Source of the DNA: Fibrobacter sp. UWH4
Lineage (GTDB): Bacteria > Fibrobacterota > Fibrobacteria > Fibrobacterales > Fibrobacteraceae
DNA: 64,000 bases
Reading direction: 5' to 3'
Assembly: GCF_900142475.1 (NCBI RefSeq)
Contig: NZ_FRAY01000004.1
Coordinates: 248,001 to 312,000, forward strand
The notes under the pieces are model-generated. The model was not told the origin of the DNA, ran no database searches, and saw nothing but the letters and a program-made list of their open reading frames with translations. The translations under genes were made by a program, and so were the position numbers. This document shows, one piece after another, positions 1 through 64,000 of this stretch (within the stretch, counting starts at the first letter, position 1; each line of letters begins with the position of its first letter).

Positions 1-1754
1 CGCTTTGCCACCAAACGGCCACGCAAGTCGAACACATTCACATGGGCGCGTTCCGTACCGGACAGGCGCAAGGTTTCTCCCTGCAAGCCGAAACGACCCA
101 AACAGATTTCGTTCTTAATAGCCGTTTTCGAAGTATCGGTCGAGTCATTAACTTCGGGGCACTCTTCTCCAACACGGCAAACGCCATTGATGCTAAAGCC
201 AAAGGCATCAATATTAGGACCTCCATCATTCGACATCGAAATAAACTGAAGCGTATTTTCACCACTCAGCAAATCAATATCAACATAGGCTGTATCCCAT
301 TCATCCCAGCTACCCGTCGGTTCAAAGAACACATAGTAATCATGATCCAAATAAACATTCACCATCCTATCCGCATTTCCTGCAAAAGAATAGCGAATCG
401 CCATCGTCACTCGTGAGGCCTTCGGGAAAACCATTTTATAATTGGCATAGGAATTCATCTCGTTTGCAAAGTTGAAAAAACCTTCACCCGTATAATTTTC
501 ATGGTTATTTTCTGAAAAGCCTACACCTTCATCAGGTGCATGAGCATCAAAATATCTCTTAATGTCGAGACTTACGTGAGACGACGAACTTTCGTCATCG
601 AAAGAACTTGACGAAGTCGGTGTTATCGAAGAACTGGATACATTCCCCGAGCAACCTCCAATACACTTTGGAACATCCGTCGGGAAAGTCTTCCGCGCAG
701 AACCATCGCCCGTGTATTTAATAGCGGATCCGCCTTCATACACAGCCGTATATTGCGTAGATTTATTTCCCATCGCAAAGGAATACATGTAATTGGAGCG
801 GATCTGGGTTACCGCATTGCCGCTCACCTTGTTTCCATTGCCATCAAACCACCCCACGAACTTTTTCCCTGCCTTGGGAATCGTCTTGAGAGTAACCTTC
901 ATGCCCTGCGGATAATAAGCACTCAACGTAGTCGCAGAATCGCTTCCCGCCGGGCTAACCTTGACATCAACCTGATACATGGGCGCCAAATAGTTCGCCA
1001 AAGCTTTGACATCCGCATCAGTATGAATACGCATCTGCTCTGTCACCATACGCGCCATGTCATTTGCGCCCATCTGCTGCAAATGCTGGTTATCTGTCTG
1101 CGCGCCACTCGTTGAATACTCGCCATCATTGATGAACATATTGACAAAACGATGGGCATAAAGTTCACCCGTAGAGATTAGATAATTCCTAGAAAGGGTA
1201 TCCAAATCAATCAAGGGGACCTTCAAGGAATCCGCTACCTGCCGCATATAGATTGGGTATGCATGGTAGGATTCATATATAGAATCCTTGTTGGTAAAGC
1301 TAGAACGGCGAATCGGAGCGAGTAGAATCGGGATTGCGCCCTTGGCCCTCGATTCCGTAACCATTCCACCTATGCTCTTCTTGAAATTTGCCTCCCCCGT
1401 TTTGTATCCATTGTCATTTGCACCAAACATGATGAACACATAGTCCCCTTTCCGGACTAGGCCAGACACAGCAGGATATGTCACACCATTCTTCTTGAAA
1501 TCAACTTTCCAATGGCCATCGTAATAAGTTTGCGAGGTTGTGCCTCCGCGGCCAGCGTTGTAGACCGAAATTGCATTGGCATCAAAGAAATAGCCAAAAT
1601 CCTGGCCCATTCCCTGCTTGGGATAGTAGCCCTCGTTCCAATCCTGCATGGTGGAGTCGCCACACATATAAATGGTCACCGCCGACCATGTGAGCGGAGC
1701 CACGACCATCGAGGCGATTACGGCAGACTGCCAAATTTTATTAAACATCTTCAT
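1..1754 (-). CDS. Rhamnogalacturonan acetylesterase (CE12-type SGNH hydrolase), 3' end outside window
   Basis: Open from an ATG at 1754 to the left edge with no stop, so the C-terminus is missing. Residues 1-25 form a signal peptide. The SGNH esterase domain follows: GDST with nucleophile Ser34, a glycine block near 68-71, GAND at 111-114, and the catalytic Asp/His pair DNQH at 221-224. This set is typical of CE12 enzymes, which remove acetyl groups from rhamnogalacturonan I. After it come a Gly-Trp repeat-like domain (about 235-360), a polyserine linker (about 370-392), a CBM35-like beta-sandwich (about 400-530), and the start of a tail with a VFDLRGRLV motif like the secretion tails of this group. 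It lies 68 bases downstream of the PL11 lyase on the same strand, so the two probably act together on pectin side chains outside the cell. Another SGNH specificity, such as xylan deacetylation, is possible but less likely given the neighbour. Confidence 0.82.
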   Translation of the reverse strand, partial: MKMFNKIWQSAVIASMVVAPLTWSAVTIYMCGDSTMQDWNEGYYPKQGMGQDFGYFFDANAISVYNAGRGGTTSQTYYDGHWKVDFKKNGVTYPAVSGLVRKGDYVFIMFGANDNGYKTGEANFKKSIGGMVTESRAKGAIPILLAPIRRSSFTNKDSIYESYHAYPIYMRQVADSLKVPLIDLDTLSRNYLISTGELYAHRFVNMFINDGEYSTSGAQTDNQHLQQMGANDMARMVTEQMRIHTDADVKALANYLAPMYQVDVKVSPAGSDSATTLSAYYPQGMKVTLKTIPKAGKKFVGWFDGNGNKVSGNAVTQIRSNYMYSFAMGNKSTQYTAVYEGGSAIKYTGDGSARKTFPTDVPKCIGGCSGNVSSSSITPTSSSSFDDESSSSHVSLDIKRYFDAHAPDEGVGFSENNHENYTGEGFFNFANEMNSYANYKMVFPKASRVTMAIRYSFAGNADRMVNVYLDHDYYVFFEPTGSWDEWDTAYVDIDLLSGENTLQFISMSNDGGPNIDAFGFSINGVCRVGEECPEVNDSTDTSKTAIKNEICLGRFGLQGETLRLSGTERAHVNVFDLRGRLVAK

Positions 1755-1770
1755 AACCAAGACCCTAAAT

Positions 1771-1812
1771 TGCCTAGCCCCAGTTCAACACTCGAAAGAC
1801 CAGGGCTAGGCA
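1771..1812. repeat. Intercistronic inverted repeat between the CE12 and PL11 genes
   Basis: A perfect 10-base inverted repeat (TGCCTAGCCC at 1771-1780, GGGCTAGGCA at 1803-1812) with a 22-base loop lies between the lyase stop and the esterase start. In the direction of transcription (minus) no T-run follows, so it is not a classic terminator. It may be an mRNA-stabilising or partially terminating hairpin that sets the ratio of the two enzymes. Confidence 0.6.
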
Positions 1813-1822
1813 GTGAGGTGTT

Positions 1823-4744
1823 TTATTGCTTCGCAAATTTCTTTGCGAAAACAGCCTTTCCGTTAAGTTTAACCTTCACCAAGTACATTCCCTTCGGGAG
1901 CTGTTCTTGGTCGAGTGCCATCGCTGTCGATCCCGCAGAAACATTCTTCGAGATACCCAGGCGCATCGCACCGGACATGTCGTAGAAGTAAATTTCAGCA
2001 AGGCCTGCTTTCGGGGTGTACAACACACCCGTCGAGGGATTGAACACCATTCCTCGCACAGAAGCTGCAACAGGCTTTATCGTGGTCTGCTCGTCAACCT
2101 GGCCCGCATAGGCGCTCACGCCTTCGATATCGAAGTAGAACATATCCACATTCGCGCCACCATCGGCAGTCGTCGACTTGAGCGTAATCGTATTGAGTCC
2201 CTTCGCCAAATCAATCTTCGCATCGGTCGTAAGCCAAGTCGTCCAGCCGCCGGTCGCATCCATAGAGACTGTCCCTACCTTGACTCCGTTCACCACAAGT
2301 TCCATATCGCGTGCGGCACTGCCACCATTTGCAAAGCGGATGCTGATGGTGGTAGAAGCAGTATGTTCGGAATACAGGTTCCACGTTCCGTAGCTTGCGG
2401 TGGAGTTGTCAAAGTTGAAGTATCCCTTCTCGACAAAGCCCGTATTGGTCGTCTCGGACCAGCCGATTCCCGCATCCGGCGTAGAAGCATCGACCTTGGA
2501 GGCCTCCTTCTTCGTCGCAACCTCTTCAGCATTTCCCGGAGCGGCAACAGAGAGCACACCCTTCGCAGACGCGGCATCACCCTCACCACCTTCGGTTACA
2601 ACGGTGTAGGCAAATACGCCCGCTTCCGTCGGAGTTCCCGAAATGGTCACGGTCGAACCCTCTACCTTCGCGGTCACGCCCTTCGGGAGTCCAGTCACCT
2701 TCACGCCATCGCAGCCGATAAACTTGTAGCCGAAGCTCTCGATTGCATTACCTAGCAGGATTCCCTGGTTTTCAAGCCCATCGCCCACCTTCGAAATAGA
2801 AGGAGCGAGGCCCGCGACACCTTCGGTACCAAGCATGTAAATGTCGGGTTTCTTCAGGTTTTTCACCATGTCGGGCAGGTAGTAGCTCACGTGGGGCGGC
2901 TGGTTATAGGCAACATTCTGCCAAGCGACACTCACGCGGTATTGCGGGTCGTGCATCAGCGTGTAGAGCCTGTGCGGAGTCGTCACGGGAGTCTGGAAAA
3001 TCGTAATCGTCGAAGGATCCGTGCTGGAACGCGCAATGAATTCTTCGCGCCAGTCGCCGAACAGGTCGGCCACAATACAGGGATTCGCCTTAGTGGAGTT
3101 GTTCAGAGTCGAACTATTCACTTCATAGAAGCTGAAGTAGCGATCGACCGTCTTCTTGCCAGAATTCCACTTTTCAATCTTTCCTCCGCTGCCGCCACTG
3201 CCTGTAGCATCCAGCAGTTCATCCTGTAAGTCACCATCAAAGTAAATGCGGAAATTGACCGAAGGAGTCGTAGCCGAAAGCGTCGTTCCAGTTACCGTTC
3301 GGATTCCTCCGCTGGTTCCCGACCACATTTCAAAGCCACGATTCGTGGAATCGATATCAGCAGCAAGACCTCGGCCATTGTCGCAGCCAACATGTTCGTT
3401 TCCGTTTTTATCCTTACATTTCAACGTACTTTGCAATGTTCCCCACACCACATTGCCATCCTTGTCCCGGAATTCTTCGCTGTACTTGTTGGAAGTTTCT
3501 TCGTGAACGTCGTACACTTCCAATCCCGGCTTGTCGGGATCCATGTCGGACAGGTGCATGGCATCGCCATGGCCAAACCCGGTACGGTAAAGGAGGGTTC
3601 CGTCGTGCTTGAGTGCCGCAGAGCCCATGACGATTTCGTCAAAACCGTCGCCATCCAGGTCACCCACGGAAAGGTTGTGGTTGCCTTCGCCGTAAAGTCC
3701 TTGGCCAGCTTTGTCGGAACTGTGCTGCCAGCGAGTCTTGAGTTCCTTGCCGTCAAAGTCATAGGCGGCCACAAAGAATTCGGTATAGTAACCGCGGCTC
3801 ATAATCACACTCGGGTGAACCCCGTCGAGGTAGGCAATCGCCGCCAGCATGCGGTTGTCACGGTTGCCGTAGGTATCCCCCGAAATCTTTCCACGGGCGG
3901 GCCAGTAGTTAATCGTATGGACAGCCTCGCCGGTATTTCCCTTGAACACCGTCAGGTACTCGTTACCCGACATAATGGTTCCCGAAGAGGTCCGGTAATC
4001 CTTGGAACCGTCGCCAATGACCTTGCCCTTGCCATCGACCGTTCCATCCGAAGTTTTCATCACGATTTCGGCAATTCCGTCACCATCCAGGTCATAGACC
4101 ATGAACTGCGTGTAATGGGCGCCAGCACGGATATTCTTGCCGAGGTCGATACGCCACAGGAGGGTCCCGTCCATCTTCAAGCCGTCAATAAACACGGTAC
4201 CCGTGTAACCCGACTGGGAATTGTCCTTGGAATTGTTCGGATCCCATTTGAGAACCAAATCCAGTTCGCCATCGCCATCCAGGTCACCCACGCTCATGTC
4301 GTTGGGGCTGTAGCTGCATGTAGAACCGTCCGGCATCGTCTGGTTCTTAGGTACATTGAGACCCTTGATGGTCTTGTACGGGAACCCCTTGCTGTTCTGG
4401 TCCAACACGATAAGTGCGCCTTCCGCCTTGCCCTCCTTGCCGTTCACCACGGCAGCGACCGTGTACTTGGAAGTCGTCTTGCCGTCAGCATCCAGGTAGT
4501 TCGTGCCAGCAGTCTTACTGATGGACGCAATTTTCGTTCCGTCGCGATAAAGGTTGAATTCCGTGTCCGGATTCTCGGTACCCAAGAGGCGCCAACTCAC
4601 AAGCATTCCCTTGCCCGTATTCGCTACAGCAAGGCCACGCGAAAGTTTTTCCATTTGGCGGGTCGCCGCGAAAGAGGGCGACGCAAGACCAAAAGCCAGG
4701 ACTGCTCCAGCAAAAATTGTCGATGTTTTTAAACCAATACCCAT
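1823..4744 (-). CDS. Rhamnogalacturonan lyase, PL11 family, with CBM35-like module and secretion tail
   Basis: The predicted 973-residue protein starts at the ATG at 4744, which has a GGAG ribosome site seven bases upstream and opens a 26-residue signal peptide ending SPSFA. The open frame extends 15 codons further upstream without such support. Residues 27 to about 640 match PL11 lyases (RQMEKLSRGL start, repeated DLDGDG calcium-type loops, GNHNLSVGDLDGDGFDEI), which cleave the rhamnogalacturonan I backbone by beta-elimination. Then come an Ig-like putative domain (about 650-735), a CBM35-like module (about 765-890), and a C-terminal tail (SGAMRLG, PKGMYLVKV) of the secretion-sorting type. 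The enzyme is expected outside the cell or on its surface. The CE12 gene follows on the same strand and would remove acetyl groups that block the lyase. Confidence 0.9.
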   Translation of the reverse strand: MGIGLKTSTIFAGAVLAFGLASPSFAATRQMEKLSRGLAVANTGKGMLVSWRLLGTENPDTEFNLYRDGTKIASISKTAGTNYLDADGKTTSKYTVAAVVNGKEGKAEGALIVLDQNSKGFPYKTIKGLNVPKNQTMPDGSTCSYSPNDMSVGDLDGDGELDLVLKWDPNNSKDNSQSGYTGTVFIDGLKMDGTLLWRIDLGKNIRAGAHYTQFMVYDLDGDGIAEIVMKTSDGTVDGKGKVIGDGSKDYRTSSGTIMSGNEYLTVFKGNTGEAVHTINYWPARGKISGDTYGNRDNRMLAAIAYLDGVHPSVIMSRGYYTEFFVAAYDFDGKELKTRWQHSSDKAGQGLYGEGNHNLSVGDLDGDGFDEIVMGSAALKHDGTLLYRTGFGHGDAMHLSDMDPDKPGLEVYDVHEETSNKYSEEFRDKDGNVVWGTLQSTLKCKDKNGNEHVGCDNGRGLAADIDSTNRGFEMWSGTSGGIRTVTGTTLSATTPSVNFRIYFDGDLQDELLDATGSGGSGGKIEKWNSGKKTVDRYFSFYEVNSSTLNNSTKANPCIVADLFGDWREEFIARSSTDPSTITIFQTPVTTPHRLYTLMHDPQYRVSVAWQNVAYNQPPHVSYYLPDMVKNLKKPDIYMLGTEGVAGLAPSISKVGDGLENQGILLGNAIESFGYKFIGCDGVKVTGLPKGVTAKVEGSTVTISGTPTEAGVFAYTVVTEGGEGDAASAKGVLSVAAPGNAEEVATKKEASKVDASTPDAGIGWSETTNTGFVEKGYFNFDNSTASYGTWNLYSEHTASTTISIRFANGGSAARDMELVVNGVKVGTVSMDATGGWTTWLTTDAKIDLAKGLNTITLKSTTADGGANVDMFYFDIEGVSAYAGQVDEQTTIKPVAASVRGMVFNPSTGVLYTPKAGLAEIYFYDMSGAMRLGISKNVSAGSTAMALDQEQLPKGMYLVKVKLNGKAVFAKKFAKQ

Positions 4745-5020
4745 ATAAACTCCATTTTTTTGGCAACCTCTAAGCAAATCTATCCTCAAAAAACAAAAAA
4801 AGGTTCACGGCACATTCCTTTTTTGTAGTCCAAAGACAACTGTCTACAATAGCTGCACTCTTCAAATATAATCAAATTTTTTATAAAAAGTCTACATAAC
4901 TTCGTAATTTTTACATATTTCACTTTATTTTGCAGCAGCGTAACAAAAATAAAAAGTCCACATTTTAGGATAAAAACGAGCAAACTGTAGACATCAATCA
5001 ATAAAAGTCCCATTTTTTTC
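4745..5020. promoter_or_regulatory. AT-rich divergent control region with repeated TGTCTACA words
   Basis: This 276-base gene-free stretch separates the minus-strand lyase from the plus-strand YihY gene. It holds TGTCTACA at 4841-4848, the related GTCTACAT at 4890-4897, and the reverse complement TGTAGACA at 4986-4993, which could be operator sites. On the plus strand a perfect TATAAT at 4867-4872 lies 18 bases after TCTACA (4843-4848), a possible sigma-70 promoter that would overlap the first operator-like word. No small ORF with coding character was seen. Confidence 0.35.
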
Positions 5021-5028
5021 TAGATTTG
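5021..5028 (+). promoter_or_regulatory. TAnnTTTG box directly before yihY-like start
   Basis: TAGATTTG ends close to the ATG at 5035: the six-base core is followed by 8 bases and then the start codon, and there is no Shine-Dalgarno. This matches the Bacteroidetes-type minus-7 element TAnnTTTG and suggests a leaderless transcript. Confidence 0.35.
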
Positions 5029-5034
5029 CGACCA

Positions 5035-6024
5035 ATGATGCCAGAATGGTTCACGAATTTTTCCTGGGAAAAGATGTTCGACGCGATAGCCGCGCGTTCC
5101 GTCACTCCCGTAAAAATCGCGATTATTGCAGGAAAATCCTTCCTGTACTTCCACGGCCTGACCCGTGCAGCAGCACTCACCTACACAACATTCCTGGCGG
5201 TGGTCCCTCTGCTCATTCTCCTGACTTCGATTACCATTGCGGTCGGATTCGGCAATTTTGTCTCGGACTACCTCCCCCACCTCCTGAACATTCTGAATCT
5301 AGACTGGCCTATCGACCCTATCATCGCCATCGTGAAGAATGCAGAACATGTCCCCATCGGCAAGCTCGGATTCATCGGCGCCATGGGCCTTTTCGTAACC
5401 TTCATTCTCGCCTTCGGTAGCTTAGAATCAAATTTTAACGTGGTGTGGGAAAACAAGGTTTCTCGCCCGTTGCACAAGCAGATTCGCATCTACACCCCGT
5501 TGTTGCTTATTTTTGCCGGTATCATCGGCCTATACGCCGGCTTCGTAAATCACGTGCAAAATGTCCTTTCGGTCATCGTCGTAGACGGCCTGCATTTTGA
5601 CCCGTCCGTACTTCATACGTTGATAGACGCCTTCTGGTACGTAACGTTTCACGGGGCGATTATCTTAATCATCTTCCTCACGCTTTACGCACTTCCGGCG
5701 CGACCAGACCCCAAGAACTACACCAAGAAAAAGCTGCTCCTTTCCTCCATCGGAATTTCCTTCCTGGCATGGTTCAGCATCATGATTTACGTGAGAATCC
5801 TAATGCTCATCCAGGCAACACTTGTCACCAGGATGTCCATTTTCTACGGTTCTCTCGCGTTTATCCCCCTTATCCTGTTCCTCGTTTTCGGTATCTGGAC
5901 CATCGTTCTTTGCGGGAATTCCATTGTCTGGACCATTTGTACCTGGCCAGAATCCAGGGACCGCATCTGGAACTGGGAAGGATCCCCCACCGAAGGACTG
6001 AACATGACCAAAGACCGTCTCTAG
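5035..6024 (+). CDS. YihY/UPF0761 family inner-membrane protein
   Basis: The 329-residue protein has about six hydrophobic segments and the family hallmarks: RAAALTYTTFLAVVPLL near residue 50, a conserved FGSLESNFNVVW segment near 135, and a long hydrophilic loop before the last helices. The family was once called ribonuclease BN by mistake; its role is unclear and transport or envelope integrity has been suggested. The ATG at 5035 is immediately followed by a second ATG at 5038, and a TTG at 5026 is also in frame; there is no clear ribosome site, but a TAGATT box eight bases upstream fits a leaderless start. The next gene is 103 bases downstream. Confidence 0.85.
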   Translation: MMPEWFTNFSWEKMFDAIAARSVTPVKIAIIAGKSFLYFHGLTRAAALTYTTFLAVVPLLILLTSITIAVGFGNFVSDYLPHLLNILNLDWPIDPIIAIVKNAEHVPIGKLGFIGAMGLFVTFILAFGSLESNFNVVWENKVSRPLHKQIRIYTPLLLIFAGIIGLYAGFVNHVQNVLSVIVVDGLHFDPSVLHTLIDAFWYVTFHGAIILIIFLTLYALPARPDPKNYTKKKLLLSSIGISFLAWFSIMIYVRILMLIQATLVTRMSIFYGSLAFIPLILFLVFGIWTIVLCGNSIVWTICTWPESRDRIWNWEGSPTEGLNMTKDRL

Positions 6025-6049
6025 TTCGAAGTTCAGAATTCGGAATTAA
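6024..6049. repeat. GAATTCGGAATT-type intergenic repeat
   Basis: This segment contains a 19-mer, GTTCAGAATTCGGAATTAA (6031-6049), that occurs identically at 8234-8252 inside the UvrA-like gene. Related copies lie at 35214-35293, 38692-38781 and 48591-48625. Confidence 0.75.
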
Positions 6050-6127
6050 AAAGCGACGCAAGGCGGCAATCTGACCAAGAGCCATTTGCGGATTATTTTT
6101 ATACATTGTACAAAAAGGACTTTGCTT

Positions 6128-6709
6128 ATGAAAAAAATTCTGTTGTTCCTCACGGCACTGGTGGCTTTTGCAAACGCTGAACTGCAGAGCGTAAAATACA
6201 CCCCCGAAGAAAAGTCGAACGACGGCCTGAAGGCTTTCATCGGCGTGAGTGGCGGTAACGTGCTCGTGGCTGACGACGGCGCCATTTTCGCCAATATCCG
6301 AATCGGCCTCGACATCTTGCCGCAGATTTCTACCGGCGTTTGGGTTTCAAGACTCCTGAGCGATGTCCGCAACTACAATGTCGCCGAAAAACAGATGATC
6401 AAGTACATGTCGTTCGGCGGGTTCGTGGAACTCTTCCCGCTCAGACTCGGCGACTTCGCAATTTCCGTGCCGATTGAAGTCGGCGGCGGAGCCCTCTACG
6501 TGATGGAACCGGATGACGAAGCCTTCGAATCTGAAGACTACTTCTTTACCGCCGACATGTCCGTACATTTCAACTATCGCATAACCAGGATGCTCGAAGT
6601 GTCTATCGGTGGTGGCTACCGCATGTTCAACGGCATTGAGACCAACGGCCTCGAGAACCTCGACTTCTGCACTCCGTTTGGCGAACTGAGATTTACGATT
6701 AGGGAGTAA
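6128..6709 (+). CDS. Small outer-membrane beta-barrel-like protein
   Basis: The predicted 193-residue protein begins with a clear signal peptide (MKKILLFLTALVAFANA), which selects the ATG at 6128; AAGGAC lies six bases upstream. Alternating hydrophobic and glycine-rich strands (FIGVSGGNVLV, ISVPIEVGGGALYV, VSIGGGYRMF) and an aromatic-containing beta-strand-rich C-terminus resemble eight-stranded outer-membrane barrels. No specific function can be assigned. Its stop overlaps the start of the UvrA-like gene by one base (TAATG), so the two are probably translationally coupled although they have no obvious functional link. Confidence 0.7.
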   Translation: MKKILLFLTALVAFANAELQSVKYTPEEKSNDGLKAFIGVSGGNVLVADDGAIFANIRIGLDILPQISTGVWVSRLLSDVRNYNVAEKQMIKYMSFGGFVELFPLRLGDFAISVPIEVGGGALYVMEPDDEAFESEDYFFTADMSVHFNYRITRMLEVSIGGGYRMFNGIETNGLENLDFCTPFGELRFTIRE

Positions 6710-9132
6710 TGCCCAACTTCATCAGCATACGCGGATGCAGGCTGCATAACCTGAAGAATATCGACGCGCAGTTTCCGCTGGGCAAGATTTCTGTGGTATG
6801 CGGACCTTCGGGCTGCGGAAAGTCGACGCTTGTACTTGATACCCTGCACGGAGAATCCAAGCGTCGCTATCTGGAAACACTCTCGCCTTTTGCCGCTGAA
6901 CTCTTGGGCGGCCGCCGCATTATTCCGCTGGATAGCGCCGAAGGTTTGCCCGCAAGCCTAGCCGTAGGCCCGAGTCACGGAGAAACGCCTGCGAAGGCTT
7001 ATGCGCTCAGCATCTCGGAATGCGATTCTACATTACGCGCGTTGTTTGCGGCTTATGCGAAGCCCGCCTGCCCTATTTGCGGAAAGCCTATGGAAAGCAT
7101 GAGCCGCGAAGACATAATTCGCGAGATTGCGAGCCTTCCGCAAGGGAGTAAGTTGCAATTTTTTGCACGGATTGAAGCTGATAAGCACGCGACTCTCGAT
7201 AAGCTGTCGGCGGTGTTCCTGGCGCAGGGCTTTACGCGAGCTTTAGCCGATGGTGTCAGCTATTCGCTCGCTGACTTGACTGCGGCCGAGCGCAAAATCG
7301 TACCGCAAGAATTCTTTATCGTCGTAGACCGCGTGATTGTTCGCGAGAACACGCGTACCCGTATTGCCGAGGCGGTCGACGGAGTCTTGAAGCTCACCCA
7401 CGGCGAATTGATTCTAGACATCAACGGGAGTCGCAAGCTTTTCAGCACGGTGCCGCGTTGCCCTGAGCACGGAGCGCAACTTTCCAGGCCGCTTGCGTCT
7501 GAAGATTTGTCGCCGTATTCCCGTACGAGCGTTTGCGAAAAATGTGGCGGAACCGGAATCATCGAAGACGGCGACAGCAGCGAAGAATGCCCCGAATGCA
7601 AGGGCCTTCGACTCAAGCAGAATTTTTTGAATGCGGCGATTGAAAGCATTTCAAGTGAAGATGACCGCGAAAACAAAAGCAGCGAAGATCGCAAAGATAA
7701 GCCGCGCAAAATCCGTACCACTTGGCAAGACATTTTAAGCACGCCTTTCGCGGAACTCGAAAGCCGGCTGCACGCCCTGTTCGACAATCGACTGACGGCA
7801 AAGCAGCAGCCCGCCTTCCGCACGTTAATCGACCGCATCCAGGCGATTGTCGATTTGGATATCGGTTACCTTACGGCAGGGCGTGCAGGCGCCACCCTAT
7901 CGGGTGGCGAAGTCCAGAGACTTCGGCTTTCGAGCCTCAGCACCGGACACCTGAACAACCTCTTGATTGTTCTCGACGAACCCGCCAGCGGTTTGCACCA
8001 AAGCGATGTGGAAGCCCTCTGGAAAGTCCTCAAGAAGGTACAGTCCCGCGGGAACACACTCGTCCTTATTGACCATAACCCGGCCCTCATCAAGAAAGCC
8101 GACTGGATTATTGAAATGGGACCAGGCGCCGGCGAAAAGGGCGGTGAGATTTTATTCCAGGGGACAGCCAAGGAAGTCTTGGATAATCCGCAGTCGCCGA
8201 CAGGGAATTGGATTAGAGAATTAGGAATTCGGAGTTCAGAATTCGGAATTAATAATTTGAAAACTAAGCCGAAGGTTCCAAAGAAAAACGCCGCGGCCAT
8301 CGATATCAAGAACTTCGCGATGTTCGATATGAAGCCGGTCACCGCGCATTTTCCGATTCAAAAGTTCAGCGTCATCACTGGCCAAAGCGGTAGCGGCAAG
8401 TCCACGATTTTCTTCAGGAACTTAGCCCCGCGTGCCTCCAAGGGCGAATTCGAAAGCCTCGGCATCCAGACACTATCGATCCTTTCAACAGGCGATTTCC
8501 ACGGAAACCGCCGCAGCACCGTCGCCTCGGCCATCAACCTGAACACGATTCTCCGCGACCTGTTCGCGAAACTCCCCGAAAGCAAGGTCCGCGGCTACAC
8601 CGCCAGCAAGTTCGCGACGCACGACCCCGGGGGCCGCTGCGAAAACTGCAAAGGCGAAGGCGTAATCCTCGACCCCGCGGGCTACGAAGAATCCGAATGT
8701 CCCGTATGCCTCGGCAGGCGTTTCAAAGATGAAATTCTTGAAGTCCGCTTCAAGTCGCATTCCATCGCCGACATCTATGACCTAGAAGTCGGTGAAGCCT
8801 ACAAATTGTTCATTAACATGAAGCCTTTCGCCGACAAGCTCAAGCCGCTTGTAGATACGGGACTCGACTACCTGAAACTCGGACAAACCACGTCGCACCT
8901 TTCCGGCGGCGAACGCGCCCGTTTGCGCCTTTCCATCGCCCTCGCTCGCGCGAAGGCTCCGAACACACTCTTCCTTTTCGACGAGCCCGCCCGCGGGCTC
9001 CATCAAAAGGACATCCAGCATCTACTCGAACTGATTCGCGGCCTCACCGAGGCGGGCCACACCGTCATCGCCATTGAACATGCGCAAGACTTCGTGAACG
9101 CCGCCGACTACGTGGTGGAACTGAGCCGATAA
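6709..9132 (+). CDS. UvrA-like ABC ATPase (short UvrA paralogue)
   Basis: This 807-residue protein has the duplicated UvrA plan: Walker A GPSGCGKST near residue 32 and GQSGSGKST near 560, ABC signatures LSGGEVQRLRLSS near 398 and LSGGERARLRLS near 730, and three zinc-type CxxC sets (CPICGKP; CEKCGGTG with CPECKG; CENCKGEG with CPVCLG). It is shorter than standard UvrA (about 940 residues) and the part where UvrB usually binds looks reduced, so it is probably a UvrA2-type protein linked to DNA damage or drug tolerance rather than the main excision-repair subunit. Residues about 503-517 (IRELGIRSSEFGINN) are encoded by a copy of the GAATTCGGAATT intergenic repeat, apparently inserted in frame between the two halves. 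Confidence 0.85.
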   Translation: MPNFISIRGCRLHNLKNIDAQFPLGKISVVCGPSGCGKSTLVLDTLHGESKRRYLETLSPFAAELLGGRRIIPLDSAEGLPASLAVGPSHGETPAKAYALSISECDSTLRALFAAYAKPACPICGKPMESMSREDIIREIASLPQGSKLQFFARIEADKHATLDKLSAVFLAQGFTRALADGVSYSLADLTAAERKIVPQEFFIVVDRVIVRENTRTRIAEAVDGVLKLTHGELILDINGSRKLFSTVPRCPEHGAQLSRPLASEDLSPYSRTSVCEKCGGTGIIEDGDSSEECPECKGLRLKQNFLNAAIESISSEDDRENKSSEDRKDKPRKIRTTWQDILSTPFAELESRLHALFDNRLTAKQQPAFRTLIDRIQAIVDLDIGYLTAGRAGATLSGGEVQRLRLSSLSTGHLNNLLIVLDEPASGLHQSDVEALWKVLKKVQSRGNTLVLIDHNPALIKKADWIIEMGPGAGEKGGEILFQGTAKEVLDNPQSPTGNWIRELGIRSSEFGINNLKTKPKVPKKNAAAIDIKNFAMFDMKPVTAHFPIQKFSVITGQSGSGKSTIFFRNLAPRASKGEFESLGIQTLSILSTGDFHGNRRSTVASAINLNTILRDLFAKLPESKVRGYTASKFATHDPGGRCENCKGEGVILDPAGYEESECPVCLGRRFKDEILEVRFKSHSIADIYDLEVGEAYKLFINMKPFADKLKPLVDTGLDYLKLGQTTSHLSGGERARLRLSIALARAKAPNTLFLFDEPARGLHQKDIQHLLELIRGLTEAGHTVIAIEHAQDFVNAADYVVELSR
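8215..8252. repeat. Intragenic copy of the GAATTCGGAATT repeat in the UvrA-like gene
   Basis: The last 19 bases (8234-8252) are identical to 6031-6049 outside any gene. The frame is kept and the insert falls in the linker between the two ATPase halves. Confidence 0.75.
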
Positions 9133-9155
9133 TTTCACAAGCAAGCGCTTGACCG

Positions 9156-10172
9156 TTAGCGCAATGCGGCCTTCGCGCTTTCCAGCGTCGCAATCACCTT
9201 GTCGCACCAGGCATCAAATTCGGGATCTTCTTTCTGGAATTCCGGATGCGCAAGCACATAATCAATGGTGCGGCGGATACCCTCATCAAAGCGAACTTCG
9301 GAACGGAATGTGGGCACAGCCCGCTTGAGTTTAGAATTGTCAAAAACCACGGAGTTCGCCTTGTCGCCGATGAGGCTCCCGAGCAAATCGTAGTCGCTCA
9401 CATCCGCAAGGAACTGCGAAGACACGTAGTAGGGTTTGAGTTCAACACCCAGCGCATCGGCAACCGCCTTGTAAATCTGATTCCAGGTAAGCGTCTCGTC
9501 GCTTGTAATCTGGAACGTTTCACCGATGGCGTGCACATTCCCCATCAAGCCCACAAAACCGCGGGCAAAATCGGTATTGAAGGTCATCGTCCAAAGGCTC
9601 GTACCGTCGCCGTGAATAATGACGGGCTTGCCCTCGAGCATGCGCTTTGCCACCTGCCAGCTGCCGTTCTTGCCGTGGACACCCAGCGGGATGCTGCGCT
9701 CGTCGTAAGTGTGGCTCGGGCGCACAATCGTTATGGGGAAACCTTCTTCGCGGTACATCTTCATCAAGAATTCCTCCCCCGCAATCTTGTTGCGGGAGTA
9801 TTCCCAGTACGGATTCGCAAGAGGCGTTCCTTCGGTAATGCGATAGTCCGAAAGCGGCTTTTGGTAGGCGCTCGCGGAACTGATGTACATGAACTGCTTG
9901 GCCTTGCCCTTAAACAGACGGTAATCGCGTTCAAGCGCACTCGGGTGGAATACGATAAAATCGCAGACCACATCGAACTGCATCCCCTTGATTTTTTCGG
10001 CAACGTCCGACTCATTGTAAATGTCGGCGTTAATGATTTCAACCCCTGCGGGGATATCTTCTGCGGGGCGGTTCCTGCGATTGAGCAGGTATAGTTTCCA
10101 GCCCTGGGATGCTGCAAGGCGCGTGATGGCCATGCTGATAGTTCCTGTACCGCCGATGAATAGTGCAATCAT
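9156..10172 (-). CDS. NAD-dependent epimerase/dehydratase (extended SDR)
   Basis: The 338-residue protein starts with a Rossmann fold and the glycine motif GGTGTIS (residues 7-13), followed by an acidic segment and NADIYN near residue 50. It looks like the atypical SDR group that acts on nucleotide sugars or NAD(P)H-linked epimerisation; the substrate cannot be read from the sequence. YWEYSRNK near residue 122 provides a YxxxK-like catalytic pair. The ribosome site is weak, so the start at 10172 rests on the Rossmann beginning at residue 2. The gene converges with the UvrA-like gene (23 bases apart). A repeat-rich spacer separates it from the upstream alcohol dehydrogenase, so a common operon is possible. 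Confidence 0.75.
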   Translation of the reverse strand: MIALFIGGTGTISMAITRLAASQGWKLYLLNRRNRPAEDIPAGVEIINADIYNESDVAEKIKGMQFDVVCDFIVFHPSALERDYRLFKGKAKQFMYISSASAYQKPLSDYRITEGTPLANPYWEYSRNKIAGEEFLMKMYREEGFPITIVRPSHTYDERSIPLGVHGKNGSWQVAKRMLEGKPVIIHGDGTSLWTMTFNTDFARGFVGLMGNVHAIGETFQITSDETLTWNQIYKAVADALGVELKPYYVSSQFLADVSDYDLLGSLIGDKANSVVFDNSKLKRAVPTFRSEVRFDEGIRRTIDYVLAHPEFQKEDPEFDAWCDKVIATLESAKAALR

Positions 10173-10181
10173 ATTGAGTAT

Positions 10182-10289
10182 GTGAGGTATGAGGTATGAG
10201 CACGGCCGCCTTCGGTGTCCTTTGAGGTTATAATCACGCCTACAAGCGCCTCAAACCTCAAAGTGCGAAGCACGACCTCACTGCTCATA
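10182..10289. repeat. Composite GAGGT/TATGAG inverted-repeat element
   Basis: The spacer between two minus-strand genes is built from nested inverted repeats: TATGAGCA (10195-10202) with TGCTCATA (10282-10289), and CTTTGAGGTT (10220-10229) with AACCTCAAAG (10254-10263). Related TTTGAGGT words recur inside rsgA near 41330. Confidence 0.65.
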
Positions 10290-10294
10290 GCTAG

Positions 10295-11470
10295 TTACAC
10301 CGTTGCGTGGGCCGCAATTTTGTAAATCTCAGTCACGTCCTTCGCCTTGAGCGGGACAAAGCCCCAGCCGTCGCCCGGATTCAGCTTTTCGACCATCTTC
10401 GGGATGTCTTCTTCCTTCGCGCCGAGTTCTGCAAAGTTGATGGGCATACCGATAGAATGCAGGAACTTGCGGAAGGCCTTGATACCTTCGAGGGCGGTGG
10501 ACTTCGGGTTCTCAAAATTCATCTGGCAGCCAAATACACGCGTTGCCATCTGCGCAAAACGCATTACGTTGTGATCGACGACGTATTCCATCCAGGCAGG
10601 CATGATGACTGCTAGGCCCGCGCCATGGGCGCAGTCGTAAAGAGCCGATAGTTCATGTTCGATGGCGTGGCTGTTCCAGTCCTGACTGCGCCCGCAGCCC
10701 ACAACGCCGTTGTGGGCTACCGTCCCCGCCCACATGATGTTTGCACGCACCTGGTAGTTGGCGGGGTCGGCAATGGCGCGGGGGCCTTCCTTCACCATCG
10801 TGAGGAGCACCGCTTCGCACAGGCGGTCGGTAATTTCCACTTCCAGCGTATTCGTGAAGTAGCGTTCAAAAACGTGAGCCATGATATCGGTAATGCCGCA
10901 GGCCGTCTGGTAGGCAGGCAACGTGCAAAGGAGCGCCGGATTCTGCACCGCGAACTTCGGGCGAATGTGTTCGCTACTTGCACCGCGCTTGAGCATGCCG
11001 TCTTCCTTGGTAATCACGGAGTCGCCGCTACCTTCGGAACCGGCAGCCGCAATCGTCTGCACCACGCCAATCGGGAGCGCACATGCAGCAGAAGCCTTTC
11101 CTTCGTAAAAGTCCCAGAAATCGCCCTTGTAAGGAACGCCCATCGCGATGGCCTTGGAGCTGTCTATCGTAGAGCCGCCGCCTACCGCCAAAATAAAATC
11201 AATCCCATTTTCACGGACAACTTCAATACCCTTGTACACGAGCGAATCATGCGGATTCGGCTTCACGCCACCGAGTTCCACATGCGGGATTCCAGCAGCA
11301 TCGAGGCTTGCCTTCACGCGGTCAATCAATCCCGAACGCACCGCAGAGCCACCACCGTAATGAATCAGCACCTTGGTGCCGCCATACTTTTTGATGAGTT
11401 CACCGCATTCATTTTCGCGGTTCATACCGAATACGAATTCTGTGGGGCTGTAGAAGTTGAAATTATCCAT
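10295..11470 (-). CDS. Iron-containing alcohol dehydrogenase (butanol dehydrogenase/YqhD type)
   Basis: This 391-residue protein carries the group III Fe-ADH signatures: GGGS near 40 and 97 for NAD(P) binding, and metal ligands in DIMAHVFERYF near residue 195 and HAIEHELSALYDCAHGAGLAV near 267-287. Family members reduce aldehydes to alcohols with NADPH, which in a fermentative anaerobe would serve redox balance or aldehyde removal. The start at 11470 has AGGACGG six bases upstream. The coding sequence is full length and shows no defect. Confidence 0.9.
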   Translation of the reverse strand: MDNFNFYSPTEFVFGMNRENECGELIKKYGGTKVLIHYGGGSAVRSGLIDRVKASLDAAGIPHVELGGVKPNPHDSLVYKGIEVVRENGIDFILAVGGGSTIDSSKAIAMGVPYKGDFWDFYEGKASAACALPIGVVQTIAAAGSEGSGDSVITKEDGMLKRGASSEHIRPKFAVQNPALLCTLPAYQTACGITDIMAHVFERYFTNTLEVEITDRLCEAVLLTMVKEGPRAIADPANYQVRANIMWAGTVAHNGVVGCGRSQDWNSHAIEHELSALYDCAHGAGLAVIMPAWMEYVVDHNVMRFAQMATRVFGCQMNFENPKSTALEGIKAFRKFLHSIGMPINFAELGAKEEDIPKMVEKLNPGDGWGFVPLKAKDVTEIYKIAAHATV

Positions 11471-11507
11471 GTTCCGTCCTTTTTTTAGTTTTACCTAAAA
11501 ATACAAG

Positions 11508-11533
11508 AAAATCCCGCCCGAAAGCGGGATTCC
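11508..11533 (-). terminator. Rho-independent terminator of the FIST-GGDEF-HD-GYP gene
   Basis: An 8-base stem, AATCCCGC/GCGGGATT (11510-11517 and 11524-11531), is followed on the minus strand by a T-rich tail. It lies between the gene ending at 11581 and the alcohol dehydrogenase start. Confidence 0.75.
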
Positions 11534-11580
11534 AAGATTATTTTTGTTCACGGATGAAAACGGCCGCAAAGAAAGCCAAT

Positions 11581-13965
11581 TTATATGACTTTCGGACGTC
11601 CAGTCTGCATTTTCAGCAGCATATCGACAATTTCATTCCAATGGTCCAGCGCCACCTTGCCAATAGCCGGATCATACATGATTCCCAGATTTTTCTCGAT
11701 TTCCTTGCGGCAATAATCGAGCGACATCGCATCACGGTAAACACGCTTACTCGTCATGGCGTCAATCGAATCCGCAACGGCAATGATACGGGCTCCGATC
11801 GGGATTTCTTCACCCTTAAGGCCTTCGGGATATCCACGACCATCGAAACGTTCATGGTGATGCAACACAATCTGCACCAGTTCGTGCGTATAGTTCGACT
11901 GCATCAAAATTTTTGCACCAATTACCGGGTGTTGCCTGATAATCGCGAATTCTTCATCAGTCAGCTTTCCCGGTTTACCAAGCACATTGTCGCTGATACC
12001 CATCTTGCCGATATCATGCAGGTGAGCTGCATGCGTAATCAATGACACCGAAGCCTCGGAAAGCCCCAACAAACGCGCGAGCAATTCCGTATACGCCTTG
12101 ACGCGTTCGGAATGGTGCGCCGTATAAGAGTCTTTCGCTTCTTCCACCGAAATAAGGCAGGTTATCAAATCTTTCAAGTTCTGATTTTCGCTATTTTCGG
12201 TCGGCTTATGGTAACGCACCTTGTCGCGATACATGTTCAGGTCCGCTTCCATCTTCCAGTCACTAATGGACTTGCGGATGCCCGAATCGCTGCGAAGCCT
12301 ACTTTCGCCAACAGCGATCGACAAATGATAAAGAGCATCCTTGTTGTATTCCTCAATACTCTTTTGCAAATTGGTATACAGCAAGAACAGGGAATCCAAA
12401 GGCGCCTTCGTCACTACGGCAAATTCATCGCCACCGATTCTAAAACAGTTCCCATAAAGCCCATAAGCCTTCTTGATAGACTTTCCTGCAGCGACAATCA
12501 AGACGTCGCCAGCCTGATGTCCAAAGGTATCATTGGCGTACTTGAGGCCGTTCACATCCATCAGGACCATCGTCCAGTTTCCGGCATCGGAGTCTTCCTG
12601 GGCAATGTTTTTTAGCAATTCGTCAAATGCAAGCCTATTTTCGAGTCCCGTCAGAGAATCCGTCGTCGCGACATCTTGCAGGTGCTCGTTCATCACGCGG
12701 AGCTTACTGTTAATTTGTTCAAGCTCAAATGAAGTTTCACGAATGAAAGTCGCCATACGGGCCGCGAGCGGAAGCCTAGTCGTCATTTCGGATCGGATAT
12801 CGTCAGACCTTTCACGGTTTTTCCCTACCGCAGGACCTTCTCGCATCGAGGCAATTACAAGCGTAATGTTGTGTTGGTTCAAATGCCCCTTTTCGCGTAG
12901 GAATTCCCCATGCGAGAAAAATCCCGTACTCGAAGCCAAACCCTTGAACGGCGTAATTTCGTAAGTCGGCTCACGCTGCGACCAGAACGCCTTTCGCGCC
13001 GCACACGAGAAAATGTGCTGCACCTGGGGTCCGAATTCACCGCATTTTTCACTTTCTTCCCTGATGCGGTCTACAATCAATCCCGGTTCACCATACGAAA
13101 GCCTGATAATGGAGCCTTCATCGATATCGGAAGACATCGTGAGCGAACCATCAGGATTACTGGAACCTGGAGCACGTACGATGGAGACCCCGTTATGCTC
13201 ATACAGCATCGGGAACTCAAGTGCATTGTAGAAGAAATTCTGATCGTTCTTGATATTCAGATACTTGTTATAGACCTCGTAAGCAGGAATTCCTCCCAAT
13301 TCATAAAGGATGTTGCCTTCAGAACGGGTCACATGGAAATTACGGCCAATCGGTTTCCACCCGCTAATTTTACGGGAATCGACATAAAAATCGGGGCCGC
13401 CAAAAAACAATACCAAAAGACCGGATTTCGTATAGCCCTCTTCCGACGAGAATACACAGGAATTCGGGCTTGTAATGTCGGGAGAACAGACGATGCCTCC
13501 AAACACCTGAATATCAGATGCCAGGCCATCGAGACCTTCGCAAAGAGCCGTCGTCGAGAACGGGGAAATGCAATGGTAAATTTCAACCGCCTTGACCCAG
13601 GGATTTTCCTTGGTTTCCCCGACTATATTCTAGGCAATTCCTCCCACAGATTCGCGACTATAATCATACTGGCGGACAAAGAACTTGCTCGTCGGCTTTT
13701 CGAAAATAACAGCCGACACCGAAATCTCTGCGGCAACCTCGCAGTCTACGATATTGCCACTCGTAGAATTGCCAACCCATGGCACGTCCGGGAAAAAGTT
13801 TTCCAAACAGTCCCAAACCGGTTTTAGCTTTTCCGGTTCCAGAATAGCCGAATGGATTTGGAAATACATCGTCGGCGATCCATGTTCTTTATACCATTTG
13901 CTGAACAGGGACAGTTCTCCTTCGAACTGCATCATGTCTTTAAAGGCAAATATTCTGTTTTTCAT
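11581..13965 (-). pseudogene. FIST-GGDEF-HD-GYP cyclic-di-GMP protein interrupted by an in-frame TAG
   Basis: From the ATG at 13965 the frame encodes a FIST sensory domain, a GGDEF domain (IGGDEFAVV) and an HD-GYP domain (HLHDIGKMG, HHERFDGRGYP), a plan for making and degrading cyclic di-GMP in response to a small ligand. One in-frame stop, TAG at 13630-13632, cuts the FIST domain after ESVGGIA; the same frame continues at once with NIVGETKENPWVKAVEIY and stays open to 11581. No frame change is needed. No good internal start exists just after the stop; the next open stretch begins with GTG at 13506. The GGDEF and HD-GYP residues are intact. It may be a recent nonsense mutation, a read-through site or a sequencing error. 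A TATATT-like box lies upstream near 14010. Confidence 0.8.
13630..13632 (-). other. In-frame amber codon in the FIST domain
   Basis: TAG between GCC and AAT codons. Both flanks keep the same reading frame (codon phase identical at 13965 and 13506) and both encode FIST-like sequence. Confidence 0.85.
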
Positions 13966-14100
13966 ACATTTTTCCCAATACACAGGGTCGACTAGAACCT
14001 GTCATACAAAATATACTTTACAATTCATCCAAAAAGCACACAACACGTTAATATTATTACCAAAAAAACAGTTTTTCTTACTCCAATTTGGAATATTCTA

Positions 14101-14132
14101 AAAAAAAGGTCCCCGAGCATACCGGAGACCTT
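14101..14132 (-). terminator. Terminator of proB
   Basis: AAGGTC/GACCTT stem (14106-14132) with an inner CCG/CGG pairing and a T-run on the minus strand (A-run at 14101-14107). It lies 26 bases after the proB stop. Confidence 0.75.
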
Positions 14133-14157
14133 AACAAAGGGAAATCAGGACTGTCTA

Positions 14158-15297
14158 TTAAAAAACAACTAAATCATTCTTGTGGATGAGTTCGTCGGCG
14201 ACATCCTTGCCCAACAGCTCATGAACCTGGGCGGTCTTCTTGTGGAGCACAAGCTTCAAGGTTTCGCTGTCGAACTTCGCGACACCGCGTGCCACCGGCT
14301 CGCCGGTCTCGCTCAAGACTTCAATCAGGTCGCCCTTGTCGAAATGCTTCTTGACGGCGCACACGCCCACGGGAAGCAGGCTCGAGTGCTTTTCGCGCAG
14401 AGCCTTCACGCCACCTTCGTCCACCACCACGGCCCCGCGCGGAGTCGTAATGAAGCTTAGCCAGCGCTGACGGCTGTTGAGCTTTTTCTTGGAGCCCACA
14501 AAGAGCGTTCCTTCGGCGTTTTCAAAAATCACCTGATGCGGCAACACCTTCATGCCACTGGCGAGGAAGGCGTTGCAGCCGCTCTTGGTCACGTTGCGGA
14601 TAGCTTCGAGCTTGCTGCGCATACCGCCGGTACTCACGGCAGAACCCGTTTCGCCGGGCTTACCCGCAAGGGCGAGCACAGCAGGCGTAATTTCGGGCAC
14701 AAAGCGGAGCAGGCGGGCGTTCGGGTTCTTCTTCGGATTGTCATCGAAGAGACCATCTTCGTCCGTGAAAATCAAAAGCAGGTCGGCATCAAGGAAGAGC
14801 GCTACATCGCTTGAAAGCTTGTCGTTATCACCCACCTTGATTTCGGCAACAGCGAGCGAGTCGTTCTCGTTGATAATCGGGACAATCTTGCGGGCAAGCA
14901 TCGCCTTGATGGTGTTCTGCAAATTCTTGTAGCGATTGCGGTCGCGGAAATCTTCGGCCGACAAAAGGATCTGTCCCACGGAAAGTTGCATCCAGCGGAA
15001 CATTTCACGGTAGGCATACATCAAGTCAATCTGACCCACGGCAGCGCAAGCCTGCTTTTCGGCAAGCACGGTCGGCTTTTCCTTGTAACCGAGCTGGCTC
15101 ATGCCAGTGCCCACGGCACCACTCGTCACCACAACGACTTCCTTGCCAGCTTCCATCAGGCGAGCGACCGAGTCTGCAAGTTTCTGGATGTAGCGGGTGC
15201 GAACGCCGCCCTTTTCGGAATCGACCAAAATACGCGAGCCGATCTTTACGACAATGCGGCGGGATTCATCGAGAATATTATTTCTTAATTCACTCAT
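14158..15297 (-). CDS. proB: Glutamate 5-kinase with PUA domain
   Basis: The 379-residue protein phosphorylates glutamate with ATP, the first step of proline synthesis. The amino-acid kinase fold starts at RRIVVKIGSRILV, with the conserved VTSGAVGTGM near residue 62, INENDSLAV near 145 and GTGSA-like TGSAVSTGGMRSKLEA near 220. The C-terminal PUA domain (about 285-370, TPRGAVVVDEGGVKALREKHSSLLPVGV) matches the long bacterial form. I chose the ATG at 15297 (MSELRNN) over an in-frame TTG at 15309. No proA lies adjacent in the window. Its upstream spacer is a repeat element. Confidence 0.93.
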   Translation of the reverse strand: MSELRNNILDESRRIVVKIGSRILVDSEKGGVRTRYIQKLADSVARLMEAGKEVVVVTSGAVGTGMSQLGYKEKPTVLAEKQACAAVGQIDLMYAYREMFRWMQLSVGQILLSAEDFRDRNRYKNLQNTIKAMLARKIVPIINENDSLAVAEIKVGDNDKLSSDVALFLDADLLLIFTDEDGLFDDNPKKNPNARLLRFVPEITPAVLALAGKPGETGSAVSTGGMRSKLEAIRNVTKSGCNAFLASGMKVLPHQVIFENAEGTLFVGSKKKLNSRQRWLSFITTPRGAVVVDEGGVKALREKHSSLLPVGVCAVKKHFDKGDLIEVLSETGEPVARGVAKFDSETLKLVLHKKTAQVHELLGKDVADELIHKNDLVVF

Positions 15298-15318
15298 AAT
15301 CTTATTCAAAAATGCTTT

Positions 15319-15415
15319 AGATCCTTCGACTTCGCAACTTCGTTGCTCCTCCCCAAAGAGGATAACTCAACTTTGGAACTAAAGTTCCTAGTTTCGTATA
15401 GCTCAGGATGACACC
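15319..15415. repeat. Repeat with conserved ends AGATCCTTCGACT...GCTCAGGATGACACC (long copy)
   Basis: Same termini as 33718-33761 but a different and longer middle, which contains its own small inverted repeats (ACTTTGGAACTAAAGTTCC). The end words resemble the widespread TCATCCTGAGC...GAAGTCGAAGGATCT intergenic repeats of many bacteria. Confidence 0.7.
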
Positions 15416-15434
15416 ATTCCTTTTTCATTCAAAA

Positions 15435-18416
15435 CTACCTGCAAACAAGCAATCTAATCGCGTCTAGGCGAATCTGCGGGTTCGAAATAATCTTTTTCCA
15501 TTCCTGCGCATTCTTGCGGAGCTGTTGCAGCTGGGCGTTGTTGCCCGCCTTGCCACGCATCGAAAGCAAATGGTTCATACGCTGGTATTCCTGCTCAGCG
15601 CGGGCCTCTACCGCAGCGGCAGCCTCTTCGGCATATTCCTTCGCCTTTGCAGAAACAATGCGGCGGGCAATCGCGAGGCCGTCTTTGCCGAAATACTTGA
15701 GCGTCATGTTCACAGCGGCATTGCCCTGCGGAACAGGAACATCCTTGAAACAGGCGTTCTTTAAATCATCGAGTTTCGCAGACATGTCCTCGCCCATCGG
15801 GTTCACGAGCACGCTCAGGTAGCGAGGCCCTGCGATATCGGAAACGCCCCATTCTTCGGCAATGGAGAAATCAACCGCAAAGTTATACTGCATCATGAGT
15901 CCGCGCATTCCGGAATTCGGCCAGATATTGCAGGAAACAGCACCATTGTCAAGCGTCGTCTCGAAGTCGATGACGCCCTGCGACAGCGGATGTTCCAAGC
16001 TTACGAAATCTACTTCGTCGTGAATCATCGCGACGTTGCGGTCAAAAGTCACCGTCAGGCTAGACGTATCGCAGAAACGAGAATCCTCGTCGCCGTCACC
16101 CGAACTTTCTTCGAAGTTTCCGACCGACTGCGTGATGCGGCCGCCACCACCGGTTCCGGCCATTCCCACCGATTCAGGCATTCCCGGCACAGAACCCGCT
16201 TCGACCTGCGTTCCCATGCTGATTACATAGCAGCCCTTAATCTTACTCTTTTCGATTTCAAGACCGCGATCCATCAACGACGAGAACACGAGCGTCTGCA
16301 AATTCTGGTCCGCATCGATCTTCAAGATTTCGTCGGTGATTTCCTTCGCCTTCGCAGGGTTACGTGAATTGAATTCCAACAGACGGTCACGCCCCTTCTC
16401 GATATTCTTGCGCATGGTATCGCAATCCTTCTTGACCTTCGGGATTACAGTATCAACAAAGTTCTGAAGAAGGTCCTTAGGATCGGCAAGGGCGGCTATC
16501 AGTTCGTCCGTATACTTGAGGAAGAGTTCACCACCGCTCATCATCGGAGTGCCGAAGGCGTTCAAGCCGTTGTGGTACCAGCGGAACATGACTTCCTGGC
16601 CGGAGCCCTTTACATAAGGCACGTGGATGATAATGTTTTCGGTCTGGCCGATACGGTCAAGACGGCCAATACGCTGTTCCACCAACGAGGCATCCAAAGG
16701 CAAGTCAAACAGGACCAGGTGATGGGCAAACTGGAAGTTGCGGCCTTCGGAACCGATTTCGGAGGCAATCAGCAGGTTCGCGCCGTTTTCACGGCTGAAA
16801 TTCGCAGCAGCCTTGTCGCGGGCCATAATCGTCATATTCTCGTGGAACATCGAGAAGGCGCCTTCGCCCATAAATTCCGTCAGGAGCGTTTCAAGAGCCT
16901 GCACCACCTGAATCGATTCGCAAATCAGGAGCACCTTGTCGTTCGCATGTTCCTTCAAGAATCCCTTGAGCCACACGTAGCGTTCATCGAGTGCCCAGGC
17001 ATCGGAATAGCTCGTGCAGAGGAGGCCGTTTTCTTGAATGTCGGTGGACATGTCGAGATCGTTTTCGGCAGCCACGTTCACCATATCACGGTAGTTCTGG
17101 TTCGGTTCCAGCGGAATTTCGTCGAGCACGCGCTTCGGGAATCCGCCCACGCCCTTACGGGTATTGCGGAACACCACCGAGCCCGTACCCACGGCATCCA
17201 CGATGCGACGGATCCATTCGTCAGCAGGCATGCTCTTCGCACTTTCCTGTTCAAGCCAAGGACGGATCATCGACTTCTTGGGCACGCATTCGTTCAGGTC
17301 GTCCCAACTCATCTGTTCGCCCGGATCGGTCGGCAGCTTGGAAAGCTCGTTGACCAGCTTGCGGTAAGCATCCTGGTCCTTGATAAAGCTGTTGTAATCG
17401 CTGAAGCGTACCGGATCAAGCATCTTGAGTCGGTTGAACTGCGATTCCGGCTGGAACTGCAGCGGCGTACCCGTCAACAGGAGTACGCCCTTGGAACGCT
17501 GAACCACCGCATTGGCAAGCAGATACTCGTGGCTGGTAAAGCCATCTTCGCAAACCAGGTGGTGCGCTTCGTCGATAATCACCATGTCCCAGTTCGTCTT
17601 GAGCAGGTCCTCGATAAGCGCCGGCTGCTTGATCAGAAAATCAATGGAACAAATAATATCGTTTGCAATCGTGAACGGATTCGGGCGGTCATCGTCGTCG
17701 TTCACGAACAAACCCTTAATATAGCCTTCGTCCACCAGCGTAAAGAGATGGTTGAAGCGACGCTTCATTTCGATGAGCCACTGGTGCTTCAAGGTTTCAG
17801 GCACAATAATCAAGGTGCGGGTCAAGCGACCGCGGGACTTGAGCGCATGCCAAATCATTCCAGCTTCGATAGTCTTACCGAGGCCCACTTCGTCCGAAAG
17901 CATCAAGCGCGGGAGGGTCGAGCTATCGCAAGCTCGGCTACACAGATAATACTGGTGCGGAATCATGGAAGTGCGCGGTCCGATCATGCCTCGTACCGGC
18001 GACGAAATCCACTTGCAAGAAAGTTCCATGGCGCTTTCGCGACGGGCAAACAGCGCACTATTCGAAATGCGGTTTTCACGGAGTGCACGGAACAAATCTT
18101 CGGGACGGGCAATCGAAATTTTGCCGCTCAATTCCGATTCTTTCATCTGCCTACCGCCACGGCCCGTATAGACAAGCAGGCCGTCGACATCCTTGACAGA
18201 TTCTACCGTAAAAGACAGTCCCTTTTCGCTTTTTGCCGTATCGCCTACCGAAAGTTCAAAACGATCTACAGGAGCCCCCATAGAACGGTAGCAACGGACA
18301 TCACGGACAGCAGGGAAAGAAATCTTAACAATACGGTCTTGCACCTCGGTGACAATACCAAGCCCGAGTGTAGGTTCCGATTGACTTACATAGCGTTGGC
18401 CAATCTTGAAATTCAT
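15435..18416 (-). CDS. RapA-like SNF2 family ATP-dependent helicase
   Basis: About 993 residues. The N-terminus (FKIGQRYVSQSEPTLGLG) resembles the Tudor-like domains of RapA, the RNA-polymerase-associated recycling factor. Helicase motifs are complete: DEVGLGKTIEAG (Walker A), IIDEAHHL (DEAH), LLTGTPLQ (motif III), SEIGSEGRNFQ and QRIGRLDRIGQ (motifs V-VI). The C-terminus is Ala/Glu-rich and helical. The start at 18416 fits a GGAGG site four bases upstream; the preceding ATG at 18419 is too close to it. Likely role: remodelling stalled RNA polymerase. Just before motif I, the codons for about SRACDSS come from a small hairpin, GAGCTATCGCAAGCTC (17920-17935), that replaces residues usually well conserved in RapA. 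Confidence 0.85.
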   Translation of the reverse strand: MNFKIGQRYVSQSEPTLGLGIVTEVQDRIVKISFPAVRDVRCYRSMGAPVDRFELSVGDTAKSEKGLSFTVESVKDVDGLLVYTGRGGRQMKESELSGKISIARPEDLFRALRENRISNSALFARRESAMELSCKWISSPVRGMIGPRTSMIPHQYYLCSRACDSSTLPRLMLSDEVGLGKTIEAGMIWHALKSRGRLTRTLIIVPETLKHQWLIEMKRRFNHLFTLVDEGYIKGLFVNDDDDRPNPFTIANDIICSIDFLIKQPALIEDLLKTNWDMVIIDEAHHLVCEDGFTSHEYLLANAVVQRSKGVLLLTGTPLQFQPESQFNRLKMLDPVRFSDYNSFIKDQDAYRKLVNELSKLPTDPGEQMSWDDLNECVPKKSMIRPWLEQESAKSMPADEWIRRIVDAVGTGSVVFRNTRKGVGGFPKRVLDEIPLEPNQNYRDMVNVAAENDLDMSTDIQENGLLCTSYSDAWALDERYVWLKGFLKEHANDKVLLICESIQVVQALETLLTEFMGEGAFSMFHENMTIMARDKAAANFSRENGANLLIASEIGSEGRNFQFAHHLVLFDLPLDASLVEQRIGRLDRIGQTENIIIHVPYVKGSGQEVMFRWYHNGLNAFGTPMMSGGELFLKYTDELIAALADPKDLLQNFVDTVIPKVKKDCDTMRKNIEKGRDRLLEFNSRNPAKAKEITDEILKIDADQNLQTLVFSSLMDRGLEIEKSKIKGCYVISMGTQVEAGSVPGMPESVGMAGTGGGGRITQSVGNFEESSGDGDEDSRFCDTSSLTVTFDRNVAMIHDEVDFVSLEHPLSQGVIDFETTLDNGAVSCNIWPNSGMRGLMMQYNFAVDFSIAEEWGVSDIAGPRYLSVLVNPMGEDMSAKLDDLKNACFKDVPVPQGNAAVNMTLKYFGKDGLAIARRIVSAKAKEYAEEAAAAVEARAEQEYQRMNHLLSMRGKAGNNAQLQQLRKNAQEWKKIISNPQIRLDAIRLLVCR
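17920..17935. repeat. Small hairpin repeat inside the RapA-like gene
   Basis: GAGCTATCGCAAGCTC forms a short stem with a six-base loop (extended on both sides by C/G). It sits just upstream of the Walker A codons on the minus strand. Only this copy was seen in the window. Confidence 0.35.
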
Positions 18417-18508
18417 CATACCTCCAAAATGTAGTTTTTTTTTAATTAGTTGATAGATCTTAGTTGGTAGAACTAGAGAAAATCCAAGTTCCATACCACA
18501 AATTTGAT

Positions 18509-18543
18509 GTTCTAAGTTCTAGGTTCTAAGTTCTAAGTTCTAT
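18509..18543. repeat. Five tandem copies of a GTTCTAA heptamer
   Basis: GTTCTAA, GTTCTAG, GTTCTAA, GTTCTAA, GTTCTAT in direct succession, ending in the TATATT box of the following gene. Confidence 0.85.
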
Positions 18544-18548
18544 ATTTA
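18541..18548 (+). promoter_or_regulatory. TAnnTTT box before the GYF-RDD gene
   Basis: TATATTTA begins 14 bases upstream of the ATG at 18555; eight bases separate TATATT from the start codon and no Shine-Dalgarno is present, consistent with a leaderless mRNA. Confidence 0.4.
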
Positions 18549-18554
18549 CCTCGT

Positions 18555-19298
18555 ATGATATGGTACTACATAGATGAATCCGTGACAGACGGTGAACGAC
18601 GCAAGGGTCCTTATAATATCGACGAAATCAGGGACTTTGTCAAAAACGGCACCATCAAGGAAGAAACTTTGGTGTGGCATTCGGGTATGGAATCCTGGAC
18701 CCACTGGAAAGACACCGAAGAATCCAAGGAAGTTCCGCTTTCCGAAGAAGAACAAATCAAGGCCGCATTGGAAGCTATCATTGCCGAGCACAATAAAGGC
18801 AAGCACTATGCGGGATTCCTTATCCGCGGAATCGCCTACCTGGTCGACAACATCATCTTGAGCGCCATCGGTCTCCTGATTCTGATGACCATGAGCAAAA
18901 CGCAGCTGATAGACCTGAACGCCATCGGCGAAGCCATGAACGCCTATGTCAACAACCCGACCTCTGACGAAGCCCTGATGAACGTGCTGAACTTCCCCGG
19001 AATGCATGTATTCCTCATTATTTGGGGCGTGCTTCAGGCGGCCTACTACGTCATCTTCACCGCAATCAAGGCTGCAACTCCCGGCAAGATGCTGGTGCAT
19101 GTCCATGTAGAATCTGCGGCAGGCGAAAAAATCAGCTGGATAGAATCTGCCATCCGGTTTATCGCCAGCCTGTTTACCCAATGCACACTTGCATTCTACG
19201 GTCTAGGCTACCTTATCGTAATGATTGACCCCAAGCGTCGCGCCCTACACGATTTTGTCGCACACACCCGCGTGGTCTACAACAAGAAGAACAAGTAA
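18555..19298 (+). CDS. GYF_2-RDD fusion membrane protein
   Basis: The 247-residue protein starts with a GYF_2-type domain (WYYIDE, KGPYNIDEI, ETLVWHSGMESW; residues 1-55), a small module found on bacterial membrane proteins and thought to bind peptides. From about residue 80 it has the RDD family: AGFLIRGIAYLVDNII with the namesake Arg and Asp positions, several transmembrane segments, and RALHDFVAHTRVV at the end. RDD proteins are integral membrane proteins, some implicated in sodium/proton or compatible-solute transport. No partner is adjacent; the next gene converges from the other strand with 12 bases between stops. Start chosen at the first ATG, directly after a TATATT box. Confidence 0.85.
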   Translation: MIWYYIDESVTDGERRKGPYNIDEIRDFVKNGTIKEETLVWHSGMESWTHWKDTEESKEVPLSEEEQIKAALEAIIAEHNKGKHYAGFLIRGIAYLVDNIILSAIGLLILMTMSKTQLIDLNAIGEAMNAYVNNPTSDEALMNVLNFPGMHVFLIIWGVLQAAYYVIFTAIKAATPGKMLVHVHVESAAGEKISWIESAIRFIASLFTQCTLAFYGLGYLIVMIDPKRRALHDFVAHTRVVYNKKNK

Positions 19299-19310
19299 GC
19301 GGTGGCACCG

Positions 19311-20456
19311 TTACAGGGTCTTGAAGAACTCGACAACCCTCTGCCGGAAAGCATCCATGGAACAGCGGTCCAACAAAGCGACCGCTTTTTCGTTATCCAG
19401 GACATTTTCTCCCGCAAGGACGCGGTCCAATACGCATGCAAAAGCCTCGGCATCTGTAGGCGGGTCTACCAACGGGCAGACTCCCTCGAGATTTTCTTTG
19501 ACAGCCGAAGTCGACGCCCCGACAGCAGGTGTTCCGCAAGCGATAGCCTCGATAGGAGGAAGACCGAACCCTTCCAATAAAGACGGATAAACCATCAAGT
19601 CGGCATGGCGATAAAAATCGCGCAATTCCTCCGCATGGAACTCGCTGAAATGGTACACATTGTAGAGTTTCTTTTCATTCACGATGGCACGCAGGCGTTC
19701 CGAGAACTTGCCTACACGAACAAAGGCGACATGCGGCCTGAGACGTGCCATTTCGAAGAAAGTCTCGATATTCTTGCGCGGTTCGTCGAGGCTCACATTT
19801 AGGCACATACCATCAAAATTCTTGATACCGTACTTGCGGAGAAATTTTTTCTTTTCTTCGAAAGTCGGCCTAGATTCAGGCTTATTGAACAGGGCGCTAT
19901 CAATGGGACAGCCGATGACGGAGCCCGGTTTTTGCGACATCTGCGGTCCAAAATAGCTAGAGGCTTCTTCGCGGGTCCAGCCCGAGTTATAGACAAAATA
20001 ATCAGCCCTGACCGTCGGCCGGATATAGAACAAATTAAGCAGTCTAAATTTAAGAGAATTCGGATAAAGCGTTTCGGCAAAGGTGTCGTGAACAAACATC
20101 ACAGTCTTGGCACATCCCTTGACCACGGGAACCAAGAAGCCCAATTCTGGACGGATAAAGAAAACGATTTCCGGTTGGATTTTCTTGACCAGTTTTTTTA
20201 GCGGTGAACGGAATCCGATGAAACCCGTATAAAGCGACTTTGCCCACACCTCATGAGAAACATAAGGATTCTCAAGCTTTGAAGCGTCAAGTTTTTTTCC
20301 ATTATCCTTGTCGCCAAAGAACTTCGGAGTCTTGAGCCATAGCACATGGGGTTCGAACTCCCCCGCCACAGCCTTGACGAGGTTCATTGTCAGGCGTCCA
20401 AAACTGGTACATTCGTTCTTGTCACAGACAAACAGGATTTTTCGCTTCTCGGGCAT
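19311..20456 (-). CDS. Glycosyltransferase, GT4-like
   Basis: This 381-residue protein has the GT-B plan: an N-terminal acceptor domain starting KRKILFVCDKNECTSFGRL and a C-terminal donor domain with EGFGLPPIEAIACGTPAVG near residue 305, the E-x7-E motif of GT4 enzymes. It likely adds a hexose to a surface polysaccharide precursor in the cytoplasm. It is transcribed divergently from two GT2 genes and a Wzi-like gene, so all four probably serve one glycan. TATATTTG lies six bases before its ATG and there is no Shine-Dalgarno. Confidence 0.85.
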   Translation of the reverse strand: MPEKRKILFVCDKNECTSFGRLTMNLVKAVAGEFEPHVLWLKTPKFFGDKDNGKKLDASKLENPYVSHEVWAKSLYTGFIGFRSPLKKLVKKIQPEIVFFIRPELGFLVPVVKGCAKTVMFVHDTFAETLYPNSLKFRLLNLFYIRPTVRADYFVYNSGWTREEASSYFGPQMSQKPGSVIGCPIDSALFNKPESRPTFEEKKKFLRKYGIKNFDGMCLNVSLDEPRKNIETFFEMARLRPHVAFVRVGKFSERLRAIVNEKKLYNVYHFSEFHAEELRDFYRHADLMVYPSLLEGFGLPPIEAIACGTPAVGASTSAVKENLEGVCPLVDPPTDAEAFACVLDRVLAGENVLDNEKAVALLDRCSMDAFRQRVVEFFKTL

Positions 20457-20462
20457 AACGCA

Positions 20463-20468
20463 AATATA
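20463..20468 (-). promoter_or_regulatory. TATATTTG box, leaderless promoter of the GT4 gene
   Basis: On the minus strand the sequence reads TATATTTGCGTTATG. The box core is exactly six bases before the start codon, so transcription would begin at or next to the A of ATG. Confidence 0.45.
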
Positions 20469-20522
20469 GAATTTAAAGTTTAAGATTCCCGATCACGGCA
20501 GCCTTCACCGACTTCGATTTAC

Positions 20523-20528
20523 TATATT
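20523..20528 (+). promoter_or_regulatory. TATATT box, leaderless promoter of the first GT2 gene
   Basis: TATATT followed by six bases and the ATG at 20535. It sits back to back with the GT4 promoter in a 78-base divergent spacer. Confidence 0.45.
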
Positions 20529-20534
20529 CGTAGC

Positions 20535-21500
20535 ATGGTAAAAATCGGCATCGTTCTTGCAACCTATAACGGCGAAAAGTATCTTAGACAGATGCTCGAT
20601 TCCCTATTGGCACAAACAAGGCCCGCCGACTTCATTGTCGCCGTGGATGACGGTTCTAAAGACAGTACTCCAGAAATCCTGAAAAGCTACCAGGATCGCC
20701 TGCCACTCCAGATATGCATTTCGCCCCAGAACATGGGACATCGCAGCGCCTTTTCGAAGTCGCTGGAACTCGCCCGCCCGCAACTGGGCGACGACGACCT
20801 GATTGCCCTTGCCGACCAGGACGATGTATGGCTTCCGCAGAAACTCGAAATTCTAGAAAAGGCCATCGAAACGAGTGACGGACTTTCGAAGAAGCCCGAC
20901 CTGGTTTTCGGAGATGCACAAGTCATCGATGCCGAAGGAAAAATCATCGGAAATTCTTGGCGAGAGATGGACGGCATTCCCGAGCACCTGTCCCTCAGGG
21001 CACTTCTGACCGGATTTACCAATGTAACCGGCTGCATGACCCTCTTTAGGGCAAACCTCCTCGAAAAGATTTTACCCATTCCCGAGCAGGTTCCCGTCCA
21101 TGACCAATGGATTACATTCTGCGCCTGCGCCCGTAACGGATATGTTTCTATTTCCGACCCGGTCATCCAATACAGGATTCACGGGCAAAACGCAATCGGT
21201 CTTGGACACTCGCACACTTGGACGGGCAATCTGAAGCTGAACCTGCAATGGGCTCGCATGATCACGGGAACACCCCTTTTCGGCGAACTTTCTGAAGACG
21301 ACCAGAAATTTTTGAAACGCTACATCGGTTACATTCAAGACCGACTCGACAAGCCAATTATTCCGCAGTACACCGCCTGGGTCGCCCGAAATGCCCGTAG
21401 CCTTTACCCTCATGTTTCGGGGCTTTTCGGTCTTATTCCGAGAATCCTTTACGGCATTATCGGCGCTCCTATCATCACCAAGTTTTTCGGAAAGAAATAA
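20535..21500 (+). CDS. Glycosyltransferase family 2 (rhamnosyltransferase-like)
   Basis: The 321-residue protein has a GT-A fold: IGIVLATYNGEKYLRQMLDSL at the N-terminus, VDDGSKDST near residue 38 and the metal-binding LADQDDVW near 95. The VDDGS/ADQDD pattern is common among rhamnosyl- and related transferases that build O-antigen or capsule. The C-terminus has a hydrophobic patch that may attach it to the membrane. The stop codon overlaps the next start by one base (TAATG), so the two GT2 genes are coupled. Confidence 0.88.
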   Translation: MVKIGIVLATYNGEKYLRQMLDSLLAQTRPADFIVAVDDGSKDSTPEILKSYQDRLPLQICISPQNMGHRSAFSKSLELARPQLGDDDLIALADQDDVWLPQKLEILEKAIETSDGLSKKPDLVFGDAQVIDAEGKIIGNSWREMDGIPEHLSLRALLTGFTNVTGCMTLFRANLLEKILPIPEQVPVHDQWITFCACARNGYVSISDPVIQYRIHGQNAIGLGHSHTWTGNLKLNLQWARMITGTPLFGELSEDDQKFLKRYIGYIQDRLDKPIIPQYTAWVARNARSLYPHVSGLFGLIPRILYGIIGAPIITKFFGKK

Positions 21501-22396
21501 TGAATTCCGTCTGCGTTGTCCTAGTCAATTACAAGAACAAAGAAAAGACCGTAGACTGCCTACGCGCCCTCGAAAAGAGTTCTGTACAGCCAAGCTGCGT
21601 CTATATTATCGACAACGCCAGCACCGAAGAATCAAGGCAATACTTCTGGACCTTCACCTTCAAGTTCAAGGTCCGCTGGATTTGGAACGACGAAAACCGC
21701 GGTTTCGCGGCGGCCTGTAACCAAGGAATCTGTGCCGCACAAGGTGACTTTGCAGGAAGTTTTATCTGGTTGCTCAACAACGACACGCTGCCCGAAGCAG
21801 ACGCGCTTGAAAAAATACTCAGCAAGGCCCTTGCAACGGGAGCAGGAATCACGGGTTCCCTTATCAAGAAGGCTAACGGAGAATTCTCGGGAGGCGTTTG
21901 CGTCATCCACCCGAAGTTTGCAACCGTGCAACGCGTCTCTTCGCCCGAAGCCACAAAATTCGACTACGTTGAAGGTTCCTCTTTCTTGATTTCGCCCGAG
22001 TGCCTGAAAAAGACGGGACTCCTGAGCGAAGACTATTTTCTGTATTTCGAGGAAAGCGATTACTGTATGCATGCAAAGAAAAACGGATTTTCTCTTGCAT
22101 GGGCTACTGACAGTATTATCTGGCACGATATCGGATCTTCGACTGGCAGCGAAATTGCCAAGGGCGGAGTTCCCTACTTTATTGACTGCCTGATGATCCG
22201 CAACCGAATCCATTTCGGTTTCAGGAACGGTTTCTCTGCGGTGAGCCTGTTTGCAGGACTGCTGATCAGTCTCGGTCTACGATTCAAAAGACTGCAATTT
22301 TCTAGAATCGCCACCATTCTCGTCATCTGTCTATCCGAAAGGGCTTTTAAAAAGTTTATTGAAAAGAACGGGGGATCTTATGAAATTAGGCATTAA
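21500..22396 (+). CDS. Glycosyltransferase family 2
   Basis: This 298-residue protein has the GT-A start VCVVLVNYKNKEKTVDCL, IIDNASTE near residue 36, WNDENRGFAAACNQG and WLLNNDTLPEADAL near 95. These fit the GT2 subgroup that includes rhamnosyl- and galactofuranosyltransferases. The last 17 bases overlap the start of the Wzi-like gene. Probable role: extending the same glycan as its neighbours. Confidence 0.88.
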   Translation: MNSVCVVLVNYKNKEKTVDCLRALEKSSVQPSCVYIIDNASTEESRQYFWTFTFKFKVRWIWNDENRGFAAACNQGICAAQGDFAGSFIWLLNNDTLPEADALEKILSKALATGAGITGSLIKKANGEFSGGVCVIHPKFATVQRVSSPEATKFDYVEGSSFLISPECLKKTGLLSEDYFLYFEESDYCMHAKKNGFSLAWATDSIIWHDIGSSTGSEIAKGGVPYFIDCLMIRNRIHFGFRNGFSAVSLFAGLLISLGLRFKRLQFSRIATILVICLSERAFKKFIEKNGGSYEIRH

Positions 22397-23834
22397 GAAG
22401 GTCATCGGTTTTACCTTGTTCTTCGGGGCAGCTCAACTCGCCTGCGCCACGGGTATGGACTGGCCCTCCCACATTTCTTTTGCTGATTCCACTCGCCACC
22501 ACGAAATTGTTATCGGCGCGCAGTTGGTCGACTCACTTGCGATTACGAACCTGACGAACGCCCCGACGCACTACGACAATTCCGCCTCGGTCCGCCTTTT
22601 CTTGAACGGGCATTTTACCGAGCGATTCTTGTTCAACGCCCGCGTCAAGGTGAGTACCGACCACACCAACAGGGATATCGCCGACAATTTCTACCATCCC
22701 GACGAAGGCATACCCTACAACAAGCAGAGCGAAAACAAGCGCACATGGGACATTTTTGCCGCTAACGCCAGCTACGACTTGGATGCCGTCAAGTTGCTTG
22801 CAGGATTCGACTATCTGAGTATGGGCCCCGCCCGTCGCAACCATGTGATTCTTCGCGGTGAACAGAGCAATTACCGCCCGTGGCAGGATTCCACAAGTCG
22901 CATATTTGAACCGGCGCCGACACCGTATTTCGGCTACCGTTTCGAACTCGGTCCCATCGCCTACTCGCAGTACGCCATGAAACTGTTCGAGAAGAAGAAC
23001 TTCGGCAAGTACATGCACGTACACCGCCTCGACCTTTCCCTCCCCTTCAATATCACCTTCGGGCTTTCGGAAACGGCGCTCTACGGAAGCACCACCGAAA
23101 CGGAACCGAACCCGAACGAAGATGCGGACAGCTCCGGCCGTGAATTTGAATGGGCCTACGTGATTCCTTTTATCCCTTACGTGTTCCAGGAACACCTGCA
23201 AGGCGACCAGGACAACATTTCCCTAGCATTCGATCTGAGTGTCAAGACAATTCCCCATTGGGAATTCTACGGGGAACTCCTTTGGGACGACATGAAGTCC
23301 CCGACCTCGATGTTTGACGACAGCTGGTGGGGCAACAAGTGGGCCACCTCCGTTGGAATCGCCCGCGACAGTATCCGCCTCGGCAGCACGCTTTGGAACT
23401 GGTACATGGAATACACCCGCGTCGAACCCTGGGTTTACACGCACCACAAGGGCGGCGGATACACCTACCGCAGTTACGCCCAAAGTCTCGGAACCGATCT
23501 CGGGCCGAACAGCCAGGAAATCTACAGCGAAATTTCTGCCCAGTATAAGGTGGAAAGCGGACTTCTAAAGGACGCAATCCTTCTGGGGTCCGTTCATGCC
23601 AGCGCTGTCGCCAGGGACACCGCTTTCGGCGGAAACATCACCGACATGCATACGCCCGAAAGCGCCACAGACAAGAAGTTTCTCGCCGACAAAACCACAC
23701 TCCATTATGTTGAAATCGGCGGAAAACTTGAATTCAAGCCGTTCGACTGGATGAGCATTCGTGCCGGATACGACCGCTACTTCGGAGATTACGAAGGATT
23801 CCGCGCCATGGTGGGCGGAAGTTTCCAGTATTAA
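22380..23834 (+). CDS. Wzi-like capsule assembly outer-membrane protein
   Basis: A 484-residue protein with a signal peptide (about 1-24, ending QLACA). The ATG at 22380 has GGGGGAT six bases upstream and opens this signal; the longer frame from 22359 does not. Amphipathic strands throughout suggest a large beta-barrel. Several blocks fit the Wzi capsule-assembly family: GFDYLSMGPARRNHVIL near residue 140, HRLDLSLPFNITFGLSETALYG near 215-240, FYGELLWDDM near 300 and YMEYTRVEPWVYTH near 340. In other bacteria Wzi binds capsule polysaccharide on the cell surface. The overlap with the GT2 gene supports a glycan surface-attachment role. The assignment rests on pattern, not on a search. Confidence 0.65.
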   Translation: MKLGIKKVIGFTLFFGAAQLACATGMDWPSHISFADSTRHHEIVIGAQLVDSLAITNLTNAPTHYDNSASVRLFLNGHFTERFLFNARVKVSTDHTNRDIADNFYHPDEGIPYNKQSENKRTWDIFAANASYDLDAVKLLAGFDYLSMGPARRNHVILRGEQSNYRPWQDSTSRIFEPAPTPYFGYRFELGPIAYSQYAMKLFEKKNFGKYMHVHRLDLSLPFNITFGLSETALYGSTTETEPNPNEDADSSGREFEWAYVIPFIPYVFQEHLQGDQDNISLAFDLSVKTIPHWEFYGELLWDDMKSPTSMFDDSWWGNKWATSVGIARDSIRLGSTLWNWYMEYTRVEPWVYTHHKGGGYTYRSYAQSLGTDLGPNSQEIYSEISAQYKVESGLLKDAILLGSVHASAVARDTAFGGNITDMHTPESATDKKFLADKTTLHYVEIGGKLEFKPFDWMSIRAGYDRYFGDYEGFRAMVGGSFQY

Positions 23835-23853
23835 TACCGGAAAAAGCAGAAAT

Positions 23854-24282
23854 TCATTCTTCAAATAATTTCAACAGATCTTCGGAAGTATTTGCGGCCA
23901 GCGCCTTTTCACGCCAAGCCGGATTCAATAGTTTATATGCAATTTTAGCAATAAACTGCGTATATGCCGTCGCCGATTCTGCCGGCGAAAGCAACAGACA
24001 CATAAACCGAGGAACCTGCCCCGCCTTGACTTGGATATCCGTAAAGCCTTGCGGACAAACCACAAAAGCGAACAGAGGTTCCTTTAGGCCCGCCACACGG
24101 GTATGCGGCAACAGGAGACCTTCGCCCATATAAATACCCTGGGATACCCTTTCCGACAAGGACTTCCACACCGTCATGGCATCGAAAGCGACGGGACCAT
24201 GCACCAGGGCATCGTAAGCGAGTCCCAATGCTTTCGGGAACGCAACCGATTCCGGGTAATTCTTTACATAAAACGGGGTCAT
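23854..24282 (-). CDS. Stand-alone PTS EIIA domain, fructose/nitrogen (type 2) class
   Basis: The 142-residue protein is a single EIIA fold with GEGLLLPHTRV near residue 63, where the His is the phosphorylation site in this family. It has no attached EIIB or EIIC. Such lone domains are often regulatory (PtsN-like) rather than transporters. The upstream neighbour, 12 bases away, is an AmgK-like sugar kinase, and ribD precedes that, so the operon is mixed. Confidence 0.78.
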   Translation of the reverse strand: MTPFYVKNYPESVAFPKALGLAYDALVHGPVAFDAMTVWKSLSERVSQGIYMGEGLLLPHTRVAGLKEPLFAFVVCPQGFTDIQVKAGQVPRFMCLLLSPAESATAYTQFIAKIAYKLLNPAWREKALAANTSEDLLKLFEE

Positions 24283-24294
24283 GCGTTACAGTAA

Positions 24295-25305
24295 CTAGAC
24301 CAAAGCCTTGTCCATAAAGTCGAACACCTGCGGAGACGTAGCCTTCGCCATCTTCTTGAATTCATCGAAGACAATTCGCAGTTGGCGCTTGCCCGGCTCG
24401 ATGAACTGTTCGAACTTTTCAATTTTTTTGACCCTGCTCAAGAAGCAGTAGGCGCCCATCGCCTGCATGACGCGTTGCAAACTCGCATGGATAAAGGCTT
24501 CCCAGGCGTCATCCTTGGAATAGGTTTTCGCCTCACGATAAGATATTCGCCAATACTCGAAGAAATCCTTTATTTCGGTCAGCGACAGTTCCACATAGGG
24601 ATCCCACAGGAGGGAGGCGAGGTCGTAGAACATCGCACCGCGGCGTGCACCCTGGAAATCAACAAAGGCAATTTCGGAATTGGGCTTCACCATAATGTTC
24701 TGGCTCTGGAAATCACGGTGCATCAGCACCTTGTGCTGCGCCTCGACAGAAATAGCCAACAGGGAATAGAACTGGCGGACACATTCCGGAATTTCGGCAA
24801 TACCCTTGTGAGCCTTGAGATAATTTTCAGTAAAGTAGTCCGTTTCCCACTTCAGCGCGTCGAAATCGAAACGGCGCAACCACAAATCGGAACGGGAGCT
24901 GAACAACGAACGGGAAACATCCTGCCACTTAATCAGAGAATCGATGACCTCCGGATAGAGGATTCGAACATTGCCCGTCTTCTTTTCGTGTCCCGGCGGC
25001 AAGATATTATCGAGCAAGTTATGTTCGCCCAAGTCTTCCTGCAGCACGGAACAGGAGGATTCATCGACGCAATAGATGCGCGGAACCGGTAGTCCAAAAG
25101 AACTGAAGGATTCGGAATAGTCAACAAAGCGTTTGAAGTCTTCGTCAACAGAGGCGGAGACCTGCAAGACGGAACTACGATTATCCGTTGCAACACGGTA
25201 ATACTTGCGGCCCGAACCGGCACCGGCAATAGGGGTCACTTCATAATCGGCATAGCCGTGGGACGACAAAAACTGTTGAATAGCGGGCGAAACAACTTGA
25301 TTCAT
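24295..25305 (-). CDS. AmgK-like amino-sugar kinase (COG3178 phosphotransferase)
   Basis: This 336-residue protein belongs to the aminoglycoside phosphotransferase fold: a loop AGAGSGRKYYRV near residue 30, the catalytic HRDFQSQNIMV near 213 and the metal site FVDFQGARRGAMFYDLASLL near 232. The FQGA/DLASLLWDPYV pattern is typical of the COG3178 group, which includes AmgK, the anomeric N-acetylmuramate/N-acetylglucosamine kinase used in cell-wall recycling. That specific role is an inference; no MurU-type uridylyltransferase is adjacent. Start ATG 25305 is preceded by a TATATT box at seven bases; an in-frame TTG lies at 25314. Confidence 0.7.
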   Translation of the reverse strand: MNQVVSPAIQQFLSSHGYADYEVTPIAGAGSGRKYYRVATDNRSSVLQVSASVDEDFKRFVDYSESFSSFGLPVPRIYCVDESSCSVLQEDLGEHNLLDNILPPGHEKKTGNVRILYPEVIDSLIKWQDVSRSLFSSRSDLWLRRFDFDALKWETDYFTENYLKAHKGIAEIPECVRQFYSLLAISVEAQHKVLMHRDFQSQNIMVKPNSEIAFVDFQGARRGAMFYDLASLLWDPYVELSLTEIKDFFEYWRISYREAKTYSKDDAWEAFIHASLQRVMQAMGAYCFLSRVKKIEKFEQFIEPGKRQLRIVFDEFKKMAKATSPQVFDFMDKALV

Positions 25306-25312
25306 ATCATTC

Positions 25313-25318
25313 AATATA
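25313..25318 (-). promoter_or_regulatory. TATATT box before the AmgK-like gene
   Basis: TATATT, seven bases, then ATG at 25305 on the minus strand, with no Shine-Dalgarno. It lies in the 18-base spacer after ribD, so this gene could have its own start of transcription. Confidence 0.4.
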
Positions 25319-25323
25319 GCAAA

Positions 25324-26538
25324 TTACGATTTTTCGTAAACAGTCAACACATCCGGTCCAATCATAAAGGATTCCCTCGCAACGACCCCATGGGGCAATT
25401 CAGGATAAGGAATTCCGGAAAGGCCCGAAGACTCCAGCGAACGATCGACAGCGGCATCGGAGGATTGCCACAGATCCAGACGATTCCACCCACCACATTC
25501 GAACAGGGCCGCCGCAAGGCGCGCCCCCGGTTCCACCATCAGGCGATGCATTCCCCGACAAGCAAGGTTCGCAAGCATCTCTTTCCAATTCTCGGCGAAC
25601 GTTGCGTGAGGAAGCAGGATGACTTCAATTCCCTGAATATTCGGCTGTTCGACGCATGAAAACACGAGCCGGGAATCGGCGGACGCGTCGGTACAGTCAA
25701 AGAAACGGAGTCCGGCGATTTCGGGCGCAGAGAAAGTCCGATGCCCCGCCCAGAGGATTTTCACCGGATTGTTCCCGCGGGCAAAGCGCACGTCCAAGCC
25801 GGGATTATCCGCCAGAAGCGTTCCTGCACCTACGAGGACCGCATCGCTCATCGCGCGAAGTTCGTGATTCCAGCAGTTGGCCCCCTGAGCGGTAATTTTT
25901 AAAGGGGCGCGCGAGCCATCGGCAAGGAGAGTTCCTATGACTCCCTCCTGCGATACGGCAGACTTGATTTCGACGAAGGTCGCCTTGTTGCGAACAAAAT
26001 AATCGTAGGCTTCGAAGAAACGTTCTATCTCGTGAAAAAGCATCCGACTCTCGGCACGGGATTCGGCTCGGGACGCAGCAGGATCCACCGGTCCCGAAAG
26101 GACCTTGCAGCCTTCGTCACCGCAAACATCGTCCCACGATTCCTCCGCTACAGCCTTCTCGCAAGCTTCAAGCCCCTCAAAGACCTTGATACCGGCCTCT
26201 TCGAGAATCTTGCGGCTCTTGCCACGAACGAGCGGATTCGGATCCGCATGAGCAAAGTAGACTTCCGCAATTCCGGCTTCGATAATCGCCTTGGTGCAGG
26301 GGGGCGTGCGGCCATAATGGCAGCAGGGTTCAAGCGTCACGAAAATGGCCGCGCCGCGGGCGTTCTCGCCCGCGTCACGCAGCGCCATCACTTCGGCATG
26401 CGCGTTTCCCGGGCGCTGCGTCCGCCCCTTCCCGACGACAATCCCGTCCTTCACAACCACCGCACCCACCGCAGGGTTCGGCCGACTAATCCCTACCGCC
26501 AGGAGGGATTCATCAAAAGCTAGTTGCAAAAAGTTCAT
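25324..26538 (-). CDS. ribD: Bifunctional riboflavin deaminase/reductase
   Basis: About 404 residues. The N-terminal half is the deaminase: NPAVGAVVV, HAEVMAL with zinc-binding His and proton-transfer Glu, and PCCHYGRTPPCTKAI with the two zinc Cys. The C-terminal half (from about 180) is the 5-amino-6-ribosylamino-uracil reductase (VEIKSAVSQEGVIG, MSDAVLVGAGTLLADNP). Together they carry out steps two and three of riboflavin synthesis. The ATG at 26538 is preferred because GGAAAG precedes it. The linker between domains carries a short repeated SRAESRAESR stretch (codons near 26055-26085) and makes the protein longer than the usual 360-380 residues. Confidence 0.92.
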   Translation of the reverse strand: MNFLQLAFDESLLAVGISRPNPAVGAVVVKDGIVVGKGRTQRPGNAHAEVMALRDAGENARGAAIFVTLEPCCHYGRTPPCTKAIIEAGIAEVYFAHADPNPLVRGKSRKILEEAGIKVFEGLEACEKAVAEESWDDVCGDEGCKVLSGPVDPAASRAESRAESRMLFHEIERFFEAYDYFVRNKATFVEIKSAVSQEGVIGTLLADGSRAPLKITAQGANCWNHELRAMSDAVLVGAGTLLADNPGLDVRFARGNNPVKILWAGHRTFSAPEIAGLRFFDCTDASADSRLVFSCVEQPNIQGIEVILLPHATFAENWKEMLANLACRGMHRLMVEPGARLAAALFECGGWNRLDLWQSSDAAVDRSLESSGLSGIPYPELPHGVVARESFMIGPDVLTVYEKS

Positions 26539-26565
26539 TCGCTTTCCGAAAAAGGCCATTTCGGT

Positions 26566-27009
26566 TTATTTTTTCGGGAAAGCAAGATAACCGCCAAGCA
26601 CGTTATACACGCGATCGTAACCCTGTTCCATCAGGATTCGAGTGGCGGCTTCGCTACGACGGCCAGAACGGCAGTAAATCAGCAAGTCCTTGTCCTTGGG
26701 AAGTTCTCCCACACGTTGCTTGAGTTCAGGAAGCGGAATGTTCACCGCATTCGGCGCATAGCCCTCGTTCAATTCAGGAGGATTGCGTACATCCACAAAG
26801 ACCGCTCCGGCAGCATTCATTTCAAGCGCCTTGTTCCAATCAATGGACTTGATGGCATTCTGTTCAGCAACCTGCTGTGTGGCAGAAACGGTCTGGTTCA
26901 CAACCGCCGGCGCAGCCGTTTTAACATCGGCAGCCTTTTCAGACTTGTTCTCTTCGCAACCTGCCATCATAAACAGTGCAGAAACAGCAATCAGCATCAA
27001 CCTTTTCAT
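26566..27009 (-). CDS. Rhodanese-domain lipoprotein
   Basis: The 147-residue protein has a lipoprotein signal (lipobox MMAGC, Cys18) and a rhodanese domain from about residue 52: VFVDVRNPPELNEGYAPNAVNIP, then the active-site loop YCRSGRRSEAA with the catalytic Cys. It would act in the periplasm, moving sulfur or sensing sulfur species; no substrate is evident. Its ATG overlaps the stop of the PAS-domain gene (ATGA), so translation is coupled. Confidence 0.85.
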   Translation of the reverse strand: MKRLMLIAVSALFMMAGCEENKSEKAADVKTAAPAVVNQTVSATQQVAEQNAIKSIDWNKALEMNAAGAVFVDVRNPPELNEGYAPNAVNIPLPELKQRVGELPKDKDLLIYCRSGRRSEAATRILMEQGYDRVYNVLGGYLAFPKK

Positions 27010-28265
27010 AGTATCTCCGTATTATTTGTACTTGCTTTTTTAAAATCATTCTCATCCAACTGCATGTACACCCCAAGCACAGAATGGGTGTAACCGTCAG
27101 AACGCTTGATAGGAACCGCATTAAACCACAGCAAGCGCTTTTCCACCCCGAACGGGCCTTTCCACGCCTTGGAAAGCCCTCGTTCAAAAACATCAGAAAG
27201 GATGCCGTGGAACATCGAGAAATACTTGGGTCGCACCACTTCCAAAAGGCGCTTGCCTTCCACTTCTTTCGGGAACGACATACCAAACGCCAGCGAGAAA
27301 GCCTGGTTGCAGCCACACACCTTGTAATCGCGGTCAATCCAGAACACTCGCACGTCCGGGAACGAGAACACGGAAAACAGCATATTCTCGTTCACGACAT
27401 CATCGGCCGTTATCGGATTTTCCAGCAACATGTCCAGACGGCGAGCCGCCCCCTTGAAAACGATTTTTGCATTTTCTTCGGAACAGAGCCTTCCCGAAAA
27501 GGCAAACCTAGTCAGCTTGCCATTTTCGCCGTACAGGCGCAAACGGACGCCCCGGTTTTCACTAATATCGTGACCAGCCGCTCTAAAATCAACAATACGC
27601 TTGTTCAGGTGCTTTTCAAAAAAAGCATAATCTTCTTCCGGCATCAACAACCGAAGGTCCTGCACGCCCATGGACCTAGGAATGACACGGCCTTCGTCAT
27701 CGACCAACGGCGTAATAAAGGAAAAACGGCGGGAATCAATATCCAAGGACCACAGGAAATCCCCGGTACAGCGCAGGAACATATCGATGTTGTCCTTCAG
27801 CTGGTCTCGCTGACGGCTCGTTTCAATTTCAATGGTGACATTCTTGAGAAAAAGCACCATATTCACGTCGCTACCTCGCTTATGCATATAGGCGCGTAGC
27901 TCGTACCAGTTTTTTCTTGATTCTTCGCCAAACGAAAAAACAAAAGGAATATCCGGATGCGCATCCCACCCGCGGACATATTCCTGAAGTCTCAAATAAT
28001 CACTTTCCGAAAGAATCGGCTTAAAATAGTGTTTCTGGAGAATCTGTTCATAAAGGGGATCCGACACATACTTGGGGGTCGCATCGAGCAACCGCCCATC
28101 CTTGGACATCGTTATCAGGAAATCGCCCAAATACCCCGAAAAAACGGTATAGGCCTTTTGCTTTTCCTGGTTTTCCTTGAGCAACATAGCCACAAGAAGC
28201 AATGCCACCAGCAACAGGAGGAGCAAAAAGAGAAATGCGACAACGATGCTAAAGGATACCTGCAT
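27006..28265 (-). CDS. Membrane-anchored PAS-domain protein
   Basis: About 419 residues with one N-terminal transmembrane helix (about 3-30) and then cytoplasmic domains that look like tandem PAS folds (DFLITMSKDGRLLDATPKY near 45; DFLWSLDIDSRRFSFITP near 170; DVRVFWIDRDYKVCGCNQAFSLAFG near 320). No kinase, GGDEF or other output domain follows, which is unusual. I favour the ATG at 28265 (GAGGAT upstream); the ATG at 28283 starts right after the previous stop and has a TATATT box four bases before it. It may sense a ligand for the operon with the beta-barrel and lamin-tail proteins. Confidence 0.6.
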   Translation of the reverse strand: MQVSFSIVVAFLFLLLLLLVALLLVAMLLKENQEKQKAYTVFSGYLGDFLITMSKDGRLLDATPKYVSDPLYEQILQKHYFKPILSESDYLRLQEYVRGWDAHPDIPFVFSFGEESRKNWYELRAYMHKRGSDVNMVLFLKNVTIEIETSRQRDQLKDNIDMFLRCTGDFLWSLDIDSRRFSFITPLVDDEGRVIPRSMGVQDLRLLMPEEDYAFFEKHLNKRIVDFRAAGHDISENRGVRLRLYGENGKLTRFAFSGRLCSEENAKIVFKGAARRLDMLLENPITADDVVNENMLFSVFSFPDVRVFWIDRDYKVCGCNQAFSLAFGMSFPKEVEGKRLLEVVRPKYFSMFHGILSDVFERGLSKAWKGPFGVEKRLLWFNAVPIKRSDGYTHSVLGVYMQLDENDFKKASTNNTEIL

Positions 28266-28283
28266 AACAAATCCAATCCTCAT

Positions 28284-29096
28284 CTACAATATAGTCTTTT
28301 TGCGAATTTGTTTCGAGAACGAAAACCCGAACCAGTCCCAATTTGACGATTTCACTCCATACGCCCCTTCCGCAAACATACCTCCCAACCCAAACGAGAG
28401 CGACAGGGCCATCCCAAATTCCGGGAAACGGTACGACGAGCGAACTTCAAGAAACTCGAACCGCACGGAACAACCCACATCAAATGAGGTTCCATCCCAT
28501 TCCACAAAACCGGCAAACCGCCCATTGACATCAACCCCCGAACCCAAGTAATAATCCCGTTCGGACCAAGGAGCATCGGTCCAGCCCGAAAGCATCGCCG
28601 ATAACGAAAGGACTTTCCAAAGCAAGGCGACCCCCGACTTATAGCGGTGTCGCCCCCAATGATCCAGCCCAGGGGCCCATTCGGCAGAAAAACCATAACC
28701 AGCCCCCACGGCAAACCACGTCCCTGATACAGAAAAATCCAATTCCGTATAGACTCGCCGATAAATCGAATCCAACTCGAGAAAGGAACTTGAAAAGGCG
28801 ACGCGCCCGGCCATACTGCGAGAAGTTTCTAGATTCACCAACTTGCAACCAAGACAGATTTCCGCAGCGACCCCCGCCGCCTGCATTCCGACTTCCCCAA
28901 GACGCACATACGAGAGCCCAAAACCAGGCATTCCCTGTCGCGCAGGTGTCGAAGAATATCCCGGCAGTCCAAACAGGGCTAGATTTCCTCCCGGATTTTG
29001 AACAAACTCCGCAGGATAGTCCATCGAGTACACTCGGGATATCCAAAGGAATAAAAGCACCCCCACAAATTGACGAAAAGCAACAAAGTTCATCAT
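28284..29096 (-). CDS. Outer-membrane beta-barrel-like protein of unknown function
   Basis: About 270 residues with an N-terminal signal (hydrophobic VGVLLFLWIS, then VYS). The mature part opens with a DYPAEFVQNPGGNLALFG segment and continues with many alternating strands (WFAVGAGYGFSAEW, MALSLSFGLGGMFAEGAYG), resembling PorV- or UPF0164-like barrels. I do not recognise a precise family. It is separated by one base from the next gene downstream and by seven from the lamin-tail gene upstream, where the Shine-Dalgarno AGGGTG overlaps the upstream stop. Start could also be the ATG at 29093. Confidence 0.6.
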   Translation of the reverse strand: MMNFVAFRQFVGVLLFLWISRVYSMDYPAEFVQNPGGNLALFGLPGYSSTPARQGMPGFGLSYVRLGEVGMQAAGVAAEICLGCKLVNLETSRSMAGRVAFSSSFLELDSIYRRVYTELDFSVSGTWFAVGAGYGFSAEWAPGLDHWGRHRYKSGVALLWKVLSLSAMLSGWTDAPWSERDYYLGSGVDVNGRFAGFVEWDGTSFDVGCSVRFEFLEVRSSYRFPEFGMALSLSFGLGGMFAEGAYGVKSSNWDWFGFSFSKQIRKKTIL

Positions 29097-29103
29097 AGGC
29101 ACC

Positions 29104-30342
29104 CTACGGTCTCAGCAAGATGCCGATTCGTTTTTCGAACTTGCCCACAGAAAGTTCCACGTAAGCCACCCCCACCTTCGGAAGACTATCCAGCGGGATC
29201 ACCCACCAAGCATTGGAACGAGCAGGAAGGAGGCGTCCCCATTCCGAACGCCCCGACGAATCCAGCAGACGGACCTGAACCGAAGCGTCACTTTCGACAT
29301 AGACCCGCAAAGGCGCACCCCCGCGCCGAACCACGCGCGAAGACAGTTTCCATTCGAACGGGAAATCGGAGGAGGGCTCCTTTGAAGACTTCGCTACTCC
29401 CTGGAAGCCCGGCGTATTTTCACTCCGGAGAGTCTGCGGGTTAAAGCCCGAGGGACACTTGACCGTATTCTTGTCCCACGACACACTATCGACAACCGTT
29501 TCGTCCGCGCAAATCGCGATAGAACCCGCTGTGTTATTGAGATAGCCCAACGCCACCTGAACGAGGCGCACATCACGAAAACCGATGAACTCGCGCAGCA
29601 TGAAAGTATCCCTACTCAAAAGGAACGATTCGTAAGGTGCCAAGGAATCGCGCAAGGAGCCCCACACCCCGCCACGGCCACAAAAGTGGAATTTTGACAA
29701 AGGCTGAGGTGCCACCCCCGCATTGTAGATTTCCACCCACTCCGGCTCCGGTTCCGCCGGACAGTGGTGGACTTCGGTGATGCGAAGAGGCGCAATCGGA
29801 GCTGACGAATCGCTTTCGGGATCCACTCCGTACTCATTATATTCATCCGGAACCCCCGGAGTCGGCTCGGATACGACCCATTCATCCGTTTCCTTGACCC
29901 GCTGCAACGACTTGCCGGGTTTCGGCTTGGGAACGACCACCGAATCCCGACAAGAACCCGCCTCAAGAAGCCAGGACGATTCGCGAGAATTAGGGAGCGA
30001 AACCGATCCCAACAGCCCGCAAGCAACCCCCGTCCCAGAACAAGAGGCGCTGTCGTGAACCAGCAACAGGCGGTTTCCTTGAGGAAATTCAAGACGAAAC
30101 GGTTCCTTACCCTCAAACTTCACTAGCAGGCTCTCGGGCCGGTACACAATATCTTCCGAAGGAGCCGACAGGCGAATCTCGACGAATTCCCCCTGCTGAT
30201 CCGGGACATCGACCGGATCGGAATAGAATTCCACGAACTGCGGACAGGCGTATGCCGGAGTCCCACACTCTGCCAGCACAATCCCGACAAAATAGAGGCA
30301 GTATCCAAGATACCGCTCCAAAACAATTTTTAGCAAAATCAC
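29104..30342 (-). CDS. Secreted protein with two lamin-tail (LTD) domains
   Basis: The frame gives 412 residues with a hydrophobic leader (about 8-25). Two lamin-tail-type domains are visible: one starting VEFYSDPVDVPDQQGEFVEIR near residue 37, and a second at ITEVHHCPAEPEPEWVEIYN near 188 with PYESFLLSRD near 240. LTD domains in bacteria occur in secreted, often nuclease- or adhesion-related proteins. The C-terminus (RVVRRGGAPLRVYVES... VRLLDSSGR) resembles a FlgD/secretion-tail Ig fold. The start is unsure: GTG at 30342, or TTG at 30336, which would be better spaced from GGGGGTGA. It probably forms an operon with the beta-barrel, PAS and rhodanese genes. Confidence 0.65.
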   Translation of the reverse strand: MILLKIVLERYLGYCLYFVGIVLAECGTPAYACPQFVEFYSDPVDVPDQQGEFVEIRLSAPSEDIVYRPESLLVKFEGKEPFRLEFPQGNRLLLVHDSASCSGTGVACGLLGSVSLPNSRESSWLLEAGSCRDSVVVPKPKPGKSLQRVKETDEWVVSEPTPGVPDEYNEYGVDPESDSSAPIAPLRITEVHHCPAEPEPEWVEIYNAGVAPQPLSKFHFCGRGGVWGSLRDSLAPYESFLLSRDTFMLREFIGFRDVRLVQVALGYLNNTAGSIAICADETVVDSVSWDKNTVKCPSGFNPQTLRSENTPGFQGVAKSSKEPSSDFPFEWKLSSRVVRRGGAPLRVYVESDASVQVRLLDSSGRSEWGRLLPARSNAWWVIPLDSLPKVGVAYVELSVGKFEKRIGILLRP

Positions 30343-30417
30343 CCCCTAGGGGTGGAACTATCCTTAGCCGGTCAAGCCGACGCCATTTTTTCGGATAGGG
30401 GCGTTACCCTAACACCA

Positions 30418-31338
30418 TCAGTCGACGGTATAGCCGTTGGGCAACATGTAAGCAAGCGGGTTAACCGGGGCGTTATGCACCCAAACCTCGTAATGGAGGT
30501 GCGGGCCCACGGAGCGGCCGGTATTTCCCATATAACCAATCACCTGGTAGCGGTGAACAAACTGGCCCGGATGCACGATCGACAGTTGCATGTGACCGTA
30601 GCGAGTCTTGATGCTGTTTCCGTGGTCAATCGTCACGAAGTTACCGAAGGTCGAACTCATCTGGGCGACTTCCACCACACCATCGGCAGAGGCGTAAATC
30701 GGAGTCCAGCGTTCATTCGCGATATCCACACCCTGGTGCATCTTGCCGACTTCACCCGTGATCGGATGGACTCGGGGACCAAAAGCAGAAGCGTAGCGGC
30801 CATTTGTCGGAGAAATCGACGGCACGAATCGCCAGGCAGACATCTTCTGGTCCATATATTTGTTCAGGTTGCGGAAAGAAGCGTCGTTATTCGCAAGCTT
30901 GCCCTGAATGCGCTGGGCTGTCTCGCCGAGAATTGACATCCGTTCGAAAACCGGAGACGTCTTGCGGAGCAAGAGCGAATCGGCACTGATGGAACCGCCC
31001 GTTCCCAATTCCCTGGAAGCCTCGTCCTGCATCGGCAGACTGAATCGGGCATAGAGGCGGTTTTCGTCGTTAAAGAAGGAATTTGTCGTATTGGACAGGT
31101 AATCGAGGGTTCCCTGAATCTGGGTCATTTCGCGATCCAGCTTGGCGCGTTCGTTCAGCTGGTGATTCAGGACTCCGTCGTAGATAGTCGTGGAGACCAT
31201 CTGCACAATAAACAGCAAGACACCAATCGCCACGAAGAAGCGGAGCACCGGCCATGCCTTGAAGAGGATCGCCGGCATGTGCAGCGTCACGGACTTCGAG
31301 GAATTCTGGAAGTGTATGGTTGTCTTGTAAAAATTCAC
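30418..31338 (-). CDS. M23 family membrane-anchored peptidoglycan endopeptidase
   Basis: About 306 residues: a cytoplasmic N-terminus, one transmembrane helix (VLRFFVAIGVLLFIVQMV), a periplasmic coiled-coil-like region, and an LytM/M23 domain with HQGVDIANE and HLHYEVW carrying the zinc ligands, plus RYGHMQ. The set is complete, so it is likely active on cell-wall cross-bridges, in the style of MepM-type division or growth hydrolases. The start GTG at 31338 is chosen because a TATCTT box lies seven bases upstream, as for several neighbouring genes; an ATG at 31278 inside the frame lacks any signal. The sequence YKTTIHFQNSSKSVTLH would then belong to the cytoplasmic tail. Confidence 0.8.
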   Translation of the reverse strand: MNFYKTTIHFQNSSKSVTLHMPAILFKAWPVLRFFVAIGVLLFIVQMVSTTIYDGVLNHQLNERAKLDREMTQIQGTLDYLSNTTNSFFNDENRLYARFSLPMQDEASRELGTGGSISADSLLLRKTSPVFERMSILGETAQRIQGKLANNDASFRNLNKYMDQKMSAWRFVPSISPTNGRYASAFGPRVHPITGEVGKMHQGVDIANERWTPIYASADGVVEVAQMSSTFGNFVTIDHGNSIKTRYGHMQLSIVHPGQFVHRYQVIGYMGNTGRSVGPHLHYEVWVHNAPVNPLAYMLPNGYTVD

Positions 31339-31345
31339 GGCGGAA

Positions 31346-31351
31346 AAGATA
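31346..31351 (-). promoter_or_regulatory. TATCTT box before the M23 peptidase gene
   Basis: Minus-strand TACTATCTT is followed by seven bases and GTG (31338). No Shine-Dalgarno. Confidence 0.35.
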
Positions 31352-31482
31352 GTAAAAGACCTCCAAAAAGCCAAACAAAAAACGTGATAATCATCAACCA
31401 CGTCCCGAGACGATACAAAAAGCGCCGTTTTCGAGCAAAAAACGGCATTTTGTCAAAATCAATGCAAGAAAAAAGTAAGTTT

Positions 31483-32244
31483 TTATACAGGATTGTCGAT
31501 ATCGACAAACTTGGCCGGAATACCTAGTTCGGCCTGGATTTTATGAGCCAGATTGAGCACCCCGAAAATCTCGGTACGATGGTGCCCGCAACTGACAAGA
31601 TTGAATCCCAGTTCTTCGCAAGTAATCGGAACCGCCTCCTTGATTTCCCCAGTCACAAAAGCATCGCACCCGAGAGAAATCGCTTCCTGGATTCCGCTCG
31701 CTCCCGAACCGCTACAGACGGCAACCTTGCGGATAATCCCGTTCCCGTAGAAAAGCGACTGCTGCACGCCGTGTTCGAATACCCCGTTCAGGCATGTCAG
31801 CAAAGCCTCGCGCGAAACCTTCGTCGGAAACTGCCCCACCACACCGATCGTGCGTTCCCCCTCCTGCATAAACCCTTCGATTTTTTCCAGCCCCATTGCG
31901 CGGGCAATCGACACGTTGTTTCCCACTTCCATGTGGCCGTCGAGCGGAAGGTGGTAGCCGTACAGAGAGATGCCGTTCTGCATCAGTCGGCGCATACGCT
32001 CGCCGAATTTCCCGACCAAGACACGATTTTCGCCATTCCAGAAACCGTTCGGATGGTGTACTATAATACAGTCGGCCTGTTCCTCGATAGCCGCATCGAT
32101 CAGACGGTCACGGAAAGAAACTCCCGTCACGATTCGGGTCACCTTGTCGGACGCCTCTACGCAGAGGCCATTATTGCAATAATCCTTAAATGCCTGCGGG
32201 ACTAGCAGGTCGTTCAGCCAAGTGGAAAAATCAGACAATTTCAT
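31483..32244 (-). CDS. Nif3/DUF34 family metal-binding protein
   Basis: The 253-residue protein fits the Nif3-like family (YbgI/YqfO, sometimes annotated as GTP cyclohydrolase 1 type 2 homologue): [31 protein letters not shown] with the metal-binding His pair, [17 protein letters not shown], then [12 protein letters not shown] and VSCGHHRTE near the C-terminus. It binds two metal ions; cellular role is unresolved. The ATG at 32244 is preceded by TATTTT and seven bases, without a Shine-Dalgarno; the frame is open further upstream but that part reads as noncoding spacer. Confidence 0.88.
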
Positions 32245-32251
32245 AGGACGG

Positions 32252-32257
32252 AAAATA
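32252..32257 (-). promoter_or_regulatory. TATTTT box before the Nif3-like gene
   Basis: Minus-strand TACTATTTT, seven bases, ATG at 32244. Confidence 0.35.
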
Positions 32258-32315
32258 GTAAAAAAGCCCATTTTAAAAGACAGGCCGCAGAAAAAGGCTG
32301 TTCTCTTTTTTGGAG

Positions 32316-32344
32316 TTGCCAATCTTTATGCGTTTTTGTAGATT
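32316..32344 (+). promoter_or_regulatory. Candidate metK promoter
   Basis: TTGCCA (32316-32321), a 17-base spacer, and TAGATT (32339-32344, continuing TTAT) suit a housekeeping promoter. It predicts a leader of about 90 bases before the metK ATG. I looked for a SAM riboswitch in this leader and saw no convincing one. Confidence 0.4.
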
Positions 32345-32439
32345 TATGCATAGAAAAATCTCAAACCCGTTTTTTCAGCGCTTGGGAATGCTCAAAAATG
32401 CGACATTCTTTTTGGTGCTGGAAACATCAAGGAGCCTAC

Positions 32440-33630
32440 ATGGCACATTATCTCTTTACTTCTGAATCCGTGTCCAAGGGACACCCGGACAAAGTCTGCG
32501 ACCAGATTTCGGACGCAATCCTCGACGCATGCCTTGCGCAGGACCCGAACAGCCGCGTCGCTTGCGAAACGCTCGTGAACACGGGCCTCGTCGTGATTTC
32601 CGGCGAAATCACCACCAAGGCAGTCATCGACTACCAGCAGATTGCCCGCAAGACCATCAAGGGCATCGGTTACGTGAATCCGGAACTCGCCTTCGACTAC
32701 AAGGGCTGCTCCGTGCTCGTCGCTATGGACAAGCAGTCTCCGGACATTGCCCAGGGCGTGGACGCCAAGGCCGCCGACGGTAAGGAAGACGACAAGCAGG
32801 GTGCCGGTGACCAGGGCATGATGTTCGGCTACGCCGTGAAGGAAACCAAGGAACTGATGCCGCTCCCAATCAGCCTCGCCCACAAGCTCATGGAAGAAAT
32901 CCAGAACCTCCGCGAAAAGGGCAAGATCAAGTGGCTCCGCCCGGACGCCAAGTCCCAGGTGACGGTCGAATACGACGAAAACGACAAGCCGGTTCGCGTG
33001 GACACGGTCGTGATTTCTACCCAGCACGACGAATTCGTGAACGGCAAGGAACTCAAGCATTCGACCATCGAAAAGGAAATCATCGAAAAGCTCATCAAGA
33101 AGGTGATTCCGGCCAAGTTGCTCGACAAGAAGACCCGTTACCTCGTGAACCCCACCGGCAAGTTCGTGGTCGGCGGTCCGCACGGTGACTGCGGCCTCAC
33201 CGGTCGTAAGATTATCGTCGACACCTACGGCGGCATGGGCCGCCACGGTGGTGGCGCCTTCAGCGGCAAGGACCCGAGTAAGGTGGACCGTAGCGCCGCC
33301 TACGCCGCTCGCTACGTGGCAAAGAACATCGTCGCCGCAGACCTCGCCTACCGTTGCGAAGTGCAGCTCGCCTACGCCATCGGTTATTCCAAGCCGGTTT
33401 CCGTACTCGTGAACACCTTCGGCACGGGCAAGATCAGCGACCGCGAAATCGAAGCAATCGTTTCCAAGACCTTCGACCTTTCTCCGGCCGGCATCGTGAA
33501 GATGCTCGACCTGAAGAAGCCGGGCTACCAGTCCACTGCCGCGCTTGGCCACTTCGGCCGCACCGGCGCACGCTTCACCTGGGAAAAGACCGACAAGGCT
33601 GCTACACTCAAGAAATTGGCCAAGGTCTAA
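32440..33630 (+). CDS. metK: S-adenosylmethionine synthetase
   Basis: The 396-residue enzyme makes S-adenosylmethionine from methionine and ATP. Conserved motifs are intact: [17 protein letters not shown] near residue 14, [10 protein letters not shown] near 125, and the phosphate loop [18 protein letters not shown] near 270. The ATG at 32440 has AAGGAG five bases upstream. The codon use is strongly biased towards G/C-ending preferred codons, more than the flanking genes, which fits high expression. A strong terminator follows. Confidence 0.97.
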
Positions 33631-33687
33631 AGACCGCTAAAGCGCGAAAAAAAATTCAATTATCCAAACACCTCTGGATATTGCAAG

Positions 33688-33717
33688 GCTCCCGAAATTT
33701 TTTCGGGAGCTTTTTTT
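33688..33717 (+). terminator. metK terminator
   Basis: GCTCCCGAAA/TTTCGGGAGC stem with a three-base loop and a run of seven T (33711-33717). Confidence 0.92.
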
Positions 33718-33761
33718 AGATCCTTCGACTCCACCCTACGGGTTCCGCTCAGGATGACACC
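33718..33761. repeat. Repeat with conserved ends AGATCCTTCGACT...GCTCAGGATGACACC (short copy)
   Basis: Abuts the metK T-run. Same end words as 15319-15415 but only about 16 bases between them. Confidence 0.7.
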
Positions 33762-33790
33762 CTGCATTTCTAATTGAATTATCGCGACCT

Positions 33791-35209
33791 CTAGAACTGG
33801 AAATACAGGAACGGGTTGTAGCTCTGCGTAAAGAGCGCAAGCACGGCCACCACAAAAATCAGGAGCGCCACCGCCACTCGCTGCGGAGACACCTTGTCAC
33901 ACCAGTCGTAGCTGCGGAACTTCCAGAACGAAAGCATAAAGGCGAGCGCCATGAAGAACTGGCAACTCGGCGTGAAGATTTCGGCAGAAAGAATGGCATC
34001 GGCGGCACTCACCGCATTCAAGCCTAGCAAGCATTTCCACATACGCCAAGCTTCACCGATAGTATCGGCGCGGAAAAGTACCCAGCCGAATAGCACAATA
34101 ATCTGTGTCGCCGCAAGCTGCACGATCTTGGGCAACTTGTAGTAAAGCGCCTGCTTGTTGTTCGCGCGTTCTACAATCATGAAAAACGCGTGGTACAGTC
34201 CCCAGCAAACAAAAGTCCAGTTAGCGCCGTGCCACACACCACTCACGAACATCACCAAGAACAAGTTGAAATACAGGCGGGCCGTTCCGACACGATTGCC
34301 TCCCATCGGAATGTACAGATAATCGCGGAACCAACTCGTGAGTGAAATATGCCAGCGCTTCCAGAATTCGGTAATACTCTTGGAACGGTACGGGCCGTCG
34401 AAGTTGCGCGGGAAATGGAACCCGAGCATAAGCCCAAGGCCAATCGCCATATTCGAATACGCCGAGAAATCAAAATAAATCTGGAACATGTACGCGAGGG
34501 AACCCCACCAACTATTGAGCACGCCGGGCGCATCTGCCGCAAACACGCGGTCAGCAATGATGCCCACTTGGTTTGCAAGGAATATCTTTTCGGCAAAGCC
34601 AAAACAGAAAAACGATATGCCGCGCACAAAGTTTTCGAGCGTATGCGTACGGGTCGCCAGTTCTTCGGCCACGGTATTGTAACGGACAATCGGACCTGCC
34701 ACCAACTGCGGAAACAAGGCCACGTAGCAGGCAAAAGTCGCAAAGTCCTTTACCGGAGGCGCAGTCCCACGCCACACGTCAATCGCATAACTCATCGACT
34801 GGAACGAATAGAACGAAATACCTACCGGCAAAAGCACCGTCATTACCGAGAACGGCTCACAACCGAGCTTGGTCGCCACATCGTTAATGATCCCCATGCC
34901 AAACATGTAATACTTGAAATAAGCTAGCGCACCGAGGTTTACCGCGACCGCAACTCCAAGTGCCAGATTCCGTTGCAGCTTCGAGGCTCCCGGCGCCGAA
35001 ATAAAGCGCCCCGCCACATACACCACCAAGGTGCAGCCAAACATCAGGAACACAAGCCACGGTTCAAGCCACCCATAAAAGATATAGCTGAAGACCGTGA
35101 TGAAAAAGTTCAGCAGCGAATGCTTCGCGTGCAGCTTGTACAACACGAAATAGCCAACAAGGAACGTCGGCAAGAAATAGAACAGGAAAATCTGGGAAGA
35201 GAAAACCAT
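33791..35209 (-). CDS. MBOAT family O-acyltransferase (AlgI/DltB-like)
   Basis: The 472-residue protein has about ten to twelve transmembrane helices and MBOAT motifs: FFSSQIF-like start (VFSSQIFLFYFLP), RYNTVAEEL, FWKRWHISLTSWFRDYLYIP and GVWHGANWTFVCWGLYH with the catalytic His. AlgI-type enzymes carry an acyl group, mostly acetyl, across the inner membrane to modify a polysaccharide. The usual partner (AlgJ/X or DHHW-type) is not next to it; the upstream gene is a small secreted protein of unknown function. Acetylation of a surface glycan is the likely outcome. The spacer upstream is a repeat element. Confidence 0.88.
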   Translation of the reverse strand: MVFSSQIFLFYFLPTFLVGYFVLYKLHAKHSLLNFFITVFSYIFYGWLEPWLVFLMFGCTLVVYVAGRFISAPGASKLQRNLALGVAVAVNLGALAYFKYYMFGMGIINDVATKLGCEPFSVMTVLLPVGISFYSFQSMSYAIDVWRGTAPPVKDFATFACYVALFPQLVAGPIVRYNTVAEELATRTHTLENFVRGISFFCFGFAEKIFLANQVGIIADRVFAADAPGVLNSWWGSLAYMFQIYFDFSAYSNMAIGLGLMLGFHFPRNFDGPYRSKSITEFWKRWHISLTSWFRDYLYIPMGGNRVGTARLYFNLFLVMFVSGVWHGANWTFVCWGLYHAFFMIVERANNKQALYYKLPKIVQLAATQIIVLFGWVLFRADTIGEAWRMWKCLLGLNAVSAADAILSAEIFTPSCQFFMALAFMLSFWKFRSYDWCDKVSPQRVAVALLIFVVAVLALFTQSYNPFLYFQF

Positions 35210-35213
35210 AAGA

Positions 35214-35293
35214 AATTCAGAGTTCCGAGTTCAGATTTCGGAATTGTTTTTCAACGCAAAAACTCTGAATTCCGAATTCCGAATTCCGAATTA
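35214..35293. repeat. GAATTCGGAATT-type repeat forming an inverted pair
   Basis: TTCAGAGTTCCGAGTTCAG...TTCGGAATT on the left is mirrored by ACTCTGAATTCCGAATTCC (repeated) on the right, filling the whole spacer between two minus-strand genes. Confidence 0.75.
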
Positions 35294-35692
35294 TTATTCA
35301 TTCACCTCGATAGCCAAATAACGCGGAGACTCATCGTCAAAGTATTCGTCCTCGACGGCACCGTCCCAGTTGCCTTCGAGCGGCACAAGTTTGAGCTTAT
35401 GCTTGGCCTTCGCCTTGAACTCGCCCACGTTGCCCTTGGACTTGTCGGCCATCTTGTCTTTTACCTTGCCGCGGGCGATCAGCGGATTGTAGACACCCAC
35501 CAGAACTTCCTTGGCATCGAGCGAACCCGATTCCACCTTGAGTACCTTGTACTTGAAAACATAAACGTAACTGTACAGGTCATTACTAGGCATCTTGCCC
35601 GGGATTTCGGTCAAACGGCCCTCGATAGAAATGGGATCGGCCACCGCAAAGGCGACCACGGCCAGCAAAATGAACATCAGCTTCTTGAGCAT
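35294..35692 (-). CDS. Small secreted protein of unknown function
   Basis: The 132-residue protein has a signal peptide (about 1-18, ending VAFAVA) and a soluble beta-rich domain with YSYVYVFKYKVLKVESG and VYNPLIARGKVKDKM. No family is recognised. GAGGAATCCCT upstream gives an adequate ribosome site for the ATG at 35692. It lies between the MBOAT acyltransferase and a fibro-slime lipoprotein on the same strand; association with the acyltransferase is possible but unproven. Its stop codon touches the repeat element that separates it from the MBOAT gene. Confidence 0.6.
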   Translation of the reverse strand: MLKKLMFILLAVVAFAVADPISIEGRLTEIPGKMPSNDLYSYVYVFKYKVLKVESGSLDAKEVLVGVYNPLIARGKVKDKMADKSKGNVGEFKAKAKHKLKLVPLEGNWDGAVEDEYFDDESPRYLAIEVNE

Positions 35693-35707
35693 AGGGATTC
35701 CTCGTTG

Positions 35708-37258
35708 TTAAAAATTCAAGTGTAACACGGAGCCGTTCGCATGACGGTCGGCATAGAAAATATGCAAATGGTGCCAGGTGTCATCTTTCCAAGCGCCACC
35801 GTCTTCAATTTTTCCTTCGCAGTAAGCCTGCAACGGTTCATCCGCATGGCAGCCATGGCTATTTTTCGCAAGCAATTCCAAATCAACCATTCCCTGCTTC
35901 GCCAAATCTGAACCGCCCAGATCCAGGACCATTACGCCATCGACAAAAACCCACATATCGGCAAGCGAAGTAAACTCAAGAACCTTACCCGCTCCCTTCT
36001 TATACTTGAACGGAGCATACCCTACCATCGTAAAGCCGGAATTACGGAAATTGCGCAAACCAACATTCAAGTGCAAGGCAGTCATGGCAGCGTCGCCAAC
36101 TCTCGGTCCTCCGGAAGTCAACCACTGCCTGCAAATCTGGGCAGAGCTCTCCCCTAGCCGGTCTGTCTGGGTCGCTGCATACATATAACGATAGGGAGGA
36201 CAGTTAATTGTCAAGCTTTGCGGACCAAATTGGTTCTGGAACTGGGGATTCAACGACACCCAATTTCCCGTACTGGCGTCCACGGAATCCAGCGGATAGA
36301 AACCGCCGTTATTCCAGTCATACCAGAGCCCCATTGCCGACGAAGTTTCATTCGGCCCAAGCACCAGGGTGCCTTCGGAGCGCTTATTAAGTTCGTTGTC
36401 GGTAAACCACTGTTCAAAATACTTGTTGTCGCAAGCGGTGCGCGCCTTCGTGATAACCGGTTCACGCAAGTTCAGCTTTCCATCTTCGCCTTTCGCAAAC
36501 GAAAGTCTCTGCTTGACCATGCCCGGCGTGATATAGACCTTCTGCGCCCAAATGTATGCATTGCAAATTTTATCGCAGCGACGGCCCTCGTCAGAATCAG
36601 TCCAACTGTCTGTCGCATCGGAACACAGTTCATGCGCAAAGCCTCGCATGGAGCTTCGCTGCTGACCATTGCACAAGCCAAATTCACCATACCAGACATA
36701 AGAAGACTGGTCCAGAACTTCGCTTATGTAATCGGGAGTCGAAAGCTTTGCGCCCGCCGCACTTGCAAGATCATGAGGATGCGCATTTGCCCCGACAGGA
36801 ATGCCATATTGGGGCGTCGTGGAATTTCCGCAACCATAGGTGTCATAACCGGACGGAATCGCACGGCGTTCCAACCAGTCCGCATTATCCGCATAGCCAG
36901 GATAAATCCAGCTGTCAAGGCTATCATCCTCCATCTGGCTTTCATAGGCATACGACTGGAAATTTTCAAAGTCCGGGAATCCGGCTTCAAAATCGCGGAT
37001 GACAACTTCCAGGGCCTTGATATCTTCACTCTGGGTTGAATCAGGATCGATCGATTCAATCTTGGACGAACTAGGTTCCGTCTCTACCGCCGAACTATCT
37101 TTAGATTCAGTCTCCGGATTATCCTTCGGTTCAGACTGATCATCAATTTGTGCTTTTTCTTCTTCGGGAGCAACCGGTTTCGAAGAATCCGAGGTATCGC
37201 AACCATAAAAAGCCACAGCCAGCATACCGGCTGCACAGAAACGGAAAATCTTGTTCAT
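35708..37258 (-). CDS. Fibro-slime domain lipoprotein
   Basis: This 516-residue protein starts at the ATG at 37258 with a lipoprotein signal (LAVAFYGC), then an acidic Ser/Glu/Asp-rich spacer (about 25-85) that would hold the domain away from the membrane. The rest matches the fibro-slime domain known from Fibrobacter and slime-mould-type surface proteins, with a PA14-like end: FTSLADMWVFVDGVMVLDLGG and WHHLHIFYADRHANGSVLHLNF. Such proteins are linked to adhesion to plant fibre or other carbohydrates. Many Cys residues in the middle may form disulfides. The upstream spacer of about 90 bases is AT-rich; the terminator shared with tRNA-Asn lies behind it. Confidence 0.85.
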   Translation of the reverse strand: MNKIFRFCAAGMLAVAFYGCDTSDSSKPVAPEEEKAQIDDQSEPKDNPETESKDSSAVETEPSSSKIESIDPDSTQSEDIKALEVVIRDFEAGFPDFENFQSYAYESQMEDDSLDSWIYPGYADNADWLERRAIPSGYDTYGCGNSTTPQYGIPVGANAHPHDLASAAGAKLSTPDYISEVLDQSSYVWYGEFGLCNGQQRSSMRGFAHELCSDATDSWTDSDEGRRCDKICNAYIWAQKVYITPGMVKQRLSFAKGEDGKLNLREPVITKARTACDNKYFEQWFTDNELNKRSEGTLVLGPNETSSAMGLWYDWNNGGFYPLDSVDASTGNWVSLNPQFQNQFGPQSLTINCPPYRYMYAATQTDRLGESSAQICRQWLTSGGPRVGDAAMTALHLNVGLRNFRNSGFTMVGYAPFKYKKGAGKVLEFTSLADMWVFVDGVMVLDLGGSDLAKQGMVDLELLAKNSHGCHADEPLQAYCEGKIEDGGAWKDDTWHHLHIFYADRHANGSVLHLNF

Positions 37259-37350
37259 ATATAACCCCATATCTCTTTTAAAAATAGCAACAATCAAACA
37301 TGATGATGGAGTTGCGCAAGTGAAATTGCACTTATATGTTCAGGTATACG

Positions 37351-37382
37351 AAAAAGGTCCCGACTTTCATCGGAACCTTTTT
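37351..37382 (-). terminator. Terminator after tRNA-Asn
   Basis: AAAAAGGT-C-CCGA pairs with TCGG-A-ACCTTTTT around a short loop. T-runs flank both sides, so it can work in either direction; it ends the long minus-strand cluster and the tRNA. Confidence 0.85.
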
Positions 37383-37384
37383 CA

Positions 37385-37457
37385 CTGCTTCACTTGGACT
37401 CGAACCAAGGACAACGCGATTAACAGTCGCGGGCTCTACCAACTGAGCTATGAAGCA
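37385..37457 (-). tRNA. tRNA-Asn (GUU)
   Basis: A 73-base cloverleaf: acceptor TGCTTCA/TGAAGCA, D-arm GCTC-AGTTGGTA-GAGC, anticodon arm CGCGA-CTGTTAA-TCGCG with anticodon GTT, variable TTGTC, T-arm CTTGG-TTCGAGT-CCAAG, discriminator G. CCA is not encoded. It is flanked by its own promoter and a terminator. Confidence 0.96.
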
Positions 37458-37517
37458 ATTTGCCTCTAACTTTCGTCAGATTTTTCGTCTTTGGGATTGC
37501 TCTCATCGACGGCACCA

Positions 37518-37545
37518 AATATAGATAATCAGGAAATTTCGTCAA
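37518..37545 (-). promoter_or_regulatory. Promoter of tRNA-Asn
   Basis: Minus strand TTGACG, 16-base spacer, TATATTTG. It combines a sigma-70-like minus-35 with the TAnnTTTG element and would give a leader of about 55 bases. Confidence 0.6.
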
Positions 37546-37620
37546 GGGGTAAAGGCGAATTTTTTGCGTTTTTTTTGAAAAAAAACATTTTCGAAACGCT
37601 TTTTCGAAAAATCAGCCTTT

Positions 37621-38688
37621 TCATTTCGCCTTTTTGACAAGTTCCGCCATTTCTTCGGGGTAATCAAAACACTCAAAGGTGCGAGCATCCTTCCAATAAG
37701 GCAGCTGGATTTTTACCTTATAGGCATAGAGCATCTGCGAACGGCCGCCGAGGGCCGAAAGGTCTTCGGCGGAAAGGCCTTCTTCGGAATTGTCGACAGA
37801 GGGATCGCGGGACCAGGAGCGCGACATTTTCTCATAATAAATGCCGTCGAAACTGTAAAGGCGGTCGCCCAGAATCGGGAACCCGAGTTCCGCGAGATGA
37901 GCCCGAATCTGGTGTTTGCGGCCCGTCAAGAGTTCCGCTTCGACCACTGAATATTTAGACTCGCCAGCGACAGGTTGCGAAAGCTCCCCCACGCCCATTT
38001 TGCGGAACCGCGTATGGCAAGGCTTTCCGTCAGCAAAATGATGCATCCGGAGCCGCAAACGGTCTGCGGGGTCTTCGCGCAAAGGCATTGTACAGTCAAC
38101 GACGCCAGAGCTGCGGTCATACGCAACTACGCCAGAACTGGCTTCAGGCAAGACGCCGGTGGAGTCAACACCGAAGTCCCCGCGGACAACCGCCATGTAG
38201 AATTTCTGCAGCAAGATACGATCCAGATTCTTCTGGAACCTGGCCGCCGATTCCGCGTACTTCGCAAACAACATCAGCCCACCCGTATCGCGGTCCAGGC
38301 GATGCATCGGAGTCGCTGTCTCGTAATCGGTTCCCCTACGCACGATTGCCGTAAACGTATTGTAGAAGATATGCCCCGTATGGTGTACCGGCACGCCCGC
38401 AGGCTTTGCCACCAGCATAAACTCATCGTCTTCGAAAACGACCTTAAAGTCCGTCGGCACTTCGGGCTCGGTGTAATTCGTTACGTGGTAAAGCACCTTG
38501 TCGCCACGGTGTATAACCGTCTCAAGGTTTGCCTCCGAACCGTTCACCGTCAAAAATCCGCCCGATATTTTTTCGCCCCACAATTCTCGACTATGGTAGG
38601 TAAAACGTTTGCAAAGAGAATCGAGCAACAGCCAGCCCTCATGCTCAGGCTGAACAACGCTCTCAAAAAACATATCAGAAGGAACCAT
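37621..38688 (-). CDS. RluA-family pseudouridine synthase
   Basis: About 355 residues. The catalytic motif is HRLDRDTGGLMLFAK (active-site Asp) and the C-terminal block RKHQIRAHLAELGFPILGDRLY is typical of RluA-type enzymes that make pseudouridine in rRNA or tRNA. The N-terminal part (SREL, GGFLTVNGSEANLETVIHRGDKVLYHV) is an S4-like RNA-binding domain. I place the start at the ATG at 38688; the open frame reaches 38760, but those extra codons come from a GAATTC-type repeat. A segment near residues 165-195 is longer than usual. The exact target base is unknown. Confidence 0.85.
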   Translation of the reverse strand: MVPSDMFFESVVQPEHEGWLLLDSLCKRFTYHSRELWGEKISGGFLTVNGSEANLETVIHRGDKVLYHVTNYTEPEVPTDFKVVFEDDEFMLVAKPAGVPVHHTGHIFYNTFTAIVRRGTDYETATPMHRLDRDTGGLMLFAKYAESAARFQKNLDRILLQKFYMAVVRGDFGVDSTGVLPEASSGVVAYDRSSGVVDCTMPLREDPADRLRLRMHHFADGKPCHTRFRKMGVGELSQPVAGESKYSVVEAELLTGRKHQIRAHLAELGFPILGDRLYSFDGIYYEKMSRSWSRDPSVDNSEEGLSAEDLSALGGRSQMLYAYKVKIQLPYWKDARTFECFDYPEEMAELVKKAK

Positions 38689-38691
38689 AGG

Positions 38692-38781
38692 CAATTCAGA
38701 TTTCAAAATTCGGAGCTTATTTTCTGTTTTCAAAATTCGAATTTCAGTATTGAAAATCATTCATAATTCCGAAATCCGAAT
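38692..38781. repeat. GAATTCGGAATT-type repeat (degenerate) between rluA-like gene and nadD
   Basis: TTCAGATTTCAAAATTCGGAG, TTCAAAATTCGAATTTCAG and CATAATTCCGAAATCCGAA are degenerate copies in both orientations. Confidence 0.65.
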
Positions 38782-39410
38782 CAATCTCTATACAGTCCTC
38801 GCTGCTTGATATACTCGTACACTTTCGGGTGGAGTCCCTTAGGTTCTTCGCCGCACAAGAGCGCCTTACGAATAGCCGTACTCGAATAGACGCCCTCGAA
38901 GCCCTGTTCCGGCCCAAGCCAAAACAAATTTGCATAGCCCTTCGCCTTGTGCGCCTCCATATCCGGCTTCGGATAACCGTTACGAGCAAAAACAATCAGT
39001 TCAATGTCGCGCAACAGCAAATGTCCATTATAATTGGTACCGAAAAAATGCATCGGGTCACGCCAATGCGGAATGCCTTCGTAGGTATCGGCACCCGTCA
39101 GCAGGCGAAAGTTGATGTCCGGGAATTTTTCCTTGAGTCCGCACAAGAATACGTACGATCCCCTGAAATCGCCCTGCTGAATTTCCAAGTCCGACAGAAT
39201 CAGCCGCGGATCACCTTCCATGGCAAGTTCCAGCATGGCGAAACGATCTTCGGGGCTTGCGTTCAGTTTCTTGTCCCAGCGGTCGGGACTCGGCATAAAC
39301 CAAACTTCGTCACAAAAGCCCTTTTCAAGACAGGTCTTCGCAACCCGAATATGATCCAAGTGAACAGGATCGAAAGCACCCCCTAAAACAGCAACATTCT
39401 TCATAACCAT
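38781..39410 (-). CDS. nadD: Nicotinate-nucleotide adenylyltransferase
   Basis: The 209-residue protein has the nucleotidyltransferase motifs GGAFDPVHLDHIR near residue 10 and VYSSTAIRKAL near 170 (the ISSTxIR motif). It is expected to join ATP to nicotinate mononucleotide in NAD synthesis. In place of the more common MPS/N-P pattern it has WFMPSPDRWDKK, so a different nucleotidyltransferase substrate is not excluded. The start may also be the second ATG at 39404. Confidence 0.8.
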   Translation of the reverse strand: MVMKNVAVLGGAFDPVHLDHIRVAKTCLEKGFCDEVWFMPSPDRWDKKLNASPEDRFAMLELAMEGDPRLILSDLEIQQGDFRGSYVFLCGLKEKFPDINFRLLTGADTYEGIPHWRDPMHFFGTNYNGHLLLRDIELIVFARNGYPKPDMEAHKAKGYANLFWLGPEQGFEGVYSSTAIRKALLCGEEPKGLHPKVYEYIKQRGLYRD

Positions 39411-39416
39411 TTAATT

Positions 39417-39977
39417 TTAGAACACGTATGCGGCAAAGCCAATATTCATCTGCAATCGCCCGCCATGCACCTTCTTTTCCAGGAACGGATCATAGTGCGA
39501 AAGCACCCAACGGTAACCGACTTCGGCAAAGAGAAGCGTCTTCGAAAAAATATAGAGGAGTGAACCGAAACTGGCTCCCCATTCATTCCAGGCGACATCA
39601 CCCAAGTCACTCAATTCCTTGACTCGCGAATAGGATCCCATCACATAGGCATTACCGAATATATGGGCGCCCAGTTCAAAATCCAATTCAGAATGGTCGA
39701 TATCGTAATCCTTCTCGTCGTCGGATTCTTCACGGTAGCTGAATAAACCATACCCAACACGGAATACGCCAAGTCCAGGATACCAGACACCTACCATCGG
39801 TTCTATCTGACGAAGCCCTACGCCACGCTCGGAACCAACACCCGTTCCGGAACCAAAGCCAAGCGCGCCACCCACAATCAAGGGCGTACGGATTCCACCT
39901 AGCATCGAGCCTCCGCCTGCATCTTGAGCAAAAGCGAACGCACAGCACAAAAACAATAGCGCAAAGATTCTTTTCAT
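39417..39977 (-). CDS. Outer-membrane beta-barrel-like protein
   Basis: The 186-residue protein has a signal peptide (MKRIFALLFLCCAFAFAQ) and GAGGAT just upstream of the ATG at 39977. A glycine-rich start (GGGSMLGGIRTPLIVGGALGFGSG) is followed by alternating strands to a final FAAYVF, as in small barrels. No known family is recognised. It follows a four-helix membrane protein with an eight-base gap inside the long minus-strand cluster. Confidence 0.65.
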   Translation of the reverse strand: MKRIFALLFLCCAFAFAQDAGGGSMLGGIRTPLIVGGALGFGSGTGVGSERGVGLRQIEPMVGVWYPGLGVFRVGYGLFSYREESDDEKDYDIDHSELDFELGAHIFGNAYVMGSYSRVKELSDLGDVAWNEWGASFGSLLYIFSKTLLFAEVGYRWVLSHYDPFLEKKVHGGRLQMNIGFAAYVF

Positions 39978-39984
39978 ATTATCC

Positions 39985-40392
39985 TCACGACACCGCAATC
40001 ACGGCAACACCCAGTCCGACCAGGACATTCACCGCGGCATCCACCTTGGTCAACTTGAAAAATTTCGGACGAATGGCGTCTTCCCTGAAAATCTGCGAAA
40101 TTTCAAAATGCGAAAGCAACATGGACACCGCCATTTTCGCAAGGACACCCGCAACAATCCAATAGGCAAAATCCGAAAGGTAAACTAGCGTCACAAATAA
40201 AAGCGACAACACGCCCGTCAGCAAGAAATTGGAACGGCGCACGGCCCCTTCATCGGATTCGTTCTGCAAGGCAAGCATCTTGAACACCTTTACTTTCTCG
40301 CAAATGGCTTCATAAGAGGTCAAAAGCTGGTGCAAGTTATACCCCACCATCACAATCGATGCGACCAAGGTAATCTTTACCGCAATATCCAT
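39985..40392 (-). CDS. Small integral membrane protein of unknown function
   Basis: 135 residues with four likely transmembrane helices (about 3-20, 55-75, 78-95, 112-132) and a charged loop KVFKMLALQNESDEGAVRRSN between the first two. No family recognised. It lies 14 bases after rsgA and seven before the outer-membrane protein gene, so it is probably co-transcribed. Confidence 0.6.
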   Translation of the reverse strand: MDIAVKITLVASIVMVGYNLHQLLTSYEAICEKVKVFKMLALQNESDEGAVRRSNFLLTGVLSLLFVTLVYLSDFAYWIVAGVLAKMAVSMLLSHFEISQIFREDAIRPKFFKLTKVDAAVNVLVGLGVAVIAVS

Positions 40393-40406
40393 CTATCCCC
40401 ATTCCC

Positions 40407-41642
40407 CTAGTTTCTCGAATTCAAAATGCGCAGGTAACTTGCGTAACGAGCGCGGGAAAGTTTTCCCGATTCCACAGCAGCACGCACGGTGCAACCCGGT
40501 TCTTTCAGGTGTTTACAGTTGCTGTACTTGCAAGTAAACAGGTCACCCTCGAAAAAGCCCGGGAAAATCTTGGCGAGCGTTTCGCCATCCATATCGTCTT
40601 CACCATTCGACAGTCCGATGCTACGAATGCCCGGTGTATCAATGACGTAACCACCACCGGGAAAATCAAATAGGCTCGAAGAAGTCGTCGTATGCCGGCC
40701 CTTGCCGTCGCGTTCTCGCACTTCACCGGTTTCGAGTTCCGCTCCAGGCACAAGTGCATTCACCAGAGTTGACTTACCGACACCGCTCTGTCCACTGAAT
40801 ACCGAGGACTTTCCGATCAGTTCTTCGCGAAGCGTATCAAGCCCAACGCCGTTTTTTACACTCACGGGAATCACCTTGTCCACGATGCTCATGAAGTCGC
40901 GGATATCTTCGCTCAGGTCAGCCTCGCCGTTCGGCAACAAATCCATCTTGGTGAGCACCAGCACGAACGGCAAATTATTCAGATTTGCCGCGAGCAAAAA
41001 ACGATCCATGAACCCGTAATTGAATTCGGGTTGCGTCACGCTCGCCACAATCACCACCTGATCGATATTGGCGGCCAAGGTCAACTTGCGCCTAAAACTG
41101 TCGCGGGGGCCGGGGCGCTTGAGTTCACTCTTTCGCGGAAGCACGCGCACCACGCAATACTTCTGCGAGCCAACGCCTTCGCCGCTATCTTCATCCTCGT
41201 TCACCTGTCCCAAAAGTACACGGTCGCCCACCGCAGGGAATTCCCCCAACGCCTTCGATGTCGTCGCACGGTACATGGCAGTAACAGTAGACGAAAGACA
41301 GTCGGAAGTAGGAAGTGAGGCCGCTTCGCTTTGAGGTCGGGCTTCGCCCTTTGGGGTTTGAGAATCAGGAAGGTTATCAAGTCGAACTTCGCAGGTGCGG
41401 CGGTGCACTTCGACCACCAGGCCCTCGACGCAGTCCTCTTCGCGAATTTTTTCAAGCGGGTCCTTGATTTTCTTGAGTCGGGGATTCTTGAATTCGCGGC
41501 TGAAACGTTCCTTGATGGGGCGTTCATCGACAACGCCTGATTCCATTTCACGCATCACGTCAATACGCCTGCTGCGGTGATCGCGGCGGGTCGGCCTTAC
41601 GCGTCTAGGTTCGCGTTCGTCTTCGAATTCGCTATCAAGCAT
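40407..41642 (-). CDS. rsgA: Ribosome small-subunit-dependent GTPase (RsgA/YjeQ)
   Basis: A 411-residue circularly permuted GTPase that helps mature the 30S subunit. It shows LTKMDLL (G4), VSVKNG (G5), GQSGVGKSTLVNAL (G1), DTPG (G3), in the permuted order, and the zinc knuckle CKYSNCKHLKEPGC with a final RYASYLRIL. It is longer than usual for two reasons: a charged N-terminal extension (about 1-70, rich in Arg/Glu) and an insertion in the OB-fold (about residues 90-120) encoded by a GGAAGTA/GAGGT repeat at 41288-41371. Because the frame stays open and motifs are intact, the protein is probably functional. Confidence 0.92.
   Translation of the reverse strand: MLDSEFEDEREPRRVRPTRRDHRSRRIDVMREMESGVVDERPIKERFSREFKNPRLKKIKDPLEKIREEDCVEGLVVEVHRRTCEVRLDNLPDSQTPKGEARPQSEAASLPTSDCLSSTVTAMYRATTSKALGEFPAVGDRVLLGQVNEDEDSGEGVGSQKYCVVRVLPRKSELKRPGPRDSFRRKLTLAANIDQVVIVASVTQPEFNYGFMDRFLLAANLNNLPFVLVLTKMDLLPNGEADLSEDIRDFMSIVDKVIPVSVKNGVGLDTLREELIGKSSVFSGQSGVGKSTLVNALVPGAELETGEVRERDGKGRHTTTSSSLFDFPGGGYVIDTPGIRSIGLSNGEDDMDGETLAKIFPGFFEGDLFTCKYSNCKHLKEPGCTVRAAVESGKLSRARYASYLRILNSRN
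41288..41371. repeat. Intragenic repeat in rsgA (GGAAGTA/TTTGAGGT type)
   Basis: Contains GGAAGTAGGAAGTGAGG (compare 49458-49487) and CTTTGAGGT (compare 10220-10229), plus a small GGGCTTCGCCC hairpin. It encodes a low-complexity loop between two strands of the OB-fold. Confidence 0.6.
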
Positions 41643-41928
41643 TGCGCTTTTTTTCTTTATCGTTTTTCTTGCAATTTAGAAAATCCGGCAAAGTTTCTTC
41701 GAGTTCTTCTTCCGAAACGGGCCTATCCTGACGAATGGATTCCATCAGGAAATGGATTGCCTTTAGGCGACCATTGCATTTTTCGATACAGTTATCGTAA
41801 AAACCCTTCGTCTTGTAGTCTCCTTCGACCACACGCTCGGACGCATACAGAAAATGTTCCACGCAAATCGAAAGTTGCTCGGCTTCCGCCCGCAAATCCA
41901 CTAAGTTGCTCTTGGTAAAAAACGGCAT
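41635..41928 (-). CDS. Small conserved-looking protein of unknown function
   Basis: 97 residues, predicted mostly helical, with a Glu-rich segment (SEEELEETLPDFL) and a Lys-rich end. Its start overlaps the end of the CcsA-like gene by 28 bases and its stop overlaps the rsgA start by eight, so it is embedded in the operon. A TATTTT box six bases before its ATG suggests an internal, leaderless promoter. No family recognised. Confidence 0.5.
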   Translation of the reverse strand: MPFFTKSNLVDLRAEAEQLSICVEHFLYASERVVEGDYKTKGFYDNCIEKCNGRLKAIHFLMESIRQDRPVSEEELEETLPDFLNCKKNDKEKKRNA

Positions 41929-44063
41929 AGAATAAAAATAGTAAATAAATCTACGCCCACAAAAACAGCGAGCCACATCACGGAGCCACTCTGGAAACCG
42001 TAACTATGAAGCCCTACTCCAAGCAGGTTGATTCCGAACCAGCAAAGGAAAGTGACGATGACATTGAAACAGTTCAACAACACAAAAACGCGCGCAGACA
42101 CGATGCGGCCAGCACGCAAGTGAAGCGAAAGCATTGCCCACAGAATCACGAACAGGGCGCCACATTCCTTCGGATCAAAGCCCCAAAAACGACCCCATGC
42201 AAAATCGGCCCACACCCCGCCCAGAAGCGTACCGACAATAGTAAACACTGCCCCGAAAACGAGTGTTCCGTAAAGCAATGAATACAGCGGCGAACCTTTG
42301 GGCTGTTCCGCAGAGGGTAACGCCGCTGTGCCACGAGCAAGCACCAAGTGCGCCACCACACCCGACAAAATCATCCCCGCAAATCCAAGTGCAATCGTAA
42401 AAACATGAACCGTCAAAAAAACGGAGGAATTGAGTACCGCGGGAATCGGCTGAAAGGTATCGCCCGGTTCCAATACGAACTTCGCAAAAAACAGGAGCAC
42501 CGACGCCATCAGAGTTACAGGCACCATCAGTGTATACGTGCGATTCTTGCAGAACAAAAACGCTCCCGTTTCAAACGCCATCAGAATTAACGACACCATC
42601 AGCACGATTTCGTACAAACTAGACATCGGAGGACGTGCGGCTACATAAGCGCGCATGGCAAACAGGGCTAGCAAGACAGCGGATGTCATCATACAAGTCA
42701 TATTAGCAGCCACATCTAATTTTCGAGACTTGTAAAGCGTATTGACCGACGCCAAAATGCACGCAAGCAAGGCAAATACAAAGCTCCACAGAGTCAGTTT
42801 TAGCCAATGATACGCCACTTCGGCTTTCAGACGGTGCGGATTCACCGACAAAGCGGCGGGCGTATTCCTGGTCACAATCGAAAACGCGGAACGGTCCGAC
42901 ACCGACTCATACAAGCGCACATTAGAATACAGCCGTTTCATTTCAAGTGTCGCCGGATGTTCGTCGTTACGGCTCGCATAAAGTTGCAACATATCTCGCA
43001 CCGCATTCAATTCGGCATAACTCACGTAGCGTTTTTCTAAAGGCAATTGCAGCGCCTCGGACACATCGCCGCGAAGCACCTTGAACAGCGCCAGATGTTT
43101 GGCTTTTTCCGGAGCATTTACAAGCAACAGCGCCACTTCCCTCGCCGAAAGTTTCCCTTCGCACGCATCCGCCTCGCGACACTTATAAGTCGTCTTTCCA
43201 CTTAAATCATCCAGAAATCCGCGTGCAAAGGAATCAAAGGGCCGTACCGCGGAATCCACCAGGACCGGCGCCGTCGCCGAAAGCCCCTCCCCCACCGGAA
43301 TCGGACGCACCGATGCCTGCGCTTTCATCGGAAGCGTTGCCACCAGTACGGCAAAGAACGGCAAAAGTTTCAGCACCCGTGCAGAAGCCTTTCCGCCTCG
43401 CACCTTAACGGTATAATGAAAAACAGCCCCAAGCAAAAATAGAGCCATAAATGCATACGGTACAAAATGCAACGGGTCGTAATAAACCTTGTACATCGAG
43501 ATGACCTTATCCTCCGACATTCGGAAGTCCCCCCGGAAATGCACATAGTAGGGCCACCCTTCTAGCAGAACGGATTCATCCAGATTTACGGGCTCTGCGC
43601 CCAAGCTGTCGTTCGCCGCATAGAACAGGACTTTCGCCCCGGACGCCCCCCAATTGGCGCGTTCAACCGATTCCAACGAAAAAGTTTCAAACCCATTATA
43701 TTCCCGCTTGATTTCACTACCGACAACACCGCCGACTAGCAATACCAACAAAGCGAGATGCATCATCCAAAGTCCCGCATTTTTGAATCCGCGGGGCATG
43801 CGACACATAAGCGAAGCAACCAGATTCACAGCCGCCAACAAGGCAAGTCCCTTGAAGGCAGGCAGCGGAATCACTCCCAACATCCAGATGAAATAGCTAT
43901 CGAAAAAGCGATCTATCGCTACCGACGCCGAAAGCCCAGACGCCTCCGCATTCGCCTGCGCCAGCACCCCCCAGAACGTGAGTACCAGAAACGCCACAAG
44001 GACCGCGGCCGTTACCCTCAGCGACGCAATCTTTCTTAAAGATTCACTCGTCTTTCGTCTCAC
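41901..44063 (-). CDS. ResB-CcsA fusion, cytochrome c maturation (system II)
   Basis: A 720-residue membrane protein. The N-terminal third (helices near 15-35, 65-85, 95-115, then a periplasmic domain) resembles ResB; the C-terminal part is CcsA/ResC, with the haem-handling tryptophan-rich motif GGVWADFAWGRFWGFDPKE near residue 620 and eight or so helices. Together such proteins export haem and attach it to apocytochrome c. A fused form is known from epsilonproteobacteria and Bacteroidetes. Its presence implies periplasmic c-type cytochromes in a presumed anaerobe. GTG start at 44063 with GAGGAAC upstream. The periplasmic ResB region seems shortened. Confidence 0.82.
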   Translation of the reverse strand: MRRKTSESLRKIASLRVTAAVLVAFLVLTFWGVLAQANAEASGLSASVAIDRFFDSYFIWMLGVIPLPAFKGLALLAAVNLVASLMCRMPRGFKNAGLWMMHLALLVLLVGGVVGSEIKREYNGFETFSLESVERANWGASGAKVLFYAANDSLGAEPVNLDESVLLEGWPYYVHFRGDFRMSEDKVISMYKVYYDPLHFVPYAFMALFLLGAVFHYTVKVRGGKASARVLKLLPFFAVLVATLPMKAQASVRPIPVGEGLSATAPVLVDSAVRPFDSFARGFLDDLSGKTTYKCREADACEGKLSAREVALLLVNAPEKAKHLALFKVLRGDVSEALQLPLEKRYVSYAELNAVRDMLQLYASRNDEHPATLEMKRLYSNVRLYESVSDRSAFSIVTRNTPAALSVNPHRLKAEVAYHWLKLTLWSFVFALLACILASVNTLYKSRKLDVAANMTCMMTSAVLLALFAMRAYVAARPPMSSLYEIVLMVSLILMAFETGAFLFCKNRTYTLMVPVTLMASVLLFFAKFVLEPGDTFQPIPAVLNSSVFLTVHVFTIALGFAGMILSGVVAHLVLARGTAALPSAEQPKGSPLYSLLYGTLVFGAVFTIVGTLLGGVWADFAWGRFWGFDPKECGALFVILWAMLSLHLRAGRIVSARVFVLLNCFNVIVTFLCWFGINLLGVGLHSYGFQSGSVMWLAVFVGVDLFTIFILCRFLPRAT
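41935..41940 (-). promoter_or_regulatory. TATTTT box inside the end of the CcsA-like gene
   Basis: Minus strand TACTATTTT, six bases, ATG at 41928. It could drive the small protein and rsgA separately from the upstream operon. Confidence 0.3.
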
Positions 44064-44072
44064 GTTCCTCGT

Positions 44073-45068
44073 CTAAATAGCCTCCACCCATACAAACTTA
44101 CTTTCGTCCAGTCGCTGCTCCCCGTCAAAGCGGTAAGCCGCCAACCGGCCATCGCCACGGTAACCCGCCACGCTGAAATCAAGGCAGCAAACGTTGTCCC
44201 GAATCAGCTTCGGGATTCCAGTCAACCAATAATGTCCAAAAAAGACCGGGCGCTCCCCTTCTCCGTAAAAATTCCGAGCCTGCACCTCTGACGGAACCTC
44301 TTCCTTCACGTCCATCGATACACCCGGCTGGAAACTAAGTTCGCGGAAGCTCGCCTTTTTAGGATCTAGCCACCAGGCAATTCGCGTCTTGACTCGTCTT
44401 ACGCCTTCGGCATCGGTAAAGTATTCACCTTTGGGCAAATACATCTCGGGACCTTTCAAAACGGTACTCATCGGATTGAACAGACTATCTTCGAATTCAT
44501 AATCCTCGTCGTTTGCCCGGGCAATCAGTTCGTCAAAATTTCCATCGGCAAAGCTGCCTATACCTTCGCGACGCAACATCGCGATTGCATCAGCATCGAA
44601 ACAGGCATGTTGCGCCCTGAACGATTCCGTTTCAAGATACAACGGCAGAGTCTTTATGAAATCCATCGCGTCCAGAAATTCCTGCTTTCGCCCGACAAAA
44701 TCCGCAACAGTCCGCGAATGAATTGCGACCTTGTTGAAGCTGTGTTCACGCAAGAAGCCGTCCTTAAATCGGCTTAGAAAATGGCCGCCGCCCGCTCCGT
44801 TCCTTTGCCAGAACGAGAGCATATTGAACTCGTGGTTTCCCATCAGGGCCACTGCCGCACCCGCATCGCGCATTGCACGCACCAGGTTCAGTGTTTCACG
44901 CACCTTGGGGCCACGGTCCACATAGTCGCCCAGGAACACCACCGAACGCGCGCCGCCCGGATAACGAAAGGCTCCAGCCGATTCAACGTAACCGAGCTTT
45001 TTTAGCAGGACACGAAGTTCATCGCAATGTCCGTGAATATCTCCAATAAAATCAAGTGACTTCGTCAT
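44073..45068 (-). CDS. Metallophosphatase (PPP/PrpE-like)
   Basis: The 331-residue protein has all three calcineurin-type blocks: DFIGDIHGHCDEL, VFLGDYVDRGPKV and MGNHEFNML, ligands for two metal ions. The family includes Ser/Thr phosphatases and diadenosine tetraphosphatases; substrate cannot be told. The ATG at 45068 overlaps the MgtC-like stop (ATGA). Longer upstream reading from 45113 is not supported. Confidence 0.85.
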   Translation of the reverse strand: MTKSLDFIGDIHGHCDELRVLLKKLGYVESAGAFRYPGGARSVVFLGDYVDRGPKVRETLNLVRAMRDAGAAVALMGNHEFNMLSFWQRNGAGGGHFLSRFKDGFLREHSFNKVAIHSRTVADFVGRKQEFLDAMDFIKTLPLYLETESFRAQHACFDADAIAMLRREGIGSFADGNFDELIARANDEDYEFEDSLFNPMSTVLKGPEMYLPKGEYFTDAEGVRRVKTRIAWWLDPKKASFRELSFQPGVSMDVKEEVPSEVQARNFYGEGERPVFFGHYWLTGIPKLIRDNVCCLDFSVAGYRGDGRLAAYRFDGEQRLDESKFVWVEAI

Positions 45069-46363
45069 ACGCAAGTCATATAATATGCAATCAAGCCGCC
45101 CGTTACCGCACAAATCAGCACCACTGCCGGAATAATCGGCCGACGCATCGACTTAGCTCCTAGCACGCAAACCAGGACGCCCTTGGTAATCGTATTGGCA
45201 AGGCTAGCAAACAACAGGGCAAGCACAAGTTCACGCACGGCAAGCCCCGACTTTAAATTCATATCGATTACGGAGAACGCCACCGCGTCCATCTCGGCGG
45301 CACCGCCCAGAAAGCTACATGCCAGCAAGGCACCCGAGCCCAGGTAAACGCGGGCCGCATTCGCAACAAACATGACGCAGGTAAAAATCACGCCGAACTT
45401 GATGGCAGGCAACAGCTTGAAAGGATTCGTAAAGTCCGCCGACTTTTGCCGATGGTCGCGAAATTCCCTCGCCTTAAGGTAGAGTGCATATCCCAGCGCC
45501 GGTACCACCGGAAGCAACAGGGGCAACAGCAGGGGTTTGGCAAGAGCGCTACTCAAGAAGATACATATCAGATAAAGACGCGCATACATTACCGCCCAAC
45601 TCAAGACAATTCCGAGCGTAAAGTCCGAAGCGTAATCCTCGTTTTCGCGGCTGCGTCCTGCCAGATTGAGTGTAAGCGCCGTACTGCTCGCAAGCCCGCC
45701 CAGCAAACCCGTGAGCCAGATTCCCTTGCCCGGCCCCACAAGTTTAATCAGGCCATACCCCACAAAGCCGATTCCCGAAATGAACACCACGAACAACCAT
45801 ATGGAGCGCGGGTTCAGGACTTCAAGACCGGGAGGGCCATAGGACTGGTTCGGCAGGAAAGGCAAAACGAGAGCCGTTATCACAGCAAACTTTACAATCG
45901 CAATGATATCTTCTTTCGAAAGCTTTTGAGCGAAGGCATGCAGCTGTTCCTTCGCCGAAAGCACCCAGAGCATCACGACGACAATCACGCAAGATTCAAG
46001 CAAGCGGCCATACCAGCAAATTCCGCCCAACAGATACACGATAATAACGGCAACGCTTGTCGTAATACCATTTTTCCCTGTAGGAAGTCCGTCAGCGGTG
46101 CGCCTGCCAAGGGCAAACGAAATGTGCGAAGCGAACAACAATAGCGCCATCACTACTAATCCAGCCACAAAGGGAGCGACACCACCCATCTGGTCCGAAA
46201 GTAGCGCCGCCATGGCCCCTGCGAGTCCGACCAAGGTAAACGTGCGAACCCCGGCCGGATGCCTATCCGACTGGTCAAAATAAGTATGTTCGCGCTGCAA
46301 GCCTATAATCAGGCCAATGCCTATGGCTGCCGCCAAACGATAAAAAACATTAAAATCAAGCAT
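45065..46363 (-). CDS. MgtC/SapB-like membrane protein with DUF4010 region
   Basis: 432 residues with about 12 hydrophobic helices. The N-terminus has the MgtC-type signature IGIGLIIGLQREHTYFDQ...PAGVRTFTLVGLAGAMAALL; the C-terminal half is the DUF4010 domain with GGLASSTALTLNLAGRS and GGAAEMDAVAFSV. MgtC relatives affect magnesium homeostasis and ATP synthase activity; the role of the DUF4010 fusion is unknown. It is four bases from the GGDEF gene and overlaps the phosphatase gene. Confidence 0.85.
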   Translation of the reverse strand: MLDFNVFYRLAAAIGIGLIIGLQREHTYFDQSDRHPAGVRTFTLVGLAGAMAALLSDQMGGVAPFVAGLVVMALLLFASHISFALGRRTADGLPTGKNGITTSVAVIIVYLLGGICWYGRLLESCVIVVVMLWVLSAKEQLHAFAQKLSKEDIIAIVKFAVITALVLPFLPNQSYGPPGLEVLNPRSIWLFVVFISGIGFVGYGLIKLVGPGKGIWLTGLLGGLASSTALTLNLAGRSRENEDYASDFTLGIVLSWAVMYARLYLICIFLSSALAKPLLLPLLLPVVPALGYALYLKAREFRDHRQKSADFTNPFKLLPAIKFGVIFTCVMFVANAARVYLGSGALLACSFLGGAAEMDAVAFSVIDMNLKSGLAVRELVLALLFASLANTITKGVLVCVLGAKSMRRPIIPAVVLICAVTGGLIAYYMTCV

Positions 46364-46366
46364 ACC

Positions 46367-48088
46367 CTATTTTCTCACCAGGTTCGACTTCATCTCCGAT
46401 TTCATGGCGTACATACGTTCGTCCGCCAGATCATACACATACTCAGACTCAAACCGTCCGTTCCGCTTTTCCGCAGAATGCTTATCCGCCAGTTCATGTC
46501 TGAAAGCAATTCCGTAGGCCACTTCTAGGGGAACAGGCAACTCGGACCCGCGCTTTTTCTGGAGTTTCGCCATCTTGGCCAAGGCCTGGTCCATTTCGGC
46601 ATGGTGTTCGCTACGGACAACCGTTATAAATTCGTCACCGCCCAGTCGAATGGCGGTCCCGATTCCCTCAAAGGCTTCCTTGAGCGCCTGCGCAAAGGCC
46701 TTGATTAGGGCATCTCCCATACCGTGCCCGTAATTGTCGTTCACATATTTCAAACCGTTCAAGTCAATGCTCATGATAGCATAGTCACTGTTTCCCCTGT
46801 CGAGCACCTCGAAAATCTGCTTACACTTGGCCCGATTGAAAAGTCCTGTCAGGGAATCCAGATACGCGATGTTCGCCAACAAATCGCGTTCAGCCTTGTG
46901 AGACTGCAGGCGAGACAAATGAACAATGAAACTGACCATCAGCAACAATACGAAGAAGAACGTTCCCATCGGTAAAAGCGAATTATCACTGAGAATATGT
47001 CCAAACATTTCCGTTTGATTAATCTTGTACCGTACAAGTTCCAGCATGGCAAAACCGACAAAGACAAAACACCCCACAGCGAAAATTTTCCCGGACATAT
47101 CCATGCGCCTATTGTAAATCGCTCCGCACGCAATAAGCGCGATAACGGCCAAGCCTACATAAACATGGAAAATCCAAAGAGTTCTTGAAAAATGGACAAT
47201 ATCCATAAAGTGAAGGGTTGACAAAGCAACGAAAACAAGAATGCCAATCGCATTGATTTCTATCAGTACATACCACTTCCAGCGCAGGATTTTTCCTTTA
47301 CGCATCCGAACAAGCAAAAAGCTGAAGGGAATCGCGGAAAACAGGAGCGAGACATATTCAAGCGACGTGTTGAACGCCAGGTTCATCGAAAAAATCTGCA
47401 CCAGTTTCGTATAACACAAGGTCCACAGGCCGAGCGAAAAAGAAAGCAGGCCTATCATCAGCAACCTGAAATAAGACGCCCCGTAAATAGAGGCGCACGC
47501 CCCGATAGTGGCCGACAAGGCCCCGAATACAACAAGAAACAAGCCGAATACTAGCGAAGAAAAACGGGTCGCGTTAAAGTCGCTGTTCGCCTCCCAGGGA
47601 GTAAGGAGTTCAAATTTCGGCGCATAAAGAGGCATGTCGTTTTCACTTTCTACAAAAACAAAGCGAACGGCACAGTTGGTATCGCAAACCATCGGATAAA
47701 AATAATGGTATCCGCTTCCGACCAGCGTCCCTTTTTCAAAGTCGCTTTTCCCGTACGAATACAGCATTATATCGTCTTGGTAAATTTCAATCAGCTTATG
47801 ATAAGTAAGAAAGCGAACCACAAGAGGATGACCGGGCGGCAATTCGTTCTGAACAAAAATACTATCACCGCGTTGCAAAACAACATTGTTTTTCTGCACG
47901 GCGGACGAACCGTTATAGGTAAAGCCCCCGCTTTTATAAGAAACAACCCAGTCGTGTTGCGGAGAATATGTTTCGCTGGCGGCCCCCTGTTTGACAACGA
48001 TCTCAAAAAAAATCTGGAACAGCGCCACGACAAAAATCGCCACGGCACCTGCTATAAACAGCTTTTTCGTATTGATGGTCATCGGCAT
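46367..48088 (-). CDS. 7TM-type diguanylate cyclase
   Basis: A 573-residue protein: one helix at the N-terminus, a periplasmic beta domain (about 40-180) like the 7TMR-DISM extracellular ligand-binding type, seven helices (about 195-400), and a C-terminal GGDEF domain with RLGGDEFITVV, predicted to make cyclic di-GMP. An inhibitory-site RxxD is not obvious. The ATG at 48088 has GAGAGG eight bases upstream. It lies 14 bases behind folA and four before the MgtC-like gene. Confidence 0.85.
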   Translation of the reverse strand: MPMTINTKKLFIAGAVAIFVVALFQIFFEIVVKQGAASETYSPQHDWVVSYKSGGFTYNGSSAVQKNNVVLQRGDSIFVQNELPPGHPLVVRFLTYHKLIEIYQDDIMLYSYGKSDFEKGTLVGSGYHYFYPMVCDTNCAVRFVFVESENDMPLYAPKFELLTPWEANSDFNATRFSSLVFGLFLVVFGALSATIGACASIYGASYFRLLMIGLLSFSLGLWTLCYTKLVQIFSMNLAFNTSLEYVSLLFSAIPFSFLLVRMRKGKILRWKWYVLIEINAIGILVFVALSTLHFMDIVHFSRTLWIFHVYVGLAVIALIACGAIYNRRMDMSGKIFAVGCFVFVGFAMLELVRYKINQTEMFGHILSDNSLLPMGTFFFVLLLMVSFIVHLSRLQSHKAERDLLANIAYLDSLTGLFNRAKCKQIFEVLDRGNSDYAIMSIDLNGLKYVNDNYGHGMGDALIKAFAQALKEAFEGIGTAIRLGGDEFITVVRSEHHAEMDQALAKMAKLQKKRGSELPVPLEVAYGIAFRHELADKHSAEKRNGRFESEYVYDLADERMYAMKSEMKSNLVRK

Positions 48089-48102
48089 AAGAGTCACCTC
48101 TC

Positions 48103-48588
48103 TTAGCGCTCCCATACCTCGAAAATCGTCGGGTAGTCGTTCTTTTCGTCGGCGTCAAATTTTTCTTCGCTCACCTTATGCCAGCCGTCGCCCCATTCGG
48201 GGAACAGCACGTCACCTTCGACATCGGCGAGGACTCGCGTCACATAAAGTTTCTGCACCAGGGGCATCGCCTCGCGGTAGACCGCCGCGCCACCAATGAT
48301 AAAGCATTCTGTTTCGTGGGCGGCGCGAGCCGATTCAATCGCCTGCGAAAGATTGCTGCAAACGATGCAGCCCGGAGCCTCGAACGCCGCATTGCGCGTC
48401 AGCACGTAATTGGTGCGGTTCGGAAGCGGGCGTCCGATATCATCGTAATTCTTACGGCCAAGCACAATCGAATGCCCCGTCGTAATCGCCTTGAACCGCT
48501 TGAGATCGGCGGACAGGTGCCACGGCAAGTGTCCGTCGCGTCCAATGACGTTATTCTGAGAAATTGCGACTATTGCAGAAATCAACAT
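48103..48588 (-). CDS. folA: Dihydrofolate reductase
   Basis: 161 residues, normal for the family: LISAIVAISQNNVIGRDGHLPWHLSADLKRFK, VLGRKNYDDIGRPLPNRTNYVLT and FIIGGAAVYREAMP are the standard motifs. It regenerates tetrahydrofolate with NADPH, and sits behind thyA, whose reaction makes dihydrofolate. The open frame reaches upstream to 48657, but those codons derive from a GAATTC-type repeat, so the ATG at 48588 is the start. Confidence 0.94.
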   Translation of the reverse strand: MLISAIVAISQNNVIGRDGHLPWHLSADLKRFKAITTGHSIVLGRKNYDDIGRPLPNRTNYVLTRNAAFEAPGCIVCSNLSQAIESARAAHETECFIIGGAAVYREAMPLVQKLYVTRVLADVEGDVLFPEWGDGWHKVSEEKFDADEKNDYPTIFEVWER

Positions 48589-48590
48589 AA

Positions 48591-48625
48591 GACACTCCGA
48601 ATTCTGAATTTCGAAATCCGAACTT
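48591..48625. repeat. GAATTC-type repeat between thyA and folA
   Basis: ACTCCGAATTCTGAATTTCG then AAATCCGAACTTA. It overlaps the last codon region of thyA by about two bases. Confidence 0.65.
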
Positions 48626-49436
48626 AAACCGCAATGGGAGCCTTGATGGTCGGCCACGGGTCGTAATCCACGAGCTCAAAGTCCTCGAACTTGAACTCGA
48701 AGAGATCCTTGATTTCGGGATTCAACTTCATGGTCGGCAACTTGCGCGGCGTACGAGAAAGCTGTTCCTTCACCTGGTCAAAATGGTTAGAATAAATATG
48801 CGTATCACCTAACGTATGGATGAACTCACCCGGTTCGTAGTCACAAACCTGGCAAAGCATCAAAGTCAAAAGGGCGTAAGAAGCGATATTGAAAGGAACA
48901 CCGAGGAAAGTATCGGCGCTGCGCTGGTACAGCTGGCAGCTGAGCTTGCGCTTGCCCGAAGCCCCTACACCGCCCACGTAGAATTGGAACAGGCAATGGC
49001 AAGGCGGCAACGCCATCTTGTCGACTTCGGCAACGTTCCAGGCACATACCAAGTGACGACGCGAATCGGGATTGTTCTTGAGGCTATTCACCAGATTCTT
49101 GATCTGGTCGATATGTCCACCGTCGGGAGTCGGCCAGCTACGCCACTGATGTCCATAAACAGGTCCCAGATCGCCGTTTTCGTCAGCCCATTCGTCCCAA
49201 ATAGTCACCTTGTTGTCGTGCAGGTACTTGATGTTCGTATCACCCTTCAAAAACCACAGCAGTTCATGGATAATCGAGCGAAGGTGAAGCTTTTTCGTCG
49301 TCAGGCAAGGGAAACCCTTGGAAAGGTCGTAGCGGCACTGGCGTCCAAACACGGAGCGCGTTCCCGTACCGGTACGGTCGGAGCGATCCACCCCGTTTTC
49401 CATAATATCTTTGAGCAGGTCTAGGTATTGTTGCAT
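48624..49436 (-). CDS. thyA: Thymidylate synthase
   Basis: 270 residues, with [34 protein letters not shown], the active-site PPCHC, and [13 protein letters not shown]. It methylates dUMP to dTMP using methylene-tetrahydrofolate. TAAATT followed by six bases lies before the ATG and there is no Shine-Dalgarno. It heads the minus-strand cluster that ends at tRNA-Asn. Confidence 0.97.
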
Positions 49437-49442
49437 GTTTCT

Positions 49443-49448
49443 AATTTA
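49443..49448 (-). promoter_or_regulatory. TAAATT box before thyA
   Basis: Minus strand TAAATT, six bases, ATG at 49436; fits the leaderless pattern of other genes here and would start the long downstream cluster. Confidence 0.35.
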
Positions 49449-49457
49449 ATAAAAAAA

Positions 49458-49574
49458 GTAGGAAGTAGGAAGTTGGAAGTAGGAAGTTTACAGTGACTAG
49501 TCGTTGAAGGGTCTTAATTGCGGCAAAGTCGCCTAACCATCCCTGTCTACTGCCTACTGTTTACTGTCTACTTC
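49458..49574. repeat. GGAAGTA/AGTAGACAGT repeat block
   Basis: Begins with AGTAGGAAGTAGGAAGTTGG and a further AGTAGGAAGT (49458-49487) and ends with TGTCTACTGCCTACTG...TTTACTGTCTACTTC (49544-49574), the same words in the other orientation. A further copy lies at 49811-49831, so a small ORF is bracketed. Confidence 0.75.
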
Positions 49575-49808
49575 TCCAAATATCTCCACGCGCTTGTACT
49601 GTTTCACCTTTTTGTCTTCGGTAACGGCATTCTGCAACAGATACTTGTTCAGCGCCTGCAGAATCAGGTCCTGAGTATGTTTCGGAACAGGCTTCTTGCC
49701 GAGGCGCGCCTTCTGCACCATCTTGTGGTTCAAATTGGCCGGGAACATTTCCACGAGGTCATGGTTCGATGCATTGAGAGACTGGAGAATTTCGTCGAGT
49801 TTGGTCAT
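49554..49808 (-). CDS. Small basic protein of unknown function, bracketed by repeats
   Basis: 84 residues, helical and lysine-rich (MVQKARLGKKPVPKHTQDLILQ is the core), a helix-turn-helix-like arrangement but with no family match I can name. The last codons (GEVDSKQ, stop) are provided by the AGTAGACAGT repeat, so the C-terminus is probably not ancestral. No Shine-Dalgarno is visible; upstream sequence is also repeat. It lies between the OmpA protein terminator and thyA. Confidence 0.45.
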   Translation of the reverse strand: MTKLDEILQSLNASNHDLVEMFPANLNHKMVQKARLGKKPVPKHTQDLILQALNKYLLQNAVTEDKKVKQYKRVEIFGEVDSKQ

Positions 49809-49810
49809 AG

Positions 49811-49831
49811 AGGAGTAGGAAGTAGACAGTG
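49811..49831. repeat. AGGAGTAGGAAGTAGACAGTG repeat copy
   Basis: Short copy of the GGAAGTA/AGTAGACAGT family directly upstream of the small ORF. Confidence 0.6.
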
Positions 49832-49855
49832 GTTAGTTGTTCGTATCTAAAATAG

Positions 49856-49886
49856 AAAAAGTCCCCGGCGGTATGCCAGGGACTTT
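49856..49886 (-). terminator. Terminator of the OmpA-family gene
   Basis: AAAGTCCC (49858-49865) pairs with GGGACTTT (49879-49886), with an inner GGC/GCC pairing; on the minus strand a T-run follows. Confidence 0.88.
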
Positions 49887-49905
49887 ATTCAAAGGTTAAC
49901 GAAGA

Positions 49906-52524
49906 TTACTGAACCAAGTTGCTTTCGCACTGGGTACCGTCGTTATCCGGCGTTACGAAGTGCATTTCGATACGGCGGTTCATTTCGCGGCCTTCGGCGG
50001 TGCTGTTGTCTTCCACCGGGCAGCTGGAACCCATACCGATAGCCTTGATGCGATCCTTCTTGACGCCCGCCTTGGTGAGCACCTTCATCACTTCCTTAGC
50101 GCGGTTTTCGGAAAGTTTCTGGTTGGTCTTTTCCTTACCCACGTTGTCGGTGTGACCCTGGATCACGATCTTCAAGTCCTTATAGCTATCGTCTTCGACA
50201 AGCTTCTTGGCCACATTCTTGAGGATCTTCTTGGCGTTAGATTCCAAGGTAGCCTTGCCGCTCTTGAAGGTCACGCCATCAAGCTTTTCAGCAGCCTTCT
50301 TCGGGCAGCCGTGACCATCGTCACCCGCTTCATCCGGGCAGCGGTCGATACCGGTACAGACGCTTTCGAATTCCTTCTGGAGCTTCTTGGTTGCAACCCA
50401 TTCAGAGCAGACGCCGTCCTTATCCGGGTCCGGATCGTCTTCAATCGGGCAACCCTTGTTCCATTCAGGACCGGCTTCAAGTTCGCAACGGTCGTAGCCG
50501 TGGCACATATCCTTGAACTGTTCAAGGGCCTTTTCCTTCGTGACCCACGGAGAGCAGAGGGAGTCGCCATCCGGGTCCGGGCTTTCCTTCGGGCAACCCT
50601 GGGCAAACGCTTCGCCGGCTTCGGTCGGGCACTTGTCAACGCCCTGGCAGATTCCATCGTACTGTTCGAGCATATTCTTCTCGGTCACCCACGGATCGCA
50701 GAAGCCATCCTGGTCGGTGTCCGGATTGCCGAGCGGGCAACCTTCGTTGTTCATCGGGCCAAATTCGGTCGGGCACTTGTCGATACCCTTACAAGACTTC
50801 TCGATGAACCATTCCTTCGCCATCGCTTCGTCTTCAGCAGCCTTTTCGAAGTAGAAGCCCATCTTCTTTTCGGTCACCCACGTGTCGCAGAGGCCGTCGT
50901 TATCGGCATCCGGATCATCCCATGCGCAACCCTTGTTCGCAGCGGAACCGGCTTCGCCCGGGCACATATCGTAACCCTTACAGACATCGGCAAATTCATT
51001 CAGCACGCCTTCGTCGGTGACCCACGGAGAGCAGAGACCGTCTTCATCCGGGTCCGGTTTCTTGGTCGGGCAACCGTTGAAGTTCGGAGAACCTGCCTGG
51101 CTCGGGCATTCATCGATGCCTTCGCAAACGCCGGCAAACTTCTTGAGCAACTTCTTCTGAGAAACCCATGCGTCGCAAACGCCATCACCATCGGCATCCG
51201 GATTGTCAAGCGGGCAACCATCGTCACCTTCGCCAGCTTCGTTCGGGCACTGGTCAATGCCTTCGCAAACTTCAGAGAATTCGGATTCGAAACCCTTTTC
51301 TGCCACCCAGGAATCGCAGACGCCATCTTCGTCGGCATCCGGATTACCCAGCGGGCAACCCTGGTTCAGACGGTGACCGACATCGTCCGGGCACTTATCT
51401 TCATCATCCGTCACGCCGTCGCCATCGCGGTCCTGAGCAAGCAGATAGCCGCTCCAGGTAAGGCCGCCATATACGGTGTACTGCGGGTTCACGCGGATTC
51501 GTTCCACCTGAACACCCCACGGGCGTTCGCCGTTTTCAAGCGTGCTGGCTGCAATAAACTTGTCGCCGCCCAGGTAGTAAGAAGCACCCATGTGCAGGTC
51601 GACTCCCACCGGCAGGTGGAAAACGAGGGCACCGGTCAGCTGCTTCATGTCAAGCTCGCCGTCGCGGTTATCAATACACTGATCTGCAAAACAGTATTCA
51701 TAATTGCTCGTCTGGATGTCCCAGTAATATTCTACGAACAAGGAGAGGAAGTCCATGAAGTAGACTTCGGCAGCGGCGCTCATGAACGGGAGCGACATGT
51801 AGTCGCTGTTCGTCGTGTAGCGGTAACCACCGTTCAAGTGCAACAGGAACGGGAAACCGTCACCGCCGTCCATCTTGCTCAGGTCCATAGACACGGCAAG
51901 ACCGCCCTTGATGGTGGTATTCTTGGTACCGTACGGATAGGCCATGCCGTTTTTCTTGTTGACATATTCCGGTTCGCGGATCCAGAGACCCTGCTTTTCG
52001 TTATTGGCCGTTCCGACAGCGACACCGCCAAACACGGCAACGTCGAACACCTGGTCTTCGGGCAGCGGGAAACGGGCCTTCATGTCCACCTTGAGGTTAC
52101 CCACATAGCCGACCTTGGTATTCGGAACAACAGCACCACCGGTACCGTCGCTATAAACACCTTCAGCGTTAAACTGGTCATAATAGACGGGCATCGTCAC
52201 GCCCAAGTCAAAGTAGTGCCAGATACCGATAGCAAAACCGATGTAGGCGCTTCCACCCACATAGTCCGCGACCGGGGCGCTCTTCTGAGCACCGGCGGCA
52301 TCAATTTCAGAAATTGCAACCCCAGTTGCATCATTGTTCGGGAACATGTCATTGCCAAAGGTTGCGTCGCCCAAAAGGGTAAACACAAGCTTGGAATGTC
52401 CAAGGGAATGAGCCGCCTGGGTCTTATTCACACCCACGAAGCCTTCCTTGTTAATCGTCTGGGGATGTCCAGCAAAGGCGGAAGCCGCCAGCGCAAGGGC
52501 AAGACCCATAGCTACCTTTTTCAT
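49906..52524 (-). CDS. OmpA-family protein with seven Asp/Cys-rich repeats
   Basis: An 872-residue envelope protein. Residues 1-18 are a signal peptide; about 20-355 look like an outer-membrane beta-barrel; DRDGDGVTDDEDKCPDDVG opens a thrombospondin-type-3-like region; then seven units of 42-60 residues follow (about 385-735), each reading (N/D/K/S)PDxDxDxxCxxWV, C(E/K/Q/H/T)GxDxC, GC(P/A). Each unit has four Cys and a calcium-type Asp set; unit four has a 15-20 residue insertion. The C-terminus (about 755-865) is an OmpA peptidoglycan-binding domain (VIQGHTDNVGKEKTNQKLSENRA). It should tie the outer membrane to the wall across a long periplasmic or surface-exposed stalk. AAGGAGAT precedes the start. 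Codon bias suggests strong expression. Confidence 0.92.
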   Translation of the reverse strand: MKKVAMGLALALAASAFAGHPQTINKEGFVGVNKTQAAHSLGHSKLVFTLLGDATFGNDMFPNNDATGVAISEIDAAGAQKSAPVADYVGGSAYIGFAIGIWHYFDLGVTMPVYYDQFNAEGVYSDGTGGAVVPNTKVGYVGNLKVDMKARFPLPEDQVFDVAVFGGVAVGTANNEKQGLWIREPEYVNKKNGMAYPYGTKNTTIKGGLAVSMDLSKMDGGDGFPFLLHLNGGYRYTTNSDYMSLPFMSAAAEVYFMDFLSLFVEYYWDIQTSNYEYCFADQCIDNRDGELDMKQLTGALVFHLPVGVDLHMGASYYLGGDKFIAASTLENGERPWGVQVERIRVNPQYTVYGGLTWSGYLLAQDRDGDGVTDDEDKCPDDVGHRLNQGCPLGNPDADEDGVCDSWVAEKGFESEFSEVCEGIDQCPNEAGEGDDGCPLDNPDADGDGVCDAWVSQKKLLKKFAGVCEGIDECPSQAGSPNFNGCPTKKPDPDEDGLCSPWVTDEGVLNEFADVCKGYDMCPGEAGSAANKGCAWDDPDADNDGLCDTWVTEKKMGFYFEKAAEDEAMAKEWFIEKSCKGIDKCPTEFGPMNNEGCPLGNPDTDQDGFCDPWVTEKNMLEQYDGICQGVDKCPTEAGEAFAQGCPKESPDPDGDSLCSPWVTKEKALEQFKDMCHGYDRCELEAGPEWNKGCPIEDDPDPDKDGVCSEWVATKKLQKEFESVCTGIDRCPDEAGDDGHGCPKKAAEKLDGVTFKSGKATLESNAKKILKNVAKKLVEDDSYKDLKIVIQGHTDNVGKEKTNQKLSENRAKEVMKVLTKAGVKKDRIKAIGMGSSCPVEDNSTAEGREMNRRIEMHFVTPDNDGTQCESNLVQ
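50295..51420. repeat. Seven-unit coding tandem repeat in the OmpA-family gene
   Basis: Repeat units of about 126-180 bases encode the DPDxDGxC...WV / CxGxDxCP / GCP pattern. The units differ at many positions, so the repeat is old and under selection at the Cys, Asp and Trp codons. Confidence 0.85.
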
Positions 52525-52687
52525 AGCATCTCCTTATATTAGGCAACCTACCAAACAAGGCTACCCCATTTAACTACCCTAAATATAACTTATTAATGAA
52601 AAAAACACATTCTGTAAGATAAAAAAGAGACAAAAAATCAATGTTTTTGTGACAACAGTGCCTAAAATAGCGAAATTTCGCCCATTT

Positions 52688-53440
52688 TTAGTCTACAGGA
52701 GTAAAAGTCTTTTCAAAATACTCAGGATAAAGGCGACAGATACTCGTGTGACCGCACTTCCCCACAATAATATGGTCAAGGACGGGAATCTGCAAAATAC
52801 GGCCCGAGGCGCACAGAACACGGGTAATGGACAAATCCTCTTCACTCGGCACCGTCGCACCCGAAGGATGGTTATGGGCGAAAATTACCGACACGGCACG
52901 GTCCTCGATAGCCTTCACGAAAGCCTCGCGCGGGTGAATCGGCGTACGGTCCACCAGCCCCTTGGTCAGTTCATGCACACGGATGACATGGTTCGCCGCA
53001 TCGAGAGTCGCCAACACGAAGCGCTCCTGCGACTCGTACTTCAAAAAGGAAAGCCGAACGACAATATCTTCGGGACTTCCCACGAACATGGCCTTTCCGC
53101 TCAAGATATAGCGCCCCGAAAGCTCCAGGCACGCAAGCACCTGGGTCGCCTTGACGCGCCCAAGTCCGCGAATCCGGCGCAGCTTCTGGAGCGTCGGCAT
53201 TTCCGTTTCTTCCGAAAGGAAATCCGCCAAATTCCGCGAAAGTTCGAAAACATCGCAATCCTGACAGCCGCTACCGAGAATCAGAGCCAAAAGTTCCTCG
53301 TTACTCATGGAAGATGCCCCCATCCGCTCGATTTTTTCGCGAGGGAGAAGAGGATTCAAAGCCGGAAGGTCCTTCGAAGAAGATATATAGAGAGATTCAG
53401 CCTTTGCCGGCGCAATCTGAAATTTTTCTTGAGTCATCAT
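52688..53440 (-). CDS. radC: RadC/UPF0758 JAMM-domain protein
   Basis: About 250 residues. A helix-hairpin-helix region (LRRIRGLGRVKATQVLACLE) precedes the JAMM metalloprotease-like motif FAHNHPSGATVPSEEDLSITR. The name radC is historical; a repair role is not established, and the family is often found near mobile DNA. AAGGA precedes the start; ATGs at 53440 and 53437 are both possible. The frame continues upstream to 53479 without support. Confidence 0.88.
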   Translation of the reverse strand: MMTQEKFQIAPAKAESLYISSSKDLPALNPLLPREKIERMGASSMSNEELLALILGSGCQDCDVFELSRNLADFLSEETEMPTLQKLRRIRGLGRVKATQVLACLELSGRYILSGKAMFVGSPEDIVVRLSFLKYESQERFVLATLDAANHVIRVHELTKGLVDRTPIHPREAFVKAIEDRAVSVIFAHNHPSGATVPSEEDLSITRVLCASGRILQIPVLDHIIVGKCGHTSICRLYPEYFEKTFTPVD

Positions 53441-53838
53441 TTTTCCTTTTTTGGGGTTAAACCTATTATATATATGCACGAAACAGAAAAAATGAGAAAA
53501 TGAGTAGGAACGAGGTCAATGGATTCCCTCCCGTTGGTCGAGAATGACATTAATTGGAGCCGTCATCCTGGAAGCATTGCCGCGACCGACGGGTTTCAGA
53601 CGAGGAACGGCCAACAAAAAAAATCATTCACGAACTAAATTTTTCAATTTTAGGGCCAAAATCTTTTGAATTTAATTTATTCAAAATTTAAAATCCCCAA
53701 AGTTTACAAATTTTAAAGCCAATTTTTCACACAAAATCCATCCAAAAATCAAAATTTAAGTCCAAAACACAAGGATTTTCAGAAATCTCACTTTTCAAAA
53801 TCAACTTTTTTCTCGAAAATTTTAAAGTTTTTTCATTA
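53441..53838. other. Gene-free AT-rich region with a repeat element
   Basis: About 490 bases separate radC from the ilvB start. The first part holds the GTCATTC/GGATTCC repeat (53519-53548) and an inverted CCCGTTGGTCG (53530-53540) with CGACCGACGGG (53581-53591). From about 53620 the sequence becomes very AT-rich, with many AAAATTT, TTTAAA and CAAAA tracts that may bend DNA or activate the ilvB promoter. I see no ORF of coding character, no attenuator peptide rich in Ile/Leu/Val, and no clear riboswitch. Confidence 0.6.
53519..53548. repeat. GGATTCCCTCCC...GAATGAC repeat, intergenic copy
   Basis: 30 bases that differ at three positions from 62352-62381, which lies inside the aminotransferase gene. 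Confidence 0.75.
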
Positions 53839-53885
53839 TTTACGCATTAATATCTTGCCACTATAGGGCATTCGTTCTATATTTA
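53839..53885 (+). promoter_or_regulatory. Candidate ilvB promoter(s)
   Basis: TATATTTA at 53878-53885 fits the FCB-type element and would start RNA near 53890, about 40 bases before the ilvB ATG; an alternative TTTACG (53839) - 17 - TATAGG (53862) lies just upstream. The in-frame ATG at 53885 would then be outside or at the edge of the mRNA. Confidence 0.4.
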
Positions 53886-53929
53886 TGCCATATTTTTTGA
53901 ACAACAACCCGTTAAGTACAGGAAATTAT

Positions 53930-55648
53930 ATGGCAAATTCTCCATTAAGTGGCGCAGAGGTGATTATCGAATGCCTCAAGCGCGAAGGAATTGATACCAT
54001 TTTCGGTTATCCCGGTGGATCGGCCATCCCGATGTTCGATGCCATTCTGGATTCCAATATTAAAGTCGTGTTGACCCGCCACGAACAGGGCGCTACCCAC
54101 ATGGCCGACGGTTACGCTCGCCAGACCGGCAAGGTCGGCGTCGCACTCGTCACCAGCGGTCCGGGCGCCACCAACACCTTTACCGGTATCTACACCGCCC
54201 TTATGGATTCTAGCCCGATCGTGGTTCTTGCCGCCCAGACGACTACCCCGAACCTGGGTAAGGACGCCTTCCAGGAATGCGATACCAGCGGTATGACTTT
54301 TGCAGCCGTGAAGCATTCTTACTTGGTGAAGGATTCCAACGACCTTCCGCGCATTATGAAAGAAGCTTTCCACATCGCACGCAGCGGCCGTCCGGGCCCC
54401 GTGCTGATTGACTTGCCGAAGGACGTGACCGCAGGCCCCTGCACCGCTCCGTTCACCGACAAGATGGACCTTCCGGGTTACAAGATTCCGAGCTACGCTT
54501 CTACTGAAAGTGTCGAAAAGGCCGCCGAATACCTGAAGAAGTCCAAGAAGCCGCTCTTGCTCGTGGGCCACGGCGCCATGATTTCGGGCGCTAGCCGCCA
54601 GGTGAAGGAACTCGCCGAAAAGTTGAACGCCCCCGTGGCATGCACTTTGCTCGGCCTCGGCACCTTCCCGACCGACCATGAACTTTCTTTGGGTATGCTC
54701 GGCATGCACGGCACCGTGTACGCCAACAAGGCCGTTCTCGATTGCGACTTGATTCTTTCGATTGGTAGCCGCTGGGACGACCGCATTACCGGTAAGCTTG
54801 ACGTGTTCTGTAAGGACGCTATCAAGATGCACATCGACATCGACCCCGCCGAAGAAGGCAAGGTGTTGCAGCCGGATGTGTTCATGTGCGGCGATGCAAA
54901 GCTCGTTCTGGAACAGCTCCTCCCGCTCGTGGGTAAGCTCGACACCGCCGAATGGGTGAAGACTTGCCAGTCCTGGAAAAAACGTTTCCCGCTGACCTAC
55001 CCGAAGCAGGGCGGTCTCCGTATGCAGCACATTGTTCAGACTGTTAGCGACCTCACGCAGGGCAAGGCGATCGTCACGACCGACGTGGGCCAGCACCAGA
55101 TGTGGGTGGCTCAGTTCTTCCACACCAATTATCCGCGCCAGCTCCACTCCAGTGGCGGCGCAGGCACCATGGGCTTTGGGCTGCCCTCTTGCATTGGCGC
55201 CGCTTTCGGCAACACGACCGGTTGGCCGGTAGTGACCTTCTGCGGTGACGGTGGTTTCCAGATGACCGAAGCAGAACTTGCAACGGCCGCCATCCACAAG
55301 CTCCCCATCAAGATCTTCGTGATGGACAACAAGTACCTGGGCATGGTGCGCCAGTGGCAGGACATGTTCTACGACAAGCGTTACAGCTGCGTGGACATGA
55401 AGGGCAACCCCGACTTCGTGAAGCTCGCCGAAGCCTACGGCATCCTGGGACTGCGCATCAAGCGTAGCGCCGACGCCGAACGCGTGATTCAGAAGGCTCT
55501 GGAATACAACGAAGGCCCGGTGCTCATCCACTGCGAATGCGAAAAGGAAGACAACGTGTTCCCGATGATTCCGGCCGGTGCTCCGATTACGAGCATGATT
55601 ACCGAACAGCCGAAGACTCAACTTGAAAAGCCCACGGGATCGACCTAA
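53930..55648 (+). CDS. ilvB: Acetolactate synthase large subunit
   Basis: 572 residues. It condenses two pyruvates (or pyruvate and 2-oxobutyrate) using thiamine diphosphate and FAD, the first common step to valine, leucine and isoleucine. Motifs: GYPGGSAIPMFDA with the catalytic Glu region before it, LVTSGPGATNTFTGI, and the diphosphate motif GDGGFQMTEAEL...MDNKYLGMVRQWQ. The ATG at 53930 is chosen since AGGAAA precedes it; the frame runs upstream to an ATG at 53885 which lacks a ribosome site. It is followed after 11 bases by ilvN. Confidence 0.96.
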   Translation: MANSPLSGAEVIIECLKREGIDTIFGYPGGSAIPMFDAILDSNIKVVLTRHEQGATHMADGYARQTGKVGVALVTSGPGATNTFTGIYTALMDSSPIVVLAAQTTTPNLGKDAFQECDTSGMTFAAVKHSYLVKDSNDLPRIMKEAFHIARSGRPGPVLIDLPKDVTAGPCTAPFTDKMDLPGYKIPSYASTESVEKAAEYLKKSKKPLLLVGHGAMISGASRQVKELAEKLNAPVACTLLGLGTFPTDHELSLGMLGMHGTVYANKAVLDCDLILSIGSRWDDRITGKLDVFCKDAIKMHIDIDPAEEGKVLQPDVFMCGDAKLVLEQLLPLVGKLDTAEWVKTCQSWKKRFPLTYPKQGGLRMQHIVQTVSDLTQGKAIVTTDVGQHQMWVAQFFHTNYPRQLHSSGGAGTMGFGLPSCIGAAFGNTTGWPVVTFCGDGGFQMTEAELATAAIHKLPIKIFVMDNKYLGMVRQWQDMFYDKRYSCVDMKGNPDFVKLAEAYGILGLRIKRSADAERVIQKALEYNEGPVLIHCECEKEDNVFPMIPAGAPITSMITEQPKTQLEKPTGST

Positions 55649-55659
55649 GGAGATAAGCC

Positions 55660-56157
55660 ATGTTAAAGGATAAAGCACATTCTATTAGTTTGTTAGTTGC
55701 AAACCGCCCAGGCGTGCTCGTGCGCATCGCCCTCGTGTTCTCCCGCCGTGGTTACAACATCGATTCCCTGGTGGTCTCCCCCACGCTCGACCCGAACTTT
55801 AGCCGCATGAACATCATCGCTCACGGCAATCCCGAGATCTTGATGCAGATTATCAAGCAGCTCGAAAAGCTCGTGGACGTGGTGCAGGCCAAGGACCATA
55901 CCGATACCGACGCTGTGGAAAAGGAACTCGCACTCATCAAGGTGCGTTGCACTCCGGACCAGCGTACCGAAATTCTGCAACTTTGCGACCACTTCCACGC
56001 CAACACCGTGGACATGACCGCGACTTCGATGATTATCCAGATCACCGGAAACAGCCAGAAGGTCGACACGCTCAAGAGTCTGTTGCAGAAATTCGAAATC
56101 GTCGAATACATCCGCACGGGCAAGGTCATCATGCTCCGCGGCGAAGAGCAGACGTAG
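55660..56157 (+). CDS. ilvN: Acetolactate synthase small (regulatory) subunit
   Basis: 165 residues: an ACT domain (HSISLLVANRPGVLVRIALVFSRRGYNIDSLVV) that binds valine for feedback control, and a C-terminal domain typical of the long IlvH form. AGGAGA lies six bases before the ATG. Forms the holoenzyme with IlvB. A terminator follows at 56199. Confidence 0.95.
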   Translation: MLKDKAHSISLLVANRPGVLVRIALVFSRRGYNIDSLVVSPTLDPNFSRMNIIAHGNPEILMQIIKQLEKLVDVVQAKDHTDTDAVEKELALIKVRCTPDQRTEILQLCDHFHANTVDMTATSMIIQITGNSQKVDTLKSLLQKFEIVEYIRTGKVIMLRGEEQT

Positions 56158-56198
56158 CGGAAAAAAAGACCGCTCGGCTCTCACGCCAAGATTTCAGG

Positions 56199-56226
56199 AA
56201 ATCCGCTCCGAAAGGGCGGATTTTCT
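56199..56226 (+). terminator. ilvBN terminator
   Basis: AAATCCGC (56199-56206) pairs with GCGGATTT (56216-56223) and T residues follow. Confidence 0.85.
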
Positions 56227-56319
56227 TGTATCTGGTCACAGGTTTTTGCAAAATTGCCTTTCTTGTACAAAGCGGGAGGCGATTTATATATATTTTAATC
56301 AGAAGGAAGGAGTTCTGCC

Positions 56320-56928
56320 ATGAAAATCGAGAAGAAAATCGTCAGGAACAGTGCGACGCTAAGCCTCGCCGCCAAAAGCGCCATTGCTGCATCGCTTGGT
56401 ATTGCGGCCGTTGCATTGACCGCTTGCGAAGAAAGCGCCACCGCCGCGTCCCCCGCTCAAGATCCTGAAACAGGAGCTCCCGAAAACGAAACTCCGAGCA
56501 GTTCAAGCGTTGTCGATATTCCCCTGAGCCACGAGGCTCTTAGCAGTTCGGCAGTCGAAGCACTGTCTTCTGCAGCAGAACCTTTGAGCAGTTCGTCGTT
56601 TGAAGAACCGTATCCACCCCCTGAAGCGGGTACCATCGCCGCACCCACCGACGAAGACATTTACGGTCCGAACTCCAGTTCATCTTCAGAAGAGGAAGCA
56701 CAAAGCAGCTCCGCTGAAGAACCGGTACCGCTCGCAGGCGACATCTTTATCGAAGAAGAAAGTTCTTCGAGCGAAGTGGAACAGCCCTCCAGTTCGTCCG
56801 TCGATATACATGAAGTATGCCCCGAAAACGACCCGTGGTGCATCCAGGTTCACATGTGTAACAACGAAGACGGTTGCATGGCCGCAAGCATGGTTTCCAC
56901 TTACGAACGTAGCGACATCGCCGGATGA
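56320..56928 (+). CDS. Ser/Glu-rich lipoprotein with Cys-rich C-terminus; candidate substrate of the adjacent radical SAM enzyme
   Basis: 202 residues. A lipobox LTAC near residue 36 marks a lipoprotein; GGAAGGAG seven bases upstream gives a strong start. Residues about 55-165 are a low-complexity spacer of SSS, Glu and Pro blocks typical of Fibrobacter surface proteins. The C-terminal ~40 residues differ: HEVCPENDPWCIQVHMCNN and EDGCMAASM carry four Cys within about 22 residues. Its stop overlaps the start of a radical SAM/SPASM gene (ATGA), which strongly couples the two. I infer that the C-terminus may be the peptide modified by the enzyme, shown on the surface by the lipid anchor and spacer. 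No homologue is named with certainty; a FibroRumin-like RiPP precursor is one possibility. Confidence 0.6.
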   Translation: MKIEKKIVRNSATLSLAAKSAIAASLGIAAVALTACEESATAASPAQDPETGAPENETPSSSSVVDIPLSHEALSSSAVEALSSAAEPLSSSSFEEPYPPPEAGTIAAPTDEDIYGPNSSSSSEEEAQSSSAEEPVPLAGDIFIEEESSSSEVEQPSSSSVDIHEVCPENDPWCIQVHMCNNEDGCMAASMVSTYERSDIAG

Positions 56929-58020
56929 ACTTAGTTCTATGCCTTACGGAACAGTGCAAACTTGCGCTGTTCCTATTGTTATTACAAGGACACGCAATCC
57001 GCACGCCATAACGTGATGGACGACAAAACGCTTGAGCAGGCGATTCGCGTGGGGCTTGAACGCAGCCTGTTTTTTAAGCAGACTTACCTGAACATTACCT
57101 TTTTCGGTGGCGAACCCTTGCTGCGCAAGGACGCTATTTTCAAGGGCGTAAACATGGCCAAGGCATTTCTTGCCGAGGCTATGGACAAAGGCGAAGCGCC
57201 CAGTAACTTCAAGCTCAACTTTGCCGTCAACACCAACGGCACGCTCTTTGACGATTCTTTCTTTGACTTTTGTGAGCGGGAGCATTTTCGCATTTATCTT
57301 TCACTCGATGGCCCGGAGCACCACCACGACATTGCTCGCCGTACCGTAAATGGCTGCGGAAGTTTCAAGGAAATCGAAAAGAACATTCCGCGATTCGTAA
57401 AGTTAGGCGCAGTCGCCTTAAGTACGGTAACACGCGCCCACGTAGAAACGCTTGCCGAAAGCGTCAAGTGGTTGCACGAACAGGGATTCAAAAGCCTTAC
57501 CACGAGCGTCGACTTTGACGGCAAATGGACCGGCGAAGATTTTGACAGACTCGCCTTGCAATACCAGAAGATGGCTTTGTACTGGAAGGAATGTCGCGAT
57601 AAAGGCGACAAGATGTTCTTGGGCACGATTCAAGACAAAATCAAGTTATACCTTGCGAATTTACGGTATAGGCAATATTCTTGCCATGTATACAACGGAG
57701 CCATTGGCGTCGCTACCAATGGCAATATGTTCCCGTGCACCAGGTTCATTACCTCGAACGAGAACCCGCCTTACTTACAAGGTAACGTCTTTACCGGATT
57801 CAACGAAGACGCCTGCGAACAAATTAGACTGTTCTTGGACAACGACAAAAAAGAATGCGAAGGCTGCGACATACGCTACCGCTGTTGTGCACATGAATGT
57901 GCCTGCACGAGCTTTTACAGCACGGGTTCTATTGAAGGCGTATCGCCTGAAGTCTGCACGCACGAACGCATGCTTGCAGAGATTTGTGATTCTGTTATGA
58001 TAAATAACAGAATCACTTGA
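56925..58020 (+). pseudogene. Radical SAM/SPASM peptide-modifying enzyme with a one-base frameshift in the cluster motif
   Basis: The gene should start at the ATG at 56925, which overlaps the lipoprotein stop and encodes MNLVLCLTEQC. After TGC (56955) comes AAACTTG; removing one A restores C-N-L-R-C-S-Y-C, the CxxxCxxC site of the radical-SAM [4Fe-4S] cluster, and the frame is then open to 58020. As written the first Cys lies in another frame from the other two; the 56925 frame stops after 28 codons. Downstream are FFGGEPLL, NTNGTL, LSLDGPEHHHD, and a SPASM region with SCHVYNG, MFPCTRF, CEGCDIRYRCCAHECAC and PEVCTH, ligands of auxiliary clusters. This fits anSME/peptide-maturase families that modify a partner peptide. 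Either a recent inactivation, a frameshift-controlled gene, or an assembly error. Confidence 0.8.
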
Positions 58021-58107
58021 CTACTGCGGCTCGCAAATGCCCGCGCAAGCGCGGTCGCCCGCTCGCCTTGGCAGTCAATGCGACAATTTAATGATAAAAA
58101 GTTTGGA

Positions 58108-58188
58108 TTAGAAGCCAAGGACAGCTTCAAAAATTTCGTTGGCATCGTCGGAATCATCGTCGGCGTAGTCCGGATTGAATTCTCCCAT
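58108..58188 (-). CDS. Possible 26-residue acidic peptide
   Basis: Minus-strand ATG at 58188 opens a short frame: NPDYADDDSDDANEIFEAVL is its core, ending GF and TAA at 58108. It lies in the 246-base gap between the radical SAM gene and ffh. Upstream AAGG and ATGATGCAAAAA (58214) sit in another frame; one more A in that run would join them into a peptide of about 35 residues. Acidic composition and size resemble small Fibrobacter ORFs or peptide precursors, but there is no homology evidence. The overlapping frame of 99 codons on the same strand looks noncoding. Confidence 0.2.
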   Translation of the reverse strand: MGEFNPDYADDDSDDANEIFEAVLGF

Positions 58189-58266
58189 TGATTTGGGCGG
58201 ATTTTTTGCATCATTTCGATTCTACCTTCTACATCATGCTTCTTACTTTGCTAAATTTGACCCACT

Positions 58267-59631
58267 ATGTTTTCACAGCTGACTGACTCTCTAGAATCTA
58301 CTCTCAAGAACCTGCGCGGGCAGGGCAAGCTCACCGAAGAAAATGTCGCCGAATCGTTGCGCGAAGTGCGCCGCGCATTCCTCGAAGCCGACGTGAACTT
58401 CAACGTGACCCGCGACTTCGTAAAGGCCGTCAAGGAAAAGGCCCTCGGATCCGAAGTGCTGAACTCGGTGACCCCCGGTCAGCAGATTGTGAAAATCATC
58501 CATGACGAACTCGTGGCCGTGATGGGTGGCGAAACCAAGGAAATCAACCTCTCGGGCCCCGCTCCGGTGGGCATCATGATGGTGGGTCTACAGGGCTCCG
58601 GTAAGACCACCTTCGCCGGCAAAATCGCCCTCTGGATGCGCAGCAAAAAGAAGAGGAAGCCGCTCCTGGTGGCCGCTGACGTGTACCGCCCCGCCGCTAT
58701 CAAGCAGTTGCAGGTGCTCGGCAAGTCGATTGGCATTCCCGTTTACGACGAAGGCCAGGGCAATCCGGTCGAAATCATCAAGCACGGTTACCAGTACGCC
58801 AAGGACAACGGCTTTGACTTAGTGATTTACGATACCGCAGGCCGCCTGCAGATCGACGAAGAGTTGATGCAGGAACTGGAAAAGGCCCGCGACGCCGTTC
58901 ACCCGGATGAAATTTTGTTCGTGGCCGACGCCATGATCGGTCAGGAAGCGGTGAACGTGGCCGAAACCTTCTGGCAGCGTCTATCGTTTACCGGCGTTTG
59001 CCTTTCGAAGATGGACGGTGACACCCGCGGCGGTGCAGCCCTCAGCATCAAGAAGATGACGGGCGTGCCTATCTGCTTTATCGGTGTCGGCGAAAAGCTC
59101 CCCGAAATTGAACTGTTCCACCCCGACCGTATGGCCAGCCGAATCCTCGGCATGGGCGACGTGGTTACCCTCGTGGAGCGTGCGCAGCAGGTCATCGACG
59201 AAAAAGACGCGAAGGACCTGAAGAAGAAGATTCTCAACAACACCTTCGACCTGAACGATTTCTTGAACCAGCTGCGCACCATCAAGAAGCTGGGCCGCAT
59301 CAAGGACATTCTGAGCCTGATTCCGGGCCTGAACAAGCTCCCCATCGATCAGATTGACGAAAAGGAACTGGTTTACGTGGAAGCCGTGCTCAGCTCCATG
59401 ACCCCGAAGGAACGCAAGAAACCGCAGATTCTGGACGGCAGCCGCAAGGCCCGCGTGGCCAAGGGTTCCGGCACCGAAATCGGTCGCGTGAACGCGGTGC
59501 TCAAGCAGTACGAAACCATGAAGGAAATGTTCAAGAAGGTCGGCGACATGGCCCGCAAGCAGAACAACGGCGGCGCCGTCGGTTCCAACTACACTCCGCC
59601 CAAGGACAAGAAGAAAAAGAAGAAACACTAG
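58267..59631 (+). CDS. ffh: Signal recognition particle protein Ffh (SRP54)
   Basis: 454 residues: N-domain helices, GTPase domain with GLQGSGKTTFAGK (G1), DTAGRLQIDEELM (G3), SKMDGDTRGGAAL (G4/insertion box), and a C-terminal M domain with a Lys-rich end. Targets membrane and secretory proteins to the translocon with 4.5S RNA and FtsY. No SRP RNA gene was recognised nearby. The start ATG at 58267 has no Shine-Dalgarno; TAAATTTG lies nine bases before it, similar to the leaderless boxes. Confidence 0.96.
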   Translation: MFSQLTDSLESTLKNLRGQGKLTEENVAESLREVRRAFLEADVNFNVTRDFVKAVKEKALGSEVLNSVTPGQQIVKIIHDELVAVMGGETKEINLSGPAPVGIMMVGLQGSGKTTFAGKIALWMRSKKKRKPLLVAADVYRPAAIKQLQVLGKSIGIPVYDEGQGNPVEIIKHGYQYAKDNGFDLVIYDTAGRLQIDEELMQELEKARDAVHPDEILFVADAMIGQEAVNVAETFWQRLSFTGVCLSKMDGDTRGGAALSIKKMTGVPICFIGVGEKLPEIELFHPDRMASRILGMGDVVTLVERAQQVIDEKDAKDLKKKILNNTFDLNDFLNQLRTIKKLGRIKDILSLIPGLNKLPIDQIDEKELVYVEAVLSSMTPKERKKPQILDGSRKARVAKGSGTEIGRVNAVLKQYETMKEMFKKVGDMARKQNNGGAVGSNYTPPKDKKKKKKH

Positions 59632-59683
59632 TCTTCTCCTGGTTGCGAGTTAAACCATCGCAGACAAACTTGTAAGAATTTTG

Positions 59684-59689
59684 TATCTT
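59684..59689 (+). promoter_or_regulatory. TATCTT box before the large M23 gene
   Basis: TATCTT, seven bases, ATG at 59697; no Shine-Dalgarno. Confidence 0.35.
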
Positions 59690-59696
59690 TTATTCC

Positions 59697-61745
59697 ATGA
59701 AAACGATTTGGAATAAGTTTACCAAAATTACGTACAAAAAAACGATTCTCGGCATCGTCGGATGTCTCGCGTTGCTCTCTCCCGCATACGCAGAAGAATG
59801 CGATGTTGAAGCAATGGACGCTTTCGCCTATGAAGACTGCGTCAAGGCAAAATCCGGTGGAACCGTTTCTACAACGGACTTCGGCGACAAGGCCTCCCCC
59901 CAAAAGAATAGTGGGATTGACAACGCCGACGGAATGGAAACAAAGATGGTCCTCAAGCCGGATGCGCCGACCTACCGTCCGTTCGAACGCGACGCCTATT
60001 TGACTTCGAGTTTTGGCGAAAACCGCGGAACCCGTTACCACGCCGGTTTTGACTATTCCACCCAAATGGAAGAAGGCTGGCCGATCTACGCCCCCGAAGA
60101 CGGCAAGGTGATCGAACTCCGCGTATCGCCCTTCCACTACGGAAAGTTGATGCTTTTCAAGGGCAAGAGCGGCAAGACCTGGGCTTTTGCGCACCAGAGC
60201 AGCTTCGGCAAGCTGGACGACCAGATTATCAAGAAACAGTATTCCTCCAAGAAAAACGATGTCATTGTAAAACCGGGAACAAGCTACAAGAAAGGCGACA
60301 CACTGACCTTCGCGGGCAGCACCGGAATCGGTAACCCGCACCTACACCTGGAAGTGCGCCTGGACAACGACCGCATCATCAACCCTGCACTCGCAGGCGT
60401 CGCCGTCGCAGACACGATGGCCCCGCAGATTTTCGGAATCGCCGTTTGGCAGGGCAACCATCTCGCCATCACCACGCCCGAAGCAATCGACAAGGGTTGC
60501 GTCGAAACTCCGGTCAAGAACGAATTCAACCTGAGCATGGCCGTGAAAATCGCCGACTACAGCCGCGAGCCCAAGGAAAACCCGATGTCGGTCCGCCGCA
60601 TCACGGTATGGCGCTACGACGAAAAGATTTTTGACGAAAGGCTCGACACGCTCCGCTACAGCAGGATGTCGCAGATTCGCGACCAACTCCTGTGGGCCGA
60701 AGAAGCCGACACCGCCGGCGACTGGCACGTCATCAACGCGAAACTCGCCCCCCTTTCGACCTACAGGCTCGAAGTGGAAGACTTCAACGGCAATACGACC
60801 AGCAAGAAATTCACCTTCCACGGTCGCTGCAAGAGCGACAAGCCGCTCCCGTTGACCAAGGTGCAGACATCTCCCCTGTTCACCTTCCTCAGCCGCCCGA
60901 TGCTAGACCTGTTCCGTTGCGAAAACGGGATGAAGTTCACCGCACTTGCCAAGGACCAGGTAATCGAAGAAGACATGTGCAAGGCGTTCAAGCATAGGCC
61001 CATCACTGTCGGACGACTTCTCGAAATCTACCCCGAAATGACGAACATCCATTACGCGGCCGACGCAGGCTCCACCGGCGACGGCAAGGCGGTCGACGAG
61101 ACCATCGCCATCTATTCCTTCAACCAGTATCAAAAGAGCGTCAACTGGACCACAAAAATTGGCGACATCGGCGTCACGCAAAAAATCACGGGAATTCCCA
61201 CCGGACGCGACACAACGAAAAAGATACTCGCTGTCACGCGTACCCATACCGACAGTCTCGACTTCCTGGAATTCCACCCGAAGGGGATGCAACTCAAGAA
61301 TTGGACAGTCTGCGTCGAGAACAGCGAAAACAATCACCCGCTCTACTGGCTAGGCGAAACGAGCCGCAACTGGTTCATCTTCAGCAAGCAGACCAAGGGC
61401 AAGAACCGCTGCGCCACGACCAACGAACTGCGCGACATCGCAAACATCAACAACGAAGAGGCTCCGACACTCGGATTCCCCTACTGGGGTGACATGTTTA
61501 TCGGTGGTATCCGCCAGCCCGCGCTCCGAATTCCGCTGATGTTCAAGTACGACGGAGTTGCCGACGGCAATTCCATCACCGTAACAGTCGGTAAGAAATG
61601 GGTCGCTGCAGAATATGATTCCGAACCCCGCGAAATCGTTATCGAAGGAGAAAAGCTCCCCGAAGCGGGCGGCACCTTCAACCTCAAGATTGTCGACGAG
61701 GCCGGCCACAAGGCCAGCTACGACGTGGACGTTCCTGAGCTTTAA
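59697..61745 (+). CDS. Large secreted M23-domain protein
   Basis: 682 residues. Signal peptide about 1-32 (ending SPAYA). An M23/LytM domain spans about 95-230: SFGENRGTRYHAGFDYST with the zinc His and Asp, AFAHQSSF, and HLHLEVRLDN. The remaining 450 residues (PQIFGIAVWQGNHL..., EDFNGNTTSKKFTF, and a C-terminal Ig-like KIVDEAGHKASYDVDVP) resemble the long periplasmic M23 proteins of Bacteroidetes, in which the extra beta domains follow the peptidase. The metal site looks complete. Role: wall hydrolysis or an endopeptidase scaffold. It converges with the aminotransferase. Confidence 0.82.
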   Translation: MKTIWNKFTKITYKKTILGIVGCLALLSPAYAEECDVEAMDAFAYEDCVKAKSGGTVSTTDFGDKASPQKNSGIDNADGMETKMVLKPDAPTYRPFERDAYLTSSFGENRGTRYHAGFDYSTQMEEGWPIYAPEDGKVIELRVSPFHYGKLMLFKGKSGKTWAFAHQSSFGKLDDQIIKKQYSSKKNDVIVKPGTSYKKGDTLTFAGSTGIGNPHLHLEVRLDNDRIINPALAGVAVADTMAPQIFGIAVWQGNHLAITTPEAIDKGCVETPVKNEFNLSMAVKIADYSREPKENPMSVRRITVWRYDEKIFDERLDTLRYSRMSQIRDQLLWAEEADTAGDWHVINAKLAPLSTYRLEVEDFNGNTTSKKFTFHGRCKSDKPLPLTKVQTSPLFTFLSRPMLDLFRCENGMKFTALAKDQVIEEDMCKAFKHRPITVGRLLEIYPEMTNIHYAADAGSTGDGKAVDETIAIYSFNQYQKSVNWTTKIGDIGVTQKITGIPTGRDTTKKILAVTRTHTDSLDFLEFHPKGMQLKNWTVCVENSENNHPLYWLGETSRNWFIFSKQTKGKNRCATTNELRDIANINNEEAPTLGFPYWGDMFIGGIRQPALRIPLMFKYDGVADGNSITVTVGKKWVAAEYDSEPREIVIEGEKLPEAGGTFNLKIVDEAGHKASYDVDVPEL

Positions 61746-61752
61746 CTTCTAA

Positions 61753-61787
61753 GAAAACGCCCTGCGCAAAATGAGTTGCGCAAGGCC
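61753..61787 (-). terminator. Terminator of the aminotransferase gene
   Basis: GCCCTGCGCAA (61759-61769) pairs with TTGCGCAAGGC (61776-61786), one mismatch; the minus strand then reads GTTTTCTT. It may also act weakly for the plus-strand M23 gene. Confidence 0.75.
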
Positions 61788-61801
61788 AAAAAAGTCGGAA
61801 T

Positions 61802-63211
61802 TTAGCGGTCAGCCATGCGGCGGACCGCTTCTTTAAATAATGCAGGCTCTTGCAGCAAGCTGATTACGACCCAGCCATCCTCGTCGAAGTCGAAGAAGAA
61901 GCCGGGCTGCACCAGCACATGCTTTTCGCGGAGCAAGCGAAGCGTGAGATCCTCGTCGTCTTCGCCGAGGCGCACGACAGCATACCAGCCGCCGAGAACC
62001 TCGGGACAGTACTTTGCAGGGAACGCTTCACGGAGCGTCTGCCAGTTTTGCAAGAGACGTTCCTTGACGCGCGATTCGTAGGCGGCGGACTGTTTGAGGA
62101 GCGCGGAGCCGAGAGCCTGTGCCGGGGCTGATACACTCAAGTAGGCATCTTCCACAAATTCGAGCGCCGCGCGGATTTCTTCAAAGCGCTCGCGGGGCGC
62201 GTAGAAAGCCATCCAGCCGAGCTTGAGCTGCGGGGAACCTACGGCCTTGCTTAAGCCGTTCAGCCAAAAGATGGGGCACTTGGGACCGTTTTCGGGAAGG
62301 TTGATGAAATCGCCGCCGCCCGCATCCCAAAAATCATTAAACCTGCAATGTATGGATTCCCTCCCTTCGGTCAAGAATGACTTGGAAGGCGAAGATTGCG
62401 ACAACGACGGTTCAGGAGGACACAATCCAAAAACATACTTCCAAGTGCGCGAGACTTTATCCGAGAACGCATAATCACCGAAGACTTCGTCCACCACGAG
62501 AATCATGTCGTTTTCTTCGCAAAAACGGACCGCCGCATTCCATTCTTCGCGAGAAACGCAATGCCCCGTCGGATTATGCGGAGAGACCAGCAGCAGAATT
62601 TTCGCACGCTCCGGCGCTGCAAGCAGGCTGTCGGTATCGAGAACATAGCGGAACGAGTTCACTTCGGCAGGCTCAGTGAACTTATGATTTGCCTTCGGCT
62701 CCAGAACGGCACTCTTTTTAAGGTCCCTGAGCTTTGCCGAAGGGCCCTTCCGCTCTCGTCTAAGTTGCAAAAAATACGGCGCACATTCCAGGTGTTCCAA
62801 CTGCGCAAGCGTATCGAGCAGCGGATATCCCGGCATCGGCGTCAGAATCACATCGCCCGGATCGCAGAATGTCTTGAACAAGACCGAGTATGCTTCGCTC
62901 GTACTAGCAGTCAGAATAATCTGACCCGCCGTAAAGTTACCGCCGCGTTCGCGATAGTACTCCACCACTGCTTCACGCGCAGACTTCCAGCCCGCCGCAT
63001 CTGGATTCCAGCAACCGAAAGATTCGCGGCCTTCATCAACCGCCGCATTCAAGTCTATCGGCAAGCCAGCACGAACAGGACTGCTTACCGTCATGTCAAT
63101 AAATGAAAGACCGTCCTCGGCAGCATCCTTTTTCGCGCACGCCTTCGCGCGTTCCAGTTCGGCAAAGAACGGCGACGGCGAAAGATCTTTAGGGAGTCGG
63201 GAAGAAAACAT
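61802..63211 (-). CDS. Class I/II aminotransferase with two repeat-derived insertions
   Basis: 469 residues, against about 385-400 for the family. PLP fold motifs: SSPVRAGLP-like start, TASTSEAYSVLFK, SPHNPTGHCVSREEW, VVDEVFGDYAF and the PLP Lys in WLNGLSKAVGSPQLKLGW, with a C-terminal VVISLLQEP. The substrate is unknown. Two stretches are foreign: about 36 residues from RRERKGPSAKLRDLKKSAVL to before FRYVLD, encoded by an inverted repeat at 62662-62743, and about 50 residues from LCPPEPSLSQSSPSKSFLTE onward, holding the GGATTCC...GAATGAC repeat at 62352-62381. Frame is kept. The ATG at 63211 overlaps the upstream stop by one base (TGATG). Confidence 0.85.
   Translation of the reverse strand: MFSSRLPKDLSPSPFFAELERAKACAKKDAAEDGLSFIDMTVSSPVRAGLPIDLNAAVDEGRESFGCWNPDAAGWKSAREAVVEYYRERGGNFTAGQIILTASTSEAYSVLFKTFCDPGDVILTPMPGYPLLDTLAQLEHLECAPYFLQLRRERKGPSAKLRDLKKSAVLEPKANHKFTEPAEVNSFRYVLDTDSLLAAPERAKILLLVSPHNPTGHCVSREEWNAAVRFCEENDMILVVDEVFGDYAFSDKVSRTWKYVFGLCPPEPSLSQSSPSKSFLTEGRESIHCRFNDFWDAGGGDFINLPENGPKCPIFWLNGLSKAVGSPQLKLGWMAFYAPRERFEEIRAALEFVEDAYLSVSAPAQALGSALLKQSAAYESRVKERLLQNWQTLREAFPAKYCPEVLGGWYAVVRLGEDDEDLTLRLLREKHVLVQPGFFFDFDEDGWVVISLLQEPALFKEAVRRMADR
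62352..62381. repeat. GGATTCCCTCCC...GAATGAC repeat, intragenic copy
   Basis: 27 of 30 bases match 53519-53548. It lies within an insertion of about 150 bases in the aminotransferase gene. Confidence 0.75.
62662..62743. repeat. Imperfect inverted repeat CTTCGGCAGGCTCAGTGAAC...GGTCCCTGAGCTTTGCCGAAGG, intragenic
   Basis: The two arms (62662-62681 and 62722-62743) pair across a 40-base loop. The words match the widespread GGTCCCTGAGC...GCCGAAGGGCC type of bacterial intergenic repeat, here inside coding DNA. Confidence 0.7.
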
Positions 63212-63549
63212 CACTTCTTCCGATTAAAGAATCCGAGAAGCGCCACCGAGATAAGCATCCCCGCAGGGAGCACCACCGCAATCGTCAAAAGCAGCAACTT
63301 CTGAAAATCGGTAAGGCCCTTGAGCGAATTTTTGAAATCCTTGAACTTTGCAAACAAGCCTGTTTTGCCGCCCGAGGTGGAGCCGTCGGATTCCTGGCCC
63401 AAGTCCTCGGAACCCGCAAAGGCCTCCCCCTTCGGGAGCATCGCAAACAACTTCGACGCCGATTCCTTGACGGGACCGACATACTGGCCCGCTTTTTCGC
63501 GGACCTTGTCGTAGCGCTTCTTAAAAGGGCGTTTCAGTTGTTCGAGCAT
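63211..63549 (-). CDS. Small single-pass membrane protein of unknown function
   Basis: 112 residues: a basic N-terminal helix (LKRPFKKRYDKVREKAGQYV), a Gly/Ser/Asp-rich middle, and one C-terminal transmembrane segment (LLLLTIAVVLPAGMLISVALLGFF) ending in RKK, so the bulk may lie in the cytoplasm or be a tail-anchored form. GGGAG seven bases before the ATG at 63549 supports this start over 63555. It is coupled with the aminotransferase by a TGATG overlap. No family recognised. Confidence 0.6.
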   Translation of the reverse strand: MLEQLKRPFKKRYDKVREKAGQYVGPVKESASKLFAMLPKGEAFAGSEDLGQESDGSTSGGKTGLFAKFKDFKNSLKGLTDFQKLLLLTIAVVLPAGMLISVALLGFFNRKK

Positions 63550-63599
63550 AGTCATTCTCCCATGGATTGCTTCACCCCTTCGGGGTTCGCAACGACGAT

Positions 63600-64000
63600 T
63601 TATACCTTCTTGTACAAGAGGTTCACGCCGCCGAAGAGAGCGCGCATGTTGGCCTTGAGCGTATCGCTAGACACACCACGACCTTCGACCTCGACATCAC
63701 CAGCCTTCAAGAGCATGCGGCTAAGCCCGCGGCCCGCCCACATCTTGTCCTTTTCGGGCACAACAAGCTGGCGGTATTTGACGAGTTCCACCGGCATACC
63801 GATTTCGCGCATGAGCATGAGAGCCGCCTCGATCGGGCCTTCGGCCGTCACGGACTTTACCAAAGATTCGCCATCTTTCTTGAAGTGGAAAATGAAGCGG
63901 TTTTCGTCGGGAATGACCTCGATGTTGTTGAACACCAGACGGCCGTTCACATTTACGAAATGCTCGCGGAACACATCCAGCACGCGTTCGGCAGACAGTT
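63600..64000 (-). CDS. C-terminal part of a LeuA-like (2-isopropylmalate synthase type) protein, 5' end outside window
   Basis: The frame is open through the right edge (LSAERVLDVFREHF upstream of the first possible start), so only the last ~133 residues are visible. Blocks VKSVTAEGPIEAALMLMREIG, PVELVKYRQLVVPEKD and EGRGVSSDTLKANMRALFGGVNLLYKK resemble in order and spacing the allosteric dimer domain at the end of 2-isopropylmalate/homocitrate synthases (GPIDAF, V.DY.EH, GVGxDxxxAS...A.N). I infer a leucine-pathway enzyme, consistent with ilvBN nearby, but the catalytic part is not in the window, so this is tentative. Confidence 0.45.
   Translation of the reverse strand, partial: LSAERVLDVFREHFVNVNGRLVFNNIEVIPDENRFIFHFKKDGESLVKSVTAEGPIEAALMLMREIGMPVELVKYRQLVVPEKDKMWAGRGLSRMLLKAGDVEVEGRGVSSDTLKANMRALFGGVNLLYKKV

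Follow-up and report, generated by a model that had tools for sequence, protein, structure and literature searches.

A Fibrobacter lipoprotein paired with a radical SAM/SPASM enzyme: a candidate system for modifying membrane-anchored proteins

Known radical SAM peptide maturases mostly serve free peptide products or protein cofactors. In Fibrobacter, a genus known for rumen cellulose breakdown, we came across a radical SAM/SPASM gene that lies directly behind a lipoprotein gene, within a 64,000-nucleotide stretch of the genome of Fibrobacter sp. UWH4 (the window). This raises the question whether the lipoprotein is the substrate of the enzyme and, if so, which part of it would be modified. The first-pass annotation of this DNA had proposed a RiPP-like module, in which a Cys-rich tail is modified while the protein remains on its membrane anchor. 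The lipoprotein gene (56320-56928, 202 aa) and the frame of the radical SAM/SPASM enzyme (56962-58020) are flanked by ilvB/ilvN (acetolactate synthase, 53885-56157) on one side and by ffh (58267-59631) on the other. The features of the pair are as follows, class A being the enzyme clade to which the window belongs:

56320-56928, plus strand: lipoprotein gene, class A, 202 aa (open reading frame and translation; homologues adjoin nearly all class A enzymes)
56320-56343, plus strand: N-terminus MKIEKKIV, preceding the hydrophobic signal segment (84/84 class A lipoproteins share M1, I3, E4 and K5)
56425-56427, plus strand: lipobox Cys36 (LTAC, residues 33-36), predicted lipidation site (sequence; family lipobox tally)
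56509-56580, plus strand: internal segment VVDIPLSHEALSSSAVEALSSAAE, possible enzyme-recognition segment ([DE][IF][PSK]xS in 83/84 class A lipoproteins)
56581-56817, plus strand: spacer rich in Ser/Glu/Pro, variable in length and bearing xAGxxxP-like motifs (sequence, relatives, motif counts)
56818-56877, plus strand: Cys segment with Cys167, 174, 180 and 186, read as two disulfide pairs (parity)
56887-56925, plus strand: SMVSTYERSDIAG, the 13 C-terminal residues, candidate for the peptide that is modified or recognised (conservation in 84 proteins)
56925-56957, plus strand: 5' part of the radical SAM gene, MNLVLCLTEQC, whose ATG overlaps the lipoprotein stop; out of frame here
56958-56960, plus strand: one-base insertion, AAA for the AA of relatives, inside CxxxCxxC (DNA comparison with relatives)
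56962-58020, plus strand: radical SAM/SPASM maturase, rest of the open reading frame, 352 aa as listed (PF04055; NF047865; family alignment)

The signal peptide with its lipobox, the Ser/Glu/Pro-rich spacer and the four cysteines within the 20 residues before SMVSTYERSDIAG agree with the first-pass description of the upstream protein. The lipobox formed part of the pattern by which the lipoprotein family was gathered, and this pattern may miss members; it missed those at two loci (L131 and L029). When the neighbourhoods of the clusters were read by eye, no gene for a transporter, a protease or immunity was seen, as a usual peptide cluster would have, and no RRE was noticed near the enzyme; the Pfam scan of neighbouring genes covered five neighbours in the window. 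Elsewhere in the window, adjoining radC, the minus strand encodes a protein of the OmpA family (49906-52524, 872 aa) in which DxDxDG-type repeats bearing Cys are numerous.

The downstream gene had been annotated as radical SAM/SPASM, and this assignment is sound. The protein of 56962-58020 matched PF04055 with 47.7 bits (cut-off 29.5), and the cysteines of the SPASM region are conserved in the family. Among 23 representatives C11, C15, C18, C253, C271, C311, C314, C320, C325, C327 and C344 are invariant, so that both the CxxxCxxC motif and the SPASM-region cysteines are present; in the window, the first of these cysteines is out of frame.

At the DNA level, the window reads TGC AAAC TTG CGC TGT where relatives read TGC AAC TTG CGC TGT. 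The extra A (56958-56960) is unique to this genome and shifts the frame inside CxxxCxxC, after the first Cys and before the second. The first-pass annotation had the lipoprotein stop overlapping the enzyme start as ATGA. The overlap exists (TGA at 56926-56928, ATG at 56925) and is genuine in the relatives: of the 48 class A enzymes for which an adjacent lipoprotein was scored, 44 have the lipoprotein stop within it. In the window, however, this ATG opens the frame MNLVLCLTEQCKLALFLLLL and not that of the enzyme. The latter is closed by stops at 56926 and 56932, and the first start listed for it is TTG 56962. Starting there yields MRCSYCYY, without the first Cys of the motif. The corresponding motif of the class A relatives inspected, MNL(V/I/T)L(C/S)LTE(Q/R)CNLRC, is unbroken, and the same motif is in frame in the enzymes of other clades. 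Programmed frameshifting at AAAC was rejected because the remaining class A relatives inspected encode MNLVLCLTEQCNLRCSYCYY in a single frame. The dN/dS of the window enzyme against five close relatives was 0.03-0.06 (about 0.05), compared to 0.04-0.10 among the intact relatives themselves. Because these values match, the extra A implies either a mutation of this strain, and then a very recent break, or a sequence error. As assembled, the enzyme gene of this genome is frameshifted and would not give an active enzyme.

To place the pair, we searched genome sets with one genome per species, many of them MAGs. Of 80 Fibrobacter genomes, 60 held the enzyme, including 36 of the 40 high-quality ones. 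The fetched loci gave 109 distinct Fibrobacter enzyme sequences. A tree was built from the 108 of sufficient length; in it alone, the first 12 residues of the window enzyme were swapped for the family consensus, as its own frame is broken there. Beyond the genus, a search of 168 genomes from the phylum turned up the enzyme family in just four, all of the same bacterial family. Of the five loci obtained from these, three had related lipoproteins upstream, or the beginnings of such, and one had a soluble protein downstream.

The enzyme clades match the type of partner, which is one of three kinds of upstream lipoprotein or a small basic soluble protein downstream. Class A (n=49) has lipoproteins upstream; the script scored none for one of its enzymes (L029), upstream of which a lipoprotein frame that uses an alternative start is nonetheless visible. 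The lipoproteins of class A' (n=4) end in SM[PA]..xGH[IV].xP. Those of class B (21 labelled, 22 with L131) start with M[DN]I[RKQ]KxKV, carry repeated xSGExxPPESSSS-like segments, and lack tail Cys in 20/21. Class C (about 33) lacks a lipoprotein; 12-41 nt 3' of the enzyme lies the gene for a small protein of 69-183 aa that is rich in Lys/Ala and is possibly a soluble precursor. Such enzymes are found at L056, L066, L069, L073, L139 and other loci, and some of the class C partners repeat NSPIGGKTPV or GIPV-like motifs. The genome of the window itself holds a second, intact enzyme of the family (L055, 4965-6080; C3:237125-238207), and its partner is a class B lipoprotein without tail Cys and with repeated xAGxxxPP segments. 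On the enzyme tree, the partner labels need 4 changes, compared to a minimum of 3 and a mean of 49 when shuffled; one of the 4 is the mislabelled L131, whose upstream class B lipoprotein was overlooked by the pattern.

The coupling is also strong at the level of the tail. A profile of the C-terminal 46 residues (A2) found matches in 46 of the 111 genomes of the bacterial family, which are exactly those with a class A enzyme: tail and enzyme occur together in 46/46, and the tail in 0/65 of the other genomes. Among the matches listed, all lie at enzyme clusters, apart from two weak strays (E about 4e-4). A class A enzyme is preceded by one to five tandem lipoprotein genes, the counts at L102 and L099 spanning a neighbouring pair; these two loci hold two complete lipoprotein-enzyme pairs in tandem, from differing class A subclades. 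The pair recurs across the genus and is not a product of chance, and tail and class A enzyme co-vary in the way the first-pass annotation had asked to be checked. A dedicated precursor gene adjoining the modifying enzyme, as expected of a RiPP locus, is found here. The frameshift in the window could be taken to mean that the two genes are chance neighbours or that the locus is degraded and functionless in Fibrobacter, but the co-occurrence in 46/46 genomes, the clade matching and the dN/dS of 0.03-0.06 already contradict this, and we give it hardly any credence.

If the lipoprotein is the substrate, are the tail cysteines the modified residues? The first-pass annotation had assumed so. Counted over the last 60 residues of 84 distinct class A lipoproteins, the number of tail Cys was 2 in 59, 4 in 23 and 6 in 2, and never odd. 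All 27 different Cys spacings contain an even number (27/27), and in a tree built without the Cys region the number changed at least 10 times, each time between even states. Since single cysteines occur in the spacers of 8 class A proteins, even parity is a property of the tail. In some class A spacers (for example at L044 and L070), a CGxxxCG-like Cys pair (TCGQAACGEQ) occurs as a unit in the N-terminal spacer. In exported proteins, disulfides are expected to leave an even number of Cys. The window's genome encodes a DsbA homologue; VKOR was looked for in the genome as the oxidant, and was dropped from consideration as none was found. The best reading of these sequence patterns is that the tail Cys form disulfide pairs.

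An alternative is a PapB-like reaction, in which the enzyme would form thioethers between tail Cys and the side chains of Asp/Glu and so make the lipoprotein a lipid-anchored ranthipeptide. PapB (NF047865) is indeed the best NCBIfam match, with 192.6 bits for the window and 211.7 for an intact relative, and one Cys is found in every tail. Several thioether-forming families are among the best NCBIfam relatives of the intact enzyme, all with scores far under their cut-offs; for PapB itself, five intact family members scored 181-212 bits, and class A enzymes 193-212, against a cut-off of 340. A PapB-type enzyme joins one Cys to one Asp/Glu, with CX3D/E in PapA (PMC9413430), so a thioether of this type would need no Cys pairs and does not demand the even numbers over 27 spacings. 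CX3[DE] is present at every Cys in only 11/84 tails. PapB accepts CXnD with n = 0-6 (PMC9413430), in favour of this alternative; an Asp/Glu at +1 to +7 of every Cys is found in only 41/84. Moreover, the partners of the paralogous clades B and C have no tail Cys or 0-1 Cys. For a class A relative (L086), the structure prediction (pLDDT 88) came closest to CteB, a thioether enzyme, and this would favour the same chemistry. Score and Cys-acceptor spacing exclude membership of the PapB/ranthipeptide group as defined, and we consider a ranthipeptide-like reaction unlikely.

These results do not support the Cys-rich tail as the modified site that it had been taken for. Over the family as a whole, the enzymes also occur with partners that have no tail Cys, and this is one of the observations that the first-pass annotation had named as speaking against it. 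What stands of the original idea is a dedicated enzyme/lipoprotein module whose substrate would stay membrane-anchored. A Cys beside a radical SAM gene need not signify thioethers.

Another part of the tail is fixed, namely its very end. All 84 class A lipoproteins end in a motif SM[VIA][TSI]T[FYL][E]xxD, always 12-13 residues from the end, in which S, M and T(+4) are invariant (84/84) and E(+6) and D(+9) nearly so (81/84 and 83/84). The overlapping enzyme start is not the sole cause of this constraint, because the motif is retained, with codons that vary at most positions, in 38 lipoproteins not adjacent to the enzyme.

The invariant Ser and Thr(+4) would fit an enzyme that, like an anaerobic sulfatase maturase, oxidises the Ser (or Thr) of the C-terminal peptide to an aldehyde. 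In the structure comparison, the anSME structures rank right behind CteB (TM 0.75-0.78), and they too are without an RRE-like extension. However, the sulfatase motif CxPxR/SxPxR is missing from the partner and the anSME family score is 92.5 bits against a cut-off of 349, which makes this chemistry very unlikely. The conserved peptide could also be a recognition or sorting tag instead of the modified site. In that case, the target would lie elsewhere in the partner, for example in the xAGxxxP-like repeats of the spacer or the DIPLSHE segment. The partners of classes B and C are without the class A C-terminus, so the target may differ by clade or be a motif common to all. Such a motif is conceivable: xAG[DEVI][PIV]-like motifs occur 26 times per 1000 aa in class B lipoproteins (6 in controls, about 5 when shuffled), and a PxIxGI-like motif recurs among class C partners (EM score 104 vs 67 +/- 1.4 when shuffled), although the pattern was picked after the data were seen and class C homologues were not fully removed. 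In class A the density is moderate, with 8 per 1000 aa, and 16/84 lipoproteins have no motif at all. A target shared by all partner classes, of the xAG type or PxIxGI-like, is the chief alternative on these post hoc leads, and a target outside the C-terminal peptide seems rather unlikely to us.

From the gene pairing, the exclusive co-occurrence, the match of clades and partners, the conserved C-terminus and the even parity, we infer a modification, and with it its site, chemistry, timing, surface exposure and role. We favour, with slightly better than even confidence, that the lipoprotein is the substrate of a cytosolic maturase that acts before export, probably at the C-terminal peptide, and that the Cys go on to form disulfides. 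Made in the cytosol, the precursor would carry KIEKK at its N-terminus, a DIPLSHE-type segment internally and SM(V)(S/T)T(F/Y)ExxD at its C-terminus. The radical SAM/SPASM enzyme, translated from the overlapping start, would bind it without an RRE domain and modify it ahead of Sec export and lipidation, the C-terminal 13-mer being the likeliest site. After export, the paired Cys may close into disulfide loops and so support the modified tip, which would stay anchored via the lipid and the Ser-rich spacer. That the protein is displayed at the surface and touches fibre or other cells is a guess.

More broadly, and with somewhat less than even confidence, we propose that these are Fibrobacteraceae-specific radical SAM maturases with anchored lipoprotein substrates. 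One enzyme would modify the C-terminal tip of several tandem disulfide-looped lipoproteins, the sister clades would modify repeat-bearing lipoproteins or small soluble proteins, and the cell surface would thereby be post-translationally modified. With a lipoprotein as partner and no export or cleavage genes seen nearby, the arrangement suggests enzymes that alter cell-attached proteins and not free peptides. A real modification would mean that some of the Fibrobacter envelope bears a covalent change not yet described, placed at a fixed C-terminal peptide. The candidate site is short, exact and common to 84 proteins, and the sister clades are built-in comparisons.

How does this family relate to known systems? 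The FibroRumin maturase (TIGR04136) belongs to a predicted radical SAM peptide system whose name points to Fibrobacter, and the first-pass annotation had suggested a link. This could not be upheld: when searched against TIGR04136 (cut-off 400), the window enzyme gave no match, the best score in its own genome was 44.2 bits (a paralogue) and class C enzymes reached 57-61, which rules out membership. Our literature search found no paper on FibroRumin and none combining 'radical SAM', 'SPASM' and 'Fibrobacter'. A low-pH expression study of F. succinogenes S85 reports changes in six radical SAM genes (PMC5442110), which may or may not include members of the present enzyme family. The anaerobic sulfatase-maturating enzyme (4K36-4K39) has the same fold and size and, as appears to be the case here, no N-terminal recognition domain, but no sulfatase was seen near the Fibrobacter genes. 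By both sequence and fold, the closest solved structure is CteB, the SCIFF maturase (5WGG, 5WHY; TIGR03974). However, the Fibrobacter enzymes score 118-139 bits against the SCIFF cut-off of 425, and their CxxxCxxC starts at residue 11, which leaves no room for an N-terminal recognition domain, whereas solved CteB has about 100 more N-terminal residues. The PapA/PapB system resembles the Fibrobacter pair in its radical SAM and SPASM domains, matched over almost the full length, and in its adjacent partner. It differs in that the Fibrobacter partners are lipoproteins or Lys/Ala-rich soluble proteins that show no regular CX3D array, and in the even parity of the tail Cys.
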